Source: Vibrio hyugaensis (GTDB lineage Bacteria > Pseudomonadota > Gammaproteobacteria > Enterobacterales > Vibrionaceae). Taken from it: 64,000 nucleotides of DNA. The notes under the pieces were generated by a model that ran no database searches, was not told the origin of the DNA, and was given only the letters and a program-made list of their open reading frames with translations. The stretch spans positions 3,348,001-3,412,000 of the forward strand of contig NZ_CP025794.1 in the NCBI RefSeq assembly GCF_002906655.1. The letters run 5' to 3'. Positions 1 to 64,000 of this stretch are shown here, one piece after another. How positions within the stretch are numbered: the stretch's first letter is position 1; every line of letters starts with the position of its first letter. The position numbers and the translations under genes were made by a program.

Positions 1-2439
1 CAAGCGGATAGCGTTTTCTTCATTAAGGCTTTTGACTAACCGCAAGCCTAGTTGGATACCAAGGCGTCCATTGGGACGTTTCACCAAGTGATGCTGGTAG
101 TGTGAGTGGTTCACGCAAGTAGGCAGTACTTCCACTCCGTGTCGACGTGCATCCTGAACCAACTGTGAAGGGCTATAAAAGCCCATGGGTTGGCTATTCA
201 GTAGCGAAGTATAGAACTCAGCGGGATAGTAGAACTTTAGCCATGCAGAGCAATAAGCCAGTACCGCGAAAGAGGCGGAATGGCTCTCAGGAAAACCATA
301 CTCACCAAAGCCACAAATCTGATCAAAGATACGTTCGGCAAACTCAAGATCGTAGCCGCGTTCAAGCATCCCATCGATAAGCTTCGGTTTGAATTTAGCG
401 AGATCGCCGTTCTTCTTCCATGCTGCCATTGCTCTACGCAATTGATCCGCTTCACCGCCGCTAAAACCAGCCGCTACCATTGCCAACTTGATCACTTGTT
501 CTTGGAAAATCGGTACGCCCATGGTGCGCTCTAGTACGTTTTTCACTTCTTCCGATGGGTAGCTGATCGGTTCTTCACCATTTCGTCTTTTTAAAAACGG
601 GTGCACCATATCTCCTTGGATTGGGCCCGGACGAACAATGGCAATCTGTACGACTAAGTCGTAGTAACGCGCGGGTTTTAAACGTGGCAGCATGCTCATT
701 TGAGCGCGCGACTCAATTTGGAATACCCCCACTGTATCGGCTTTTTGGATCATTCGGTACACATGCGGATCATCTTGCAAACGCGTGATCTCGGCAATAG
801 AGAGTGATCGTTGGTGGTGTTTTTCAACCAGTTGAAAGCACTTACGGATTGCATTCAACATGCCTAGCGCGAGTACATCGACTTTCAATAGTTTTAAGCT
901 TTCTAAATCGTCTTTGTCCCATTGAATAATGGTTCGATCGATCATTGAAGCATTTTCGACGGGCACCAGTTCATACAAAGGACCAGATGAAATAACAAAG
1001 CCCCCAACATGCTGAGATAAATGGCGTGGAAACCCAATGATCTCGTTCACTAACTGGATAAACTGCTGTCCCTTCAAGGAATCCGGTTGTAATCCCAGCT
1101 CAATGATTTGTGCTTGCCAGCCTTGGCTTCGATCGCGGCGATTGACGTTTTTAATGAAAAAGTCGAGTTGAGTTTCTTCAATCCCCAACGCTTTCCCTAC
1201 TTCACGCACCGCACTTTTAAAGCGATAACTGATCACGGTGGCTGCCAGAGCAGCACGTTCGCGCCCGTATTTTTTGTAGATGTATTGAATCACTTCTTCA
1301 CGACGCTCGTGCTCGAAATCCACGTCGATATCTGGCGGCTCGTCTCGCTCTTTACTAATAAAACGCTCGAACAAGACAGAGATTTGCCTCGGGTCAACCG
1401 CGGTGATTTCTAAGCAGTAGCACACCACGGAGTTAGCCGCGGATCCACGTCCTTGATAGAGGATGCCTTGCTGCTTAGCGAACATCACAATGTCGTGAAT
1501 GGTTAGAAAATAATAATGGTACTCCAGCTCTTTAATGAGTGTGAGTTCACGCTCAATCGTTTGATTGATGTCTGTTGGAGCCCCTTCGGGAAAGCGTCGT
1601 TGCTTACCTCGATCAACTAAAAAACGTAAGTAAGAGTCTGGTGTGTAACCATCTGGAATGAGTTCGGTTGGGTATTCGTATTTCAGGTCAGACAGCTCGA
1701 ATTCGCACAAATCTGCGATGGTTTTGCTTTCTGCAAGCCACTCTGGTTTATAGATGCGGAGTAGCTTATTCATTGGGCGCAACGCTCTTTCTGCATTGGA
1801 TAGGCGATCAAAACCAAGTTTATCGACATTGCATCCATGCTTAACGGCAGTGAGCACATGCTGTAGAGGTAGGCGTTCGACAGCATGCATCAAAACACCA
1901 CCACAAGCGGTAATAGGAAGCTGAAATTCATTAGCCAATAACTCACAATGAGTTGTGTATGCTTCATCACTTCCACTGAGGTGACGTTGAATCGCGACCC
2001 ATAATCGTTCGGAATGGTGTTGATTAAGCCAACGTCCCCAGTAGTGATCACTTTCCTGATGTGCAGGTAACCACAGCACGAAACAGTGACGAATCGACAT
2101 TAAATCCCATTCGGAAAGTTGGTAGCTGCCTTTCTCGCTGCGTCTTCTTGAATTGGTGATGATACGGCACAGCTCAGCGTAGGCTTTTCGACAAGGGCAA
2201 AGCAGCACGACTTGGCATTCCTCGTTCAACCAAAACATGCTGCCGACGATTTGTTTAATATCAAGCTTGTGCTGTTTAATGGTCGCGTACGCTTTGACGA
2301 CACCGGCAACAGAGCATTCATCAGTAATCGCAATAGCTTGATAACGATAAAAAGCGGCTTGCAGTACTAACTCTTCCGCATGAGAAGCCCCAGTGAGAAA
2401 GGAAAAATTGGACTGACAAAATAGTTCTGCGTAACTCAT
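1..2439 (-). CDS. dnaE2: Error-prone DNA polymerase DnaE2 (partial, C-terminus off the left edge)
   Basis: Catalytic subunit of the SOS mutasome, a C-family polymerase that performs translesion synthesis with ImuA and ImuB. The reading frame is open for 813 codons from an ATG at 2439 to the window edge. The family is about 1,020 residues, so roughly the last 200 (OB-fold and tail) are missing. It opens with a PHP-domain start (YAELFCQSNFSFLTGASH). The polymerase active site is visible as PPDIDVDF at residues 368-375, with catalytic Asp370 and Asp372. It starts 27 bp after imuB and is the last gene of the LexA-controlled operon. No internal stop or frameshift was seen. Confidence 0.95.
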   Translation of the reverse strand, partial: MSYAELFCQSNFSFLTGASHAEELVLQAAFYRYQAIAITDECSVAGVVKAYATIKQHKLDIKQIVGSMFWLNEECQVVLLCPCRKAYAELCRIITNSRRRSEKGSYQLSEWDLMSIRHCFVLWLPAHQESDHYWGRWLNQHHSERLWVAIQRHLSGSDEAYTTHCELLANEFQLPITACGGVLMHAVERLPLQHVLTAVKHGCNVDKLGFDRLSNAERALRPMNKLLRIYKPEWLAESKTIADLCEFELSDLKYEYPTELIPDGYTPDSYLRFLVDRGKQRRFPEGAPTDINQTIERELTLIKELEYHYYFLTIHDIVMFAKQQGILYQGRGSAANSVVCYCLEITAVDPRQISVLFERFISKERDEPPDIDVDFEHERREEVIQYIYKKYGRERAALAATVISYRFKSAVREVGKALGIEETQLDFFIKNVNRRDRSQGWQAQIIELGLQPDSLKGQQFIQLVNEIIGFPRHLSQHVGGFVISSGPLYELVPVENASMIDRTIIQWDKDDLESLKLLKVDVLALGMLNAIRKCFQLVEKHHQRSLSIAEITRLQDDPHVYRMIQKADTVGVFQIESRAQMSMLPRLKPARYYDLVVQIAIVRPGPIQGDMVHPFLKRRNGEEPISYPSEEVKNVLERTMGVPIFQEQVIKLAMVAAGFSGGEADQLRRAMAAWKKNGDLAKFKPKLIDGMLERGYDLEFAERIFDQICGFGEYGFPESHSASFAVLAYCSAWLKFYYPAEFYTSLLNSQPMGFYSPSQLVQDARRHGVEVLPTCVNHSHYQHHLVKRPNGRLGIQLGLRLVKSLNEENAIRL

Positions 2440-2466
2440 AACGACCTAACAAAAATAACTGCCGAT

Positions 2467-3870
2467 TTAACAAAAATAGCCATGAAGAAACCAATGCTTG
2501 TGTTGATCGCGAAAGACCCATAACCAGCGCCCTTGCTTGGTATGTGCTACGTAGTAATCACGCATGATTTCATCGCCATCCCACCATCCAGAGACAATTC
2601 GCTCTGGTCCATGAATGAGAGATACTTGCTCTTGTAGCGCGATAGGTTCGGGTAATTGCATCGCTGGGCGTAACAACGCAGGGATGGCGTTAATCGACAC
2701 ATCCGGCTCATCGGCTGGGCGATATTGACTGGCTTTCTCTGGTCTTGGGTCGCAGGCGATATTCGGTTTGAGTACTGCGCTTTTACCCAATTTAGCTTGC
2801 AGTAGAGAGAGCAACTCTAATGCATTCATTTGGCCCTTTTGCCCAGCAAAGAGATCACGTGTTGCGCTTAAAGGCTCTCCTTGACGGACGATTTTTAACG
2901 TTAAGCCCATCACTGGGCCGTTTAAGGTCAGTGATTCCAGATTCAAACTGGCCAGTTGTTGCCAACGCTGACATAAGTAATCGCCCTGCGCTGAAGTCAA
3001 TTGAAGATGTTGTTCTTGCTTATCTCGCTGGTGGAGCGTCAAGCACAGCTCAAACGCGACTTTATCGCGCAGCTTGAGGAAGGTTTCGAGCTGCTGAAGG
3101 AGCTTGGCTAACGGTCTTTCCACCCATTGCACGTTTTCAATTTCAAACAGCAATTCTAGATATACTTGGAATGATTCCGTTGGATGATAAAAATCAACAG
3201 GATGTTTGAACTGGCCTGTTAACCGCCCAACGTAGTTGACTAAATCGATATCAAATCGGCGTGCAATATCTTGCAACGGCAACTCAAGCAAACTTTCGAG
3301 TGTTGTAACTCCAACGCGCTGTAGCTTATCGACAGTTGAGGTCGACAAATCGGTCAATGTCAGTGGCAAAGGTTGTAACGCTTGTAGCATGAAGGCTTTA
3401 TCTTCACTCAAACAATTACTGCCAGATAAGGCCATCAATTTGGCTGATAAGGGTGAAAAGCCGCAGCCGAACTGAAAGCTCAGCTTGAGCGTTGCTAGGT
3501 GAGTCGTGACTTTTTGCCAGTAATTTTGCAGCCCTTCATATAAGTTAAGCATAGGGGTTGCACGTAGTAGAATCCCTTGGCTTGGCATCAAGACAACATC
3601 AGAGGTAATCAAATACAGCCATTGAGCGATTTCTTGTAACTTATTTAATTCGGTTTGTGGATGATAAGGGTGCACTTGTAAATCTCGGCATAATGACGCA
3701 GCGCTGCCTAAGCCCATATCCGGCTTAATACCTTGTTGCTCGGCAATCTCGTTGTATTGAATGATCCGACAACGTTGGCTTTCTACAATCACCACGGGCT
3801 GCTCTTGGTTATCACCAAAGAGTGCATCTAACTGTAGGCGAGGGAAGTGCAAGTATATCCACAAAGCCAT
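2467..3870 (-). CDS. imuB: ImuB, inactive Y-family polymerase-like mutasome protein
   Basis: Y-family DNA polymerase homologue (467 aa) that acts as the hub of the ImuA-ImuB-DnaE2 mutasome and, in studied bacteria, tethers DnaE2 to the beta clamp. The N-terminus (MALWIYLHFPRLQLDALFG) aligns with the Y-family palm start but lacks the acidic residue of the usual catalytic motif. This fits the family rule that ImuB is catalytically dead. The start lies 4 bp after the imuA stop, so the two genes are translationally close. Function is from family knowledge; no clamp-binding motif could be confirmed by eye. Confidence 0.93.
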   Translation of the reverse strand: MALWIYLHFPRLQLDALFGDNQEQPVVIVESQRCRIIQYNEIAEQQGIKPDMGLGSAASLCRDLQVHPYHPQTELNKLQEIAQWLYLITSDVVLMPSQGILLRATPMLNLYEGLQNYWQKVTTHLATLKLSFQFGCGFSPLSAKLMALSGSNCLSEDKAFMLQALQPLPLTLTDLSTSTVDKLQRVGVTTLESLLELPLQDIARRFDIDLVNYVGRLTGQFKHPVDFYHPTESFQVYLELLFEIENVQWVERPLAKLLQQLETFLKLRDKVAFELCLTLHQRDKQEQHLQLTSAQGDYLCQRWQQLASLNLESLTLNGPVMGLTLKIVRQGEPLSATRDLFAGQKGQMNALELLSLLQAKLGKSAVLKPNIACDPRPEKASQYRPADEPDVSINAIPALLRPAMQLPEPIALQEQVSLIHGPERIVSGWWDGDEIMRDYYVAHTKQGRWLWVFRDQHKHWFLHGYFC

Positions 3871-3874
3871 ATCA

Positions 3875-4567
3875 CTAACCTTGATTCGCCAATGGGAAAT
3901 TGACCACCGTGGATGGAATACGAGTTGTGCTTGGCATCACCAGTTGCGGGTAGTGGTGCTGGAAGTTGATATCGACGCTGCCTTTGCTCCAACCGCCTTT
4001 TCTTTTAAGCACTTCCACGCTGACACCTTGCTCGTGACCGTGAAGTTTTAAGCTGAGTGATACAGGCAAAGACAAGCGATTTGTCATGTTAGGTTTGAGC
4101 ATAAACAGAGGGCAAGCGCCTTGCTCACTCGCCACTTGCAGACGCTTAACCTGATGGATTTCTAACTCATCTTGCCATAACAATACATTGGTGCAGACGC
4201 CGCTTTTGAGGCATTGCTCTGCTGCCCATAAGGCATCGCGTTGATGTTCCGGTGTGACAACCCATACTTGGTTTATGTCCAACCCAATGCTGTGTAGGAA
4301 CAATGAATTCATCAATGCGGGAGGCTGAATGAATGCCGTTACTCCTCTTGCCAGAGAAGCTTTTAAATAAGGCGCTAAAAGACGCAATTCACCAATACTG
4401 CCAACGGACTCCATTTCCACGACGCCATGAGGAGGAAAACCGCCCCCAAGCAAGGTATCTAACTCGGGAAAACCTGAGCTATGGAGAGTCTGGTGTGTAT
4501 CAGCTTTGGTTAAATTTGCTTGCCAAACAAGATGTTGGCTTTTTAAATTCTGGATAATGTCTTGCAT
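3875..4567 (-). CDS. imuA: ImuA, RecA/SulA-like mutasome protein
   Basis: First gene of the SOS mutagenesis cassette (230 aa). The segment FPELDTLLGGGFPPHGVVE at about residues 33-51 matches the RecA-like N-terminal region of ImuA. There is no good Walker A lysine, as is usual for ImuA. The ATG at 4567 is only 11 bp from the LexA box, and an AGGT sequence about 12 nt upstream is the only Shine-Dalgarno candidate. The gene is followed immediately by imuB. Expression should be DNA-damage inducible. Confidence 0.9.
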   Translation of the reverse strand: MQDIIQNLKSQHLVWQANLTKADTHQTLHSSGFPELDTLLGGGFPPHGVVEMESVGSIGELRLLAPYLKASLARGVTAFIQPPALMNSLFLHSIGLDINQVWVVTPEHQRDALWAAEQCLKSGVCTNVLLWQDELEIHQVKRLQVASEQGACPLFMLKPNMTNRLSLPVSLSLKLHGHEQGVSVEVLKRKGGWSKGSVDINFQHHYPQLVMPSTTRIPSTVVNFPLANQG

Positions 4568-4577
4568 AATAAAATAC

Positions 4578-4619
4578 CTGTATATATGTACAGTATATTT
4601 CTGTGATGGAAAGTCGCAA
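4578..4619 (-). promoter_or_regulatory. SOS promoter with LexA box for imuA-imuB-dnaE2
   Basis: A perfect LexA box, CTGT-N8-ACAG, lies at 4578-4593. On the minus strand a -35 TTGCGA (4614-4619) and a -10 TATACT (4592-4597) are 16 bp apart, so the -10 runs into the box. The predicted transcript start, near 4585, falls inside the box and leaves a leader of only about 18 nt. LexA should block this promoter directly. Confidence 0.9.
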
Positions 4620-4640
4620 GATTTTTATAGGCAGAAATAC

Positions 4641-4667
4641 GAAAAAAGGCAGCGTTTGCTGCCTTTT
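4641..4667 (-). terminator. Rho-independent terminator of yciK
   Basis: A GGCAGC stem (4648-4653) pairs with GCTGCC (4658-4663) around a 4-nt loop. On the minus strand it is followed by six T residues (complement of 4642-4647). It lies just downstream of the yciK stop codon. Confidence 0.85.
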
Positions 4668-4697
4668 CAATCGATTATGCGAGGTCGTGAGAATTTA

Positions 4698-5444
4698 TCA
4701 CTTACGCTTTGGTTGTGCATCAATACACTGACCGTTGACATCAGTGACGGCTGGATCCATTAAATGCAGGTACAACGGCATAATATCTAAAGGTGTTTTT
4801 AATGTATTTGAATCTTCACCAGGGTAGGCTTTTTCACGCATACGAGTACGGGTTGCACCAGGGTTAATGGCATTAACTCGCATTGGTGTGTCACTCAGTT
4901 CGTCGGCGAGAACCTGCATCATGCCTTCGACGGCAAATTTAGAAATAGCGTAGGAACCCCAGAAAGCGCGGCCTGAATGGCCAACCGTTGAAGAGGTAAA
5001 GACAATACGACCAGCATCTGATTTGCGCATGATAGGCAGCAGTGCCTGAGTCATCAAGACTTCTGCTTTCACGTTGATTTGCATGATGTCGTCAAAATCT
5101 TCTTCATTGATTTGCTCAAACGGACACAGAGTGCTTAAAACACCGGCGTTGTGCAGCAGACCATCCAAACGACCAAACTGACCTTCGATGGTTTCTGCCA
5201 TATCGATGTAGTGCTGCTTAGTTGCGCCTTTTAGATCAAGTGGAATGATCGCGGGTTGAGGGTAACCTGCAGATTCGATTTCATCGTAGATGGATTCAAG
5301 GTTTTGAACGTTTCGACCAAGTAGAATCACAGTCGCACCGTGCTGAGCGTAAGAAAGTGCCGCTTGGCGACCAATACCATTGCCTGCACCAGTGACAAGA
5401 ATGACTTTACCTTTTAGGGCATCTGCTGAAACGGAGTAGTTCAC
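4698..5444 (-). CDS. yciK: YciK family short-chain dehydrogenase/reductase
   Basis: NAD(P)-dependent oxidoreductase of the SDR family, 248 aa, cytosolic. The Rossmann motif TGAGNGIG is near residues 19-26, NAG (HNAGVL) is near residue 97, and the active-site Ser and YAISK follow in the middle of the protein. Length and sequence match YciK of gamma-proteobacteria, whose physiological substrate is unknown. It stands alone, with its own terminator at 4641-4667. It is divergent from sohB; the 274 bp between them should hold both promoters. Confidence 0.88.
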   Translation of the reverse strand: MNYSVSADALKGKVILVTGAGNGIGRQAALSYAQHGATVILLGRNVQNLESIYDEIESAGYPQPAIIPLDLKGATKQHYIDMAETIEGQFGRLDGLLHNAGVLSTLCPFEQINEEDFDDIMQINVKAEVLMTQALLPIMRKSDAGRIVFTSSTVGHSGRAFWGSYAISKFAVEGMMQVLADELSDTPMRVNAINPGATRTRMREKAYPGEDSNTLKTPLDIMPLYLHLMDPAVTDVNGQCIDAQPKRK

Positions 5445-5718
5445 GGTAGTTAATCCTTATTATTGTATCTAATTCCGACGAACAGACGTCATCTTGGTGT
5501 AGAAATGCGCCTGTTTCTCAATGGAAAATCTTGGTAATCGTGACAAGTTGGTTACAATACACCAATTCATGTGTTATACCAATTCCAGAACGGTTGTCCG
5601 GTATGTTATTTGAACACCATCAATCAGAACAAGAGGTTACTGATTTTCTTGCCTTCTCTCTGATTTTTCTACGTAACATATTGATGACTATTACTGGTAT
5701 GAGATAGAGGAACTCTCA

Positions 5719-6780
5719 TTGGAATTTTTATTAGATTATGGTCTGTTTTTAGCCAAGATTATCACCGTTGTTGCGGCCGTGGTTGTGCTGCTGATTATTG
5801 CAAAATCGGCGGGTGGTAAATCGGGTGCTGCGAAAGGCGAATTGGAAGTCACCAATCTTTCTGAGCGTCATAAAGATGCAATCGAACAGTTAGAACATCA
5901 CCTGCACGATGACGCTTTCATCAAAGCTCGTGATAAAGCGGCTAAGAAGGAAGAGAAAGAAAAGAACAAATCTCGTGGGAAAGAAATCAAACAAGCGAGC
6001 AAAGAAGGTTCTCTTGATAGCAAGCGCGAACCGCATCTGTTCGTGTTGGACTTCAACGGAAGTATTGATGCAAAAGAAGTGGGCTCTCTACGTGAAGAGA
6101 TCACTGCAGTATTAGCGGTAGCTCGTGAAGGCGATGAAGTGCTGCTTCGTCTAGAGTCTGGTGGTGGTATGGTCCATGGCTATGGCTTAGCATCTTCTCA
6201 ACTTGATCGAATCAAAGCTGCAGGTCTGCCTCTGACGATTTCTGTCGACAAAGTGGCAGCAAGTGGTGGCTACATGATGGCATGTGTGGCAGACAAGATT
6301 GTGTCTGCGCCGTTTGCGATTGTAGGTTCTATCGGCGTTATCGCGCAGATCCCTAACTTCAACAAACTGTTGAAAAAACACGATATCGAATATGAGCAGC
6401 TAACAGCTGGTGAGTACAAGCGTACACTAACGATGTTTGGTGAGAACACCGACAAAGCGCGTGATAAGTTCAAACAAGAACTTGAAGGAACACACGTACT
6501 GTTCAAAGATTTCATCAGTGAACGTCGCCCAGCGCTAGAACTTGAAAAAGTCGCAACCGGTGAGCACTGGTTTGGTACGCAAGCGAAAGAGCTAGGGCTG
6601 GTGGATGAAATCAGCACTTCTGACGATCTGGTTGTTGCGGCATGCAAAGAGAAAACCGTACTAGCAGTGCATTACGTACAGAAGAAAAAACTGGCAGACA
6701 AGCTTGCCGGTGTTGCAGGCAAAGTAGCAGACAGTGTTGTGCTTAAACTTGCAGAGCGTGGTCAAAAGCCAATTGTGTAA
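5719..6780 (+). CDS. sohB: SohB, inner-membrane S49 family peptidase
   Basis: Membrane-bound serine protease of the SppA/S49 family (353 aa). A single N-terminal transmembrane helix (residues ~7-27) is followed by a charged Lys/Glu-rich linker and the protease domain. The nucleophile serine is in the conserved ASGGY segment, and VGSIGV is also present. The start is TTG at 5719, preceded by GAGG at 5707-5710; no ATG fits the membrane helix better. In E. coli SohB is a multicopy suppressor of htrA loss, and its substrates are poorly defined. A strong terminator follows directly. Confidence 0.92.
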   Translation: MEFLLDYGLFLAKIITVVAAVVVLLIIAKSAGGKSGAAKGELEVTNLSERHKDAIEQLEHHLHDDAFIKARDKAAKKEEKEKNKSRGKEIKQASKEGSLDSKREPHLFVLDFNGSIDAKEVGSLREEITAVLAVAREGDEVLLRLESGGGMVHGYGLASSQLDRIKAAGLPLTISVDKVAASGGYMMACVADKIVSAPFAIVGSIGVIAQIPNFNKLLKKHDIEYEQLTAGEYKRTLTMFGENTDKARDKFKQELEGTHVLFKDFISERRPALELEKVATGEHWFGTQAKELGLVDEISTSDDLVVAACKEKTVLAVHYVQKKKLADKLAGVAGKVADSVVLKLAERGQKPIV

Positions 6781-6796
6781 TGTTTAAGAAATAACA

Positions 6797-6828
6797 AAAA
6801 AAACCAACTGTTTAGTTGGTTTTTTTTG
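6797..6828. terminator. Bidirectional terminator between sohB and the alginate lyase gene
   Basis: The CCAACT stem (6804-6809) pairs with AGTTGG (6814-6819). It is flanked by an A-run on the left and eight T residues on the right, so it can serve sohB (plus) and the convergent lyase gene (minus). Confidence 0.9.
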
Positions 6829-6862
6829 TTTCCGCTGAGGGTTGTTAGTTCAGCTCTAACCG

Positions 6863-7906
6863 TTATTGGTTCAGTTCTAACTGATAGAAGCTTGCTTGAG
6901 CATAATCACCCGCTTCCATGCCGCGCCATTCACAGTCTGAACTACTCTTCTTCGTGTTACATTGGTTGTAAGCACCGGCTTTGTAATACATCCAATCGTT
7001 ACCATAGCCTTGGTCTACTTCATGACCTTGGTATTTGCCTTCTGCTAGATTCACATCAAATGTCTTAGTGACTTCATTTTTCTCACCAGGGTTCTTAGTG
7101 AAAGTCAGGTGCATGATCTCACCTTCCACATTCACGCTGTATGAGAAGATTTCACCCAGTTTGATGCCGTCTTGTGGGTCTGCGTCGCCTTTACGTAAGT
7201 TGTATTGTCCGAACACGTTGTGGCGGATGTCTTGGCGAAGTTTCTTACCATTTTCATCTTTCGCGTCTTGAAGTTCTTTGGTTGGGTTTAACTCGTAGTT
7301 CCACGAAAGAGAGCCGTATTCATGCTCAGGCAGTTTTCGGTAAGAAATCTTTAAAGGCTCATTGTCAGAGCCATGAATTTGGCCAATCACGACAGCGAAT
7401 GCGCCATTCTTTTTGTAGTTGCCACTTGTACTTACTTGGTCAACAGATAGGGTCGCGTTTAGCTCGCCACCAATCGCACCATACTCAGCAGCATTTGGGT
7501 GAGAAGCGACGACAAAGTTGTTTTTTGGCTCACCGTAGTGCGTAGCAAGCATGGCACGAAGTTCACTACGGGTGTTCTTACTATTAGGAGTGGTCGGTGC
7601 TTCATTTGGTGCAACAAAAACCACGGCGCCTGTTTCTTTGTTGGTATAGAACCACTCAGGGTGAACATAAGGGTTTTCTGTATTGCCCAGCTCATCTTTG
7701 GCTATTTCTAATGCTTTACCCTTGCGTTCACCTTCTTTAGTTAGTTCAGGCAAGGTAATTTTCCAATTCGTCATATCAAAGTTTTGAGCTGGAGCCTTTG
7801 TCGGATCTAGCTCATATTTGCTCGCTAATTCATTGGACGAAGTTGCAGCCATAGCAGACGCAGAGGCAATGCTGGCAGCAAGAAAAGTAAGCGCTAATTT
7901 CTTCAT
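6863..7906 (-). CDS. Secreted alginate lyase, polysaccharide lyase family 7
   Basis: Cleaves alginate by beta-elimination outside the cytoplasm (347 aa). A clear Sec signal peptide covers residues 1 to about 20 (MKKLALTFLAASIASASAMA). All three PL7 signatures are present: RSELR at 113-117, QIH at 176-178 and YYKAGAYNQ at 307-315. The isoleucine form of QIH is usually associated with activity on guluronate-containing blocks. Cys316 and Cys325 could form a disulfide. The gene is monocistronic, with a palindrome 46-62 bp upstream. Just after the stop there is an in-frame near copy of the last codons. Confidence 0.95.
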   Translation of the reverse strand: MKKLALTFLAASIASASAMAATSSNELASKYELDPTKAPAQNFDMTNWKITLPELTKEGERKGKALEIAKDELGNTENPYVHPEWFYTNKETGAVVFVAPNEAPTTPNSKNTRSELRAMLATHYGEPKNNFVVASHPNAAEYGAIGGELNATLSVDQVSTSGNYKKNGAFAVVIGQIHGSDNEPLKISYRKLPEHEYGSLSWNYELNPTKELQDAKDENGKKLRQDIRHNVFGQYNLRKGDADPQDGIKLGEIFSYSVNVEGEIMHLTFTKNPGEKNEVTKTFDVNLAEGKYQGHEVDQGYGNDWMYYKAGAYNQCNTKKSSSDCEWRGMEAGDYAQASFYQLELNQ

Positions 7907-7951
7907 ATTGTGTTCTCAATTTTTATAGGGTCGTCGATAAGATGATTTAAT

Positions 7952-7968
7952 ATACAATAATATTGTAT
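7952..7968. promoter_or_regulatory. Palindrome upstream of the alginate lyase gene, candidate operator
   Basis: ATACAATA and TATTGTAT form a perfect inverted repeat of 8-bp arms around one base. It lies 46-62 bp upstream of the lyase start, where a regulator would overlap the promoter. The cognate regulator is not in the window and the site was not recognised as a known consensus. Confidence 0.5.
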
Positions 7969-8198
7969 TACTAATATGTGATCGGGTCGGAAAAATGAAA
8001 CTTAGAGAAAATTAGTCATTTGGTATTGCGCTTAAAGAGAAAGAATCAAAACAGAGAAAACGGCAAATTCTGAGCCGAGGAGAGGGCAAAGAAATGGTAT
8101 CCTGAGGCTATTAGGTATATACTCCCGCACCGTAAAATTAAGAATGAAATGAATTTGGGTGGAAGCACCGAAATTCGCACATCAACGTGGAGAAAAAC

Positions 8199-8879
8199 AT
8201 GTCCTCTCAAACTCCGGTTGTTACCGTAGATGGACCTAGTGGTGCAGGTAAAGGCACTTTATGTATGTTGCTGGCGAAGAAGTTGGGCTTTCATCTTCTT
8301 GATTCTGGCGCAATTTATCGTGTACTTGCACTCGCAGCGATTCACCACGGCGTAGACACTGAGTCAGAAGATGCGCTTGTTCCACTTGCTACTCATCTAG
8401 ACGTTCAGTTTATTGCTGAAGGTGACCTAGTAAAAGTGATTCTAGAAGGCGAAGACGTCTCTGGTGAGCTTCGTAAAGAAGAAACGGGGATGGCGGCGTC
8501 TAAAGTAGCAGCTCTGCCACGCGTTCGTGAAGCATTATTGCGCCGTCAGCGTGCATTTGAGACCGCTCCGGGTCTGGTTGCTGATGGCCGTGATATGGGT
8601 ACGGTCGTATTCACGAATGCACAAGCGAAAATTTTCCTTGATGCGAGCGCAGAAGAGCGTGCAAATCGACGCCTTAAACAGTTGCAAGAGAAAGGGTTAG
8701 ATGTTAGATTTGCTGACCTTTTGAGCGAGATCCAAGAGCGTGACGATCGCGATCGTAACCGCCCAGTGGCACCACTACGCCCTGCAGAGGATGCGCTTGT
8801 GCTAGATTCTACGTCGATGAGTATCGACGAAGTAGTAGAAAAGGCACTACAATATATCGAATCGAAGCTAGCTGAGTAA
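8199..8879 (+). CDS. cmk: Cytidylate kinase
   Basis: Phosphorylates CMP and dCMP with ATP in pyrimidine nucleotide metabolism (226 aa, cytosolic). The P-loop [10 protein letters not shown] is at residues 11-20, and the CMP-binding and lid segments ([18 protein letters not shown]) follow. An upstream in-frame GTG at 8187 is possible. The ATG at 8199 is preferred because GGAG at 8189-8192 is correctly spaced and the protein then starts as in other Cmk proteins. It sits upstream of rpsA as in other gamma-proteobacteria. Confidence 0.96.
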
Positions 8880-8989
8880 TAACACTCGGCTAGACTAAGA
8901 GCGTTGGTCGCAAGGATGATGACTGGCGAATTTAATAACCCCATGCGGTAGGATACCCGTGGACGTTTAATTTATTGAAGATTAAATAA
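8868..8989 (+). promoter_or_regulatory. rpsA leader, likely S1 autoregulatory RNA structure
   Basis: The cmk-rpsA gap has no strong Shine-Dalgarno before rpsA, as is typical for S1 messages. A hairpin at 8868-8893 covers the cmk stop codon. A second hairpin at 8941-8962 carries a GGA loop closed by GGTA/TACC and then CCATG/CGTGG with one bulged base. Hairpins with GGA loops are the hallmark of the leader through which S1 represses its own translation. The assignment is by analogy. Confidence 0.6.
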
Positions 8990-10660
8990 ATGACTGAATC
9001 TTTTGCTCAACTCTTTGAAGAGTTTCTAAACGAAACAGAATTCCAACAAGGCAGCATCGTTAAAGGTACTGTAGTAGCTATCGAGAACGGTTTCGTTCTT
9101 GTTGACGCTGGTCTTAAGTCTGAATCTGCTATCCCTGCTGAACAGTTCAAGAACGCTGCTGGCGAACTTGAAGTTGAAGTTGGTGCTGAAGTAGACGTAG
9201 CTCTAGACGCTGTTGAAGATGGTTTCGGTGAAACTCAACTTTCTCGTGAGAAAGCTAAGCGTCACGAAGCTTGGATCGTTCTTGAGAAAGCTTACGAAGA
9301 AGCTGAAACTGTTGTTGGTATCATCAACGGTAAAGTTAAAGGCGGTTTCACTGTTGAACTAAACGGTATCCGTGCTTTCCTTCCTGGCTCTCTAGTAGAC
9401 GTACGTCCAATCCGCGACACTGCTCACCTAGAAAACAAAGAGCTAGAGTTCAAAGTTATCAAACTTGACCAAAAACGTAACAACGTAGTTGTTTCACGTC
9501 GTGCAGTTATCGAATCTGAGAACAGCGTTGAGCGTGACGAGCTTCTAGAAACTCTACAAGAAGGTTCTGAAGTTAAAGGTATCGTTAAGAACCTTACTGA
9601 CTACGGTGCGTTCGTTGACCTAGGTGGCGTTGACGGTCTTCTACATATCACAGATATGGCTTGGAAGCGCGTTAAGCACCCATCTGAAATCGTTAACGTT
9701 GGTGACGAGATCCAAGTTAAAGTTCTTAAGTTCGACCGTGAGCGTACTCGCGTATCACTAGGTCTTAAGCAACTAGGCGAAGATCCATGGGTAGCAATCG
9801 CTAAGCGTTACCCAGAAGGTCACAAACTAACTGGTCGCGTAACTAACCTAACTGACTACGGCTGCTTCGTTGAAATCGAAGAAGGCGTTGAAGGTCTAGT
9901 ACACGTTTCAGAAATGGATTGGACTAACAAGAACATCCACCCATCTAAAGTTGTTAATGTTGGCGACGAAGTTGAGGTTATGGTTCTTGAGATCGACGAA
10001 GAACGTCGTCGTATTTCTCTAGGTCTGAAACAGTGTAAAGCTAACCCATGGCAGTCATTCGCTGAAGCACAAGCTAAAGGCGACAAAGTTACTGGTAAGA
10101 TCAAGTCTATCACTGACTTCGGTATCTTCATCGGTCTAGAAGGCGGCATCGACGGTCTAGTTCACCTATCTGACATTTCTTGGAATGTTGCTGGCGAAGA
10201 AGCTGTACGTGAGTACAAGAAAGGCGACGAGATCTCTGCAGTTGTTCTAGCAGTAGACGCTGAGCGTGAGCGCATTTCTCTAGGCGTTAAGCAAATGGAA
10301 AACGACCCATTCAATGCTTACGTTGCTGACAACAAGAAAGGTGTTCTAGTTAACGCTACTGTAACTGCTGTTGACGCTAAAGGCGCTACAGTTGAAATCG
10401 CAGAAGGCGTTGAAGGTTACATCCGTGCTTCTGAAGTATCACGCGACCGCGTAGAAGATGCTTCTCTAATCCTAAGTGCTGGTGATGTTGTTGAAGCGAA
10501 GTTCACAGGTGTAGACCGTAAGAACCGCGTAATCAACCTATCTATCAAAGCTAAAGATGAAGCTGATGAGCAAGAAGCAATGGCATCTATCAACAAGCAA
10601 GACGAAGCTGCTTTTGGTAATGCAATGGCTGACGCTTTCAAAGCTGCTAAAGGCGAATAA
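8990..10660 (+). CDS. rpsA: 30S ribosomal protein S1
   Basis: RNA-binding ribosomal protein that brings mRNA to the 30S subunit (556 aa, the normal length). Six S1 OB-fold repeats are visible through recurring segments such as [39 protein letters not shown] and RISLGLKQ. Codon choice is strongly biased (GAA, GTT, GCT, CTA), as expected for a very highly expressed gene. A terminator follows at 10677. It is likely co-transcribed in part with cmk and controlled by its own leader. Confidence 0.98.
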
Positions 10661-10676
10661 TTTACTCGCTTAAGCT

Positions 10677-10703
10677 AAAAAGGGGCCGCAAGGCTCCTTT
10701 TTT
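10677..10703 (+). terminator. rpsA terminator
   Basis: AGGGGCC (10681-10687, with one G-T pair) pairs with GGCTCCT around a GCAA tetraloop. It is followed by a run of T residues ending at 10703. Confidence 0.85.
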
Positions 10704-10723
10704 ATGCTTGCTATAAACTAAGT

Positions 10724-10843
10724 AGTAATACTAATGTTGATAAACTATGCTAAAAAAAGACATTTTTTGATTGCACATTTTGTGTAAAATTTGTCTAGAA
10801 TTGATAGCAAGTGTTTGTTGGAATTAGTATTACTTACTATAAT
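10724..10843 (+). promoter_or_regulatory. ihfB promoter with distant inverted operator-like repeats
   Basis: A consensus -10 TATAAT lies at 10838-10843, with TTGTTG at 10815-10820 17 bp upstream. The spacer contains ATTAGTATTACT (10823-10834). Its exact 12-bp inverted copy AGTAATACTAAT is at 10724-10735, 99 bp upstream. The position of one arm between -35 and -10 suggests a repressor site. The binding protein is unknown. Confidence 0.6.
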
Positions 10844-10873
10844 GAGTGATAAAGATACTCAAAGAGGGCAACT

Positions 10874-11158
10874 ATGACTAAGTCTGAACTGATTGAAAGA
10901 CTCTGCGCTGAGCAAACACATTTATCAGCGAAAGAGGTAGAAGATGCTGTAAAAGATATTTTAGAGCACATGGCCTCTACACTAGAGACCGGTGACCGTA
11001 TTGAGATCCGTGGCTTTGGTAGTTTTTCTCTTCATTACCGCGAGCCTCGCGTAGGTCGCAACCCTAAAACGGGCGACAAGGTGGAGTTGGAAGGTAAATA
11101 CGTTCCTCACTTCAAACCAGGCAAAGAGCTTCGTGAACGCGTAAATATGGATAGCTAA
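10874..11158 (+). CDS. ihfB: Integration host factor subunit beta
   Basis: DNA-bending nucleoid protein of the HU/IHF family (94 aa) that pairs with IhfA. It has the family N-terminus ([10 protein letters not shown]) and the beta-arm signature region [21 protein letters not shown], here with the usual proline at the intercalating tip. AGAGGG upstream of the ATG is a good ribosome binding site. It has its own strong promoter (10815-10843) and terminator, so it forms a separate unit between rpsA and lapA. Confidence 0.97.
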
Positions 11159-11176
11159 GGCTCTCTTATTAGTTTG

Positions 11177-11211
11177 AAAAAGCGGCATACTCTCGTGTAT
11201 GCCGCTTTTTT
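11177..11211 (+). terminator. ihfB terminator
   Basis: A perfect 9-bp GC-rich stem, GCGGCATAC (11182-11190) with GTATGCCGC (11197-11205), is flanked by A and T runs. It is one of the strongest terminators in the window and may work in both directions. Confidence 0.92.
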
Positions 11212-11298
11212 ATAACTAGATTATTGGTAATATACATGGTCTGAAGAAACATTTTACTGCATAATCTTACCTACTTACTCCTCGAAGGGTGATGTAAC

Positions 11299-11592
11299 AT
11301 GAAAATTATAAAAATCATTGCTGTTTTAGCTCTCTTTTTAATTGCACTGGCTTTAGGTTCTCAAAACCAAGAGATCGTTACCTTTAATTATCTTCTGGCG
11401 AAAGGTGAGTTCCACCTATCAACCCTGCTGGGTGTAGTGTTTGTCGTTGGTTTTGGCATAGCTTGGGTTATCTTTGCTAGTGTTCAGTTCAAAACTCAAC
11501 TGCAAGTGCGTCGTCTGAAAAAGAAACTTAAAAAGTATGAGCCCGCTGAAGCAGAACAACCTGCAAAACCAGCAGTAGAAAAACAGGCATAA
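11299..11592 (+). CDS. lapA: LapA (YciS), lipopolysaccharide assembly membrane protein
   Basis: Small inner-membrane protein (97 aa, DUF1049 family) with two transmembrane segments, about residues 3-21 and 42-62. A basic C-terminal stretch follows (RRLKKKLKKY). In E. coli LapA works next to LapB in control of LPS biosynthesis. It is preceded by a suitable Shine-Dalgarno (AAGGGTG) and followed 18 bp later by lapB, as in other gamma-proteobacteria. Confidence 0.92.
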   Translation: MKIIKIIAVLALFLIALALGSQNQEIVTFNYLLAKGEFHLSTLLGVVFVVGFGIAWVIFASVQFKTQLQVRRLKKKLKKYEPAEAEQPAKPAVEKQA

Positions 11593-11610
11593 GGATAAGG
11601 CTTAACTTTA

Positions 11611-12786
11611 ATGCTTGAACTACTCTTCTTGTTATTGCCAATAGCCGCCGCCTATGGCTGGTACATGGGCCACCGTAGCGCTCAGCAAGACAAGCAGAAG
11701 CAATCTCATCAGATATCCCGTCAGTATGTGACGGGTCTTAACCTGCTTCTATCTGATCAATCAGATAAGGCGGTTGACCACTTCATTGAATTGCTCCAAG
11801 TTGATAACGAAACGATAGATACTCACCTAGCGTTGGGTAATCTTTTCCGTTCTCGTGGTGAAGTCGACCGAGCAATTCGAATCCACCAAAATCTCATTTC
11901 TCGTTCTGGCCTCACGCTAGACCAGAAGAATCTCGCACTTCAGCAGCTCGCTAAAGATTACATGGCCTCTGGTTTCTTAGACCGTGCAGAAAAAATCTTT
12001 GAACAGTTAGTGGAGGAGCCAGACCATCGTGAAAGTGCACTTCAGCAGCTTGTCACCATCTACCAGCAAACGCGTGAGTGGGAAAAAGCCATTCATTACG
12101 CAAACCAGTTGGCGAAGATGGGTAAGAAGCGCACTCGTATTCGTGCCAACATTGCACATTTCTGGTGTGAGTTAGCCATGCTTGACCAAGCCGATGGTAA
12201 CATCAGTAAAGCGATTCAACATTTCAAGAAAGCACTGTCAGAAGACCCTAAATGCGTTCGTGCGAGCATTGCCCTTGGCCGGGTGTATTTAGAGTCAGAA
12301 GATTACAAGCACACCATCAAGTACCTGACAGGCGTGCTTGAGCAAGATAAAGACTTTATTAGTGATGTCCTACCAACGATTGCTGAGTGTTACCACCACT
12401 TAGGTCAGGAAGATGAACTCGTAGAATTCTTACGTGCCTGTATCGATAAAAAGGCGGGTGTATCGTCCGAATTAATGTTGGCGCAACTTGTCGCGCATCA
12501 TGAGAGTGTTGGTGCCGCGCAAGAGCTGTTGACGAAACAACTACTGAAAAACCCAACCATGAAAGGCTTTTACCGCCTTATTGATTACCATATTGCAGAA
12601 GCAGAAGACGGTCGTGCAAAGGACAGTCTATCGACACTGCAAGCCATGGTTGGTGAACAGTTAAAAGTGAAGCCACATTACCGATGCAGGAAGTGTGGCT
12701 TCTCAACCCATTCCCTTTACTGGCATTGTCCATCTTGTAAAGGATGGGGGACGATCAAGCCAATCCGCGGATTGGACGGTGAATAA
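11611..12786 (+). CDS. lapB: LapB (YciM), TPR protein controlling LPS synthesis
   Basis: Inner-membrane-anchored adaptor (391 aa) that in E. coli promotes FtsH degradation of LpxC and so limits LPS synthesis. An N-terminal hydrophobic anchor (residues ~1-17) is followed by a long array of tetratricopeptide repeats. A C-terminal rubredoxin-like metal site follows, with CRKC near residue 355 and CPSC near residue 373, as in LapB. It is the second gene of the lapAB pair and lies upstream of pyrF. Confidence 0.95.
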   Translation: MLELLFLLLPIAAAYGWYMGHRSAQQDKQKQSHQISRQYVTGLNLLLSDQSDKAVDHFIELLQVDNETIDTHLALGNLFRSRGEVDRAIRIHQNLISRSGLTLDQKNLALQQLAKDYMASGFLDRAEKIFEQLVEEPDHRESALQQLVTIYQQTREWEKAIHYANQLAKMGKKRTRIRANIAHFWCELAMLDQADGNISKAIQHFKKALSEDPKCVRASIALGRVYLESEDYKHTIKYLTGVLEQDKDFISDVLPTIAECYHHLGQEDELVEFLRACIDKKAGVSSELMLAQLVAHHESVGAAQELLTKQLLKNPTMKGFYRLIDYHIAEAEDGRAKDSLSTLQAMVGEQLKVKPHYRCRKCGFSTHSLYWHCPSCKGWGTIKPIRGLDGE

Positions 12787-12870
12787 TTTTAATGCAGCTG
12801 GCAGAGTTTCTGTCCGCTGCATTTTTTTAAGCTTTATTTTATAAGAACCAAAAAATAGTTAGGAGATGAA

Positions 12871-13572
12871 ATGATCGACCAAAAAGTTATTGTCGCACTG
12901 GATTATGATAACCAAGCTGATGCGCTTGCATTCGTAGATAGAATTGATCCTGCGTCATGTCGCCTAAAAGTAGGCAAGGAAATGTTTACACTATTTGGTC
13001 CTGATTTCGTACGTGAACTTCATAAACGTAGGTTCTCTGTGTTCCTAGACCTGAAATTTCACGATATCCCGAATACGTGTTCAAAAGCCGTGCGAGCAGC
13101 CGCTGAGTTGGGTGTATGGATGGTAAACGTTCACGCAAGCGGTGGTGAGCGTATGATGGCAGCTTCCCGTGAAATCCTAGAGCCGTATGGTACAGATCGC
13201 CCGTTATTGATTGGTGTAACGGTACTGACCAGTATGGAACAAAGCGACTTAGCTGGGATTGGCTTAAACGTGGCTCCTCAGGAGCAGGTGGTCCGCCTTG
13301 CAACGCTAACTAAGAACTCTGGCCTAGACGGCGTAGTCTGTTCAGCTCAGGAATCTTCAATGCTTAAGAGTGAGCTTGGTAAAGAGTTTAAGCTCATTAC
13401 TCCTGGGATTCGTCCTGCAGGTTCTGAACAAGGCGACCAACGTCGTATTATGACACCAGTCGATGCGATTCAAGCAGGCTCAGACTACCTAGTGATTGGT
13501 CGTCCTATTACTCAAGCTACCGACCCAGCAGCAGTGCTTAAATCCATCAACGATAACTTGGCGAATATGTAA
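12871..13572 (+). CDS. pyrF: Orotidine 5'-phosphate decarboxylase
   Basis: Last step of de novo UMP synthesis, converting OMP to UMP (233 aa, cytosolic). The N-terminal VALDYDNQ and the catalytic [10 protein letters not shown] (about residues 60-69) are intact. The C-terminal phosphate loop is present as TPGIRPAG and VIGRPIT. TTAGGAGATGAA before the ATG is a strong ribosome binding site. It is followed by a clear terminator. Confidence 0.97.
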
Positions 13573-13594
13573 ACATTGTTGAAATGGAAGATGG

Positions 13595-13628
13595 AAAGGT
13601 GAAGTGGAAATGCTTCACCTTTTTTGTT
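13595..13628 (+). terminator. pyrF terminator
   Basis: AAAGGTGAAG (13595-13604) pairs perfectly with CTTCACCTTT (13613-13622), followed by T-rich sequence. Confidence 0.9.
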
Positions 13629-14001
13629 TTTGTAACGCAGAAAATCTGAGGTGTAAGCTTGAATTGAATATCGTCGGATAGTGTTAGATTAGGCGATAGG
13701 ACTGCTACGATCACACTTTGGTAACATAACTCGCTGTGATGATGTGAAATTGCAAGCATGTGTTATGGATGGGTTGCGTTACAAATGTGTAACGAATACT
13801 ATGAGGTTGATGCATTCACTGCGTTGTAAGGTCTAGGATGACCTCGTGAAACTCTCTGATATTAATATGTAAAGTGGATAGGAATTCACTTGGTATTAGC
13901 GCTTATTATTTCCTTTACTGTGCCTTGGCATAGCCTCTCCGAGATTCACTTGTTGTCGCTCCATTTAGTCTTACCGCGTAAACACAACAAGGAAGAATAC
14001 A
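13629..14001. other. Intergenic region with a palindrome, upstream of the binding-protein gene
   Basis: No convincing gene is present. A palindrome at 13777-13794, CGTTACA and TGTAACG around 4 bases, is a candidate operator for the downstream gene. TGTAACG also occurs once more near 13630. AAGGA before 14002 gives the ribosome binding site of the next gene. Confidence 0.5.
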
Positions 14002-15849
14002 ATGATAAAAACCCTGCCATTTGCAGCACTGGCAACATTGATGGCAACCAGCTTTCAAGTTAGCGCGGCTGAGCTACCAGCAGAGGTAGAATGGATTTCA
14101 AACAATAATGAGCCTCTGTTTGCTTCAGAAGAAGCGGTACGAGGTGGAACATACCGCACCTATATTCCGAGTTTTCCTCAAACTTTGCGTAGTGTCGGTC
14201 CTGATGCTAACTCAGGCCTGCGTCAATACTTAATGGACGGAACGCCAAAGCTTGCTCAGCGCCATCCTAATACTGGCAAGTGGATCCCTCAATTGGCGAA
14301 AGCATGGGCATTTGGTGACGACTTTAAGACGGTTTATTTTCAGCTAGATGAAGCGGCAAAATGGTCTGATGGTGAGAAGATAACTGCCGATGACTACGTG
14401 TTTATGATGAAGTACTACACGTCAGAAGACATCATTGATCCGTGGTACAACGATTTCTTTAAAACAAGCATTGTAAGCGTAGAGAAAATCGATGACTACA
14501 CCATCCAAGTAAACCTTGCTGTGGAACAGAGCCAAGATGCTTTGATGGTTCTGATCAACATGCCAAGTAATGGTTTTCAGCCTCGCCCAGAGCACTTTTT
14601 TGAAGGGGAAAAAGACGAAAACAAAGATGGTATGCCGGACAACTTTGTTCGTAAGTTCAACTTCAAATCAGAGCCTACCGCGGCACCTTATTACATTGAT
14701 AAAGTAAAGAAAGGTAAGAGCGTGACGTTTAAACACGTTGGTGAAGATTGGTGGGGTTATAACAACCGTTACTACAAAAATCGTTACAATGTAGACAAGG
14801 TTCGTATTACCGTGATTCGTGATGAAGACATCGCGATGAAGCACTTCGAGAAGGGCAATTTAGACTACTTCGAGATGGTGTTACCTAACTTCTGGCATGA
14901 TAAAACAGACAGTGAAGTGTACAAGAAAGGCTATGTACAGAAATACTGGGGCTTCAACCAGTCGCCTCAGGGGGCGGGTGGTCTGTGGATGAACACGGCA
15001 ATGCCGATGCTAGACAACTTAGAAGTGCGTAAAGGTGTGATGGCAGCAACAGACTACGACGGTATGATCGCAAACATCATGCGTGGTGACTACTCTCGTA
15101 AGCCACATGGTCTTGGTTTTGGCCACGGTGAGTATGATGATCCAAGCAACACACCACCGAAGTTTGATGCTGCAGAGGCAGTAAAACATTTCGAGAAAGC
15201 CGGCTTTGATAAAATTGGTTCGGATGGTATCCGCGTCAATGATAAAGGTGAGCGTTTGAGTTTTGCGATTACCTACGGTTACAACTCACACACTCCACGT
15301 ATTGCGTACTTAAAAGAGCAAGCGAAGTTGGCAGGTTTGGAGTTTACCTTAAACCTTGTTGATGGTTCTTCGGCGTTTAAATACATTCTGGAGAAAAAAC
15401 ACCAACTAGCTTTCTTGAATATGGGCTCTGGTGAGATTCCTGCTTACTGGGAATATTTCCATTCAGATAACGCAAACAAACCACAAACGAACGCGCACAC
15501 CAACTACAGCAGCCCAGAGCTAGATAAGCTGATTGAAGCATATGATAATGAGTTTGAACAACAAAAACGCTACGACTTGTCTCGTCAGATCCAAAAATAC
15601 ATCGGCGATGCGAATGTGATTGTTCCAGGCTACATGGTGCCATATACACGTTATGCTCACTGGCGTTGGGTTAAGATTGCTAGCGACGGTATGACAAAAA
15701 ATACCGAATGGATTTTGCATCCGATGGACATTGGTAACTTTTGGTTAGATACATCGGTTAAGAAAGAAACAGAGAAAGCGATGAAGAGCCGCAAAGCGTT
15801 CCCTGAAGTAACGGTTATCGACGATCGTTATAAGCTTTCAGCAAATTAG
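14002..15849 (+). CDS. Extracellular solute-binding protein, family 5 (YejA/OppA-like)
   Basis: Periplasmic substrate-binding component of a peptide-type ABC transporter (615 aa). The Sec signal peptide is residues 1 to about 23 (cleavage near VSAAE). Family-5 features include the GGTYR start of the mature domain, QLAKAWAFGDDFKTVYFQL and the SDGEKITADDYVFM segment. The sequence is closest in feel to YejA, the microcin C/peptide binding protein. No permease or ATPase gene is adjacent, so it is an orphan binding protein here. A strong bidirectional terminator follows. The ligand is not predictable. Confidence 0.85.
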   Translation: MIKTLPFAALATLMATSFQVSAAELPAEVEWISNNNEPLFASEEAVRGGTYRTYIPSFPQTLRSVGPDANSGLRQYLMDGTPKLAQRHPNTGKWIPQLAKAWAFGDDFKTVYFQLDEAAKWSDGEKITADDYVFMMKYYTSEDIIDPWYNDFFKTSIVSVEKIDDYTIQVNLAVEQSQDALMVLINMPSNGFQPRPEHFFEGEKDENKDGMPDNFVRKFNFKSEPTAAPYYIDKVKKGKSVTFKHVGEDWWGYNNRYYKNRYNVDKVRITVIRDEDIAMKHFEKGNLDYFEMVLPNFWHDKTDSEVYKKGYVQKYWGFNQSPQGAGGLWMNTAMPMLDNLEVRKGVMAATDYDGMIANIMRGDYSRKPHGLGFGHGEYDDPSNTPPKFDAAEAVKHFEKAGFDKIGSDGIRVNDKGERLSFAITYGYNSHTPRIAYLKEQAKLAGLEFTLNLVDGSSAFKYILEKKHQLAFLNMGSGEIPAYWEYFHSDNANKPQTNAHTNYSSPELDKLIEAYDNEFEQQKRYDLSRQIQKYIGDANVIVPGYMVPYTRYAHWRWVKIASDGMTKNTEWILHPMDIGNFWLDTSVKKETEKAMKSRKAFPEVTVIDDRYKLSAN

Positions 15850-15867
15850 TTATTTAGTAAGTAGTTA

Positions 15868-15907
15868 GTAAAAAGCCCCGAAACTCGATTGAGTCGGGGC
15901 TTTTTTA
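15868..15907. terminator. Bidirectional terminator after the binding-protein gene
   Basis: AAAAGCCCCGA pairs with TCGGGGCTTTT, and an inner ACTC/GAGT stem surrounds the loop. T-runs are available in both directions, so it can also end the convergent gene at 15920. Confidence 0.9.
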
Positions 15908-15919
15908 TTCTCGAGGTGT

Positions 15920-16159
15920 TTAGCTTACTAGGAAAGAAGCTTCCAGCAAGTAAGTTTTCACATCACCGAGCGGAGCAAATTCTTTATCGATGGTCTTAAA
16001 GCGTTCATCGATAGAATCGCTAGAGACGATTTGGCTAAATGTTTCCACTGAGAAAGTCTCATTAGCTTTAAAGAATTGATGCACATTCTCTAATTGAACT
16101 TTATGGATATGTTCCACTTTACTCAGTGCTGTAGTTAGATCTGAAATATTAATCGACAT
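15920..16159 (-). CDS. Small hypothetical protein
   Basis: A 79-aa acidic, probably cytosolic protein that I do not recognise. There is no signal peptide, membrane helix or cysteine. It starts MSINISDLTTALSKVEHIHK and is predicted mostly helical. A GAG about 8 nt upstream of the ATG is a weak ribosome binding site. It sits convergent to the binding-protein gene and shares the bidirectional terminator at 15868-15907, which supports it as a real transcription unit. Confidence 0.55.
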   Translation of the reverse strand: MSINISDLTTALSKVEHIHKVQLENVHQFFKANETFSVETFSQIVSSDSIDERFKTIDKEFAPLGDVKTYLLEASFLVS

Positions 16160-16318
16160 TGCTGCTCAAGCGCCTTATCTATTGACCATGTGACTGGGTT
16201 TTATAATTTTCGCTAAGGGTATCTCAAGCTAAGTGCCACAAACATGATTGAGATCAGGTGGAGCGTATTTATTGAGCATGAAAGGAAAGGCGAACAAAGG
16301 GAGAGTCTAACCTAGAGG

Positions 16319-16792
16319 CTATTTATTACCATTCTCATGAGATTGCATACACAATTCTTCTAACCATTTTCGATGGTAGTTTTTTAGGCTACTTTGGGAA
16401 AAGTATTTGGTCAGCCAAGTCATACCTCCTCGCTGCGTGCTTTCGGTAATAATGTTACAGCCAATGTTGGTTGGTTCAAGTACCCATGCATGATACATGT
16501 TTACATCGCCTTTCTTTCCTCTCCAAGCTAAGCGTTGATTCGGAACGTATTCAACGACAGTACAGTGAAAGTCAACGGTAGAGGTTTTCCAACGGAACAT
16601 CGTATTTTTACATAAGGTATGGTCACCATTAAGTATTTGTACCATCGTTTTGGTATGTCGCCATGCTGGTGCTCGTACTAAATGTTGCCAAACCTTTTCT
16701 GGTGATTCAGGGATTTCTATCTGGTTACATACGTGCATATGAGAGTGCTTAGGGTGGTAATAGTCCGGCCAGATAATTTCCAATTTGCTCAT
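16319..16792 (-). CDS. SRPBCC (START-like) family protein
   Basis: Protein of 157 aa with the layout of the SRPBCC/polyketide-cyclase-like fold: an early strand (HVCNQIEIPESPEKVWQHLV) followed by YVPNQRLAWRG and TESTQRGGMTW. Members bind hydrophobic ligands in a deep pocket, and the substrate here is unknown. It lies 80 bp downstream of the outer-membrane protein gene on the same strand, with a hairpin between them, so co-transcription is possible but not proven. Confidence 0.7.
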   Translation of the reverse strand: MSKLEIIWPDYYHPKHSHMHVCNQIEIPESPEKVWQHLVRAPAWRHTKTMVQILNGDHTLCKNTMFRWKTSTVDFHCTVVEYVPNQRLAWRGKKGDVNMYHAWVLEPTNIGCNIITESTQRGGMTWLTKYFSQSSLKNYHRKWLEELCMQSHENGNK

Positions 16793-16837
16793 CTAACGAT
16801 ACTGTGTTGTTTCATCCTTTTTAGCTTAGGTGAGTTC

Positions 16838-16865
16838 AGGGCGAAGTGCCGAAACACTTCGCCCT
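16838..16865. terminator. Strong hairpin between the outer-membrane gene and the SRPBCC gene
   Basis: AGGGCGAAGTG (16838-16848) pairs perfectly with CACTTCGCCCT (16855-16865). No T-run follows on either strand, so it may be a weak terminator or an mRNA-stabilising hairpin. Confidence 0.6.
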
Positions 16866-16872
16866 AAAGTGA

Positions 16873-17652
16873 TTAAAAGTACAAACCAAGACCGATTAAG
16901 AAGCCATGCGAGGCGGTATCGTATTCAAAAGTTCCTTTGTTTACGTAATCAACCCAAGTGGATTTGTAAGCGAGGTTAACGTCTGACCAATCATTAATGT
17001 GGTAACGCAAACCAAATTGGGTCGCATAGGTAAAGTTGGTGTCTTTACCTAAACCGGCATCCAAGCTGGCATGAAAGCGCCAATCTTTGGTTAGGTCATT
17101 GATCCATCGAACACCCATTAGAAAATCAACCCAGTCTTCTTTGATGTTGAGTCTATCCACCAGAATACGATTATCGTTGCGGTAAACCTTGCCCTTGATG
17201 TCGTTATCCCACCAACGTAAGCCAAACATGTAATCGATCATGCCGAAGGAGTAGGTTTCACGCTGAAATGCTTTTGCTTCGAGAACGCCTTGGCGGATTT
17301 CCAAATCAGCACGATAACTGACATTTGGGAGAATACCTGACAGGTTATTTACGTCACCACTGAGGTCCATAAAACTGTAATCGATGTAGTAACCCCATTT
17401 GTTTTGATATACCCCTTCAAGTCTTGCCATAGCGCCAATATCGAGATGATCCATGATGAACTTTGGATCGACATCGAGACTGGAAGAGAAGTTACCCATG
17501 GTGGTATCACCATTGATATTTAAGGCGAGCATGTAGATCTCGACACTGTGTTGCCAGTTGCTTGGTGGGGATTGCGTATCTTCTGCTATTGCGTTTGGAG
17601 CCACTGCAAGCGAGGAAATAAGGGCGATAGAAGGGAAGGTCATCTTAGCCAT
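16873..17652 (-). CDS. Outer-membrane beta-barrel protein of unknown function
   Basis: 259 aa with a signal peptide (residues 1 to about 23, ending NAIAED). The mature part alternates polar and aromatic residues as beta-strands (WGYYIDYSFMDL, FGMIDYMFGLRWW, VNLAYKSTWVDY). It ends in GLGLYF, a terminal phenylalanine typical of BAM-assembled barrels. A second in-frame ATG three codons in is possible. The family was not identified. It is probably an 8- to 10-stranded barrel. Confidence 0.75.
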   Translation of the reverse strand: MAKMTFPSIALISSLAVAPNAIAEDTQSPPSNWQHSVEIYMLALNINGDTTMGNFSSSLDVDPKFIMDHLDIGAMARLEGVYQNKWGYYIDYSFMDLSGDVNNLSGILPNVSYRADLEIRQGVLEAKAFQRETYSFGMIDYMFGLRWWDNDIKGKVYRNDNRILVDRLNIKEDWVDFLMGVRWINDLTKDWRFHASLDAGLGKDTNFTYATQFGLRYHINDWSDVNLAYKSTWVDYVNKGTFEYDTASHGFLIGLGLYF

Positions 17653-17918
17653 ATCAACGTCCGTGTTTGTAATCGTTATTAAATGAATTGCACAAAATTA
17701 GCGTAGAGCATGGATTGCAGTAATTCAAAATCTCAGGTTTATGGATAACTTTCTTTTCAATTCAGCGTGATACCGATTCTCTATGATCGAGCTGAGATCT
17801 TTTTTGTAAATAACTCTAGACCGACCGGTTTGTATTGTGTATTCTTTAACCATCGAAGAGCGTGGTAACGCGTTCAACATTCAACGTCGATGGAATGACA
17901 TTTGACGGAGAATCCCAG

Positions 17919-17984
17919 ATGAAAATCGAAAACGTACTGCTATCCGGTTTGTGTATTTTGGCGCCTTTATTGATGTTTGCTTAA
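17919..17984 (+). CDS. Very small hydrophobic peptide (21 aa)
   Basis: The peptide starts MKIENVLLSGLCILAPL and ends LMFA, a charged start followed by one possible membrane span. GGAG at 17907-17910 is placed 8 nt before the ATG. A hairpin with AGGCTT/AAGCCT arms and a pyrimidine tail follows the stop within 10 nt. This is a complete small transcription unit layout. Function is unknown. It could be a small membrane protein, a leader peptide or the hydrophobic half of a toxin system. Existence of the peptide is inference. Confidence 0.45.
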   Translation: MKIENVLLSGLCILAPLLMFA

Positions 17985-17992
17985 AGACACAC

Positions 17993-18012
17993 AGGCTTCA
18001 TCAAGCCTCTTT
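17993..18012 (+). terminator. Hairpin after the 21-codon ORF
   Basis: AGGCTT (17993-17998) pairs with AAGCCT (18003-18008) around CATC, followed by CTTTC. It is short but well placed as a terminator. Confidence 0.5.
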
Positions 18013-18092
18013 CAAAAATGCATTAATTATGCAACTTGTTTAATTTGTTAATTTAACTACGCTGTATGTGAAACAGCGAATCAGGAGACGTC

Positions 18093-18479
18093 ATGAAAAT
18101 TCAAAGTATTTTTCTTCTCTTAGCTGCGGCAGGTCTTACCCCAATTGCACTTTCTTATGGTTTTTCACCGGTTGACTCGCTCTCATTTTTATTTGGGATT
18201 GATGCATCCTCGGTGAATGTTAGCCACATTTTCCGAGCGGTCATGGGATTGTATTTAGCGCTCGCTATGTTTTGGGTAATGGGGGCGATGAGCACCAAAT
18301 ATCGTCTACCTGCACTGTATAGCTTGGTCATTTTTATGTGGGGCTTAGCGATGGGAAGGCTCTTGAGTTTGCTAGTAGACGGAATGCCGCATTGGTTGTT
18401 AGTCGTGTATCTATTTTTGGAGTTCGGCTTTGGCTTGGTGGGGCTGAAGATGATCAGAAAAGAAGAGCAAACAGCATAA
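18093..18479 (+). CDS. DUF4345-like membrane protein
   Basis: 128-aa inner-membrane protein with four hydrophobic segments (about residues 4-24, 44-66, 72-92 and 98-120). The pattern FRAVMGLYLALAMFWVMGA and a Gly-rich last helix match the DUF4345 family. Function is unknown. It lies 9 bp upstream of the sulfatase gene and is very likely co-transcribed with it. CAGGAG upstream of the ATG is a strong ribosome binding site. Confidence 0.75.
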   Translation: MKIQSIFLLLAAAGLTPIALSYGFSPVDSLSFLFGIDASSVNVSHIFRAVMGLYLALAMFWVMGAMSTKYRLPALYSLVIFMWGLAMGRLLSLLVDGMPHWLLVVYLFLEFGFGLVGLKMIRKEEQTA

Positions 18480-18488
18480 GGAAAATCT

Positions 18489-19991
18489 ATGAAAGGGATA
18501 CTTCGTCGTATAGCGCTAGGGTTGGCTTCATTGATGTCCTTCGCTGCAACTGCAGCGCAGGACCAACCCAATATCTTCGTGATATTTACTGATGATATTG
18601 GTGTCTCTAACGTCAGCGCTTATCACCGTGGGTTGATGAGTAGCCAGACGCCAAACATCGATAGCATTGCTGAAAAAGGCATGTTACTTACCGATTATTA
18701 CGCCCAGCCATCTTGTACTGCTGGGCGTTCTGCTTTTCTAACTGGGCAATTACCAGTAAGAACAGGCATGCACACAGTCGGGCTACCTGGTGGTCCTGTT
18801 GGGCTTAACCAAAATACTCCAACTCTCCCTGAGTTACTTAAAGAGCTTGGCTACGTTACGGGGCAGTTTGGAAAAAACCATTTAGGTGACCGCGATGAGT
18901 TTCTTCCAACCATGCACGGCTTTGACGAGTATTGGGGTTGGCTTTACCACCTAAACGCAATGGAATACACAGAAGATCCTGATTGGCCGAAGGATGAAGC
19001 TTTCCAAAAGTTTGCGCCACGTAATGTCATTCATGCGAAAGCCGATGGAAAAGGTGGCCAGTCGATTAAAGATGATGGCGCTCTCACCATTGAGCGAATG
19101 CGTACTCTTGATGATGAGGTCAACAAGCATGCGATCGATTTTATTGAACGTGCGGTGAAGGCTGAAAAACCTTTCTTTACTTGGTACTGCCCATCAAGAG
19201 GTCATGTATGGACGCATCTCTCTCCGAAATATGAAGCGATGCTTGGCACTAACGGTTGGGGTTTGCAAGAGGTCGTAATGAAAGACCTCGATGACCACGT
19301 TGGAGAAATGCTTGCGAAGCTTGAAGAGCTCGGCGTTGCTGACAACACCATAGTGATCTTCACCGCCGATAATGGGCCTGAGATCATGACATGGCCAGAC
19401 GGTGGTATGACGCCATTCCATGGTGAGAAAGGCACAACATGGGAGGGTGGGGTTAGAGCACCTTTCTTGATCAGTTGGCCTGAAAAAATCCCAGCAAATA
19501 AAGTCAGCAATGGTATGTTTGATGGGATGGATCTACTGCCTACCTTGGTCGAAGCAGCTGGTGGTCCTGCTGATTTAAAACAGCAAATGCTGAAAGGTTA
19601 CAAAGGCCACAAAGCACACCTTGATGGCTACAACCAAATGGAAATGCTAACCAACAACGGCAAATCTAATCGCAATGAAATCTTTTACTATGAGCGCGAT
19701 AAACTGCAAGCCGTTCGTGTGGGGGATTGGAAAGCGCATTTTGTGGTACAAAACCATGGTTGGAGTGGTCCGAAAGAAGAGTTGAATGCGCCACTGTTAT
19801 TCAACCTACGCCAAGATCCTTATGAACGAGCGGAAGAAGAATCCGGTATGTACTTAAAATGGATGGGGCAGAAAATGTGGGCCTTTGGGCCTGCCCAAGC
19901 CGCTGTTCAGCAGCATTTGGAAACCTTCAAAAAGTGGCCTCCAGTGACGCCAGAAACACCTGCAGAAACCGTCGGTGGGGTCGGGAATTAG
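18489..19991 (+). CDS. Secreted type I sulfatase (arylsulfatase family)
   Basis: Hydrolyses sulfate esters, probably in the periplasm (500 aa). The signal peptide is residues 1 to about 23 (TAAQD). The formylglycine signature is CTAGR with Cys76 as the residue to be oxidised. Metal-binding FTDDIG near residue 33 and TADNGPE near residue 298 are intact, as is GKNHLGD. Activity needs a formylglycine-generating or anSME maturase, and none is encoded nearby. The substrate could be a sulfated algal polysaccharide or an aryl sulfate. Followed by a terminator. Confidence 0.9.
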   Translation: MKGILRRIALGLASLMSFAATAAQDQPNIFVIFTDDIGVSNVSAYHRGLMSSQTPNIDSIAEKGMLLTDYYAQPSCTAGRSAFLTGQLPVRTGMHTVGLPGGPVGLNQNTPTLPELLKELGYVTGQFGKNHLGDRDEFLPTMHGFDEYWGWLYHLNAMEYTEDPDWPKDEAFQKFAPRNVIHAKADGKGGQSIKDDGALTIERMRTLDDEVNKHAIDFIERAVKAEKPFFTWYCPSRGHVWTHLSPKYEAMLGTNGWGLQEVVMKDLDDHVGEMLAKLEELGVADNTIVIFTADNGPEIMTWPDGGMTPFHGEKGTTWEGGVRAPFLISWPEKIPANKVSNGMFDGMDLLPTLVEAAGGPADLKQQMLKGYKGHKAHLDGYNQMEMLTNNGKSNRNEIFYYERDKLQAVRVGDWKAHFVVQNHGWSGPKEELNAPLLFNLRQDPYERAEEESGMYLKWMGQKMWAFGPAQAAVQQHLETFKKWPPVTPETPAETVGGVGN

Positions 19992-20012
19992 CATTACCCA
20001 TTTAATAAACAT

Positions 20013-20040
20013 AAAGCCAGCGAAATGCTGGCTTTGTTGT
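20013..20040 (+). terminator. Sulfatase operon terminator
   Basis: AAAGCCAGC (20013-20021) pairs with GCTGGCTTT (20027-20035) around a 5-nt loop, followed by GTTGT. The stem is strong and the T-run weak. Confidence 0.75.
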
Positions 20041-20105
20041 CTTTATCTTGATGATTTCTACTGACGTGCTGCGCTGTGTTTTGCCGAGTATGTGAGAGGT
20101 TCTGC

Positions 20106-20678
20106 TTACTCGTTTAGAAGCTTGACGGTGGTTTGCATTGCATCATCTAAAATTGCGCGATCCTTTTGCATTGCCGCAAGCAAGGTATAACCCAACCACA
20201 AGCTAAACAGTGTTTTTGCTGTTTGTTCCGGAACAGACAAACAAAGCGTGCCTTCTTGATTGCTGCGCTCAAAGAAAGTCGTCATTTTCTCAATCATTTT
20301 CTTAGTGCCGGCAGCCATTTCACTTTGCATTTCAGTGTCGTGACCAGAGACTTCACCAGCGAGTTTGACGACCAAGCATTGAATACGAAAATCGTCGGTC
20401 AACTTAACGACGCACCAATCATCAAAGTAGGCTTGTACGCGTTCGCTTGGCGCTTTGGATTCGTCACTCAAAAAACGTTCGAGACGCTCAAGGTGCGTTT
20501 CAAAGTAGTCGTGAAGCAAAATCGCACCGAAGTGTTCTTTTGATTTGAAGTAGTGATAAAACGACCCTTTAGTACCTTCTGCTTCGTTAATGATCTTCAT
20601 TAAACCCACACCAGCAAAGCCGTGTTCATTGATCAAATGCAATCCGGCATCGAGCAACGCTTGTCGCATGTCTTTCAT
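20106..20678 (-). CDS. TetR/AcrR family transcriptional regulator
   Basis: 190-aa repressor-type protein. The N-terminal helix-turn-helix (residues ~8-48) contains GVGLMKIINEAEGTKGSFYHYF, the family signature. The C-terminal ligand domain has a single Cys (FRIQCLVVK). It lies 95 bp downstream of pqiC on the same strand, separated by a hairpin. A second start three codons in is possible. No perfect palindrome was found at its own promoter. The effector is unknown. Confidence 0.85.
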   Translation of the reverse strand: MKDMRQALLDAGLHLINEHGFAGVGLMKIINEAEGTKGSFYHYFKSKEHFGAILLHDYFETHLERLERFLSDESKAPSERVQAYFDDWCVVKLTDDFRIQCLVVKLAGEVSGHDTEMQSEMAAGTKKMIEKMTTFFERSNQEGTLCLSVPEQTAKTLFSLWLGYTLLAAMQKDRAILDDAMQTTVKLLNE

Positions 20679-20740
20679 TCTTTATCACTCACTAAAAGGG
20701 CAGGGTTACAGTGTATCGGGAAAACAAGGGGAGAAACAGT

Positions 20741-20766
20741 CGCCCACTCAGAGAACTGAATGGGCG
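20741..20766. terminator. Hairpin downstream of pqiC
   Basis: CGCCCA-C-TCAG pairs with CTGA-A-TGGGCG around AGAA. It is placed between pqiC and the TetR gene, with a partly T-rich stretch on the minus strand. Confidence 0.6.
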
Positions 20767-20773
20767 AGGAGCG

Positions 20774-21343
20774 TTATAGCTGAGCGGCGATTTGATCTGT
20801 CAGATTGTTCAAACCCACCGATAGTGCATCGACAAGCGCATCGTAGCCTTCATCTTGTAAAGGCATGCTGATTTTGACCGGTGCGCTAGTCTTCACTTTG
20901 CCGTTAGCATCAACAATGAGCCATTCACCTTCGATTTCAGCGTTGCCTTCATAGCTGCCATTGAACTTACTTAGTGACAATTGAAGCTTGCTCTCGTCAC
21001 TCTGGTCGAGCAGGTTATTCACTTCTACCGGCCAGTATTGGCTTTGCTTGCTACGTAGTTCGTCGATTACACGCGTCGTGATTTGCTCAGAGATGCTGTG
21101 CGCCCACTGATTGTGTTTCGCTTGGATGATCTGAGTCTCTGAAGCGCGATACACAATGCCACTGTCGGCAAGATAGCTTGCCAATTCAACTGGGCGAACC
21201 ACAAGTTGTGGGCGCTGTGCAATCATGGTATCGCTTACCTTTGCTGAGCTTGCTTCCGGTAAGACATACAAAGCGCCTGTGTCTTCAGGAGCACTACTAC
21301 AGCCTGCCAATAGGGCAGAAATCAATAACAGTCCGCGTTTCAT
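20774..21343 (-). CDS. pqiC: PqiC, outer-membrane lipoprotein of the Pqi lipid transport system
   Basis: 189-aa lipoprotein (YmbA/DUF330 family). The lipobox LLAGCS places the acylated Cys at residue 15. It forms the outer-membrane end of the PqiABC bridge that is thought to move phospholipids between membranes. The ATG overlaps the pqiB stop codon by one base. Third gene of the operon. Confidence 0.9.
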   Translation of the reverse strand: MKRGLLLISALLAGCSSAPEDTGALYVLPEASSAKVSDTMIAQRPQLVVRPVELASYLADSGIVYRASETQIIQAKHNQWAHSISEQITTRVIDELRSKQSQYWPVEVNNLLDQSDESKLQLSLSKFNGSYEGNAEIEGEWLIVDANGKVKTSAPVKISMPLQDEGYDALVDALSVGLNNLTDQIAAQL

Positions 21344-22989
21344 TATTTTTGCCCTCTCGCTGGAATTGGATCGCTCACTTCATCTTCACCAAACACCAAT
21401 GAGTTTGGTTTTTCATTCAATTGTTTTAGAACTGGTTTGAACTCAGTCATTACTTTTTCAAGCTCTTTCAGTGTTGATTCCATTTCACTGTACATGGTGG
21501 AGTTCGGACCGTAGCCATCTAATGTTCTTTGCAGCTGTTCTAGGCTCTTACGAATGTCGGCTGGAATCGCTTTGGTGTCTTCTTGGTTGAGAAGACGATC
21601 CACACTGCTCGCAACACGCTCTGCTGAAGCAAGCGTTTTTTCCGAGTTCTTCAATGTCTTGTTCAGTGAGTTCAATGTGTCTTCCATTGGTAAGCTGTTT
21701 AGCTTGGTTAGGAAGTCATTCACTTGGCGTTGAACCTGAGCAAAGCCACCTTGTTTGGTTGGGAAGACATCTAAATCTTCAAATTGGCTCGGCACGTAAG
21801 GTTCATCATCAGGATAGAAATCCGCATCGATGTACAGCGCACCCGTTAACAAGTTACCCGTTTTCAGCGTACCGCGAAGACCTTTGGCAAACTCTTCTTT
21901 TAGTTTCTCTTTGAACCTCGGAAGTTGGCTTGATGGTAAATTTTCATAAACTCGGCCAAGCTCAATACGTACAAGCACTGGGATTTTCTTCGCGGAGAAG
22001 TCTTCTTCTGGCGTTGGCATTCGCATAGGCACTTTGATAACGGTACCAATGCGTAAACCACGGTATTCAACGGGTGCTTTAGCTTTCAGACCACGAACAG
22101 ACTCTTCAAACATCATCACAAACTGAATGTATTCATCGTACATGCCTTCGCGCACTTGTTTGACATCATCGAACAAGCGGAAGTGTGTCATGTCTTCTTT
22201 AAGCTCATTTCCTGCGCCCATTCCTGGCAGGGTATCGAAGGTTACGCCGCCCGTAATCATGCTTTCTAGTGAACCGAACTTCACCTCAAATCCTTCCGCA
22301 TTAAGCTGTAAATCGACACCTGAGCTCAACCAAAAATGAGTTTTGGTACGCACAAGACTGTCATATGGCTTGAAGATAAACAGTTGGTACAAAGCGCGGC
22401 GAGTGTCGACATCGAAACTAGTGGTTTCAACTCGACCAACGGTAAAGCCTTTGTAGATCACTGGGTCACCAACGCCAAGTTTTCCAGCTTCGCGGTGCGT
22501 CAAAACAATGCGTAGACCTTCTGCGTCAGGGGAAGCGACAGGTGGCACATCGAGAACATCAAAATGCTCTTTTTCGACCTGAGAATTGCCTGGTTGAAGT
22601 TGAATGTAGGCACCAGATAACAGGGTTTCTAAACCTGACACGCCCTCACGACCAATACGAGGCTTAACGACCCAGAACATGGAGTCTTCACGCAGCATGC
22701 GTTTCGCGTCTTTGTTCATTTGTGCTGTAGCGATGATGTGGTCATAGTCTTCGCTGAGTTTAACGTCAGTAACCACGCCCACTTTTACGTTCAGTGCTTT
22801 GATCTCCGTTTTACCGACTTCAATACCTTCTGCCGTTGGTAATTTCAGTGTGATCTCTGGCCCTGTGCTGTTGATGTATTGGAACAGCATCCACGCTCCC
22901 ATCGCTAACGCAAGGATCGGAATGATCCAAATCGCAGAGACCTGCTTTTGCGGTTTTATTTGAGCGGTTGCCTTGTTCTCATCACTCAT
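21343..22989 (-). CDS. pqiB: PqiB, MCE-domain periplasm-spanning protein
   Basis: 548 aa from the preferred ATG at 22989; an alternative ATG at 23004 adds five residues. One N-terminal transmembrane helix (VSAIWIIPILALAMGAWMLF) anchors it in the inner membrane. Three MCE modules follow (for example GIEVGKTEIKALNVKVGVV), then a C-terminal helical needle region rich in Leu, Glu and Lys. Three modules fit PqiB rather than the seven-module YebT. It overlaps pqiA by a few bases. Confidence 0.93.
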   Translation of the reverse strand: MSDENKATAQIKPQKQVSAIWIIPILALAMGAWMLFQYINSTGPEITLKLPTAEGIEVGKTEIKALNVKVGVVTDVKLSEDYDHIIATAQMNKDAKRMLREDSMFWVVKPRIGREGVSGLETLLSGAYIQLQPGNSQVEKEHFDVLDVPPVASPDAEGLRIVLTHREAGKLGVGDPVIYKGFTVGRVETTSFDVDTRRALYQLFIFKPYDSLVRTKTHFWLSSGVDLQLNAEGFEVKFGSLESMITGGVTFDTLPGMGAGNELKEDMTHFRLFDDVKQVREGMYDEYIQFVMMFEESVRGLKAKAPVEYRGLRIGTVIKVPMRMPTPEEDFSAKKIPVLVRIELGRVYENLPSSQLPRFKEKLKEEFAKGLRGTLKTGNLLTGALYIDADFYPDDEPYVPSQFEDLDVFPTKQGGFAQVQRQVNDFLTKLNSLPMEDTLNSLNKTLKNSEKTLASAERVASSVDRLLNQEDTKAIPADIRKSLEQLQRTLDGYGPNSTMYSEMESTLKELEKVMTEFKPVLKQLNEKPNSLVFGEDEVSDPIPARGQK

Positions 22990-24313
22990 ATTTGGCTTTC
23001 TCATTTAAGTTATTAGTCATTGGCTCCTGCGCTTCGTTTTGTGGTAATTGCCACAACAAACGCGAGTCAAAAATCATTGCAGAGAGCATGGTGAGTATGA
23101 CCACAGCAGCAAATGAAAGCGCTGCTGGACCAGGGTAAATCGCCATTAGGTTTTGCAACTGAACGAGCGCAACCAGAATAGCGACAACAAAAATATCAAT
23201 CATCGACCAACGACCGATAAATTCTGTAATTCGGTAGATTTTCAAGCGTGAAATACTTTCTTCAGGAGGCAAGTATTGTGCTTTTTGAGCGTTGAAATAC
23301 AGCCAAGCGAGTGCCAGCATTTTTGCCATTGGGATAAACACACTGGCGAAGAAGATAACCGCTGCAATAGGGTAGGAGCCCAGTTGCCACAGAAGAACCA
23401 CACCTTCCATGATGGTCGAGCCTTCAGAATGACCGAGGCTGACGGTATACATCATCGGATAAAGGTTCGCTGGAACGTAGAAAATGATTGCCGCAAATAG
23501 TAAAGCCCATGCTTTCTGCATGCTGTCTGTAGGGTTGTATTTGTGTATTGGGCTATCACAACGAAGACACTTTTGATGTTTTTTATCTTCAATAGGGTTG
23601 AGTTGATGACAGGTGTGACAACCAATGTGGTTTTCATTGTGGTGCGTATCACCTTCTTTCACATTTGGCAGCTCAATCGCAGGAATGAAGTGTCCCCACA
23701 GCCAGCTCTTATCGACCATTGAAATACATTTCACGACCAGTACGGTGTAGACACAGAATGCCCAAAACGAACTACCCATCCCAATTTCTGCTAGAGAGGC
23801 GATTTTAATTAAGCTCACTAAGACACCGATCAGGAACACATCGACCATCAACCATGGTTCAACACGGAATAAGATCCGGCACAGGGTTTTCGCCATGTGA
23901 ATCTGCTTCTTACCCAATGGGTGCTTGAGTGACTTCAAGGCTTCAAGGTGTAAGAACAGAATTAACCCGACGTAGATTGCGGGCAGCACCACGACGGTCG
24001 CCAGAAGCAAAGCCCCGAGTAATGCGTTATGAAACTCGGCTAACATCTTAGCTGCATGCATCAAGGTAATCTCTTGAGATAATCCTTGAACACTGAATGA
24101 CATAAACGGGAAGGAGATACTTAAAACTAAGGTGATCAAGCAAGCCACCGATACAGCAATGACGCTTTGATACGGTTTCGCGTTCACTTTGGTAAGCGAA
24201 TGTTCGCAACGAGGGCACTGCGCTTTTTGACCTTGCTCGATATCTGGGATACGAACGACCAAGCCGCACTCCTCACAGGAGACTAATTGGCGTGAATTGG
24301 GTTGAATGCTCAT
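22982..24313 (-). CDS. pqiA: PqiA, inner-membrane component with zinc-ribbon motifs
   Basis: 443 aa with two homologous halves, each with a CxxC pair zinc ribbon and about four transmembrane helices. The first ribbon is CEEC...CPRC (about residues 14-37) and the second CHTC...CLRC (about residues 231-252). PqiA is the inner-membrane partner of PqiB. In E. coli the operon is induced by paraquat through SoxRS and by starvation. No SoxS box was identified by eye. Confidence 0.93.
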   Translation of the reverse strand: MSIQPNSRQLVSCEECGLVVRIPDIEQGQKAQCPRCEHSLTKVNAKPYQSVIAVSVACLITLVLSISFPFMSFSVQGLSQEITLMHAAKMLAEFHNALLGALLLATVVVLPAIYVGLILFLHLEALKSLKHPLGKKQIHMAKTLCRILFRVEPWLMVDVFLIGVLVSLIKIASLAEIGMGSSFWAFCVYTVLVVKCISMVDKSWLWGHFIPAIELPNVKEGDTHHNENHIGCHTCHQLNPIEDKKHQKCLRCDSPIHKYNPTDSMQKAWALLFAAIIFYVPANLYPMMYTVSLGHSEGSTIMEGVVLLWQLGSYPIAAVIFFASVFIPMAKMLALAWLYFNAQKAQYLPPEESISRLKIYRITEFIGRWSMIDIFVVAILVALVQLQNLMAIYPGPAALSFAAVVILTMLSAMIFDSRLLWQLPQNEAQEPMTNNLNEKAKYE

Positions 24314-24414
24314 TCAGTTATTATTTCGTACTTTTAATCACTAAGAATAACCCTTTTTCAAGATATGCGCTTGTTTTTGCGGGGATGTTTTACAAGCTTC
24401 TTACCTGTTTAATA

Positions 24415-24440
24415 GAAAAAACCAGCCGGTGAGGCTGGTT
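24415..24440 (-). terminator. galR terminator
   Basis: ACCAGCC (24421-24427) pairs with GGCTGGT (24433-24439). On the minus strand it is followed by six T residues. Confidence 0.88.
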
Positions 24441-24445
24441 TGAGG

Positions 24446-25450
24446 TTATTTGATATTGCCAACAGAAGCACGTCTGACCAGAATTGGCATGAACAATTTG
24501 TGTTCTGTGCGTTCGGCTTCTTCGTTATTGACTAACTGAAGTGAGAGTTTGACCGCTTCATTTGCCATGACTTGAATTGGGTAACGAATGGTCGTCAAGC
24601 GAGGGTAAATATAGCGCGCGATATGGCCATCATCGAATCCAATCACTGACATGTCTTCAGGAATACGGATGCCGTTTTCTTGCAGTAACGTCATGCAACC
24701 TGCGGCCATGTAGTCATTGTAGGTAGCAACAGCAGTGATTGGTGTGTTCTTCGCCATCAGGTTTACCATGCCTTGTTCACCGCCGGTTTCGTCTGGCTCG
24801 CCGTATTCGATGTATTCTTCACGAATCTCAATGCCGTTATCTCGCAGAGCATCAAGATAACCCTCGCGGCGATCGCGTGCATCTTCGATATCGTGCCCTG
24901 AACAGATATAGCCAATGTGTTTGTGTCCATTGCGAATCAAATGCTCAGTGGCAATGTAAGAGCCTTTGCGGTTATCCAAAGCAATACAGCGCGAAGCGAT
25001 GTCTGGCACGATACGGTTGATCAACACCATGCCCGGAATTTCATTGGCAAGCGTGGTTAACTCGGCATCCGTCATGCCTTTGCTGTGCACGACTAAAGAT
25101 TCACAGCGGCTGTTGATCAACAAGTTGATCGCGTTGCGCTCTTTCACGGCATCATGATAGCCGCTGCCAATCAGAAGCTGTTTCTCTTGCTCACTGGCAA
25201 TGGTGTCGATGGCTTTAACCATGGTGCCAAAAAAGGGCGCAGAAACGTCGTTGACCAATACCCCGATCGCATTGGACGATTTACTGACCAGTGCGCGCGC
25301 ATTGGCATTCGGACGGTAGCCTAGTTTCTTCATCGCTTCTTTGACGGCGACAATCGCGGAGTCACTGGTGTGAGGTGCGTTATTGATGACGCGAGACGCG
25401 GTTGCAATGGATACGCCAGCTTCTTTTGCGACGTCTTTGATGGTAGCCAT
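24446..25450 (-). CDS. galR: GalR/GalS-type LacI family repressor
   Basis: 334 aa from the ATG at 25450, which gives the canonical MATIKDVAKEAGVS start; a longer start at 25480 lacks a ribosome binding site. The helix-turn-helix is followed by the hinge region (PNANARAL) and the sugar-binding core. Many core segments match E. coli GalR closely, for example PFFGTMVKA, GMVLINRI, RCIALD, GEPDE.GGEQ and PRLTT.RYP. Matching GalR operators stand before the galactoside genes at 40.6, 41.3 and 43.7 kb, so this is the likely regulator of that locus although the ttr and tsd genes lie between. Confidence 0.88.
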   Translation of the reverse strand: MATIKDVAKEAGVSIATASRVINNAPHTSDSAIVAVKEAMKKLGYRPNANARALVSKSSNAIGVLVNDVSAPFFGTMVKAIDTIASEQEKQLLIGSGYHDAVKERNAINLLINSRCESLVVHSKGMTDAELTTLANEIPGMVLINRIVPDIASRCIALDNRKGSYIATEHLIRNGHKHIGYICSGHDIEDARDRREGYLDALRDNGIEIREEYIEYGEPDETGGEQGMVNLMAKNTPITAVATYNDYMAAGCMTLLQENGIRIPEDMSVIGFDDGHIARYIYPRLTTIRYPIQVMANEAVKLSLQLVNNEEAERTEHKLFMPILVRRASVGNIK

Positions 25451-25549
25451 AGGGAACTCAGGATCTGAAATTTGCTTCATTTAACAATGCGTGGCGGATG
25501 AACTCAAACACCCAATTGAGAATAGCGGCGGTGTATCAAGGTTTTAAAA

Positions 25550-25580
25550 CAAAAAAGCGTGCTCAGGTGAACACGCTTTT
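25550..25580 (-). terminator. tsdBA terminator
   Basis: GCGTG (25557-25561) pairs with CACGC (25572-25576), and the complement of the A-run at 25551-25556 gives the T-tail on the minus strand. Confidence 0.8.
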
Positions 25581-25600
25581 AGTCGAATTGAAGCTCTTGC

Positions 25601-26662
25601 TTAATCTACCGTAGTTGGCGGGAAGGCCTTGCTGCCTAAAACATGACCATTCACTTTTTTGCCGTAGTACCCTTGGTGGTTGTGGTACTTCGCTGCGTTT
25701 GCTTGTAAATCACCTTTGTAGCGAGGGTCTTGTGGTCGTTCGTGGCTGTTGATATAAGCCGCGACATCCCATGCATCTTGTTTACTCAATTGAACGCTTT
25801 TGCCCAAAGGCATGTTCTCGTAGATGAAGTAAGCCGCAGTGTTGATGCGGTGCATGCCTGCGCCCCAGTTGTAAGCGTATTCACCCCATAAAGGTGGAAT
25901 GTAAGAGCGGCCGTTTTCATCGTGAATACCTTGTCCGCTCTCTCCATGACATGCCGCGCAGTTGTCGACGTAAACTTGCGCGCCACGCTTTGGAGAAGGA
26001 TCTAAGTCTGGATTCTCAATTTTTGGATAACCTCGGCCCGCTAGGGTGCCACGTTTATCTGTTGGTAACGCGTTGGCGATTTTCTCTGGCAAAGGGAAGT
26101 TTTCTGTTTTACCACCCGTCAGTAATTGCTTGGTGCTAATGGCAGGTACAGGTGTCTCCTGCATACCATATTGATCCAGTAACCCTCCCATGGCTAACCA
26201 ATATGCGTAAGCGCTAAGTGCTTCGAGTTCTTTTGAATCTTTTGTTGGTGGTTTGCCGTTCATTGAGTAAGTAAAGCAACCTTGAATACGATCGGCGTAA
26301 CTGTTCACTTTATCGTTCTTTTTTCGATAAGCAGGGTAAGCCATGTACGCAGCCCAGAGTGGTGCGGCATTGGCTTTTCGTCCGGCTTCCATGTGGCAGT
26401 TTACACAGTTTTGCTCGTTACCCACATAACGCCCACGCATTTGCTGGGAGTTTACAAACAATGAATAGCCATACTTCACTTTTTGACCGAATTCATCATT
26501 AGTAATCGTGCTGAGATCGCGCGGTTTTAGATATTTGGTATCCGCGTGTTTTTCTGTTGCTGGCAATTCTGTTTGGCGGTCTGGGAGCTCATTGTTTTTT
26601 GTACTTGCTGCGCTTACAGCAGTCGACATGCCAGCAAGAAGTAGGGAATAAATCAGTTTCAT
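25601..26662 (-). CDS. tsdA: TsdA, diheme thiosulfate dehydrogenase / tetrathionate reductase
   Basis: Periplasmic cytochrome c (353 aa) interconverting thiosulfate and tetrathionate. The signal peptide is residues 1 to about 18. Two heme sites are seen: CVNCH at 86-90 and CAACH at 235-239. Cys129 lies in GCFTYSMNG, which matches the unusual cysteine heme ligand segment of TsdA and separates it from ordinary c-type cytochromes. The start overlaps the tsdB stop (ATGA). The preferred direction, thiosulfate oxidation or tetrathionate reduction, cannot be read from sequence. Confidence 0.88.
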   Translation of the reverse strand: MKLIYSLLLAGMSTAVSAASTKNNELPDRQTELPATEKHADTKYLKPRDLSTITNDEFGQKVKYGYSLFVNSQQMRGRYVGNEQNCVNCHMEAGRKANAAPLWAAYMAYPAYRKKNDKVNSYADRIQGCFTYSMNGKPPTKDSKELEALSAYAYWLAMGGLLDQYGMQETPVPAISTKQLLTGGKTENFPLPEKIANALPTDKRGTLAGRGYPKIENPDLDPSPKRGAQVYVDNCAACHGESGQGIHDENGRSYIPPLWGEYAYNWGAGMHRINTAAYFIYENMPLGKSVQLSKQDAWDVAAYINSHERPQDPRYKGDLQANAAKYHNHQGYYGKKVNGHVLGSKAFPPTTVD

Positions 26663-27282
26663 TTCGACTCCTCATAACGCAAAGAAGCGAAGTAGTAAGA
26701 CAGGTTTTCGATTTCTTTATCGGTGAGCTTTTTCGCGATGCTGCCCATCATATTGAGTGGGTCACCGCTTCGTGTGCCGTTCTTCCAAGCATGAAGTTGG
26801 TTTTGCAGGTAATCGGCTTGTTGGCTAGCAAGACGTGGGAACTTATCTACACCTATGCCACTTGCGCCATGGCAAGTTGAACAGGCGGGAATATTTCGAT
26901 CCCAATCGCCTTGATAGACTAATTTTCGGTAAGGGTTCGCGATATCGGCTTGATCGCCACGCTGTTCAAGGTCAGTAAATTCCCATGTTGGCAATTGAGC
27001 AAAGTATTTCAGTACCTCTGCTCGAAGCTTGGGAGCAGCAAGTTCATCTGCCATGCCTTTCATGATGATATTGTGGCGTCTATCGCTAGAGAAAAGTTCC
27101 AGTTGGTTTTCCATGTAATCGGGTTGAAGTCCGGCAAGCATAGGCGCAATACCAGCTTGGCCTTTACCATCAACACCATGACATCCGGTGCAAATCTCAC
27201 CGTGTTCTGGAACAGGGGCAGAATAGGCTGCAAAACTGGCGGTACTCCAGAAAAGTACAACCAAAGAAATGCTACGAAACAT
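26659..27282 (-). CDS. tsdB: TsdB, diheme c4-type cytochrome electron partner of TsdA
   Basis: 207-aa periplasmic diheme cytochrome c. The signal peptide is residues 1 to about 19. CTGCH at 31-35 and CSTCH at 134-138 lie in two similar halves, as in cytochrome c4. TsdB carries electrons for TsdA. The pair overlaps by four bases. A GTGGAAATCCAC palindrome lies 66 bp upstream of the ATG and is shared with the ttrB promoter, so co-regulation with tetrathionate reductase is likely. Confidence 0.85.
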   Translation of the reverse strand: MFRSISLVVLFWSTASFAAYSAPVPEHGEICTGCHGVDGKGQAGIAPMLAGLQPDYMENQLELFSSDRRHNIIMKGMADELAAPKLRAEVLKYFAQLPTWEFTDLEQRGDQADIANPYRKLVYQGDWDRNIPACSTCHGASGIGVDKFPRLASQQADYLQNQLHAWKNGTRSGDPLNMMGSIAKKLTDKEIENLSYYFASLRYEESK

Positions 27283-27346
27283 GCTGACTCACTTTTGATT
27301 ATTATTTGAGCGCAGTATTGTGAGTATTGTTATTAGTTGTGGCTAT

Positions 27347-27360
27347 TGTGGAAATCCACA
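27347..27360. promoter_or_regulatory. Palindrome upstream of tsdB, candidate TtrR site
   Basis: TGTGGA-AA-TCCACA is a perfect inverted repeat. Its 12-bp core is the exact reverse complement of the core at 32502-32513 before ttrB. Both lie 66-67 bp upstream of the respective start codon. The binding protein is inferred to be TtrR. Confidence 0.65.
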
Positions 27361-27400
27361 TAAATTATGTGAAGAGCAATTTTGAGAATGGGCATTCAGT

Positions 27401-27438
27401 ACAAAACAGGCTTCTTCCCTGTAACAGAAAGAAGCCTG
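27401..27438 (-). terminator. ttrBCA operon terminator
   Basis: CAGGCTTCTT (27407-27416) pairs perfectly with AAGAAGCCTG (27429-27438), followed on the minus strand by TTTTGT. Confidence 0.9.
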
Positions 27439-27463
27439 ATGATTGTGTTTCGTTTTGAGTGGA

Positions 27464-30400
27464 TTATACTTTGCGAATTTTCGCAGGTAGAGATTGACGT
27501 GCCGCCGCGCCGACAACCCAATCCAGCATTACGCCTTTGCCTTCACGTGTTGGGTCAATCAAACCAATGTCGTTGATGTTGACGCCATCATGACCGCTGG
27601 TTTTCACTGGTTGCTGTTTATCACCAATCCAGTGCGCGCGCTGACCAAGCTCTGTATGACCAAAGCCATGTTCAAAACCTAGGGTACCTTGGCGAATACC
27701 AGACACCACCATCGCAAGCGCTTTGGTGCTGGCTCCTGGTGTTTCAATCACGAAATGATCACCGGTTTGAATGCCAGCCACTGCTGCATCCGCTGGATGG
27801 ATGTAGACCGGGTTAACGCCTTTAATCGAACTTAAACGAGGGGATAGGTTGGAGACCGCGCTGTGAATGTTCGATTTAAAATTGGTCAAACTGAACGGCC
27901 ACTCGGTTTTCGGGTATTGAGTCTCAAGTGGCGTGCCATCTGCGAGCTTTTGTGGATGCCAAGTCGGACAGCCGCTGTAGAACTCTCCCGTCATGGTGTT
28001 TCTTGCGCTGCCAACACGCTCGTTCCAAATCGCGACAGGACGTGTCCACTTGTACTTCATTTGCTCGCCTTTATAGGCTTCTGTGGCGTTTTCAAAACGA
28101 CCACCACGAGCAAAAATGTACGCCACGCGCTTCATCTCATCTGGTGTTAGTGCTTTTTGCATACTCGGCAATAGGCGTTCAAGGCCAGACCAAGCGATGT
28201 CTTCTGCGCTCACTTCTGGTACACCGCCTTTAACGTAGGCAAGGTTGGCTGCTGAGCGAAGATAGAAGTCTTCAGCAGAGTGAATACCGTGTAAACGACC
28301 TTCCGTGTCTTTGATGGCGTTGTCACCAAAGCCGCCCAGTTGCATCTTTTTGGCGATATCAATCAGGAAGTTCTCCAGACAAATACTGCGACCATCGGCG
28401 GTTTTTTCTGTGCGAGCTTCCACGATTGGCCAGCGAGCCGTCACTGCTTTTACTGGAACATCATGCCAAGGCGATGCCATGCCCCAGCTTTCGTAAGTGA
28501 CGGTATCTGGCACGATGTAGTCCGATAGTGCCGTTGTCTCGTTGATGAAGGCATCGACAGAAACAATCAAACCAAGCTGCTTTGGATCTTTTAGCTTGTC
28601 TTCAAGCAGCGTTTTTAAACCCGGTACGCCATAGATTGGGTTCGCCATATGGTTGATCCACGCTTTCACTCGGTATGGATAACCATCGATCGCCGCCGAT
28701 AGATGCTCGGTAAGCAAAGGTGCTGCAAACGGATACCAAGGTGCACGAGTAGGGTAAGGGGATTCTCCCGCCTCCACGCGACGTTTGTATTCGCTAGTTT
28801 TCTGGTAAGGGAATTTACTGCGTGAAAGGAACACGCCTTTTGGTCCCACTTTGCCTTCAAACTTAGTGAAGTCGTAGCGAGGGCCTGCCGCAGATGTTGG
28901 ATAACCACCTGCTTTTGCCATCGCGCCGCCTTTCATGTTGATGTTACCAATCAAGGCATTAAGCATCATGATGGTGAAGGCGTTGTAGAAACCATTGGTG
29001 TGCATGTTGCCGCCGTGGGTATCAACAACCGCTTTAGTGCCATGACTGGTAAAGCGTTTTGCTAGCGCGATGATTTGGTCCACAGGGATCTCACATTGCT
29101 CGCTGTAGAAGTCCAGATCGTATTTAAACGCTTCTTCTTTCAAACGTTGCAATGATGATTTGACACGAACGACACCAGAAGCCAATTCAACATCTTGGTC
29201 GACAAATAATGCCGCTTCTCCAGCTTGTTTGTGCATGCTCAAATCGCCGCTTTGCGCATCGACAATCACGTATGGATCTGTCTCTGACAGTGCTTCCCCT
29301 TCAAATGGCATGCCCATTTCAGATGCACGCAAGAAATGCCCGTGACGTGGGTGAGATTCATCGCTGATCACAAGGTGAGTGGCATTACACCAATGTGCCG
29401 TGCCCACTCTTTGTATCGCCGTTGCTCCTGGCTGAGCAAGGAAGGTTTTGTTGTAGCGTTCGTTGGCGATGATCCACTGAATCATGCCAAGAACCAAGGC
29501 AGAGTCGGTGCCCGGTTTGATTGGCATCCAATGGTTGTTGTCGCCTGCGGCAAGGCTTGATGAACCTGCTGGCAAGCTCGGCGTGATGATGGTGTATTCC
29601 AGTTTACCTTCGGTGCGCGCTTTGGCTAGCTGACGAGCCTGACGTTTGAACGGGTTACCCGCCTGTGCTGGCGACATGCCAATAAAAATAACGTATTCGG
29701 CATTATCGAAGTCCGGCTTTAAGTGAGCGTTCTTATCCAAATCATTCATGAAAGCACCGCTGCCTGCACGGAATGCGTAGCCACAATAAGATCCGTGGTG
29801 ACCGAAGTTACGCGTACCAAAGCTGTTAAAAGCAAAGCGCTTGAAGATATCATCACGACCTTCGTTACCTGCGTTGGTCACCAGAAGTTGGTTAGCTTTC
29901 GGGCCGTATTCTGGGTTTTGCGGATCAACAGGGGTAGTGAGGTCGCGAATGTCTTTCAAACCTTCAACATGACCTTCGCCAAACAGATCGCCGCCGTTGA
30001 CCACTTCATCCACCAATTGCTCGTAGCTGATTGGTTCCCATTTGCCTTCACCACGTTTACCCACACGTTTCAGTGGTTGGGTAATACGGTAAGGGCTATT
30101 ACGAATTTCCATCATGCCGTTACCACGAGCACACGCTGTGGAACGGCCTTCTAAACCGTTTTCACCCGCCATGCTCAAGTAAGCGTCTTTTACTGGCGTC
30201 TCAAATGGAATGTGCTGTTGATGTGATAGCGGGTGGTATGGGTTACCCGAAATGCGCAGGATCTCGTCGTTACGATTGTCGATACGAACGCGCAAGCCAC
30301 ATAAGCTCCAACAACCAAAACACATTGATGGGGCAACACGCTGATTTGGGTTTGGAATTAAGTTGCCCTTGTCGTTCACCTTGTATTCGGGCTCAAGTGA

Positions 30401-30556
30401 GTTGCCGTGGTGAATATCACGGGTTTTCTCACCCGCAGTGCCGTGAATAGCTCCTTCTACCATGTGTTTTGTGGTAGTTGCATAACCAGCAGCAAAGGCA
30501 CCAAGCCCGCCCACTGCAATGCCAGATTTCAAAAACTGACGGCGTTTGTTATCCAT
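27464..30556 (-). CDS. ttrA: Tetrathionate reductase subunit A (molybdopterin catalytic subunit)
   Basis: Large periplasmic molybdopterin guanine dinucleotide enzyme (1,030 aa) that reduces tetrathionate to thiosulfate during anaerobic respiration. The Tat signal is RRQFLKSG near residues 5-12. An N-terminal 4Fe-4S site is seen in CFGCWSLC, with later CARG completing the set. Many segments are typical of the DMSO-reductase superfamily (GNPYHPLS, DTHGGNMHTNG). It is the last gene of ttrBCA, 17 bp after ttrC, and ends at a strong terminator. Confidence 0.95.
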   Translation of the reverse strand: MDNKRRQFLKSGIAVGGLGAFAAGYATTTKHMVEGAIHGTAGEKTRDIHHGNSLEPEYKVNDKGNLIPNPNQRVAPSMCFGCWSLCGLRVRIDNRNDEILRISGNPYHPLSHQQHIPFETPVKDAYLSMAGENGLEGRSTACARGNGMMEIRNSPYRITQPLKRVGKRGEGKWEPISYEQLVDEVVNGGDLFGEGHVEGLKDIRDLTTPVDPQNPEYGPKANQLLVTNAGNEGRDDIFKRFAFNSFGTRNFGHHGSYCGYAFRAGSGAFMNDLDKNAHLKPDFDNAEYVIFIGMSPAQAGNPFKRQARQLAKARTEGKLEYTIITPSLPAGSSSLAAGDNNHWMPIKPGTDSALVLGMIQWIIANERYNKTFLAQPGATAIQRVGTAHWCNATHLVISDESHPRHGHFLRASEMGMPFEGEALSETDPYVIVDAQSGDLSMHKQAGEAALFVDQDVELASGVVRVKSSLQRLKEEAFKYDLDFYSEQCEIPVDQIIALAKRFTSHGTKAVVDTHGGNMHTNGFYNAFTIMMLNALIGNINMKGGAMAKAGGYPTSAAGPRYDFTKFEGKVGPKGVFLSRSKFPYQKTSEYKRRVEAGESPYPTRAPWYPFAAPLLTEHLSAAIDGYPYRVKAWINHMANPIYGVPGLKTLLEDKLKDPKQLGLIVSVDAFINETTALSDYIVPDTVTYESWGMASPWHDVPVKAVTARWPIVEARTEKTADGRSICLENFLIDIAKKMQLGGFGDNAIKDTEGRLHGIHSAEDFYLRSAANLAYVKGGVPEVSAEDIAWSGLERLLPSMQKALTPDEMKRVAYIFARGGRFENATEAYKGEQMKYKWTRPVAIWNERVGSARNTMTGEFYSGCPTWHPQKLADGTPLETQYPKTEWPFSLTNFKSNIHSAVSNLSPRLSSIKGVNPVYIHPADAAVAGIQTGDHFVIETPGASTKALAMVVSGIRQGTLGFEHGFGHTELGQRAHWIGDKQQPVKTSGHDGVNINDIGLIDPTREGKGVMLDWVVGAAARQSLPAKIRKV

Positions 30557-30573
30557 AATGAAATCCTCTTATA

Positions 30574-31671
30574 TCAGTGTTGAGTTAGGGTTGAAGGTGC
30601 CGATTCACGCTTTGGTTGAATCAGTTCCGAGCCAAGCAATGCAAGCGCAATCCATAGGCCAAACATGCCGATGATGCCAAGCAAACCGTTACTGCCCATA
30701 GGCAAATCGTATGGGTAAGGGCCGACGTCGAACTTGGCGATGGTTTGTACTTCCATCATGGTGATCCAACGAACAGTCCACGCTGTGGTCAGTGCCATCC
30801 CAGACATGAATAACACTCGAATGAAGTGACGATTGGTATCGCGCAGTGTAAACAGTGCAAGCAGCACACTACCCAACAGCAAAGACGTTAGCAATGCGAT
30901 GTGCTGTACCCATAATGGAGAAGCGTAAAGGGATGAGCTGGCATTGTTAGATGCCCAGATAGGAATCAACAACAGCGATAATGCACCACTAATTGCGGTA
31001 GTTTGGCGCAGCAAGCGAGTATCACCAAAGGTAAAGCGTTCAGATTTTAAAGGGATCAGAAGCCAAAGGAGCAATGTAAAACCAACCGCACCAATAAACG
31101 CGGTAACGAACCAAAGCACAGGTGATGCGGGTTGATGCCAAAGTGAACGTGATTCCACCACAGCAATCTCTGCACCTGTGTAAAGTGCGATAGTTAGGCC
31201 AGACAACACAGTGACTATCGCTGTGGTAATCATCAGTTTACGGCTAGTTTTCCAACGGCCCAATGACAACTTAGCAAGTAGCGGAAATACTTTGCCCGGA
31301 TGGTTTTCTAGGTTTATCAGATCATTACGCAGATACAACCATGCCGTTGCCACAGCCAAGCCAGAGAACAGTGGTAAGAACAACGAACCTAATGACATCC
31401 AAGACCATGGGGTTAAATGTGCGTAGAAATGCCACGCGCGCCCCGGCTGGTGGAGGTCGCCTGTTAACGCGAGAGGGCCAACGATCGCGCCAATCGCAAG
31501 AGTAAGCACCAAGGCAGCACGCAGACGATGGCTAGTGTGAGATTCAAACAACAGCGCGATTAAGAACAAAATAGCTGCCGCATAAGCCGACCCGATGTAG
31601 AAGAAATATTGCACCGCCCACGGAAGCCAAGCGATGGCCTGAGGCTGTACGAGCACTTCGGTTATGTTCAT
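30574..31671 (-). CDS. ttrC: Tetrathionate reductase subunit C (NrfD-like membrane anchor)
   Basis: Integral membrane quinol oxidase subunit of the NrfD/PsrC family (365 aa, about nine transmembrane helices). It passes electrons from menaquinol to TtrB. The ATG overlaps the ttrB stop codon (ATGA). The order B-C-A is the same as in Salmonella. Confidence 0.92.
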   Translation of the reverse strand: MNITEVLVQPQAIAWLPWAVQYFFYIGSAYAAAILFLIALLFESHTSHRLRAALVLTLAIGAIVGPLALTGDLHQPGRAWHFYAHLTPWSWMSLGSLFLPLFSGLAVATAWLYLRNDLINLENHPGKVFPLLAKLSLGRWKTSRKLMITTAIVTVLSGLTIALYTGAEIAVVESRSLWHQPASPVLWFVTAFIGAVGFTLLLWLLIPLKSERFTFGDTRLLRQTTAISGALSLLLIPIWASNNASSSLYASPLWVQHIALLTSLLLGSVLLALFTLRDTNRHFIRVLFMSGMALTTAWTVRWITMMEVQTIAKFDVGPYPYDLPMGSNGLLGIIGMFGLWIALALLGSELIQPKRESAPSTLTQH

Positions 31672-32435
31672 GCTTTTTCTCCTTGTGGATCGTAAATCGC
31701 AGGCTGACCTTCAATGTGTTGAGTGAAGCGTTCATTCATGCCGATGTAGAACACGTGGGGTTTGGTGCCTTCGTTTGGCTTAAGCACCTTGATGTCGTCT
31801 TGGTGCTCAGTCACCAAGCGGCGAACTTCGCTGTTCGGATCGTTGATATCACCAATTACACGGGCACCACCGACGCACGTTTCCACGCAAGCAGGCAGCA
31901 AACCTTCTTCGAGGCGATGTGCGCAGAAAGTACATTTGTCCGCAGTTAGGGTCTCTTCGTTGATGAAGCGCGCATCGTAAGGACAAGCCTGAACGCAGTA
32001 TGCACACGCCACGCAGCGACTGTTATCGACCATCACGATGCCGTCTTCTCGTTGGAAGGTGGCTTGCACCGGACAAACGGCCACACACGGCGGGTTATCA
32101 CAGTGGTTACACAAGCGCGGCAGCATGAAAGATTTCACTTCTTCTGTTGCGGTTGAGCCATCATCGAGGGTGACTTCATACTGCTTTACTGTGGTTCGGA
32201 ACTGGCCAATAGGGGCTTGGTTCTCGATGCTGCAACCGACGGTACAAGCCTGACAGCCAACGCATTTACGCAAGTCGACAACCATGGCGTAGCGTTTACC
32301 GACTTGGCCTTTTCGGTCGGGTTCATTGTTGTTTCTGATCACAGTGCCTGCTGTGGCTGTGCCAATTCCGGCGATCGGAATCAGCGCAGCGCCTGCGGTA
32401 ACGGCACTGAGAAAACGGCGTTTGGTGGAATCCAT
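31668..32435 (-). CDS. ttrB: Tetrathionate reductase subunit B (4Fe-4S ferredoxin subunit)
   Basis: Electron-transfer subunit (255 aa), exported by the Tat system (KRRFLSAV near the start). Four cysteine clusters are visible: CVGCQACTVGC, CNHCDNPPCVAVCP, CVACAYCVQACP and CTFC...CVETC. First gene of ttrBCA. AGGTGAGTT gives a good ribosome binding site. The promoter lies in the 138-bp divergent region shared downstream with ttrS. Confidence 0.94.
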   Translation of the reverse strand: MDSTKRRFLSAVTAGAALIPIAGIGTATAGTVIRNNNEPDRKGQVGKRYAMVVDLRKCVGCQACTVGCSIENQAPIGQFRTTVKQYEVTLDDGSTATEEVKSFMLPRLCNHCDNPPCVAVCPVQATFQREDGIVMVDNSRCVACAYCVQACPYDARFINEETLTADKCTFCAHRLEEGLLPACVETCVGGARVIGDINDPNSEVRRLVTEHQDDIKVLKPNEGTKPHVFYIGMNERFTQHIEGQPAIYDPQGEKA

Positions 32436-32501
32436 AACTCACCTGCTAAGATTGATTAGAGCTTGTTTTCATTGTCAGAATTGCAGCCCTTTGCCGATAT
32501 A

Positions 32502-32549
32502 GTGGATTTCCACATACCGAGAGCAAAGTTGATCTAAAACAAATGTGGA
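32502..32549. promoter_or_regulatory. ttrB-ttrS divergent control region: palindrome, FNR-like site and half-site
   Basis: GTGGATTTCCAC at 32502-32513 is identical as a palindrome to the site before tsdB. A sequence TTGAT-N4-AACAA at 32529-32542 matches nine of ten FNR consensus positions. A TGTGGA half-site is at 32544-32549. Together these fit control by TtrR plus anaerobiosis, as known for Salmonella ttr. Binding is inferred. Confidence 0.6.
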
Positions 32550-32606
32550 TTCCGCTATGTTGCTGTTATTCTGATGCTCCCAATACCGAGGATTAAGAAA
32601 CAATTC

Positions 32607-34499
32607 ATGCTGAACAAATCGCTAAACTTCATTCGCTTATGGATTGTTTTTATCAGTCTTATGCTCGGCTGCTTCACGGTTTCTTTTGCACATGCAGCAC
32701 CAACGCAGACATTAGATTCCAGCGCTTTCTCTAAACCGCAAGTCGATGTGGGTGTGCTAGCCATACGCGGCCATTTATATGCGGAGCAGCGTTGGCAACC
32801 GACGATTTACTGGCTCAATCAACAGATCCCTGAAGTGCGGTTTGTTCTCCATCCGTTAGATCTCGATGGCATGACCAAAGCAGTCGAAAACCAAAGCATG
32901 GACTTCATTCTCACCAACCCAGGACAAGCAGTGCGCTTGGGGCGTCAGTACGCGCTGTCTTGGATAGCGACGTTGACCAGCCAAGCGCCAGAGAACTCCA
33001 ATTACGGCATCGGTTCTGCGCTGGTGGTGCGTTCTGATTCGCCTTATTCCACACTCAATGATGTTTCCGGTTTGCCGATTGCAGCGGTGTCAGAGAAAGC
33101 GTTTGGTGGCTACCTCACATTGCGTTATCAAGTGATAGAGAAAGGGTTAGATCCGAACGATTTCTTCTCGGATGTGCGCTTTTTAGGCTTCCCAATTGAT
33201 GCCAACTTGTACCAACTGCGTGACCACAATGTGGAGGCCGCTGTTGTTCCAGCTTGTTTGGTTGAGCAAATGGAAGGTGAAGGGCTATTGGAAGAGGGGC
33301 AACTGCGGGTTTTAAGTCCGCTTAAACTTCCTCAAACCGAGTGTGCAGTATCGACGCCCCTATATCCAAATTGGTCCTTTGCGAAAACGGAGCGTGGATC
33401 GTCTCAATTAGCCAAGAAGATCAGTCGAGCCTTACTTGCGATGCCTGCCGATAATCCCGCTGCGATTGCAGCCAAAGCATCCGGTTGGACATCACCAGTC
33501 AGTTTGTTGTCGATAGATAAACTCTACCAAGCGATGGACTTGCACCCACTGCAGCAACCTTGGTGGAAAGAGGCGTTACGCTGGCTACGTTTCCATCAAG
33601 AATGGGCGTGGGCGTTGTTTCTGTTTGTTATTGTGTTGAACATTTACCACTTCTGGCTGGAGTATCGTTTCAGCAAGAGTAAACAAGCGCTAGAGAAAAC
33701 CTTACTGCGCTTAAAAGAGAAGAGCGAGATGCTAGAGCACTCACAACGAGTGGCTATTGTGGGCGAATTAGGCAGCAGTCTTGCGCACGAGATAAACCAA
33801 CCTTTAGCGGCGATCCGAAACTACAGCGAAGGTGGCTTGTTACGATTAGCTAAGAAGCGTCCTCATGAAGATATCGTGCCGGTATTAGAAAAGATTCAGA
33901 CGCAAGTAGAACGCGCCGACGCGATCGTTTGTCGCCTGCGAACCTTGATTAAAAAGCGCAGTGTCGACATGACGGCGTGCGATGTGGAGCAACTGATCTC
34001 TGATACGGTTGAGTTGCTGAATTTCCGCTTGCAGAAGCAAGGCATTGAAGTGGTTCGCAGCACCGAAGGACAACCCCAATGGGTCGAAGCTGATGCCGTC
34101 GGTTTACAGCAAGTGTTGGTGAACGTGATGAACAACTCGATAGATGCTTGTGTGATGTACGCAGAAAATCATCCTAACAATTACCAAGGCAAAATTGCGC
34201 TTCACACGGATTATCAAGCTGGAAGTATGTCGATTCGAGTGTTGGATAACGGTACGGGTTTGGAGCATGAGAACCCAACCGCCGCCTTTGTGAGTACAAA
34301 ACAGGAAGGGCTAGGGCTGGGCTTGGCGATCTGTCGTGATGTGATGGAGATGCATGGTGGTGAATTCGTTATCCAATCTACTCAGCCACACGGTTGCTTG
34401 GTGGTATTAACCTTGCCGTATCAAACCATGAAAACAACCGATGCAAAACGCAACGACGAAGAACAAACAAAAAGAAACACAGGAGAAGTGAATGAGTGA
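32607..34499 (+). CDS. ttrS: TtrS, tetrathionate-sensing histidine kinase
   Basis: Membrane sensor kinase, 630 aa from the ATG at 32607. That start places a good signal-anchor (LWIVFISLMLGCF) at the N-terminus; an upstream ATG at 32574 adds 11 residues. A periplasmic PhnD-like binding domain spans about residues 40-300. A transmembrane helix is at about 334-349, then a coiled linker and the HisKA-type domain with His394 in LAHEINQPL. The ATPase part has NSIDA and GTGLGLAICRD-like motifs. It overlaps ttrR by eight bases. Confidence 0.92.
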   Translation: MLNKSLNFIRLWIVFISLMLGCFTVSFAHAAPTQTLDSSAFSKPQVDVGVLAIRGHLYAEQRWQPTIYWLNQQIPEVRFVLHPLDLDGMTKAVENQSMDFILTNPGQAVRLGRQYALSWIATLTSQAPENSNYGIGSALVVRSDSPYSTLNDVSGLPIAAVSEKAFGGYLTLRYQVIEKGLDPNDFFSDVRFLGFPIDANLYQLRDHNVEAAVVPACLVEQMEGEGLLEEGQLRVLSPLKLPQTECAVSTPLYPNWSFAKTERGSSQLAKKISRALLAMPADNPAAIAAKASGWTSPVSLLSIDKLYQAMDLHPLQQPWWKEALRWLRFHQEWAWALFLFVIVLNIYHFWLEYRFSKSKQALEKTLLRLKEKSEMLEHSQRVAIVGELGSSLAHEINQPLAAIRNYSEGGLLRLAKKRPHEDIVPVLEKIQTQVERADAIVCRLRTLIKKRSVDMTACDVEQLISDTVELLNFRLQKQGIEVVRSTEGQPQWVEADAVGLQQVLVNVMNNSIDACVMYAENHPNNYQGKIALHTDYQAGSMSIRVLDNGTGLEHENPTAAFVSTKQEGLGLGLAICRDVMEMHGGEFVIQSTQPHGCLVVLTLPYQTMKTTDAKRNDEEQTKRNTGEVNE

Positions 34500-35091
34500 T
34501 AAGCAACTGCCCGTATTTGTGGTCGACGATGATGAGTCGGTGCGAGATTCGTTGGCGTTTATGCTCGAAGAACATGACTTCTCTGTGACGACGTTTGCCG
34601 ATGGGCAGGCGTTTCTCGATGGCGTGGATATCCATCAAGCAGGCTGCGTGATTCTGGATAGCCGAATGCCGTATTTACGTGGCCAACAAGTGCATCAAAT
34701 CCTCAATGAAGCCAAAAGTCCACTGGCGGTGATTTACTTAACCGGGCATGGCGATGTGCCAATGGCGGTGGATGCGCTGCAAGCTGGTGCGGTGAATTTC
34801 TTCCAAAAGCCCGTAAAAGGGGATGAGCTGGCACAAGCGATTTTGAAAGGCCAAGTTCAATCTGCGGCGAATCTGGATATCGCAGGTGCTAAAGCGGCGT
34901 ATGAATCGCTGACGCCAAGAGAGAAAGACATTCTGCGTTTGATCATCGCGGGAAAGCGCAATATTCGCATTGCCGATGAGCTGTGTATTGCGATGCGAAC
35001 GGTGGAAGTACATCGCGCAAGCCTGTTGAAAAAGTTCTCGGCAAAAACCGTGGCAGAGCTGGCTTACATCTACGGCAAACTGGCGCAATAA
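34492..35091 (+). CDS. ttrR: TtrR, FixJ/NarL-type response regulator
   Basis: 199-aa regulator. The receiver domain has the acidic pocket VDDDE (residues 11-15) and the phospho-acceptor Asp56 in ILDSRMP. The C-terminal LuxR helix-turn-helix begins LTPREKDILRL and contains ADELCIAMRTVEVHRASLLKK. It is activated by TtrS when tetrathionate is present and switches on ttrBCA. The palindromes before ttrB and tsdB are its most likely targets. Confidence 0.93.
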   Translation: MSDKQLPVFVVDDDESVRDSLAFMLEEHDFSVTTFADGQAFLDGVDIHQAGCVILDSRMPYLRGQQVHQILNEAKSPLAVIYLTGHGDVPMAVDALQAGAVNFFQKPVKGDELAQAILKGQVQSAANLDIAGAKAAYESLTPREKDILRLIIAGKRNIRIADELCIAMRTVEVHRASLLKKFSAKTVAELAYIYGKLAQ

Positions 35092-35111
35092 ATCAGGCAT
35101 AAAACTTATGC

Positions 35112-35145
35112 TCAAACAAAAAATCCCCAAGCCGAAACTTGGGGA
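35112..35145 (-). terminator. Terminator of the lacZ operon
   Basis: TCCCCAAG (35124-35131) pairs with CTTGGGGA (35138-35145). Read on the minus strand it is followed by six T residues and TTTG. It may also slow ttrR transcripts, but has no T-run in that direction. Confidence 0.88.
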
Positions 35146-35187
35146 CTAAGCCACACTGACGTGTTTTATGTGCAGGTTATGAATCGA

Positions 35188-38343
<3,156 letters not shown>

Positions 38344-38370
38344 GAGTGTCTTTGTTCTTGTTGTGAAGCG

Positions 38371-39246
38371 TTATTTCGCTAATTGCTTCACGAGATAATC
38401 TTTTGCTTGGGTAAAGCCTTGCTCAGCTGCTTGGTTGGCAATCGCCGCAGCTTGTTTTACGTCGTTGTCTTTGAGCGCTGCATCGATTTGAGATTGGTAC
38501 AACGTCCATTCATCTTGTGCTTCAGGCGATGCGGCAGGAGTTAACTCTGCTTTTGCGGTGTCGTTGGTTTGTGTGCCCAATTCCGCCAAAAGCGTTAATA
38601 CCGCGTTATTGTCGGAGGCACTCGCCGTAACATCAATAACGCCAAAAGGTTGGAACTGAGCAGTGAGGGGAAGCTGTTTACTGCCAATGACGTTTTGTGT
38701 TTCTGCGTAAACTTCTTCTGGGTGCTTGCGAGTCAATTCGGTGCCAAGCAGTGTCGAATCTGAAGCGATGACCACGTATTTCGCGCCATTAAGTTGTGGG
38801 TTCACCGTGATCACTTGTTCAACACGCTCTAGGCCACGCATGCCCGTTGTGTGGTAGTTAAAGTCTTTTGCTGAGTAATCGGATAGAAGCTGCCACTTCG
38901 CGTCATAAATAAGAACGTTCGCAGCAAATAACGCATTGTTATCAACATAAGAGCGAACAAGTAGCGAAAATGGCGCGTCAGAAGTGATTTGATAGCTCAT
39001 CACAGGGAGCGGTTTGGATGAGGCAGAATCTGAAGAAAGTAAAACCGCACTGCTAACACTTGGCAGATTTGCATCTATAACCACTTGCTGGTGGAAAGGA
39101 ATCGATAGGGCGGTCAGAGGCAAAGCACCTAACGTTGAGCAACATTGTGGTTGGCTCAAATCGGTATTAAAGGTTTGCTCTGGTAATCCACTGCACGCGC
39201 CAAGAGACAGAGCCATGAATAGAGTTGCTAGCGGTTTTAGTTTCAT
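38371..39246 (-). CDS. MalM-like periplasmic lipoprotein of the galactoside operon
   Basis: 291 aa from the ATG at 39246, which has AAAGGA 8 nt upstream; a longer GTG start at 39282 is unlikely. The lipobox LGACSG follows a hydrophobic signal. The body resembles the maltose operon protein MalM (LPLTALSIPFHQQVVID, then a C-terminal sel1-like helical tail AANQAAEQGFTQAKDYL). The role of MalM is not settled. Here it sits between a sugar porin and lacZ, as MalM sits beside LamB in maltose operons. Confidence 0.78.
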   Translation of the reverse strand: MKLKPLATLFMALSLGACSGLPEQTFNTDLSQPQCCSTLGALPLTALSIPFHQQVVIDANLPSVSSAVLLSSDSASSKPLPVMSYQITSDAPFSLLVRSYVDNNALFAANVLIYDAKWQLLSDYSAKDFNYHTTGMRGLERVEQVITVNPQLNGAKYVVIASDSTLLGTELTRKHPEEVYAETQNVIGSKQLPLTAQFQPFGVIDVTASASDNNAVLTLLAELGTQTNDTAKAELTPAASPEAQDEWTLYQSQIDAALKDNDVKQAAAIANQAAEQGFTQAKDYLVKQLAK

Positions 39247-39262
39247 CTGCGTTGTCCTTTGT

Positions 39263-39285
39263 GGGGTGAGCGTATTACTCACCCC
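39263..39285. other. Intercistronic hairpin after the porin gene
   Basis: GGGGTGAG (39263-39270) pairs perfectly with CTCACCCC (39278-39285). There is no T-run. It is placed between the porin stop and the lipoprotein start, so it probably stabilises the abundant porin mRNA. Confidence 0.6.
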
Positions 39286-39315
39286 GTTGGGTTCATAAAT
39301 AGTAGCGGGTTTGGA

Positions 39316-40557
39316 TTACCACCATGTTTCGACGTTAAAGCCAAAGGTGATTTCATCGACGTTTTGTCCACCAGTGCTGCGAGCATGGCCGTAGACTTCG
39401 CCGCCACGGTTCCACTCATCGGTTTTCTCTGAGTAGGTCGCGAACAAGCGCAGTGATGGACGAGCCCAAACGCCTTTGCCTGCTTGGAACATTTGCGCCA
39501 CCGTCACTTTGTACATGTCGTTAGTACCAGCGCCGTTTTGCGCTTCTACTGATTCGTAGCCAACTTCAAGTGCGGTTGCCATGTATTCTGTCCAACTGTA
39601 TTGAGGACGAGCGCCCACGCTGAACCATTTCTCACCTTCGTTGTTATCTAGGTTTTTGTCTTGGTAAGCGATGGAGTACATCACTTGGAAATCTTCATTC
39701 ACGTTAAGATCGCCAGAGTTGAAAATACGCCAGCTGTAACCATCGTGCTCAACGCCTGTGTTGTATTTACGGTTTGAGCCGCCTTCAGCACTCATCAAAC
39801 CGCCCGCAAGCGCATCCGTACCGTATTGGAAAGCGAATGTGTTTGAACCATAGTTCCAAGCTTGACGGTAAAGTGCAGAAAGCATGGCGCCAGAAGTGGT
39901 GATGTCACTTTCGTCATAACTAGAGTTTTGTGTGAACACATAGTTCAAACCGACCGTAAGATCTGCACTGTCGCTCAGTTCAATGCCGCTCAAACGTGCG
40001 TCGATGTTGTGTAAGCTGCGGCCATCTGCGCTAGAGTTTGGCGCCATCCATGCGATGTGACCTTTAGCAAAGCCAAGATCCCAGTTTTCAATACCGATAC
40101 CTGTGCTCGATGTGTCCCAGTATTTAATGTCGATCATGTGCACTTCATGCCGGCGGTAGAAACGTTCGCCCGCCCAAACAGTCGCATCCGCTTGGCCTTC
40201 AAACAGTCCATGACCTGCCGACCACATTTGGATCAAGCTAACGTCACCCCAGCTTTCGCCACTCCCAAGGTAAAGTGTGGTATCAAAGTACGCGTCGCCT
40301 TGTTGCCAAACGTCGGCTTTGAGGCCCGCTTCCCACCAGTTCAGTTCGTTACCCAAACGGTAGTTACCGTAACCTTGACCAGCACGAATCACATCGTTGC
40401 GTTCACCTTTGCCATCATTGTGTTCATCGTTATCGGTGTAAATGTTGCCCCACTTGGCGTAGCCGAAGTAAGTGATGTTCTCCACTGCAGCCATACCAGC
40501 AAGCGGTGCTAGGGCGAGGGTTAACCCAAGCGCTCTTACAAGCGTCTTTTGTTTCAT
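39316..40557 (-). CDS. LamB-like carbohydrate-selective outer-membrane porin
   Basis: 413-aa maltoporin-family trimeric porin. A signal peptide ends near residue 23 (GMAAVE). Beta-strand pattern, the N-terminal YFGYAKWGNIY and a C-terminal FGFNVETWW ending in an aromatic residue are as in LamB. Its place before the MalM-like gene and lacZ, with a GalR operator 79 bp upstream, points to galactoside uptake instead of maltose. Ligand is inferred from context. Confidence 0.88.
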   Translation of the reverse strand: MKQKTLVRALGLTLALAPLAGMAAVENITYFGYAKWGNIYTDNDEHNDGKGERNDVIRAGQGYGNYRLGNELNWWEAGLKADVWQQGDAYFDTTLYLGSGESWGDVSLIQMWSAGHGLFEGQADATVWAGERFYRRHEVHMIDIKYWDTSSTGIGIENWDLGFAKGHIAWMAPNSSADGRSLHNIDARLSGIELSDSADLTVGLNYVFTQNSSYDESDITTSGAMLSALYRQAWNYGSNTFAFQYGTDALAGGLMSAEGGSNRKYNTGVEHDGYSWRIFNSGDLNVNEDFQVMYSIAYQDKNLDNNEGEKWFSVGARPQYSWTEYMATALEVGYESVEAQNGAGTNDMYKVTVAQMFQAGKGVWARPSLRLFATYSEKTDEWNRGGEVYGHARSTGGQNVDEITFGFNVETWW

Positions 40558-40635
40558 GAAGTGTCTCCATTCTATTTTTATGGATTTATTTTTTATTGGT
40601 TTGAGTCCTAACTCGCTGCGCAGTGTAAATAAACT

Positions 40636-40651
40636 CTGGAAACGTTTTCAT
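40636..40651. promoter_or_regulatory. GalR-type operator before the porin-malM-lacZ operon
   Basis: CTGGAAACGTTTTCAT matches 14 of 16 positions of the E. coli gal operator consensus GTGKAANCGNTTNCAC; only the outer bases differ. It lies 79 bp upstream of the porin start. Confidence 0.75.
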
Positions 40652-40763
40652 GATGAGGTTGGCATTTTTGTCGTAATGAGGGGGTTATTACTATTTTGTG
40701 TGATTGCGATCTCTTAAATTGAGGTTTTAAGCGCGATTTTAGATTGATTTCTAACCGCGTAAG

Positions 40764-40779
40764 TTGGAATCGTTTACTT
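40764..40779. promoter_or_regulatory. Possible second, weaker GalR operator
   Basis: TTGGAATCGTTTACTT keeps the central AANCGNTT core but loses the right end of the consensus. It is 128 bp from the stronger site, a spacing that could allow looping. Confidence 0.35.
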
Positions 40780-41301
40780 TGGTTGGGCTGTGTTTGGGTT
40801 TAGATAATGGGGTCGATGTTATTTAAGGTGATGATTTAAATTGGATTTTTTCTAAGAAAAGGAAGTTATTAGGAAGAAGAGGAAAGAGAGCCCAATTGAA
40901 ATCAACTGGGCATGTGAGACAAGGAAGCATATACAACAAGTGGTTCGCGGGCGCACTGCACACGAGCATTTGCGGTATCGTCAAACTGGGATTTTGAGTT
41001 AGGACCCAAGAGAGACACTTCATAAAGAATCTCGAAGCCTCAAGAATACGGTTGTCGGTTAACCACTTCAAGAGGTGAGGAGTTCAACTGAGCGGTCTGT
41101 AACCTTATTTATGATTTTGTTGTTGTAAGGCGATGAATTAAATAACGAAAAATTCTTTATAAATCAGTTTGGTATTCGAATTTACGTGCAGTGCTTTAAA
41201 GAACTCAATTACCAAAGAATCTGAGGTTTTTGGAGCTGATCGCTGCGTAATATAAGAAGGAATAAGGCGTAGCGGGCGATGGCACAAGTTTGAAAAATTA
41301 A

Positions 41302-41317
41302 CTGTAAACGTTTCCAT
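41302..41317. promoter_or_regulatory. GalR-type operator before the alpha-galactosidase gene
   Basis: CTGTAAACGTTTCCAT matches 14 of 16 gal operator positions and is identical over 16 bp to the site at 43731. It lies 79 bp upstream of the start codon. Confidence 0.78.
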
Positions 41318-41395
41318 GATTTTGGTGTGGCTCACAGATTATTTTGTTTTTTTCATTATGATGCAGCGTAATTTCCAGTTTCAAGGTAAGACAAG

Positions 41396-43513
41396 ATGAC
41401 GGACAAAACACTGATTGAGCTAACCGGTCAGCAAACTCAATTGATTGTAGAGTTGGGCGAATATGCAGAGATTCTGCATTGGGGACAAAAAGTGAGTGGT
41501 GACCTTAATGGTTTCCGCATGGCTTTACATCGTCCCGTGCCATACGGTCGTTTGGACAGCGACGTATCCATGACTCTACACCCAGAGCTTGGTCGTGGCG
41601 TTTTCAGCAGCCCTGGTGTGGAAGGGCATCGCGATGGTCAAGATTGGGCTCCAGTGTTTGTCATCTCCCATATTGAACAACAGCAAGACAGTATTGTGAT
41701 TGAGAGCGAAGATGCGATCGCAGGTCTTCGTTTACAAACCGAGCTTAAGCTTGATAGCAACGATGTAGTGAAAACGCGTCATACGCTCACCAACAAAAAA
41801 GCAGGCGTTTATCATGTGAACCGTCTTGCCAATACGTTGCCTTTACCAGCTCGTGCGAATGAGCTGATGACTTACTACGGCCGCTGGGTTCATGAGTTCC
41901 AAACGGTTCGCCAACCATTGCTGCAAGGCGGCTACCAACAAGAAAACCGTCGTGGACGTACTTCTCATGAGCATTATCCTGCGCTTGTTGCTGGTACGAC
42001 TCACTTTGATGAAATGAATGGCGACGTGTGGGGCTTCCATTTCGCATGGAGTGGTAACCACAGATTGCGCGTAGACGTGAAAGCCGATGGCCGCCGTTAC
42101 ATGCAGGCTGAAGTTATTTACCTACCTGGTGAAGTTGCGCTAAAAGAAGGTGAGAGCATTACAACGCCTTGGCTGTACGCGAGCCATAGTAATTGTGGTT
42201 TGAATGGTATGAGCCATCACTTCCACTCTCATGTGCGTGAAACGATTTTGCCGAGTGATTTCACGGACAAACCTCGCCCGATCCACCTCAACACGTGGGA
42301 AGGCATCTACTTCGACCACGATCCAGAATACATCATGTCGATGGCAACTCAGTCCGCAGAGATGGGTGTAGAACGCTTTATCATTGATGATGGCTGGTTC
42401 AAAGGGCGTAATGGTGACAAAGCAGGGCTAGGGGACTGGTTCCTGTGTGAAGCCAAGTATCCAAATGGCTTGCACCCGATTGTGGAACACGTAAATAAAT
42501 TGGGCATGGAATTTGGTTTGTGGTTTGAGCCAGAGATGATCAACAAAGATTCCGAATTGTTCCGTACTCATCCTGATTGGTTACTGGCTGTAAACGGTTA
42601 CGATCAGCCAACTGGTCGCAACCAATACGTGATTAACCTACAAAACGATGAGGCGTTTAACTTCTTGTTTGAGCGATTGGATCACTTCCTCTCGACTTAC
42701 AACATTGCTTACATCAAGTGGGATATGAACCGCGAAGTCGTTCAGCCAGCGCACTTAGGTCAGGCTGCGGCGCACAATCAAACCCAACGTTACTACCAGT
42801 TAGTTGATAAAGTTCGCGAAAAGCACCCGAAAGTCGAGATTGAATCTTGCGCGGCAGGTGGTGGTCGTATTGATTTTGAGGTTCTGAAACGCACGCATCG
42901 ATTCTGGGCTTCAGACAATAACGACGCACTTGAGCGTCAAACCATTCAACGCGGTATGAGCTACTTCTTCCCGCCAGAAGTGATGGGCAGCCATATTGGT
43001 GCAAGCCATTGTCATAGCACGCGCCGTCGTCACAGCATCGAGTTCCGTGGGCTTACGGCACTGTTCGGTCACATGGGGATTGAGCTTGACCCAGTGAAAG
43101 AAGAACAAGCGGAAAAAGAAGGCTTTGAACGCTACATCAAGCTGCACAAGATGCTGCGCCCATTGCTACACAGCGGCAGAACTTGGCGAATTCCAACGGA
43201 CGATAAAGCGCATCAAATTCATGCGGTTGTTTCAAACGATCAATCGGAAGCGGTGGTGATGATCGCTCAGCTCGCGATGCCAACGAACTCTTTAAGTGGG
43301 CATTTGCGCGTACCGGGTTTGGATCCACAAGCGACATATCGAGTGACGGTATTGGATAAACCGTCTAACTACGATGACATCGTGAATTACCAACCGCCTT
43401 GGACTGAATCTGGTTGTGAGCTTTCTGGCGCATGGTGTGAAGAGGTTGGCTTAACCATGCCAATCCTTGACGCGGAAAGTGCCATGTTGGTGAAGTTCGA
43501 ACGTATTCACTAA
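41396..43513 (+). CDS. Alpha-galactosidase, glycoside hydrolase family 36
   Basis: Hydrolyses alpha-1,6-linked galactose from melibiose or raffinose-type sugars (705 aa, cytosolic, no signal peptide). The N-terminal beta-sandwich is followed by a TIM barrel with IIDDGWF near 329-335. The nucleophile is Asp443 in IKWDMNRE. ESCAAGGGRIDFEVL is intact, and the acid/base Asp507 is in WASDNND. These match RafA/AgaA-type GH36 enzymes. It has its own operator and terminator, so it is a single-gene unit. Confidence 0.95.
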   Translation: MTDKTLIELTGQQTQLIVELGEYAEILHWGQKVSGDLNGFRMALHRPVPYGRLDSDVSMTLHPELGRGVFSSPGVEGHRDGQDWAPVFVISHIEQQQDSIVIESEDAIAGLRLQTELKLDSNDVVKTRHTLTNKKAGVYHVNRLANTLPLPARANELMTYYGRWVHEFQTVRQPLLQGGYQQENRRGRTSHEHYPALVAGTTHFDEMNGDVWGFHFAWSGNHRLRVDVKADGRRYMQAEVIYLPGEVALKEGESITTPWLYASHSNCGLNGMSHHFHSHVRETILPSDFTDKPRPIHLNTWEGIYFDHDPEYIMSMATQSAEMGVERFIIDDGWFKGRNGDKAGLGDWFLCEAKYPNGLHPIVEHVNKLGMEFGLWFEPEMINKDSELFRTHPDWLLAVNGYDQPTGRNQYVINLQNDEAFNFLFERLDHFLSTYNIAYIKWDMNREVVQPAHLGQAAAHNQTQRYYQLVDKVREKHPKVEIESCAAGGGRIDFEVLKRTHRFWASDNNDALERQTIQRGMSYFFPPEVMGSHIGASHCHSTRRRHSIEFRGLTALFGHMGIELDPVKEEQAEKEGFERYIKLHKMLRPLLHSGRTWRIPTDDKAHQIHAVVSNDQSEAVVMIAQLAMPTNSLSGHLRVPGLDPQATYRVTVLDKPSNYDDIVNYQPPWTESGCELSGAWCEEVGLTMPILDAESAMLVKFERIH

Positions 43514-43560
43514 GCCATATCTATTTAGACGATTTCATCGTTTCTCATTGGTTTTCTATT

Positions 43561-43592
43561 GCCGTACAGACATCAGGTTTGTACGGCTTTTT
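43561..43592 (+). terminator. Alpha-galactosidase terminator
   Basis: GCCGTACA (43561-43568) pairs with TGTACGGC (43580-43587), followed by five T residues. It shows that the symporter is a separate unit. Confidence 0.9.
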
Positions 43593-43614
43593 GCGTTGGT
43601 TTTAAATGGCCGTT

Positions 43615-43630
43615 TTGAAATCGTTCTCAT
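43615..43630. promoter_or_regulatory. Possible weak GalR operator, upstream member of a pair
   Basis: TTGAAATCGTTCTCAT matches about 12 of 16 gal operator positions. It is 116 bp from the strong site at 43731, close to the 114-bp spacing of the two E. coli gal operators. Confidence 0.35.
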
Positions 43631-43730
43631 GCTTAATGAGCGTAAAGTGTTGATAAAATGGCGTAAATAACACGATCTCCTTGCATTAATAGGTCTAAAT
43701 ATTGTTCGATGTCTCATTTTGAAAACTTGC

Positions 43731-43746
43731 CTGTAAACGTTTCCAT
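43731..43746. promoter_or_regulatory. GalR-type operator before the sugar symporter gene
   Basis: CTGTAAACGTTTCCAT is identical to the operator at 41302 and matches 14 of 16 gal operator positions. It lies 131 bp upstream of the symporter start. Confidence 0.78.
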
Positions 43747-43876
43747 AAAGCGGTTTTTGATCACAGTAAGGCATTCAGTGTGTGAGTAGCATTAGCATCG
43801 AAATATAAATAAAAGACGTCGACGTTATGAATTCTAGTTAGGGGAATGAATAGCAGTACGACACTAAGGAACTATT

Positions 43877-45250
43877 ATGTCTGATAAAATTACGCTACAA
43901 ACCAAGCTGTCCTACGGTCTTGGCGCACTCGGTAAAGACTTTGCCTGTGCACCTATCTACATCTTCTTAATGTTCTACTTCACTGACGTTGCCGGCTTGT
44001 CTGCTGCTTTCGTTGGTACCATCTTTTTAGCGGCTCGTATTATTGATGCGATTACTGACCCAATGATGGGTGTGATCGTGGACAACACGCGCTCAAAATT
44101 CGGTAAATTCCGCCCTTGGATTGTGATTGGTACGTTATTAAACGCAGTAGTACTGGTTGGCCTTTTCAGTACTCACATGTTTGAAGGTACTACGCTTTAC
44201 ATCTACGCAGCAGCGGCATACATCCTTTGGGGTCTAACGTACACCATTATGGATATCCCTTACTGGTCAATGATTCCAGCGCTATCAAGCTCTCGCCAAG
44301 AACGTGAAAAATTGGTGGTATGGCCACGTCTGTTCGCGAGCCTTGCATGGTTCATTACTGGTACTTACGGTCTGCACATCGTGGGTGAACTAGGTAACGG
44401 CAACCAAGGCGACGGTTTCTTCAATGTTGCGATGCTGATTGCGGTTCTGTTTGTAATGAGCGCATTCTTGATTGCTCGTAACGTAAAAGAGAAAGCAGCA
44501 CCAGCTAACGCAAAACCAGCAGAGAAATTCAGCTTCAAAGACGTTTTGACTATCATCGGTAAAAACGACCAGCTTAAAGCGCTAATCGGCACGGTTCTGT
44601 CTTTCCAAATTGCGAACCTATTGGTTGGTGGCTTTGCGATTTACTACTTCTCTTACGCGTTGGGCAATGCGGAGCTATTCCCAGTTTACATGGCGGTTGC
44701 AGGCGCAGCAGAAGTGGCGGGTGTGTTCTTGTTCCCTCGTATCGCTTCTCTACTACCACGTAAGCTTCTATGGCCTATCGCTTGTGGCTTCCCAATTCTG
44801 TCTTGCGTACTTCTACTATTGATGGGCTTCATCGCTCCAGCTAACGCGCTAATGATTGGTATGGCGGGTGCGGCAATTAAATTCGGTGTAGGTATCGCGA
44901 ACGCGCTGCAAACTGTAATGCTGGCTGACGTTGTGGACTACGGTGAGCACAAAACAGGTCGTCGTAGCGAGAGCGTTATCTTCTCTGTACAAACGATGCT
45001 TGTGAAATTCGCAGGCGCAGCAGGTGGCTTCATCGTGGGTGTTGGTCTGTCTGTTGTGGGTTACGTACCAAACGTAGAGCAATCAGCAAGCACCATTATG
45101 GGCTTAGAATTTATGATGATTGGTCTACCTGCAATCATGATGACCATCAGTGGCGTGATTTACCAACGTTACTACCATCTACACGAAGGCTTCAACAAAG
45201 AAGAAGCTGAGCAACAAACTCAAGTTGAAAGCGTGCCAGCACAAGCATAA
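43877..45250 (+). CDS. GPH-family sugar:cation symporter (MelB/LacS-like)
   Basis: Inner-membrane transporter (457 aa, about 12 transmembrane helices) of the glycoside-pentoside-hexuronide family. Typical features are LSYGLGALGKDFACAPIY at the start and DAITDPMMGVIVDNTRSKFG after helix 2, with the conserved Asp of the cation site. It probably imports the galactosides cut by LacZ and the alpha-galactosidase. No IIA-like tail is present, unlike LacS. AAGGA precedes the ATG. Substrate is inferred from context. Confidence 0.88.
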   Translation: MSDKITLQTKLSYGLGALGKDFACAPIYIFLMFYFTDVAGLSAAFVGTIFLAARIIDAITDPMMGVIVDNTRSKFGKFRPWIVIGTLLNAVVLVGLFSTHMFEGTTLYIYAAAAYILWGLTYTIMDIPYWSMIPALSSSRQEREKLVVWPRLFASLAWFITGTYGLHIVGELGNGNQGDGFFNVAMLIAVLFVMSAFLIARNVKEKAAPANAKPAEKFSFKDVLTIIGKNDQLKALIGTVLSFQIANLLVGGFAIYYFSYALGNAELFPVYMAVAGAAEVAGVFLFPRIASLLPRKLLWPIACGFPILSCVLLLLMGFIAPANALMIGMAGAAIKFGVGIANALQTVMLADVVDYGEHKTGRRSESVIFSVQTMLVKFAGAAGGFIVGVGLSVVGYVPNVEQSASTIMGLEFMMIGLPAIMMTISGVIYQRYYHLHEGFNKEEAEQQTQVESVPAQA

Positions 45251-45302
45251 TTGTCACGTTTTCATTTAAGTACCCCAACTCAATTTAGTCACTAAGATAA
45301 AG

Positions 45303-45325
45303 CGCCTCCAGATGGAGGCGTTTTT
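45303..45325 (+). terminator. Symporter gene terminator
   Basis: CGCCTCC (45303-45309) pairs with GGAGGCG (45314-45320), followed by five T residues. Confidence 0.9.
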
Positions 45326-45353
45326 GTGACTTAGTTTAGAGCTCGAAAGTGTA

Positions 45354-46253
45354 CTAAAAGTCTTGTTCAAATTTGGTTTTGACGAAATCGATGAAGGTAC
45401 GCAGACGCTTAGGTTGGTAGCGATCACGGTGGTAAATCGCTGATAGCGGTACAGACGGAATTTCCCATTCTGGCATTACTTTAACCAGTTTGCCTTGTTC
45501 GACCTCGTCATCACAATAACTGAGAGGGACACGGATGATGCCGTTATCGAATAGCGCGCCCATTACTAGCGCGCGTCCGTTTTTACAGCGTAGATTACCT
45601 TTCACGATGACATCGCTGTGCTCTTGTGGGTTAGCCACGTTACGGTAACTCCAGCGAGTGACTGAGCCTGTCAGAGTACGATGCTTCGCCAGTTCTTTTG
45701 GCGTGACAGGTTCGCCGTATGTTTTGAGATAGTTCGGACTTGCAAGCGTAACCATATCAATCATCATCAATTTGCGTGCGACGAATCCTGCGTCTTCCAA
45801 CTCGCCCATGCGAATCGCGACATCGAATTGGTCTTCAATCAAATCAATACGTGGTGAAGAGAAATCCAAATCTACGGTGATGTTTGGATATTCCAACATG
45901 AACTCATTGACGTATTTAGCAATGATGTCTTCACCGATGTAGCCACCCACACAGTTTACTCTAATCAAGCCGCGCACTTCTTGAGTATCGTCAACAGCAG
46001 CGATTAACGCTTGGTCGATGTCGTGCAGCGCTTTTTCGCACTCTTGATAGAAATGCTCGCCAGCGTGAGTGAGGCGTAATGTTCTCGTGGTGCGAGTCAG
46101 TAAGGTCACACCCATTTGTGCTTCAAGTCCACTGATTTGGCGAGACACATGAGACCGAGAGACGGAAAGCGCTTCTGCCGCTTTGGTGAAGTTACCCAGT
46201 TGAGCGATCAAAACGAAGGAGCGAATATCAGCAAGATTAACTTTATTGAGCAT
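45354..46253 (-). CDS. LysR family transcriptional regulator
   Basis: 299 aa with an N-terminal winged helix-turn-helix (NFTKAAEALSVSRSHVSRQISGLE trimmed at residues ~21-44) and a periplasmic-binding-like effector domain. It resembles the large CrgA-type group that often regulates oxidoreductase genes. It is convergent with the symporter gene and divergent from the small membrane protein at 46393, so it could control that gene and scsBD. Target is unknown. Confidence 0.88.
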   Translation of the reverse strand: MLNKVNLADIRSFVLIAQLGNFTKAAEALSVSRSHVSRQISGLEAQMGVTLLTRTTRTLRLTHAGEHFYQECEKALHDIDQALIAAVDDTQEVRGLIRVNCVGGYIGEDIIAKYVNEFMLEYPNITVDLDFSSPRIDLIEDQFDVAIRMGELEDAGFVARKLMMIDMVTLASPNYLKTYGEPVTPKELAKHRTLTGSVTRWSYRNVANPQEHSDVIVKGNLRCKNGRALVMGALFDNGIIRVPLSYCDDEVEQGKLVKVMPEWEIPSVPLSAIYHRDRYQPKRLRTFIDFVKTKFEQDF

Positions 46254-46392
46254 GTTGAATTATTTACAGAAACGGTAGTCATAAGACTATCACAGTTAGT
46301 TACGAAAACGCGCTGTTCAAAAAATCATACTACTTGAGGTTTATATTAACTTGCGTATGATTTCCCGCGTTTCCACATTTATCGAAGTTAGA

Positions 46393-46791
46393 ATGCACTC
46401 ATCCACTCTACAATCTGCCGCGTCCCGACAACAGGGAAAATGGTTCCTAGCACTAATCGGCTGGGTGATTGTTGTGTGCTTGATGAAAAATTCTGGCTTG
46501 ATGTTCAGTTGTGCTATGCAATATGACTCTAGCTCTGCCTCTGTGCTCATTGGCGATGAAGTTAAAATCGTAAAAGCAGAAAAAGGGCATGACACGAGTA
46601 AATGTGAATTGTCTGAAAAGCTGATTCAATTTGCTCAGCAACAACTGGAAACCTTGGTCGTTGTATTATTTGTTGGCATTCTTGCGCTTGTCGTGTGGCG
46701 CTGTTGTGCGTTCGCTAGCAAAAGACAATGGACCGAACCGATAGTCCAAAAGTATCGAGTCCATCTCACCCTGTGTGTATTCCGCGAATGA
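46393..46791 (+). CDS. Small membrane protein upstream of scsB
   Basis: 132 aa from the ATG at 46393; ATG 46357 and TTG 46351 are alternative starts. Two transmembrane helices (about residues 16-36 and 83-105) flank a periplasmic loop with cysteines (MFSCAMQYD, SKCELSEKL). I do not recognise the family. It lies 67 bp before scsB on the same strand, and the paired cysteines would fit a role near a thiol-redox or copper-stress system. The function is inference only. Confidence 0.6.
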   Translation: MHSSTLQSAASRQQGKWFLALIGWVIVVCLMKNSGLMFSCAMQYDSSSASVLIGDEVKIVKAEKGHDTSKCELSEKLIQFAQQQLETLVVVLFVGILALVVWRCCAFASKRQWTEPIVQKYRVHLTLCVFRE

Positions 46792-46858
46792 CAAGTGATT
46801 TCTGACGAGTTTCGTATCGTCAGTTTTTCTCTACACTTGTTTTTAACTAGGAATAACT

Positions 46859-48970
46859 ATGAACCACATGAAAAAAACGACTCAAGCCGCGTTGATGCTT
46901 ATCATGACGCTGGCACTGAGCTTATTCTCGCTAATTGCCCAAGCACAAACGACAGACACGGGATGGCTGACCAACCCGCAGCATCCACCTGTGCAAACGC
47001 GCTTTGTCCTTACTGGCCAACACGATCCTAAAGCAAAAACGCTGACGGGATATCTCGATGTCAAATTGAGCGGCGACTGGAAAACCTACTGGCGTTCGCC
47101 GGGCGAGGGCGGTGTTGCGCCATCCATTGATTGGGAAAAATCACAAAACCTAACTAAGGTGGATTGGCAGTGGCCATATCCGCAGAAATATGAACTGCTT
47201 GGTATTGAAACGCTGGGTTACAAAGGCGACACGCTTTTCCCGATGACCTTGCACGTTGAAGATATGACTAAACCTGTGACGATTGATGCGACATTGACGC
47301 TTTCTTCGTGCACAACGATTTGTGTCCTGACGGATTACCATATTCAATTGTCCTTCATGCCTTCTGACTTACAAGTCGATGAAGGTGTGATGTTCAGCTA
47401 TGCGCAAGCGGTGAGCAGTGTGCCTCAAGCTTCGCCATTTATTGATGTGACAGAAGCAAACTGGGATGCAAACCAATCTAAACTACAAATCAAACTGACC
47501 AATTCACAAGGTTGGCAAAAACCAGAGGTGCTGGTTGATGGTGTCGATGAAAACACCAGCGATTACAGTTTCAAACTGCTTGGGCTGCACCAAGAAGGCA
47601 ATACCCTGACAGCAAACTACAAAGTAAACACGTGGCTGGGTGATGTGGAACTGGATAACCAATCGGTTTTTGTTTCAATTAAAGACAGCAACTTGCTAGC
47701 AGAAGAAGTGGCACCTGTTAAAACAGGATTGATCACAGAGACGTTGCCAAGTACATCACTGGTGAGCATCTTCCTATTTGCGTTGCTCGGTGGCTTGATT
47801 CTCAACATCATGCCTTGTGTGTTACCGGTTCTGGGCATGAAGCTAAGTAGTATTGTTGCTGCGCAGGGTGTAGAACGCCGCCAAATTCGCACGCAATTCA
47901 TCGCGTCTTCATTAGGTATTTTGACTTCGTTCTGGATCTTAGCTGGCTTTATCTTGGTGCTTAAGCTTACAGGCAGCGCCATTGGCTGGGGGGTACAGTT
48001 CCAAAGCCCTTGGTTCCTTGGTGTGATGGTTTTAGTTACTGCGCTGTTCGGTGCCAATATGTTGGGCTTGTTTGAGATTCGTCTTTCTTCAGGTACCAAT
48101 ACTTGGTTGGCGTCAAAAGGTGATAACTCGTTAGTGGGGCATTACGTTCAAGGCATGTTTGCGACACTACTAGCAACGCCTTGTTCTGCACCTTTCCTTG
48201 GCACAGCGGTGGCTTTCGCATTAGGTGCTGATGTCATCACGTTATTCGCAGTCTTTACCGCACTTGCGATTGGTATGGCGCTGCCATGGATTTTAGTGGC
48301 GATCTTCCCAGGTATTGCCTTAAAACTGCCAAAACCGGGTCAGTGGATGAATGTCGTAAAAATCGTCTTTGGCATCATGATGCTGGCAACTAGCGTTTGG
48401 TTGTTGTCATTGATGGCAAACCACTTACCAATCTTCTGGGTTATCTTGATTGGCTTGGTAGCGTTTATCGTGATCATGGCACGTGTGAAGCATATTTATG
48501 GCAACAAAGCGTTAGCTATCTCAGGAAGCGCCTCTTTGATTCTGATCGCTGGTGGTTTGGTGTTAGGCAGTGTGACTGCAAATCATTGGGCTACGCCATT
48601 GCCAGAAGATTTGGCTTGGGAAAAACTCTCTAACGAAGCCATCACTGAGCACGTGAAAAATGGTCGTGTGGTATTTGTCGATGTGACGGCAGATTGGTGT
48701 GTGACCTGTAAAGCCAACAAGATTGGTGTGATCTGGCAAGATCCGGTTTACTCACTATTGCAAAGCCCTAACGTGGCGACGTTAAAAGGCGATTGGACGC
48801 ATCCGAACAGCTCGGTAACGGACTTCCTACGTGCTCATGGTCGCTTTGGCGTGCCATTCAATATTGTCTATGGACCAGCAGCGCCAGAGGGTATTCCTTT
48901 GCCTGTGATTCTGACTGACGATGTAGTGGTGAAAGCAATCGAACAAGCAAGTGGAGGCGCAATTAAGTGA
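46859..48970 (+). CDS. scsB: ScsB, DsbD-like membrane thiol reductant carrier
   Basis: 703-aa protein moving reducing power from the cytosol to the periplasm. A signal peptide (about 1-30) and a periplasmic N-terminal domain of about 240 aa come first. The DsbD-type eight-helix domain follows, with redox cysteines in MPCVLP and ATPCSAPF. A C-terminal thioredoxin domain has WCVTCK. This order matches ScsB of the copper-tolerance scs group more than classical DsbD. AGGA precedes the ATG. It overlaps scsD by four bases. Confidence 0.87.
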   Translation: MNHMKKTTQAALMLIMTLALSLFSLIAQAQTTDTGWLTNPQHPPVQTRFVLTGQHDPKAKTLTGYLDVKLSGDWKTYWRSPGEGGVAPSIDWEKSQNLTKVDWQWPYPQKYELLGIETLGYKGDTLFPMTLHVEDMTKPVTIDATLTLSSCTTICVLTDYHIQLSFMPSDLQVDEGVMFSYAQAVSSVPQASPFIDVTEANWDANQSKLQIKLTNSQGWQKPEVLVDGVDENTSDYSFKLLGLHQEGNTLTANYKVNTWLGDVELDNQSVFVSIKDSNLLAEEVAPVKTGLITETLPSTSLVSIFLFALLGGLILNIMPCVLPVLGMKLSSIVAAQGVERRQIRTQFIASSLGILTSFWILAGFILVLKLTGSAIGWGVQFQSPWFLGVMVLVTALFGANMLGLFEIRLSSGTNTWLASKGDNSLVGHYVQGMFATLLATPCSAPFLGTAVAFALGADVITLFAVFTALAIGMALPWILVAIFPGIALKLPKPGQWMNVVKIVFGIMMLATSVWLLSLMANHLPIFWVILIGLVAFIVIMARVKHIYGNKALAISGSASLILIAGGLVLGSVTANHWATPLPEDLAWEKLSNEAITEHVKNGRVVFVDVTADWCVTCKANKIGVIWQDPVYSLLQSPNVATLKGDWTHPNSSVTDFLRAHGRFGVPFNIVYGPAAPEGIPLPVILTDDVVVKAIEQASGGAIK

Positions 48971-49479
48971 ACACAGTAAAAAAGCGCAAGTCGCTCAAAT
49001 ACTGGCTCAGTCAAGCGCTACAACTCGTCCTTATGGTGACCGTGATTTCGGTCACCATGGATTGGTATCGCACTAAAGACATCCCTAAAGAGCAAGCACC
49101 GCCTCTGAGTGCGATCATGGCCGATGGCGAATTTGTCGATGTGATTGCCAAAAGCCATGAAGAACCCGTTGTGGTGTACTTTTGGGCAACGTGGTGTCCG
49201 GCGTGCAAGTTTGTTAGCCCAAGCGTGAGTTGGTTGAGTGATTACTATGAAGTGGTTGCGGTATCTGGTGCGTCTGGCCCGCAAGAACGGGTGCAAAAGT
49301 TCATGCAGTCTAAAGACTACCAGTTCGATAACATCAACGATCCGAAAAGCGCCATCATGCAAGAATGGAGTATCAGCGTGACCCCGACCATCTATGTGTT
49401 AAAAGATGGAGAGGTGAGCTCAATCACCACAGGCGTTACAACGCCAATGGGCATTCTAGCAAGGATCTGGATGGCCTAA
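48967..49479 (+). CDS. scsD: ScsD, membrane-anchored thioredoxin-like protein
   Basis: 170 aa. One N-terminal anchor helix (about 14-30) is followed by a periplasmic TlpA-like thioredoxin fold with WCPACK at residues 76-81. It is thought to receive electrons from ScsB. In Salmonella the cluster is scsABCD. Here scsC, the soluble disulfide isomerase, is missing between B and D. Confidence 0.85.
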   Translation: MNTVKKRKSLKYWLSQALQLVLMVTVISVTMDWYRTKDIPKEQAPPLSAIMADGEFVDVIAKSHEEPVVVYFWATWCPACKFVSPSVSWLSDYYEVVAVSGASGPQERVQKFMQSKDYQFDNINDPKSAIMQEWSISVTPTIYVLKDGEVSSITTGVTTPMGILARIWMA

Positions 49480-49585
49480 ATCAATGCGTAGCACGTCGAC
49501 TTTTTTCACGTTTTTACAATGACATAAGTGTGCAGGTGAGTGTGGCGTGCTACATTGGCAAATGTTCAAAGATCAAGGAGGAATC

Positions 49586-50215
49586 ATGGACGTTGCTAAA
49601 ATGTATGATGAAGTATCTGAGCGCTATCAGAAATTAATCGAAGACAGCCAATACGTTGGTCCGCGCTGGATAGATGGGAAGTTAAAAACGCTCAATCTCC
49701 AACAAGCTTCTGCTCTTGATTTGGCTTGTGCCACAGGCAGTATTGGGGAAGTCATCAAAACGCATTACCCGGACGTTACTCTACACGGCTTGGATATCTC
49801 ATCCAAAATGGTCGATAAAGCGCGCGAGACAAACCTCTATCAAAGTGTCAACGTTCATAATCTCGACCAACCTTTCTCTCCTATTTTCAATCAAACCTTC
49901 GACATCATCACCGCTCTCGGATTCACGGAATTCCTTACCAATCCCCAATCGCTACTTCAATGCGTTACAAACAAGCTCAATGCTGACGGACGCTGTTTTA
50001 TCAGTTTCCAATGTCACGACCCAGAAAGAAAAGACCTACCAAGAAACACCTACAGCGGCACGGTTGTGCATACGGCTTACACCGAGAGTGAAGTCCGCGA
50101 ATTCAGCCACAACGCAGGGCTAGAAGTGGTGTCTTTAGAAAACCTCGTCGGCTACACATCAGGTGCAGGTTATGTATGTCGTTACCTGCTCTTAGAGCTA
50201 AGAAAGCCAAGTTAA
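49586..50215 (+). CDS. Class I SAM-dependent methyltransferase
   Basis: 209 aa from the ATG at 49586, chosen because AAGGAGG is placed just before it; an upstream TTG at 49547 is unlikely. The SAM-binding motif I is ALDLACATGSIGE (about residues 37-49). Motif IV region is FDIITALGFTEFL. The substrate is unknown. It is the first of a run of tightly spaced same-strand genes reaching 52385. Confidence 0.82.
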   Translation: MDVAKMYDEVSERYQKLIEDSQYVGPRWIDGKLKTLNLQQASALDLACATGSIGEVIKTHYPDVTLHGLDISSKMVDKARETNLYQSVNVHNLDQPFSPIFNQTFDIITALGFTEFLTNPQSLLQCVTNKLNADGRCFISFQCHDPERKDLPRNTYSGTVVHTAYTESEVREFSHNAGLEVVSLENLVGYTSGAGYVCRYLLLELRKPS

Positions 50216-50240
50216 TCAATTAAATAAACAAGGACTGTTT

Positions 50241-50996
50241 TTGAAGACACAAGACCTGAGTGAGTTCGAATCGGGCATGGAATACGATGCGCAGTATGAT
50301 AAACATTACGAATACGGTATCGCTCTGATACAAAGTCACATTTCCGCGATGGATGCTCGAAGTTTGCTGGATGTGTGCTGTGGCACGGGGATTGTCACAA
50401 TCCCTGTTGCGAAAGGGCTTGATTGTGCTGTCGGTATTGATATTGCAGAGGGCATGTTAAAACAAGCTAAACGCAAAGCGCAGAGGCTAGGGAACCTTTC
50501 TTTTTTGCAGCAGGATGCCACTAAATTCTCTCTCGATAAACGGTTCGACATGGCGATCATGACAGGCAACGCTTTCCAAGCTTTCCTCTCTGATGAGATG
50601 TTAGCTGATGTCCTCCACTCGATCTCTAATCACCTTGAGAAAGGTGGTCGTTTCCTCTTTGATACCCGCCTACCAACGTCCGAGAATCTGGAAATTGATT
50701 CTGAAATGTCACTGTGGCAAACCTATCAACTGCCAGATAAAGGCGAAGTGAAGTACATGGGTATGAGCGAACACTATGACGATGAGAACGCGATTCTTTA
50801 CTTGAAGAAAGTACGTCATTACCAAGATGGGACAACGGCCTACTCAAGCATTGATTTGAAGTACCGACAACTAGATGAGATTGAAGTATTTCTTGAACAA
50901 GCGGGTTTTCGCGTTATCGAAAAGTTTGGTTCGTGGACAGAAGAGAAGTTAACGGTTAACTCAAACAATCTTATTTGTGTCGCAGAGAAATTTTGA
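50241..50996 (+). CDS. Class I SAM-dependent methyltransferase
   Basis: 251 aa starting at TTG 50241 with AGGA upstream; ATG 50277 is an alternative. Motif I is LLDVCCGTGIVTIPVA, followed by VGIDIAEGMLKQAKRKA. It differs clearly from the methyltransferase just upstream, so the pair is not a recent duplication. The C-terminal half has a beta-strand-rich insert (YLKKVRHYQDGTTAY). Substrate unknown. Confidence 0.82.
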   Translation: MKTQDLSEFESGMEYDAQYDKHYEYGIALIQSHISAMDARSLLDVCCGTGIVTIPVAKGLDCAVGIDIAEGMLKQAKRKAQRLGNLSFLQQDATKFSLDKRFDMAIMTGNAFQAFLSDEMLADVLHSISNHLEKGGRFLFDTRLPTSENLEIDSEMSLWQTYQLPDKGEVKYMGMSEHYDDENAILYLKKVRHYQDGTTAYSSIDLKYRQLDEIEVFLEQAGFRVIEKFGSWTEEKLTVNSNNLICVAEKF

Positions 50997-51013
50997 TTTA
51001 TAGGGAACGTTTA

Positions 51014-51445
51014 ATGCAAGGGTATCGCATCAGTACCGCCTTTGAAGATATGGATCTTGATTGCATCCATCAATTCATCTCGCAAGGCTATTGGGCGAAA
51101 GGTGTGCCGAGAGAAACGTTAGATAAAGCAATACGAAACTCCTTTTGTTTCGGCGTGTTCACTGAGTCGAATCAACAAGTCGCGTTTGCTCGCCTTATTA
51201 CTGACAAAGCCACCTTCGCTTATCTCGCCGATGTTTTCGTGCTCCCTGAGTACCGCGGCAATGGCATTAGCAAGTGGTTGGTTTCTGAAATCGTGTCCCA
51301 TTCAGAGCTTCAAGGTTTACGTAGAGTAATGCTCGCAACGCGCGACGCACATGGTTTGTACGCACAATATGGCTTTAAGCCTATCGAGCCTGTTGAAAAC
51401 TTTATGCAAATTTGGAACCCCGGTGTATACCAAGGTGACGATTAA
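51014..51445 (+). CDS. GNAT family N-acetyltransferase
   Basis: 143 aa from the ATG at 51014 with AGGGA upstream; the longer frame back to 50975 overlaps the methyltransferase. The acetyl-CoA motif A is VFVLPEYRGNGISKWLV, and the C-terminal GLYAQYGFKP segment is typical. Its stop overlaps the next start (TAATG), which indicates translational coupling. Substrate unknown. Confidence 0.85.
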   Translation: MQGYRISTAFEDMDLDCIHQFISQGYWAKGVPRETLDKAIRNSFCFGVFTESNQQVAFARLITDKATFAYLADVFVLPEYRGNGISKWLVSEIVSHSELQGLRRVMLATRDAHGLYAQYGFKPIEPVENFMQIWNPGVYQGDD

Positions 51446-51975
51446 TGAGATTGGAAGCACAAGATGTAGCAATTAGGTATCTTGAAGAGTTGGACGCCGT
51501 TCCTTTGTTTGAAAACTACCTTGGTGATGATCAAGCGTGTTTGTATATCAACCGACAAGCGCATCAAAGCTCAAAACAGACGTTACAAGCCATCAAAAAA
51601 TGGAGCACTCAATATGAGTTGGATCAACCCAATATCTTGGTATTCGCAATCGAAGAAACATCCTCTCAAGATCCCATTGGCTGCTTAGTCTTAATCCCTG
51701 AAAAAAGCACCAGCGAAATTCACTTTGGTATCTCTAGGAATTATCAAGGCAAAGGTTATGCGACTCAGGCATGCCAGCTCGGTATTGAGTATTTGACAAG
51801 GATGGGAGTAGAGCAGATTCATACTGCTCCTCATATCGACCATCAAGCCAGTCTTCGCGTGCTCGAAAAATGTGGATTTAAGAAGCAAGGCGTGTTGAAG
51901 GAATACACGGTATTTCCTGCGTTGAGTGCGTTTCCGCAGGACTGTTTGAACATGTGGTTTAAAAGGGCTGAATAA
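51445..51975 (+). CDS. GNAT family N-acetyltransferase (RimJ-like)
   Basis: 176 aa. The acetyl-CoA-binding part IHFGISRNYQGKGYATQA is near residues 92-109, followed by ASLRVLEKCGFKKQG as in RimJ/RimL-type acetyltransferases. It is coupled to both neighbours by TAATG overlaps at 51445 and 51975. The acceptor molecule is unknown. Confidence 0.85.
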   Translation: MRLEAQDVAIRYLEELDAVPLFENYLGDDQACLYINRQAHQSSKQTLQAIKKWSTQYELDQPNILVFAIEETSSQDPIGCLVLIPEKSTSEIHFGISRNYQGKGYATQACQLGIEYLTRMGVEQIHTAPHIDHQASLRVLEKCGFKKQGVLKEYTVFPALSAFPQDCLNMWFKRAE

Positions 51976-52385
51976 TGAAATGGGCACTATGGTTTGTCGC
52001 TTTTATCACGATAGAAGTGGCGGCAAATGAGCCACTTAGAATCGCGGTCAGTCAAACACCATATTCTGCTGTTTTACAGCTCACGAGTTTTGAAGAAGTA
52101 GAGCAAGGTGGTGATGCCTACTACAAAATTCAAGCTGAAGTATTGGAAGACATCAGAGGGAACTCTTCCTCCCACATCTATTTCAACATGCACGCAGAGA
52201 TGGGAGATGAGCCGAATTTAGACACTGCACCTGTGATCATTACGCTTTGTCATGATGAGCAAGGGTTCTTTTGGCCGAGCACTGGGTCGGAGTTTATGGC
52301 GAGTAAGCAAAATGTTTCCATTGCTAAAGACGTGGCAGAACACCTAAATGTAAAGCAAATATCGTTTTCTCATTGTCCACAATAG
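51975..52385 (+). CDS. Secreted hypothetical protein
   Basis: 136 aa with a short signal peptide (KWALWFVAFITIEVAANE). Two cysteines (TLCHDEQG, FSHCPQ) may form a disulfide. I do not recognise the family. It is translationally coupled to the upstream acetyltransferase gene (TAATG), which supports it as a real gene. Confidence 0.65.
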   Translation: MKWALWFVAFITIEVAANEPLRIAVSQTPYSAVLQLTSFEEVEQGGDAYYKIQAEVLEDIRGNSSSHIYFNMHAEMGDEPNLDTAPVIITLCHDEQGFFWPSTGSEFMASKQNVSIAKDVAEHLNVKQISFSHCPQ

Positions 52386-52574
52386 CAGACGTGGAGCCAT
52401 GATAACTGCAAAGTATTCTTAAGTAATTGTTTATTTAAGTTACTGAAAATAAATAACTGTCATACCATTGCCGCTATGGTGTCACATGACAGAATAGCGA
52501 CTGTCGCTTGTACGTCGTTTTAATCGATCAGCGCTTACGGCACGATGTGAACATCATTGAATGAATAGGGATAT

Positions 52575-52946
52575 ATGATGCAAACAGGGAAAACAATTTT
52601 AACCAGTTACTTTGAATGGAAAGGACATGACATTACTGTTCAAATTTCAATGTTAAGTGGAAAAGAATGGGTTTACGTCGATGACGAGCTCGTATCTCAA
52701 AAGTCCAATTGGTGCTTTAAATCCAGCCATATGCTTGAGATTGAAGGAGAGAAATTGGAAGTCCAAATTTGCTTAAACGGTAAGTGGATGATAACGGTCT
52801 TCCTGAAAAAGGGTTATCGAAGTATTGATGAGTATGAATTTGGGTTAACTCATCTCCAAATTCTCAAAGGCATCGGTGTTGCTTTTGCGTGTGGCTTAAT
52901 TGTTGGTTTTGTAACTGTCGCTGCATTTTTTGGTGGTAAAGGGTGA
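52575..52946 (+). CDS. Hypothetical protein with a C-terminal membrane helix
   Basis: 123 aa (ATG 52575 or 52578; AGGG precedes both). The soluble N-terminal part is beta-rich (WKGHDITVQISML, KWMITVFLKKG). One helix near the end (GIGVAFACGLIVGFVTVAAFF) carries it into the membrane. Family not recognised. The stop is 4 bp before the XRE regulator, which also has a C-terminal membrane helix, so they look like an interacting pair. Confidence 0.6.
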   Translation: MMQTGKTILTSYFEWKGHDITVQISMLSGKEWVYVDDELVSQKSNWCFKSSHMLEIEGEKLEVQICLNGKWMITVFLKKGYRSIDEYEFGLTHLQILKGIGVAFACGLIVGFVTVAAFFGGKG

Positions 52947-52950
52947 ATAG

Positions 52951-53274
52951 ATGCAATTAGATACCTCAAAAATTCGCCACCTAAGGCAGCACAAAGCATG
53001 GACCCAACAACAACTCGCTGATATCTGTGGCTTAAGTTTACGCACCATACAACGTGTTGAGCTTCACGGAAGTGCTTCTTTGGAGACTGGTCGCTCTCTG
53101 GCTGCTGCATTTGATACTGAATACACTGCACTTTTGGTAAATGCTAAACCTGATAGCCACGGGAGTAATAACCCCTCATCTTTTAGCGATTCTCCTAACC
53201 TTATATTTATTAGTGTAGGGATGTTTGCGTTTGGTGTCTTGGTCGGTGCACTTGCAATGATTCTATTAAGATAA
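52951..53274 (+). CDS. Membrane-anchored XRE-type regulator
   Basis: 107 aa. An HTH_3 domain covers residues ~6-58 (KIRHLRQHKAWTQQQLADIC and LSLRTIQRVE are visible). A Ser/Asn-rich linker follows, then a single C-terminal transmembrane helix (ISVGMFAFGVLVGALAMIL). A DNA-binding domain fused to a membrane anchor suggests one-component signalling or control by the membrane partner just upstream. AGGGTG precedes the ATG. Confidence 0.78.
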   Translation: MQLDTSKIRHLRQHKAWTQQQLADICGLSLRTIQRVELHGSASLETGRSLAAAFDTEYTALLVNAKPDSHGSNNPSSFSDSPNLIFISVGMFAFGVLVGALAMILLR

Positions 53275-53288
53275 ACTGGGCTACGCTG

Positions 53289-53317
53289 CATGCCCAAAGC
53301 AATGTGCTCTGGGCATG
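53289..53317. terminator. Hairpin between convergent XRE and GNAT genes
   Basis: CATGCCCA and TGGGCATG form an 8-bp stem, continued by AGCA/TGCT around a 3-nt loop. It has no T-run but is symmetric and sits between two convergent genes. Confidence 0.65.
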
Positions 53318-53322
53318 ACATA

Positions 53323-53832
53323 TTAGGCGACTTGTTCGTCTGGGTGACCCCACATCAATGGTTCTGCATAAGGGCCTTTGATGGATGAGGTTGATTCGCC
53401 AATACCATCTAATGCGCCTGGTGTTAATTCACGTGCAAACCAACATTCCAAAGGTGCCTGCGTTCTTACTGGTGGCAACACATTGTGCGGCGTGTTGTAG
53501 CGGTTTCCGTAGTGGAACGGCTCACCCATCACAAAGATAACGTCAGCATCTAACTGCTTCTCTGCTTCTTCCATCAATCTTGTCGCGTAGCCTTTGCCTT
53601 GGTATTCAGGTAGTACGGCAAGTGGTGCAAGTACATAGCATTTTAGGTGTGGTGCCGCGTCAATCACGATAGGGGTATAGCACGCATGTGCCACGCCTTC
53701 GTAGACGATTGAAAAGCTGCCATCTGCAATAAGATTGTCGGCAAACTCCGCATAGAGTTTGGCGTGTCTCTCGTCGTATAGTCCACCCGCTTTTGCGAAC
53801 GCTTCGTATTGAATTTGATAAGGTGTATGCAT
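53323..53832 (-). CDS. GNAT family N-acetyltransferase under TetR control
   Basis: 169 aa. The acetyl-CoA motif is LAVLPEYQGKGYATRLMEEA, followed by FVMGEPFHYGNRY, a pattern of the COG3153-like acetyltransferases. AAAGGAG lies before the ATG. A palindrome at 53872-53889 in its promoter nearly matches the one at the promoter of the upstream TetR gene, so that TetR protein likely represses it. Substrate unknown. Confidence 0.82.
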   Translation of the reverse strand: MHTPYQIQYEAFAKAGGLYDERHAKLYAEFADNLIADGSFSIVYEGVAHACYTPIVIDAAPHLKCYVLAPLAVLPEYQGKGYATRLMEEAEKQLDADVIFVMGEPFHYGNRYNTPHNVLPPVRTQAPLECWFARELTPGALDGIGESTSSIKGPYAEPLMWGHPDEQVA

Positions 53833-53871
53833 TGGTTTCTCCTTTGTTTTCTATATTTAACAAATACACCG

Positions 53872-53889
53872 ACTGACCGTACAGTCAGT
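53872..53889. promoter_or_regulatory. TetR-type operator before the GNAT gene
   Basis: ACTGACCG-TA-CAGTCAGT is an 18-bp palindrome with one mismatch. It shares ACTGAC-N6-GTCAGT with the site at 54501 and also the flanking ACCG. It lies 40-57 bp upstream of the GNAT start. Confidence 0.75.
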
Positions 53890-53899
53890 GTATTTGGTC

Positions 53900-53927
53900 A
53901 AAAAAAACACGCACCGATATGTGCATG
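53900..53927 (-). terminator. Terminator of the TetR gene
   Basis: CACGCAC (53908-53914) pairs with GTGCATG (53921-53927, one G-T pair). On the minus strand eight T residues follow (53907-53900). It separates the TetR and GNAT units. Confidence 0.85.
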
Positions 53928-53940
53928 ATTTTTGGTATTT

Positions 53941-54480
53941 CTAACAGTACTTTTTGATGAACTCTTGTCTGATTTCTTCGATAGGGAAATCCTCATTGAG
54001 TAAGTAGTTCATGGCAATGCCGTCGATTTCTGCGATGAACATTTTTGTCACGACAGAAGGGTTCGAGTGCCCCAGTGAACGGAAGACTTCTTCAGTGGAT
54101 GCCTGTAAACCTTGGTAGCGTTCGTCTACCAGGTCGACAACAATCGCTCTGGTTGTCGGGTGAACCATCACACTAAAGTTGAACTGGTATATCTTGCGAT
54201 GTTCAGGAACTGTCATGCCATCGAAGATCGAGTGGATCATCGCTTCAATGCCACCTTCTTCGTTGGATAAATGCTCATCATTTTTATCAGTTTCTTCAAT
54301 GATCTGAGTGATATGAACAAAAACTTCTCTCAACAGCTCGTTTTTATTTTTGAAGTGATGAAACACCAAACCTTTTGAAATCTCAGCCTTCTCACAAATG
54401 GTGGAGACGGGCGTTTTCTCAAAACCATGTTCCGCAAATAATTGCGTTGCAACTTCAATGATCTGTTGTCGTTTGTCCAT
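53941..54480 (-). CDS. TetR/AcrR family repressor
   Basis: 179 aa from the ATG at 54480; a GTG at 54489 adds three residues. The helix-turn-helix FEKTPVSTICEKAEISKGLV leads into FHHFKNKNELL, as in typical TetR proteins. The C-terminal domain is helical and unassigned. A perfect operator palindrome lies at 54501-54518 just upstream, so it is likely autoregulated, and the same motif stands before the GNAT gene. The ligand is unknown. Confidence 0.88.
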   Translation of the reverse strand: MDKRQQIIEVATQLFAEHGFEKTPVSTICEKAEISKGLVFHHFKNKNELLREVFVHITQIIEETDKNDEHLSNEEGGIEAMIHSIFDGMTVPEHRKIYQFNFSVMVHPTTRAIVVDLVDERYQGLQASTEEVFRSLGHSNPSVVTKMFIAEIDGIAMNYLLNEDFPIEEIRQEFIKKYC

Positions 54481-54500
54481 CGTGTTCACTCTACATACCG

Positions 54501-54518
54501 ACTGACCAACTGGTCAGT
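54501..54518. promoter_or_regulatory. TetR-type operator at the regulator's own promoter
   Basis: ACTGACCA-AC-TGGTCAGT is a perfect inverted repeat with 8-bp arms. It lies 21-38 bp upstream of the TetR start codon. Confidence 0.8.
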
Positions 54519-54737
54519 TTTGCGAATGATCGTGCGTTTCTTTATCCTCCGTCAAGTATTAATAGGATCAAAACTGATTGATTGATGTGTTAGCAGCGAA
54601 GTGAAAATCAAGCATGATAGAAAACGGATACTGTAAACCTCTGTCTAATCACACAATTACCATTACTTTTTTCTAGAAGCATCAAACCTCGTTATTGTCT
54701 CATCCACTAAAGCGGTGCAACGCCATTAGGAGACACC

Positions 54738-55586
54738 ATGATCGTTACCACTCTCGTTGATAATTCTCGTCTTGAGCACAGAACCGATCTCTGTGTCGAG
54801 CGCGGTTTATCGCTGCATATCGACACTGAAGGAACCAAACTGTTGTTCGATATGGGCAGTGGGCGAACGTTTTTCGACAACGCGCCTTTACTAAATATTG
54901 ATATTCAAGAAGTGGATCTCGCCGTTATTTCTCATCGGCATCATGACCATTGCAACGGCACATCTCATTTTCTAGAGCAAAACGGTGTAGCCAAAGTCTA
55001 TTTAAAGTCGTGTGGAGACAAGGACTACTGCTTTCGAGCTTTTGGTTTCAAAAGTGATGTGGGCATCGACAAAGCGTTGTTGGAGAGAACAAGTGGCCGT
55101 ATCGTGCTGGTCACTGAAACGACACAAGTTGCTCCGAATGTTCATGTTATTGCGAAGATCAGCGATAAGTACCCGCAACCAAAAGGTAACCAATATCTCT
55201 ATACCCAATCAAAAGACGGCCGTTATGAAAAAGACACCTTTGAGCACGAGCTACTTTTGGTGATTAAGGAGGAGGATGGCTTAGTTATCTTTACTGGATG
55301 TGCGCACAGCGGAGTATTGAACATGATTGAAACGGCCGTTGAGTTGTTTCCAAACGACAGGATCAAAGCGGTAGTGGGTGGCTTTCATCTTGTGGGCTTA
55401 CCCGTATTTAATAGCATTGGCGGCACTAAAGATGACATCAAAGCATTGGGGATAGCGCTATCTAGATACCCTGTTGAGAAGTTTTACACGGGCCATTGCA
55501 CGGGCATGAAGGCGTATCATTTACTGAAAGAAGTGCTTGGTGATCGTCTGGAGCATTTGCCAACGGGTCGTTGTGTTGAGGTTTAA
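54738..55586 (+). CDS. MBL-fold metallo-hydrolase
   Basis: 282-aa metallo-beta-lactamase-fold protein without a signal peptide. The metal motif SHRHHDHCNG (about residues 66-75) provides the HxHxDH ligands. Further ligands are in FTGCAHSG and GGFHL. The family is related to COG1237, often annotated as dihydropteroate-like or DHAP-type hydrolases. Substrate unknown. It is followed by 195 bp and then the exporter operon, so it may be separate. Confidence 0.82.
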   Translation: MIVTTLVDNSRLEHRTDLCVERGLSLHIDTEGTKLLFDMGSGRTFFDNAPLLNIDIQEVDLAVISHRHHDHCNGTSHFLEQNGVAKVYLKSCGDKDYCFRAFGFKSDVGIDKALLERTSGRIVLVTETTQVAPNVHVIAKISDKYPQPKGNQYLYTQSKDGRYEKDTFEHELLLVIKEEDGLVIFTGCAHSGVLNMIETAVELFPNDRIKAVVGGFHLVGLPVFNSIGGTKDDIKALGIALSRYPVEKFYTGHCTGMKAYHLLKEVLGDRLEHLPTGRCVEV

Positions 55587-55781
55587 TCATCGACCCTGCT
55601 AACGTTTATGATTGTGAGCGAGCCAAATTCCAATCTCAGCTATTCATCTTGCCTATTGTCAAAGCGCCCTGACAAAACCTTACCAAATATGACAGTTTTA
55701 GCGGCTTCAAACCACGGTATCCTTAGAACTTTATGTTCATCAGATGGTCACAAGACTACAAAACAATAATTGGAATCAATA

Positions 55782-56918
55782 ATGGCAAAAACTTGGCTTG
55801 TCGCTGCTGTGAGCGTTGCATTACTTGGCGGCGGTGCGTATTTCTATCTGCAATCTTCGGCTCAACCAGAGGCGTTTCCGACATTGGCAGTGGAAAAGGG
55901 AACCATCGAGAAACAAGCGGTGGCAGTCGGCAATATTGTCCCTGCACATTCTGTATCTATTAAGTCACAGATCGATGGCATCGTGGGTGAGATGTTCGTT
56001 CAGGTCGGTGAAAAGGTCAAGCAAGGCCAACCATTGATTAAGGTTCGTCCGAACCCGACACCTCAAGCGCTTACTGATGCTTCAACAGACTTAATGCGCA
56101 GTGAAGCGGACCTCGAATCAGCCAAACAAAAGCTCGCCAACCTAGAAAGCTTGGTGAAGCAAGACATCATTCCAAAGAATTACGATGAATACGTTAGTGC
56201 GCGTTCAACCGTGAAATCGGCTCAAGCGAACGTACTGCAAAAACGCCAGAACCTCGAATTAATTCGCAGCGGTGAAGCTTCTATTGGTGACGCTCGTTTA
56301 ACCTCAACCATTTATGCACCAATTGATGGCACAGTATTAAACCGCAAAGTCGAAGTCGGTGAACCAATCATCTCGACCGAATCTAGCCAAGCCGCGACAG
56401 AAATGATGTCTCTGGCGGACATGAACAGTCTGATTTTTAAAGGCAGCGTGAGCGAGCATGATGCCGCGCAGCTTTCTCCGGGTATGCCAGTTCTACTAAC
56501 CGTGGCGCCGTATCCCGATGTGGAAATCTCCGGCGTGCTGACCAAAGTGGCGATTCAATCAGAAAACCTAAACTCGCCTGAAGGCAATACGTCTGCAAAA
56601 AGCTTCGATAACGGGTTTGAGGTCGAAGTGGGTGAGCTGAAGATCCCGCAAGAAGTGTTGCTGCGTTCGGGCTTCTCATCAACGGCACAAATCACACTGA
56701 AGAAATCTGAGAACGTATTAACCTTACCAGAACGAGCGCTGCAATTTGATGGCGACACGCCAAACGTATTGATCCCTGATAGTTCAGAGCAAGGCTTCCA
56801 CAAACAGGAAGTGAAGCTAGGCTTGTCGGACGGCATCAATGTAGAAGTGTTAGATGGTGTTGAGCTAGATGAAGAGATCATCGATAACAGCATGATGATG
56901 GGAGCTGCACATGGCTAA
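55782..56918 (+). CDS. Periplasmic adaptor (membrane fusion) protein, MacA/HlyD-like
   Basis: 378 aa from the ATG at 55782 (GGAAT upstream). An N-terminal anchor helix (WLVAAVSVALLGGGAYFYL) is followed by lipoyl halves (VSIKSQIDGIVGEMFVQVGEKVKQG), a coiled-coil hairpin (about residues 95-165) and beta-barrel domains. It bridges the inner-membrane permeases with the TolC-like channel. The stop overlaps the next start by eight bases. Confidence 0.9.
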   Translation: MAKTWLVAAVSVALLGGGAYFYLQSSAQPEAFPTLAVEKGTIEKQAVAVGNIVPAHSVSIKSQIDGIVGEMFVQVGEKVKQGQPLIKVRPNPTPQALTDASTDLMRSEADLESAKQKLANLESLVKQDIIPKNYDEYVSARSTVKSAQANVLQKRQNLELIRSGEASIGDARLTSTIYAPIDGTVLNRKVEVGEPIISTESSQAATEMMSLADMNSLIFKGSVSEHDAAQLSPGMPVLLTVAPYPDVEISGVLTKVAIQSENLNSPEGNTSAKSFDNGFEVEVGELKIPQEVLLRSGFSSTAQITLKKSENVLTLPERALQFDGDTPNVLIPDSSEQGFHKQEVKLGLSDGINVEVLDGVELDEEIIDNSMMMGAAHG

Positions 56919-58182
56919 GCTGCACTTATCTAAAATTGGTGTTGCGATATTAGCGGCAACACTCAGCTTACCAAGCTATGCGATTTCGATTGAACAAGCG
57001 TGGCAACAGGCAAAGCAAAGTGACCCAAATTACGAGAAAGCCAAAATTGGTGTTCAACTTGGTGAAGTGGGTGTCGATGCAAGCCGTAGTTCACTCTTAC
57101 CCGGTTTGAGTGCGACAGCATCGGCGAATTGGAGCGAATCTGCCGACAATACCAATAGTTATGGCGCATCGCTTTCTCAAACCATTTGGGACAGCAGCTT
57201 GTGGTCGGATCTAGACCAAGCGAATGCCAATTACATCAAAGCGCAGCTTGAACTGGCTCAATCACATAATGAATTAGCACAAAGATTGCTTTCATCGTAT
57301 TTGGATGTCGCAAGTGCACAAGGCGACCTTCAACTGGCGCAATCCAAGTTGGAAGAAGGCAATAAACTGCTGAAGATCATCGAGAAGCGTTACCTCGCGG
57401 GTAAAGTGAAATCGGTGGATGTTGAAGAGATTCGAGCAACACAAGTCGCGGACAGAGCCGGTATCTTGAATGCGCGTTCTGATTTAGAAGTGAAGCGAGC
57501 GGAACTGGCTGCGTTGATCAATCAAATCCCGCAAAACGTCGATCAAATTCGTACTGATTCGCTTGTTCAACCGCCCTTGCTGGTGGACTCTCAAGAGCAA
57601 TGGTTAAAGCTTGCTAAAGACAGCAGCCCAGAGTTGCTGGTGGCAGCCCAGAACGTCAAAGCCAGTGAGTTTGCCAAAGATTCTGCACAAGGTGGGTATT
57701 ACCCAACGTTAAAAGGGAACGTTGGCTACAACGATGATGACCGACGTAAAGACGGCGAGTTCAATGCAGGCATTACACTCAGTGTGCCCATTGATTTGAA
57801 CGGCGCAACGCGAGCAAGAGTCGATGAGGCGTCACTCAATACCCTAAGTGCAAAGCAAGATCTACGTCGAGTGGAAATCGATATTCAAAAGCGCGTGATC
57901 CAGCAGTTTACTCAAGTCGACATCAATTGGAACCAAGTTTTGATGGCAGACGAATTGGTTACTTCTCGTGAGAAAGTGCTGCGCAGCAAAGAGAAGCTTT
58001 ATGATGCGGGTTTGCTCGAAGTATCAGAAGTGATTAGTGCACACAACAGCTTGTTTGAGGCGAAAAACAGCCTACAAACCAACTTGTACAACTATTGGCG
58101 TCAGCGTATCGGCTTGTTGCAAACCGCAGGTAAGTTAGATGACGACACCATGGCGCTGATCTCCCGAGCGTTTAATTCATGA
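56911..58182 (+). CDS. TolC-family outer-membrane efflux channel
   Basis: 423 aa. The signal peptide ends near residue 24 (SYAISIEQAW). Two OEP repeats with long helices are visible, and the GNVGYNDDDRR and LYDAGLLEVSEVI segments are typical of the family. A channel inside the same operon as its ABC permeases gives a self-contained exporter. It overlaps the permease start by four bases (ATGA). Confidence 0.9.
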   Translation: MAKLHLSKIGVAILAATLSLPSYAISIEQAWQQAKQSDPNYEKAKIGVQLGEVGVDASRSSLLPGLSATASANWSESADNTNSYGASLSQTIWDSSLWSDLDQANANYIKAQLELAQSHNELAQRLLSSYLDVASAQGDLQLAQSKLEEGNKLLKIIEKRYLAGKVKSVDVEEIRATQVADRAGILNARSDLEVKRAELAALINQIPQNVDQIRTDSLVQPPLLVDSQEQWLKLAKDSSPELLVAAQNVKASEFAKDSAQGGYYPTLKGNVGYNDDDRRKDGEFNAGITLSVPIDLNGATRARVDEASLNTLSAKQDLRRVEIDIQKRVIQQFTQVDINWNQVLMADELVTSREKVLRSKEKLYDAGLLEVSEVISAHNSLFEAKNSLQTNLYNYWRQRIGLLQTAGKLDDDTMALISRAFNS

Positions 58183-59408
58183 CCAGTTTATTGCAGCAAA
58201 CCTTATTGCAGCAAACATGGCAAACGCTGATGGCACATCGCATGAAAAGCATGCTCGCCATCATTGCCATTGCGTGGGGCGTAATATCTGTGGTGGTTCT
58301 GATTGCGCTGGGAGAGGGCTTTTATCGCCATCAAACTCAGCAGTTGTCGTTTATGGTCAATAATGTGCAAGTCGCGTTTCCATCGAGCACCAGCAAACCT
58401 TGGCACGGCTTACCTTTACGACGTCAGATTCAGATCCCGCAGGATAAAGTCGATATGATCAAACAATCTGGCTTTGTGAAATCTGCATCCAGTGTGTATG
58501 CCAAGTGGGATGCAAACATCACCAATGAAAAAGGCCAAAAACTAACGAGTTTTGTTAGCGGCATAGATCCGTACTATTTCTCATTGATTCAACGCAAGTT
58601 GGAGTCGGGTTCGCGTAATCTGTCACCCAGTGATATTGCCAATCACACTCGCGTAGCGATTTTGGGTGACCAAATTGCCAAGATGGGTGAAATCAGTATT
58701 GGTCAAATGGCCAAAGTTAACGGCGTGCCATTTTTGGTGATCGGCATTATGAAAGACGAAGATGCGGGCATTTCATTTGGTGATAGCCGTAAAGTCTTCA
58801 TCCCTCAAACTACCTACCTTGATTTGTGGGATGCCAAACCTTGGATGCTGCTACTCAAGCCTGTCGACGGTATGGATGGCAACGCATTCCGACAAGCCAT
58901 TGTTAACTTCTATGCCAAGCAATTGCACTTCGACCCAACCGACAAAGAAGCGATTAACTTGCCAGACTTCAGTGAGGGCGCAGCGGTGATTACGGGTATT
59001 TTTCGTGGCATTCAAATCTTCCTTGGGGCAAGCGGTGCGATGACCATGGCCGTTGGCGCTCTTGGTGTCGCAAATATTATGTTCCTCTCTGTGACAGAAA
59101 GAACGCGAGAAATCGGCGTACGCCTGGCGATTGGTGCAACGCAAAAATCTATACTCAACCAGTTCATCCTTGAAGGACTCATTTTGGTGGCGGTCGGTAC
59201 AGCTCTCGGTTTAATGGTTGCTTATTTAGTGGTCGCATTGCTTGGCTCCATTACCTTACCGGAGTGGTTAGGTTTTCCGGTTATCACGCCAGACTCTATC
59301 GCTTGGTCACTGTTAGTCACGCTGGTTCTGGCGTTGCTGGCGTCTTACTTTCCGGCAAGACGAGCATCGCGTCTCACCCCCGTAATTGCATTAAGTGCGA
59401 GGGCGTAA
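58179..59408 (+). CDS. MacB-like ABC transporter permease (FtsX family), first copy
   Basis: 409 aa. One N-terminal helix (MLAIIAIAWGVISVVVLIALGEG), a periplasmic MacB_PCD domain of about 230 aa, and three C-terminal helices. The FtsX signature VTERTREIGVRLAIGAT is near residues 306-322. Unlike MacB it has no fused ATPase. It pairs with the next gene, 2 bp downstream. Confidence 0.9.
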   Translation: MTSLLQQTLLQQTWQTLMAHRMKSMLAIIAIAWGVISVVVLIALGEGFYRHQTQQLSFMVNNVQVAFPSSTSKPWHGLPLRRQIQIPQDKVDMIKQSGFVKSASSVYAKWDANITNEKGQKLTSFVSGIDPYYFSLIQRKLESGSRNLSPSDIANHTRVAILGDQIAKMGEISIGQMAKVNGVPFLVIGIMKDEDAGISFGDSRKVFIPQTTYLDLWDAKPWMLLLKPVDGMDGNAFRQAIVNFYAKQLHFDPTDKEAINLPDFSEGAAVITGIFRGIQIFLGASGAMTMAVGALGVANIMFLSVTERTREIGVRLAIGATQKSILNQFILEGLILVAVGTALGLMVAYLVVALLGSITLPEWLGFPVITPDSIAWSLLVTLVLALLASYFPARRASRLTPVIALSARA

Positions 59409-59410
59409 TC

Positions 59411-60694
59411 ATGTTGCTACCGATGAGACAAATTTTTCAAGAAATGGCAGCAGAAAAGCTGCGTTTGGGTTTGACCATTCTTGCCGTTGCATGGGCGACC
59501 TTGTGTATTGCTGCCATGTTGGCGGTCGGCGAGGGCATTCGTCAGGGCGTATTAAGAACCGCGCAAAATGGCAACGGTAATCTGATTTACTTAACTGGAG
59601 GCATGGCGACCGTCGATTATGGTGTGTTCCACCAAGGTAAGTTTCTAACCTTAAAAGCCGACGATACCGATGTCGTTAAAGCCCTACCAGAGGTGAAAAG
59701 TGTTGCGCCAACCGCAGTATGGGATGAGCGTATCACCGTGGACGATAGAGGTTCATGGCAAGAACCCTTAGCGGTCACGACGGATTTTGCGTCCATGACC
59801 AATCTGATCCCAATGGATGGCGGTCGTTGGCTCAATCCGCTCGATCAAAAGCAGATGCGTAAGGTGGTTGTATTGGGTTATTCACTCGCCGCGGATCTGT
59901 TTAATCCTAATGAAGACTTCAGTTGGTTTGCCCCTGTGACATTACAAGCCGATCCAGTGGGTAAAAAGGTCAAGATTGGCAGTGAAGAGTTCACGGTGAT
60001 TGGCGTGTTGAAGAAAAACAGTGCTGAAATCGAACAGGGTGATCAAATTAACTACGCCAGTTTTGTGCCGTTAGCCACGTGGCAACGCTTTCATACTAAT
60101 GGTGATATTGGTGGTATCAACGTAGAGCCGAATGCTAATGCAGACCGTGAAAAACTCGCAGAGACCATTCGTCAGGTGATCGCTCGTAAACATGGCGCGA
60201 GTGTGAGTGACGAGCAAGTCGTCCAAGTGGAGGATATGTTCCTTAAACAGAAAAGCATGCAACAGTTCTTAGTTGGTCTACAAAGTTTTCTCGGCATCAT
60301 TGGCTTTGTCACGCTTGCAGTGGCGGGCGTCGGGATTGCGAATGTGATGTACGCAACCGTGAAGCGTTCAACCAGAGACATTGGCGTACGCATGGCCGTT
60401 GGTGCTACGCCAACTGCGATTCGTCTGCACTATTTGGTGCAATCGCTGATGACCATGATGTTAGGTGGTGTATTGGGATTAGGAGTGACTTACGCGCTTG
60501 TTAGCGCAATTAGCGCGATCAATTTAGAAGGCAACATGTTTTATGAACGCCTTGGCAGACCCGTCCCTGAGCTCTCTTGGATAGTCGTTGCAATTGTGAT
60601 TACCACCTTGGTGTTTATTGGCGTTGCATCTGCTTGGTTACCTGCTAACAGAGCAGCAAAAGTGAGCCCGCTGGAGGCGCTGCAAAGTGAATAA
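59411..60694 (+). CDS. MacB-like ABC transporter permease (FtsX family), second copy
   Basis: 427 aa from the ATG at 59411; a longer frame to 59264 overlaps the first permease and is not used. The layout is the same as the first copy, with VKRSTRDIGVRMAVGAT before the last helices. The two permeases are clearly diverged, so the transporter probably has a heterodimeric core, as in LolCE or similar systems. Confidence 0.9.
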   Translation: MLLPMRQIFQEMAAEKLRLGLTILAVAWATLCIAAMLAVGEGIRQGVLRTAQNGNGNLIYLTGGMATVDYGVFHQGKFLTLKADDTDVVKALPEVKSVAPTAVWDERITVDDRGSWQEPLAVTTDFASMTNLIPMDGGRWLNPLDQKQMRKVVVLGYSLAADLFNPNEDFSWFAPVTLQADPVGKKVKIGSEEFTVIGVLKKNSAEIEQGDQINYASFVPLATWQRFHTNGDIGGINVEPNANADREKLAETIRQVIARKHGASVSDEQVVQVEDMFLKQKSMQQFLVGLQSFLGIIGFVTLAVAGVGIANVMYATVKRSTRDIGVRMAVGATPTAIRLHYLVQSLMTMMLGGVLGLGVTYALVSAISAINLEGNMFYERLGRPVPELSWIVVAIVITTLVFIGVASAWLPANRAAKVSPLEALQSE

Positions 60695-60716
60695 TAAAAA
60701 GAATTCTGGAGAGAAA

Positions 60717-61409
60717 ATGTCGAACGCCCCATTGGTTGAGCTGACTAACATTTGCAAATACTACGCAAGCGGAGAGGCCGAAGTGCGCGCTCTAGATGGC
60801 GTCGACTTAACCATCAATCAAGGTGAGTTTCTTTCCATCCTTGGCCCGTCTGGTTCGGGCAAATCGACTCTGATGAACATGCTTGGCTGCTTAGATAAAC
60901 CAACCGATGGCGAATACCAATTGGGTGGTCAAAACGTCGCAAGTTTAAGCCCGAACGAGCTAGCCGGTATTCGTAACCAAAAGATAGGTTTTGTCTTCCA
61001 AAGCTTTAACTTGTTGGAATACGCGACAGCGTTGGATAACGTGGCACTGCCGTTGGTTTACTCTGGCATCAAAGCCAAAGAACGCCGCCAGCGTGCCGCT
61101 AAATTGTTAGAGCGAGTCGGGCTAGGGGATCGTCTCGACCACAAACCAAACCAGCTTTCTGGTGGTCAAAAGCAGAGAGTCGCGATTGCAAGAGCCTTGG
61201 TCAACGATCCGCAGATCATCCTAGCCGATGAGCCTACTGGTGCATTGGATTCGAAATCTGGCGCAGAGATTGAAGCCTTGTTCAATCAACTCCACGCTGA
61301 AGGCAGAACATTGATCATCGTGACGCACGATAACGCCCTAGCAGAGCGCACCAAGCGCATCATCACCATCAAAGATGGCAAGGTGATTTCGGATAGGGTG
61401 CCGCAATAA
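60717..61409 (+). CDS. MacB/LolD-type ABC transporter ATPase
   Basis: 230 aa from the ATG at 60717, chosen for GGAG upstream; a GTG at 60687 is also in frame. Walker A is GPSGSGKST (43-51), the signature LSGGQKQRVAIARA (147-160), and Walker B IILADEPT (168-174). It powers the two permeases. Last gene of the five-gene exporter operon. The cargo is unknown; antibiotics, peptides or lipids are all possible for this type. Confidence 0.92.
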   Translation: MSNAPLVELTNICKYYASGEAEVRALDGVDLTINQGEFLSILGPSGSGKSTLMNMLGCLDKPTDGEYQLGGQNVASLSPNELAGIRNQKIGFVFQSFNLLEYATALDNVALPLVYSGIKAKERRQRAAKLLERVGLGDRLDHKPNQLSGGQKQRVAIARALVNDPQIILADEPTGALDSKSGAEIEALFNQLHAEGRTLIIVTHDNALAERTKRIITIKDGKVISDRVPQ

Positions 61410-61464
61410 CGCTCCAGCGTTGGAGATAAACTCTCGGACAGTGAAGCGTGAGTATTCGAGTGGA

Positions 61465-62079
61465 TTAAGCGCGGCTTTTAGCCAGTAGCTGATCCACTTT
61501 TCCTTTTGCTGTCTTACTTACCGTCTGCATAAACTTGAAGCTTGGCGCTGCAATGCCGGATTGTTCAAGCTCCTCTACCATCAACAACCACAGTTTTGCT
61601 GTTACCTGTGCATCGGCTAACGCGCGGTGGAATACACCGTCGTTTTCGATGTTCTTGTAACGAACCAACTCACCCAATTTGTGTGACGGTGCGTCTTGAA
61701 TAAGGCGTCTTGCTACCAACAAAGAACACGCGAACTCGCCAGAATAACCACAGTCGATTCGTTCTAGTTCTGCATCCAGAAAGCGCTTATCGAACGACGC
61801 GTTGTGCGCGATAAGATTCTCATCCGCAATAAACTCACTGAACGATGCCATGACTTCATCGCAGCTCGGCGCTGTGCGCAGCATGTTATTGGTAATGCCT
61901 GTGTAGCCCTCAATAAATGAGCTCACACGAAAGCCAGGATTCATAAGTTGCTGAAAACTATCGACCACCTCACCATCAACGATCTTAACCGCACCGATTT
62001 CAATCGCGCGATCACCCATATTCGGAGACAGACCTGTGGTTTCAAAGTCGAGTACGACAACGGAGTTAGCTTGAGGCAT
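61465..62079 (-). CDS. DnaQ-like (DEDDh) 3'-5' exonuclease
   Basis: 204 aa from the ATG at 62079; an upstream TTG at 62109 is less likely. The DEDDh motifs are present: VLDFETTG near residue 9, HNASFD near residue 88 and HRALADA near 150. It resembles exonuclease domains of the DnaQ/PolC type acting alone, not the replicative epsilon subunit. It is convergent with the exporter operon. After it the sequence changes to remnant-rich DNA. Confidence 0.85.
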
Positions 62080-62285
62080 GAAGTTTTCCAACTGAACAAT
62101 AAGGCGCAAGAGTATCGTTGAAAGTGGTGGAAAAGGGAAGGAGTGGGAAGTGTTATTCGGGTGTAAATTTTAAGTAAGCAATAGATGAACAATAAATACC
62201 CTAAATCACATAGTGCATACGTTCCTCACTAAACAAGCACGATTATATTGACCAAATTTTTTTAATGTTAGAGGCTCATATTTAA

Positions 62286-62426
<141 letters not shown>

Positions 62427-62616
62427 TAAAGCGTGGTTCTGGTAGATTTTTGGTACGCGTTATCATTGCGTTTCTCAAAAAATACAGAACGTAGTATTAT
62501 AACGAGTGGCGTACTGTACGTGATAGAGGATAAAACTAACAAGTAACGATTGAGCGTTGTGCAGCTAAAGCTTAATCCTAGGGTACGATAAGTACATTGT
62601 GTAAGCGGCTTTTTAA

Positions 62617-62840
62617 TTGACCGAGCCACAAAAACATAGAAATGGTCAATCTTCTGTTCTCTCAGGTTTTGAGTTCATATTCTCTGATTTGGTTGCTGAA
62701 AACTGTATAACCGAAATAGTAGAAAAATCAGCAAGATTGTTTGGCAGCTCAAAATGAAAGCTTTAATCGAAGCTGAGAAGTTGCTGTGCTCAGAGGATAT
62801 TCCTCTCACTTCAGTAGATTACGCCAAGAAAAGAGCTTAG
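62617..62840 (+). pseudogene. Possible frameshifted gene remnant (two overlapping short frames)
   Basis: A frame from TTG 62617 encodes a peptide including FEFIFSDLVAENC and VEKSARLFGSS, ending in TGA at 62757. An ATG at 62754 overlaps it (ATGA) and encodes 28 aa containing EAEKLLCSEDIPLTSVDYAK. Both look protein-like in composition. They may be parts of one gene broken by a frameshift or a tiny coupled pair. The family is not recognised. Confidence 0.3.
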
Positions 62841-62889
62841 CTAGAGAATTTAATTTATTTTGGTTAAACCGTTACATCAGTGATGAATC

Positions 62890-64000
62890 ATGTCCAACGA
62901 ATATAATAAGTATTTGATAGACCAACTTGAAGAGCTGGTCGAAAAACACAAACACAATGACTCGATACTCAAAAAAATTGATGCCGTTTTAGCTTCCCGT
63001 CGAATTAGAAAGCGCAATACGGATTTACGAGATCGTATTAAAGCTATTCGGACCACGGCGAAGAACAATGTTCCTCGAACGTATAAGTCCTCGAAAAATC
63101 AATCTACGAAGAGTGAGCCGATGAGAAACACCGATACACCCATTGTATATCCCGATAATTTTCTTATTTCTGCGTTTGAAGGGATGCGGCAGAGGCTACT
63201 AGATACATCTGGTGGGCGTTCTCGATTGCTAAATTTGGACCAGAATGGGCGGTCATTTGTTCGTATTGTCGATGAGCTACCTGATCAGTTGATGAAACTT
63301 CTGATGTCTGACAATGCAATGCATGTTGCGCCGGTTCCAGAGCCGACATCAAAACAACTTGTCGAACATGGCTTTCTCCGATGGGATGATGAGCTTGAAA
63401 AGTTCATTGAACTAAAGAAACAGCCTGATGCGAAGCAGTGGGCAGGTATTCTTGGTATTCACAACAGCTTTGAGTTGCCGTTAGATTCGGAACATGCTGA
63501 TGATAATAGACACTCAGATCTGGAGCTTCAATCGCTGCTTTTTGAGGCAGAGCTTAACAGTTGCCTCAAAAAACTAGCAACAGACGCCAGAACTGCCATC
63601 GATGAAACGGGAAATAACATCCTTTTCTTATGTTTGGGTTTTCTGGAGTGGGTTGAGCAAGATGAAGGCGGTAGAAAGCGTTTGGCCCCGCTTTACATGG
63701 TGCCTGTAAGTATTACGAAGCATTTTCAAAGAGGCCTCGCTGTATACCGCTTGCAGTACACCGGAGAGGATATTATTCCGAACTTAGTACTTCGTGAAAA
63801 ACTTCAGCAAGAGTTCGGTCTTACGCTCCCTGATATTACCGAACCAGATAGTGACGATAAGCTACTTACACCTGAAAAGTACTTTCAAGAAGTTAGCGCT
63901 TTACTTGACAGAAAGAGTAACGATAAAACAGTCAGACTTTGGCAAGTTCGTCGCTTTGGCACCCTAGCTACTCTTAGCTTAGGTAAACTTTTGATGTACA
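62890..64000 (+). CDS. DUF4011-family large protein, N-terminal part (runs off the right edge)
   Basis: Open for 370 codons from ATG 62890 to the window end. A Lys/Arg-rich helical, probably coiled-coil start (about residues 5-60) is followed by the DUF4011 opening: MRQRLLDTSGGRSRLLNLD with FVRIVDELPDQL, and then PVPEP. Family members are usually very large and carry a SF1 helicase and often a C-terminal Vsr-like nuclease. Some, such as the Hhe protein, are phage-defence proteins. Those later domains cannot be seen here, so the defence role is inference. Confidence 0.75.
   Translation, partial: MSNEYNKYLIDQLEELVEKHKHNDSILKKIDAVLASRRIRKRNTDLRDRIKAIRTTAKNNVPRTYKSSKNQSTKSEPMRNTDTPIVYPDNFLISAFEGMRQRLLDTSGGRSRLLNLDQNGRSFVRIVDELPDQLMKLLMSDNAMHVAPVPEPTSKQLVEHGFLRWDDELEKFIELKKQPDAKQWAGILGIHNSFELPLDSEHADDNRHSDLELQSLLFEAELNSCLKKLATDARTAIDETGNNILFLCLGFLEWVEQDEGGRKRLAPLYMVPVSITKHFQRGLAVYRLQYTGEDIIPNLVLREKLQQEFGLTLPDITEPDSDDKLLTPEKYFQEVSALLDRKSNDKTVRLWQVRRFGTLATLSLGKLLMY

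Follow-up and report, generated by a model that had tools for sequence, protein, structure and literature searches.

The two palindromes that precede tsdB and ttrB in the window (the whole 64-kb stretch of DNA analyzed here) are best explained, taken as a whole, as operators of the response regulator TtrR, which would join the thiosulfate-oxidizing operon tsdBA and the tetrathionate reductase operon ttrBCA in a single regulon. We assign this reading a probability of roughly 0.93; for the present DNA, it is argued from orthology and conservation. The two 12-mers, GTGGAAATCCAC at 27348–27359 and GTGGATTTCCAC at 32502–32513, were confirmed where a preceding sequence-only reading had located them and are exact reverse complements of each other. 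Their description as near-perfect palindromes also held, with five of six base pairs matched in each box and the mismatch confined to the center. Both downstream genes lie on the minus strand, the tsdB box 65 nt before its ATG (27282) and the ttrB box 66 nt before its ATG (32435), within a base or two of the 66–67 bp originally claimed. The tsdB box (27348..27359, minus strand) reads GTGGATTTCCAC in the direction of transcription, and the ttrB box (32502..32513), an exact and conserved match, is intergenic to the divergent ttrB and ttrS and is assigned to neither strand.

The locus and the published regulon

The window holds the gene set ttrRS-ttrBCA-tsdBA, with GTGG-N4-CCAC at ttrB/ttrS and at tsdB. 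On the minus strand, ttrA (27464..30556) encodes the molybdopterin catalytic subunit of tetrathionate reductase, ttrC (30574..31671) an NrfD-type membrane subunit with PF03916, and ttrB (31668..32435) a 4Fe-4S subunit. The regulatory genes stand in the same locus, as had been noted: on the plus strand, ttrS (32607..34499) encodes a sensor kinase with a periplasmic domain of the phosphonate-binding type (PF12974, PF00512, and PF02518), and ttrR (34492..35091) encodes a FixJ/NarL-type response regulator (PF00072 and PF00196). The ttrS start was taken as the second in-frame ATG (32607), the listed open reading frame opening at 32574. Each of these five proteins has the NCBIfam model of its own name as the best match while scoring below the equivalog cut-off, namely TtrA 1403.8 bits (cut-off 1750), TtrC 229.3 (314), TtrB 386.4 (416), TtrS 433.6 (750), and TtrR 208.6 (290); the ttr gene names are therefore based on these best matches together with synteny with the V. 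parahaemolyticus locus. TtrB exceeds the DsrO cut-off (233.8 vs. 200) yet scores higher under the TtrB model, and no relative of TtrA was found in the PDB at E ≤ 1e-20.

The diheme cytochrome c thiosulfate dehydrogenase/tetrathionate reductase TsdA (tsdA, 25601..26662, minus strand) matches PF21342 (SoxA/TsdA) and PF00034 above the Pfam cut-offs. Its SoxA/TsdA domain, second cytochrome c domain, two CxxCH motifs, and CF-motif cysteine, which we take to be a ligand, are all present, and the protein aligns with PDB 5lo9 and the thiosulfate dehydrogenase 4wqc across both heme domains, with the CF-motif cysteine aligned in both. Its diheme cytochrome c partner is encoded by tsdB (26659..27282, minus strand), which overlaps tsdA and has two CxxCH motifs and PF00034 in two stretches. 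V. jasicida, which belongs to the Vibrio harveyi group, has an identical TtrB (100%), and we infer that the window carries the orthologue of the V. parahaemolyticus ttr/tsd locus in a Harveyi-group Vibrio.

In V. parahaemolyticus, a TtrRS regulon with the same ttrRS-ttrBCA-tsdBA cluster and GTGG-N4-CCAC boxes has been described by Zhong et al. (2024, PMC11293645), whose article text reports that TtrR binds this "ttrR box" and activates ttrRS, ttrBCA, and tsdBA. Gel shifts placed TtrR on the ttrB, ttrS, and tsdB promoters, deletion of the box removed both the shift and the TtrR-dependent activity, and lux activity in a ttrR mutant fell 100.7-fold for ttrB and 293.3-fold for tsdB, with RNA-seq also backing the circuit (PMC11293645). 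In the ttrR-mutant background, deletion of the box raised promoter activity above that of the intact promoters, an effect ascribed by the authors to altered promoter structure, and TsdBA was found to oxidize thiosulfate to tetrathionate, thereby feeding TtrS (PMC11293645). The bidirectional action credited to TsdA by the sequence-only reading is putative, the activity described in that article being the oxidation of thiosulfate. The window comes from another species, apparently of the Harveyi group, its tsdB box is flipped, and an FNR-like site is remarked here, whereas the V. parahaemolyticus paper argues for FNR independence (PMC11293645). The proposal that TtrR acts on ttrBCA and tsdBA through the palindrome is thus borne out by the gel shifts, box deletions, and lux assays of V. 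parahaemolyticus, and its extension to a single regulon is supported by those data together with the conservation of the box; the accompanying claim of novelty is not, as co-regulated Ttr and Tsd had already been published in that species, where most of the proposed tests were done. One-regulator control of both operons is correct and already known. Our literature search, with most subscription journals outside it, returned tsdBA and ttrBCA together only in PMC11293645.

Conservation of the box in Vibrio and beyond

A survey of 227 genomes of the genus Vibrio gave a TtrB match in 62 (E ≤ 1e-60) and a TsdA match in 46 (E ≤ 1e-50), and 250 nt upstream were scanned at one TtrB locus per genome (the best match in each of the 62) and at all 46 TsdA loci, most of which fall inside the TtrB stretches; this best-locus design leaves out weaker second TtrB matches in three genomes (G076, G058, and G017; 58–66% identical). 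The box was found at 61 of the 62 best ttrB loci, the single miss (L185) being a 52%-identical paralogue without ttrSR, and hence at 61/61 ttr loci once that paralogue is set aside. A decayed ttr operon (L186) also retains it, which brings the overall count to 62 of 63 TtrB-match loci. At tsdB, the box precedes all 41 tsdBA operons that adjoin ttr and none of the five unlinked ones (L187–L191), although these locus counts, being drawn from related Vibrio sequences, are not independent trials. The five unlinked operons show no exact box anywhere in stretches of about 10 kb each. Two of them encode a more distant TsdA (G075 and G162; 51–52% identical), one belongs to a genome that is 73% complete (G185), and another genome (G207) has the box at its ttr locus and none at its own unlinked tsdBA (66% identical). 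The expectation that the motif would recur in other Vibrio ttr and tsd promoters therefore stands for ttrB and for linked tsdB and fails for the five unlinked tsdBA operons.

A count by column over distinct contexts, 50 for ttrB and 28 for tsdB, revealed a conserved island consisting of the box, AT before it, and (A)ATA after it; most neighboring columns drift in both promoters, and ttrB additionally retains an FNR-like ATCAA. Read towards the gene, the 41 linked tsdB promoters have GTGGAAATCCAC in 38 cases and GTGGATTTCCAC, as in the window, in three, and the asymmetry of the box center, that is, its orientation at tsdB, is incidental. The similar ATG spacing of the two boxes is likewise a coincidence, as the tsdB distances of relatives range from 63 to 221 nt; only 12 of the 46 tsdB starts fall on an ATG and the rest are alignment ends, so many of these distances are approximate.

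The same association was seen in a wider set, the best 80 of 562 TtrB relatives in genome contigs, some of which overlap the Vibrio survey genomes. Of these 80, 56 have ttrS or ttrR nearby, and an exact box lies within 350 nt of ttrB in 55 of the 56, the exception being Shewanella hanedai, which has GCGGAAAACCAC at the equivalent place. No box at promoter position was found among the 24 without ttrSR, although in six of these the available upstream DNA is too short for a verdict; Aurantimonas (L235), one of the 24, has one box match 313 nt away. The contrast between 55/56 and 0/24 indicates that the box follows the regulator genes. In an alignment of 19 chosen proteins, the helix RTVEVHR, which we take to be the recognition helix of TtrR, is present in all 17 aligned TtrR proteins from box-bearing loci, the regulator of Shewanella hanedai having RTLEIHK and a TtrR paralogue RTIEVHR. 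In Moritella dasanensis (L230), tsdBA adjoins ttr and has the box GTGGATAACCAC upstream. Salmonella-type Enterobacterales share the divergent ttrSR/ttrBCA arrangement of the window; unlike the window, the enterobacterial stretches examined, Salmonella not among them, contain no TsdA or TsdB match, and their box centers are TTAA, TAAA, or AAAA, whereas the window-type center is AAAT. The operator of Shewanella ThsSR at PphsA342, TATGTGGTTTACCACAAT, shares the core of the box, has a comparable edge, and has been likened to FixJ sites, although ThsSR differs in sensing thiosulfate, controlling phsA, and having CRP as co-activator, as given in the article text of Daeffler et al. (2017, PMC5408782).

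An FNR-like site upstream of the ttrB box

An FNR-like site, TTGTTTTAGATCAA (32529..32542, minus strand), lies 15 bp upstream of the ttrB box and agrees with the FNR consensus TTGATN4ATCAA at 9 of 10 positions. With up to two mismatches accepted as a loose match, such a site occupies exactly this 15-bp position at all 62 Vibrio ttrB box loci, 60 of them with one mismatch, one with none, and one with two. The corresponding position at tsdB has 5–10 mismatches in 40/40 promoters, the 41st being too short for the comparison; four of the 40 show a two-mismatch match at other places within the 250 nt, none at the 15-bp spacing. Among the 55 box-bearing loci in the best 80 of 562 relatives, 54 have the site at 15 bp and one, Gallibacterium, at 16 bp; the 15-bp arrangement with GTGG-N4-CCAC recurs in Citrobacter, Providencia, Yersinia, Morganella, and related loci, and the 14-mer TTGTTTTAGATCAA itself is found unchanged in loci such as those of Citrobacter youngae (L270) and Buttiauxella (L283). 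The combined pattern ATCAA-N15-GTGG-N4-CCAC was present in 103/227 Vibrio genomes vs. 22/227 for its reversed control (a control count made by eye), and a share of the 103 matches is therefore attributable to chance. When the site was read as a CRP site, fewer consensus positions matched by eye; FNR is preferred, with CRP still a possible reader. The conservation of the site at ttrB and its absence at tsdB thus predict an input of FNR (or CRP) at ttrB only.

This candidate site would be in tension with the published view of the Vibrio ttr promoter as FNR-free, which Zhong et al. hold because induction of ttrBCA occurs with oxygen; the article text on FNR contains no Vibrio fnr mutant (PMC11293645). 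Elsewhere, the ttrB promoter of Salmonella requires FNR, and in S. baltica, truncation into an FNR-like site reduces activation, according to the text of PMC5408782. We put at about even odds the view that the FNR-like site, the 15-bp spacing, and the TtrR box form a composite element, used at ttrB from Vibrio to Enterobacterales and at a sister rhodanese operon, with tsdBA having the box alone. If so, the tetrathionate-making arm would operate with oxygen, the reductase arm would gain an oxygen-dependent boost, and the operator of the sister operon would be readable by TtrR.

A sister TtrSR-like system

The genome encodes one close TtrR paralogue (49% identical, the next response regulator reaching 31%) at about 782 kb of G000:C1, and its kinase partner also has a phosphonate-binding-type domain. 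Transcribed divergently from this sister pair are genes with domains of the rhodanese, pyridine-nucleotide oxidoreductase plus 4Fe-4S, CCG (cysteine-rich), and VTT types, none of which reached an NCBIfam equivalog cut-off among the matches listed. In 13/13 genomes with the sister regulator (E ≤ 1e-80), the intergenic region contains one GTGG-N4-CCAC followed by AATA, and an FNR-like site (1–2 mismatches) stands exactly 15 bp upstream of it in the direction of the rhodanese gene. Ten of the 13 genomes lack a TtrB match (E ≤ 1e-60), so the box there is presumably the sister's own. TtrR of V. parahaemolyticus is reported to bind the promoter of a paralogous pair, 05905-05910 (PMC11293645), which, judging by similar identity values and by map distance in G111, is probably this sister pair. 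Among the literature matches listed, titles and abstract starts contained nothing on the sister rhodanese locus.

The boxes in the window could accordingly be read as mainly the operator of the sister pair, shared by TtrR through cross-talk. The near-identical helix of the paralogue and the same box type and spacing at its own promoter in all 13 genomes fit such a role, as does the finding that the paralogous pair of V. parahaemolyticus raises ttrBCA 3.0-fold and tsdBA 1.4-fold (PMC11293645). However, 58 of the 61 ttr-bearing Vibrio genomes lie outside the paralogue set (defined at E ≤ 1e-80, which misses distant members) yet keep the box, and TtrRS is termed absolutely required in V. parahaemolyticus (PMC11293645), which makes a leading role for the sister pair quite unlikely.

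Promoter geometry and chance level

Possible −10 hexamers were found at the same distance from both boxes, +37 to +42 from the box start: CACAAT for tsdB (27317..27322, minus strand) and GACAAT for ttrB (32471..32476, minus strand). An AAT-ending hexamer occupies this place at 60/62 ttrB and 38/41 tsdB promoters, the other five being off by one base, whereas a blind best match to TATAAT downstream of the box falls there in 36/62 ttrB and only 6/41 tsdB promoters. The fixed spacing from box to −10, and hence the −10 positions, are tentative. If the hexamer is the −10 element and transcription starts about 7 nt further on, the center of the box would fall near −43 and that of the FNR-like site near −71, an equally tentative placement.

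A recent duplication of one promoter, with no selection for a common regulator, might also leave two similar boxes, particularly as the operators belong to adjoining operons and both have the (A)ATA edge. Outside the core, however, identity between the two promoters within a locus averages 19% over the left 40 nt and 26% over the right 21 nt (40 loci), approximately the level of chance, so the two promoters did not arise by recent copying; furthermore, the FNR-like site is found at the ttrB promoter only. Duplication was rejected as very improbable.

Exact GTGGAWWTCCAC occurs twice in the 64-kb window, and these are the sole exact copies in the 5.61-Mb genome, but a reversed control pattern also gave two exact matches there, so the bare genome-wide number does not exceed chance expectation; at up to one mismatch, the genome has 52 matches vs. 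43 for the control. We also scanned the genome with an extended pattern, the box with its conserved edges (ATGTGGN4CCACAATA). At up to one mismatch, four genomic places were found, namely the tsdB promoter (no mismatch), the ttrB promoter (one), the promoter of the TtrSR paralogue (one, on both strands), and a place inside a TonB-receptor open reading frame, which was rejected as a regulon member on that account; at up to two mismatches, the excess was small (35 vs. 26 for the control). In the ttr-bearing genomes, at least 19 exact copies of GTGGAWWTCCAC lie outside the ttrB and tsdB promoters among the matches listed (up to G051). Eleven of these 19, from eight genomes (L193–L203), were examined, and all 11 fall within open reading frames of at least 100 aa and lack the extended context; they were therefore treated as chance matches and rejected as further regulon members. 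Although these intragenic copies and the equal control count are what a chance pair of 12-mers without a regulatory role would lead one to expect, such a pairing can be dismissed as scarcely credible: both exact copies occupy the two promoters, the box is kept at 62 ttrB and 41 tsdB loci while the flanks drift, so that its placement is not due to chance, and its deletion in V. parahaemolyticus abolishes TtrR binding and activation (PMC11293645).

Discussion

Under the preferred reading of the two palindromes as TtrR operators, TtrS would sense tetrathionate and give rise to phosphorylated TtrR dimers, which would occupy GTGG-N4-CCAC immediately before the −35 region. Through the single exact box between them, TtrR would activate both ttrBCA and the divergent ttrSR, and through a box of its own, it would activate tsdBA. 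TsdBA would convert thiosulfate to tetrathionate and thereby feed the sensor, and TtrBCA would respire the tetrathionate. Less certainly, the FNR-like site at ttrB may allow extra tuning of the reductase arm by oxygen via FNR (or CRP), with the tsdBA arm left without it.

The article texts of PMC11293645 and PMC5408782, taken without their supplements, yielded neither the 15-bp spacing between the FNR-like and TtrR sites nor the box of the rhodanese operon. The putative composite element, the apparent rule that linkage to ttr accompanies the box, and the candidate sister operon thus seem to go beyond the published account that we found, and they are the parts worth testing. At the sequence level, the FNR-like site gives grounds for testing FNR in Vibrio again.

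An enzyme that makes the signal inducing its own synthesis, placed under the same control as an enzyme that consumes this signal, represents an unusual regulatory design, and the circuit bears on tetrathionate biosensors and on the colonization of the gut by vibrios. The comparison further suggests how membership of the regulon arises, as tsdBA adjoining ttr has the box and the five unlinked cases are without it, and it points to a second TtrSR-like system beside a sulfur-transfer (rhodanese) operon.

Upstream of the ttrB box, the GTGG-N4-CCAC palindrome, and separated from it by exactly 15 bp, is an FNR-like site (window 32529-32542), a 14-mer resembling TTGATN4ATCAA that is identical to its counterpart in Citrobacter youngae. 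The tsdB promoter carries no FNR-like site at the corresponding place. The TtrR box is absent from the ttr-unlinked tsdBA operons of five genomes (L187-L191), three of which (G207, G075 and G162) have a ttr locus elsewhere. At L186 (genome G200), ttrBCA appears decayed: TtrB is split into three pieces, TtrA is reduced to one short piece and TtrC has no match, while ttrSR, tsdBA and both boxes are retained. In Vibrio hangzhouensis (L184/L233), a gene close to ttrA encodes a TsdA-like protein whose identity is only 34%, and no TsdB match accompanies it.

A second TtrSR-like two-component pair with a divergent operon (L192:4345-11359; about 782-789 kb on contig C1 of the window's own genome, G000) carries a box and FNR-like site of the same kind as at ttrB. 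The operon includes genes with rhodanese, pyridine-nucleotide oxidoreductase/4Fe-4S, CCG and VTT domains. This locus was found in all 13 genomes examined (sister regulator at E<=1e-80), 10 of which lack a ttrB match (E<=1e-60).

The fetched stretch from Grimontia hollisae (L211) contains a ttrS match, box and FNR-like site, and no ttrR match was found in it. Among the 56 ttrSR-bearing loci within the best 80 of 562 TtrB relatives, only that of Shewanella hanedai (L232) lacks an exact box. Its box has one mismatch (GCGG), and the TtrR helix, RTVEVHR in aligned box-bearing loci, is altered to RTLEIHK; box and helix may represent a co-evolved pair.
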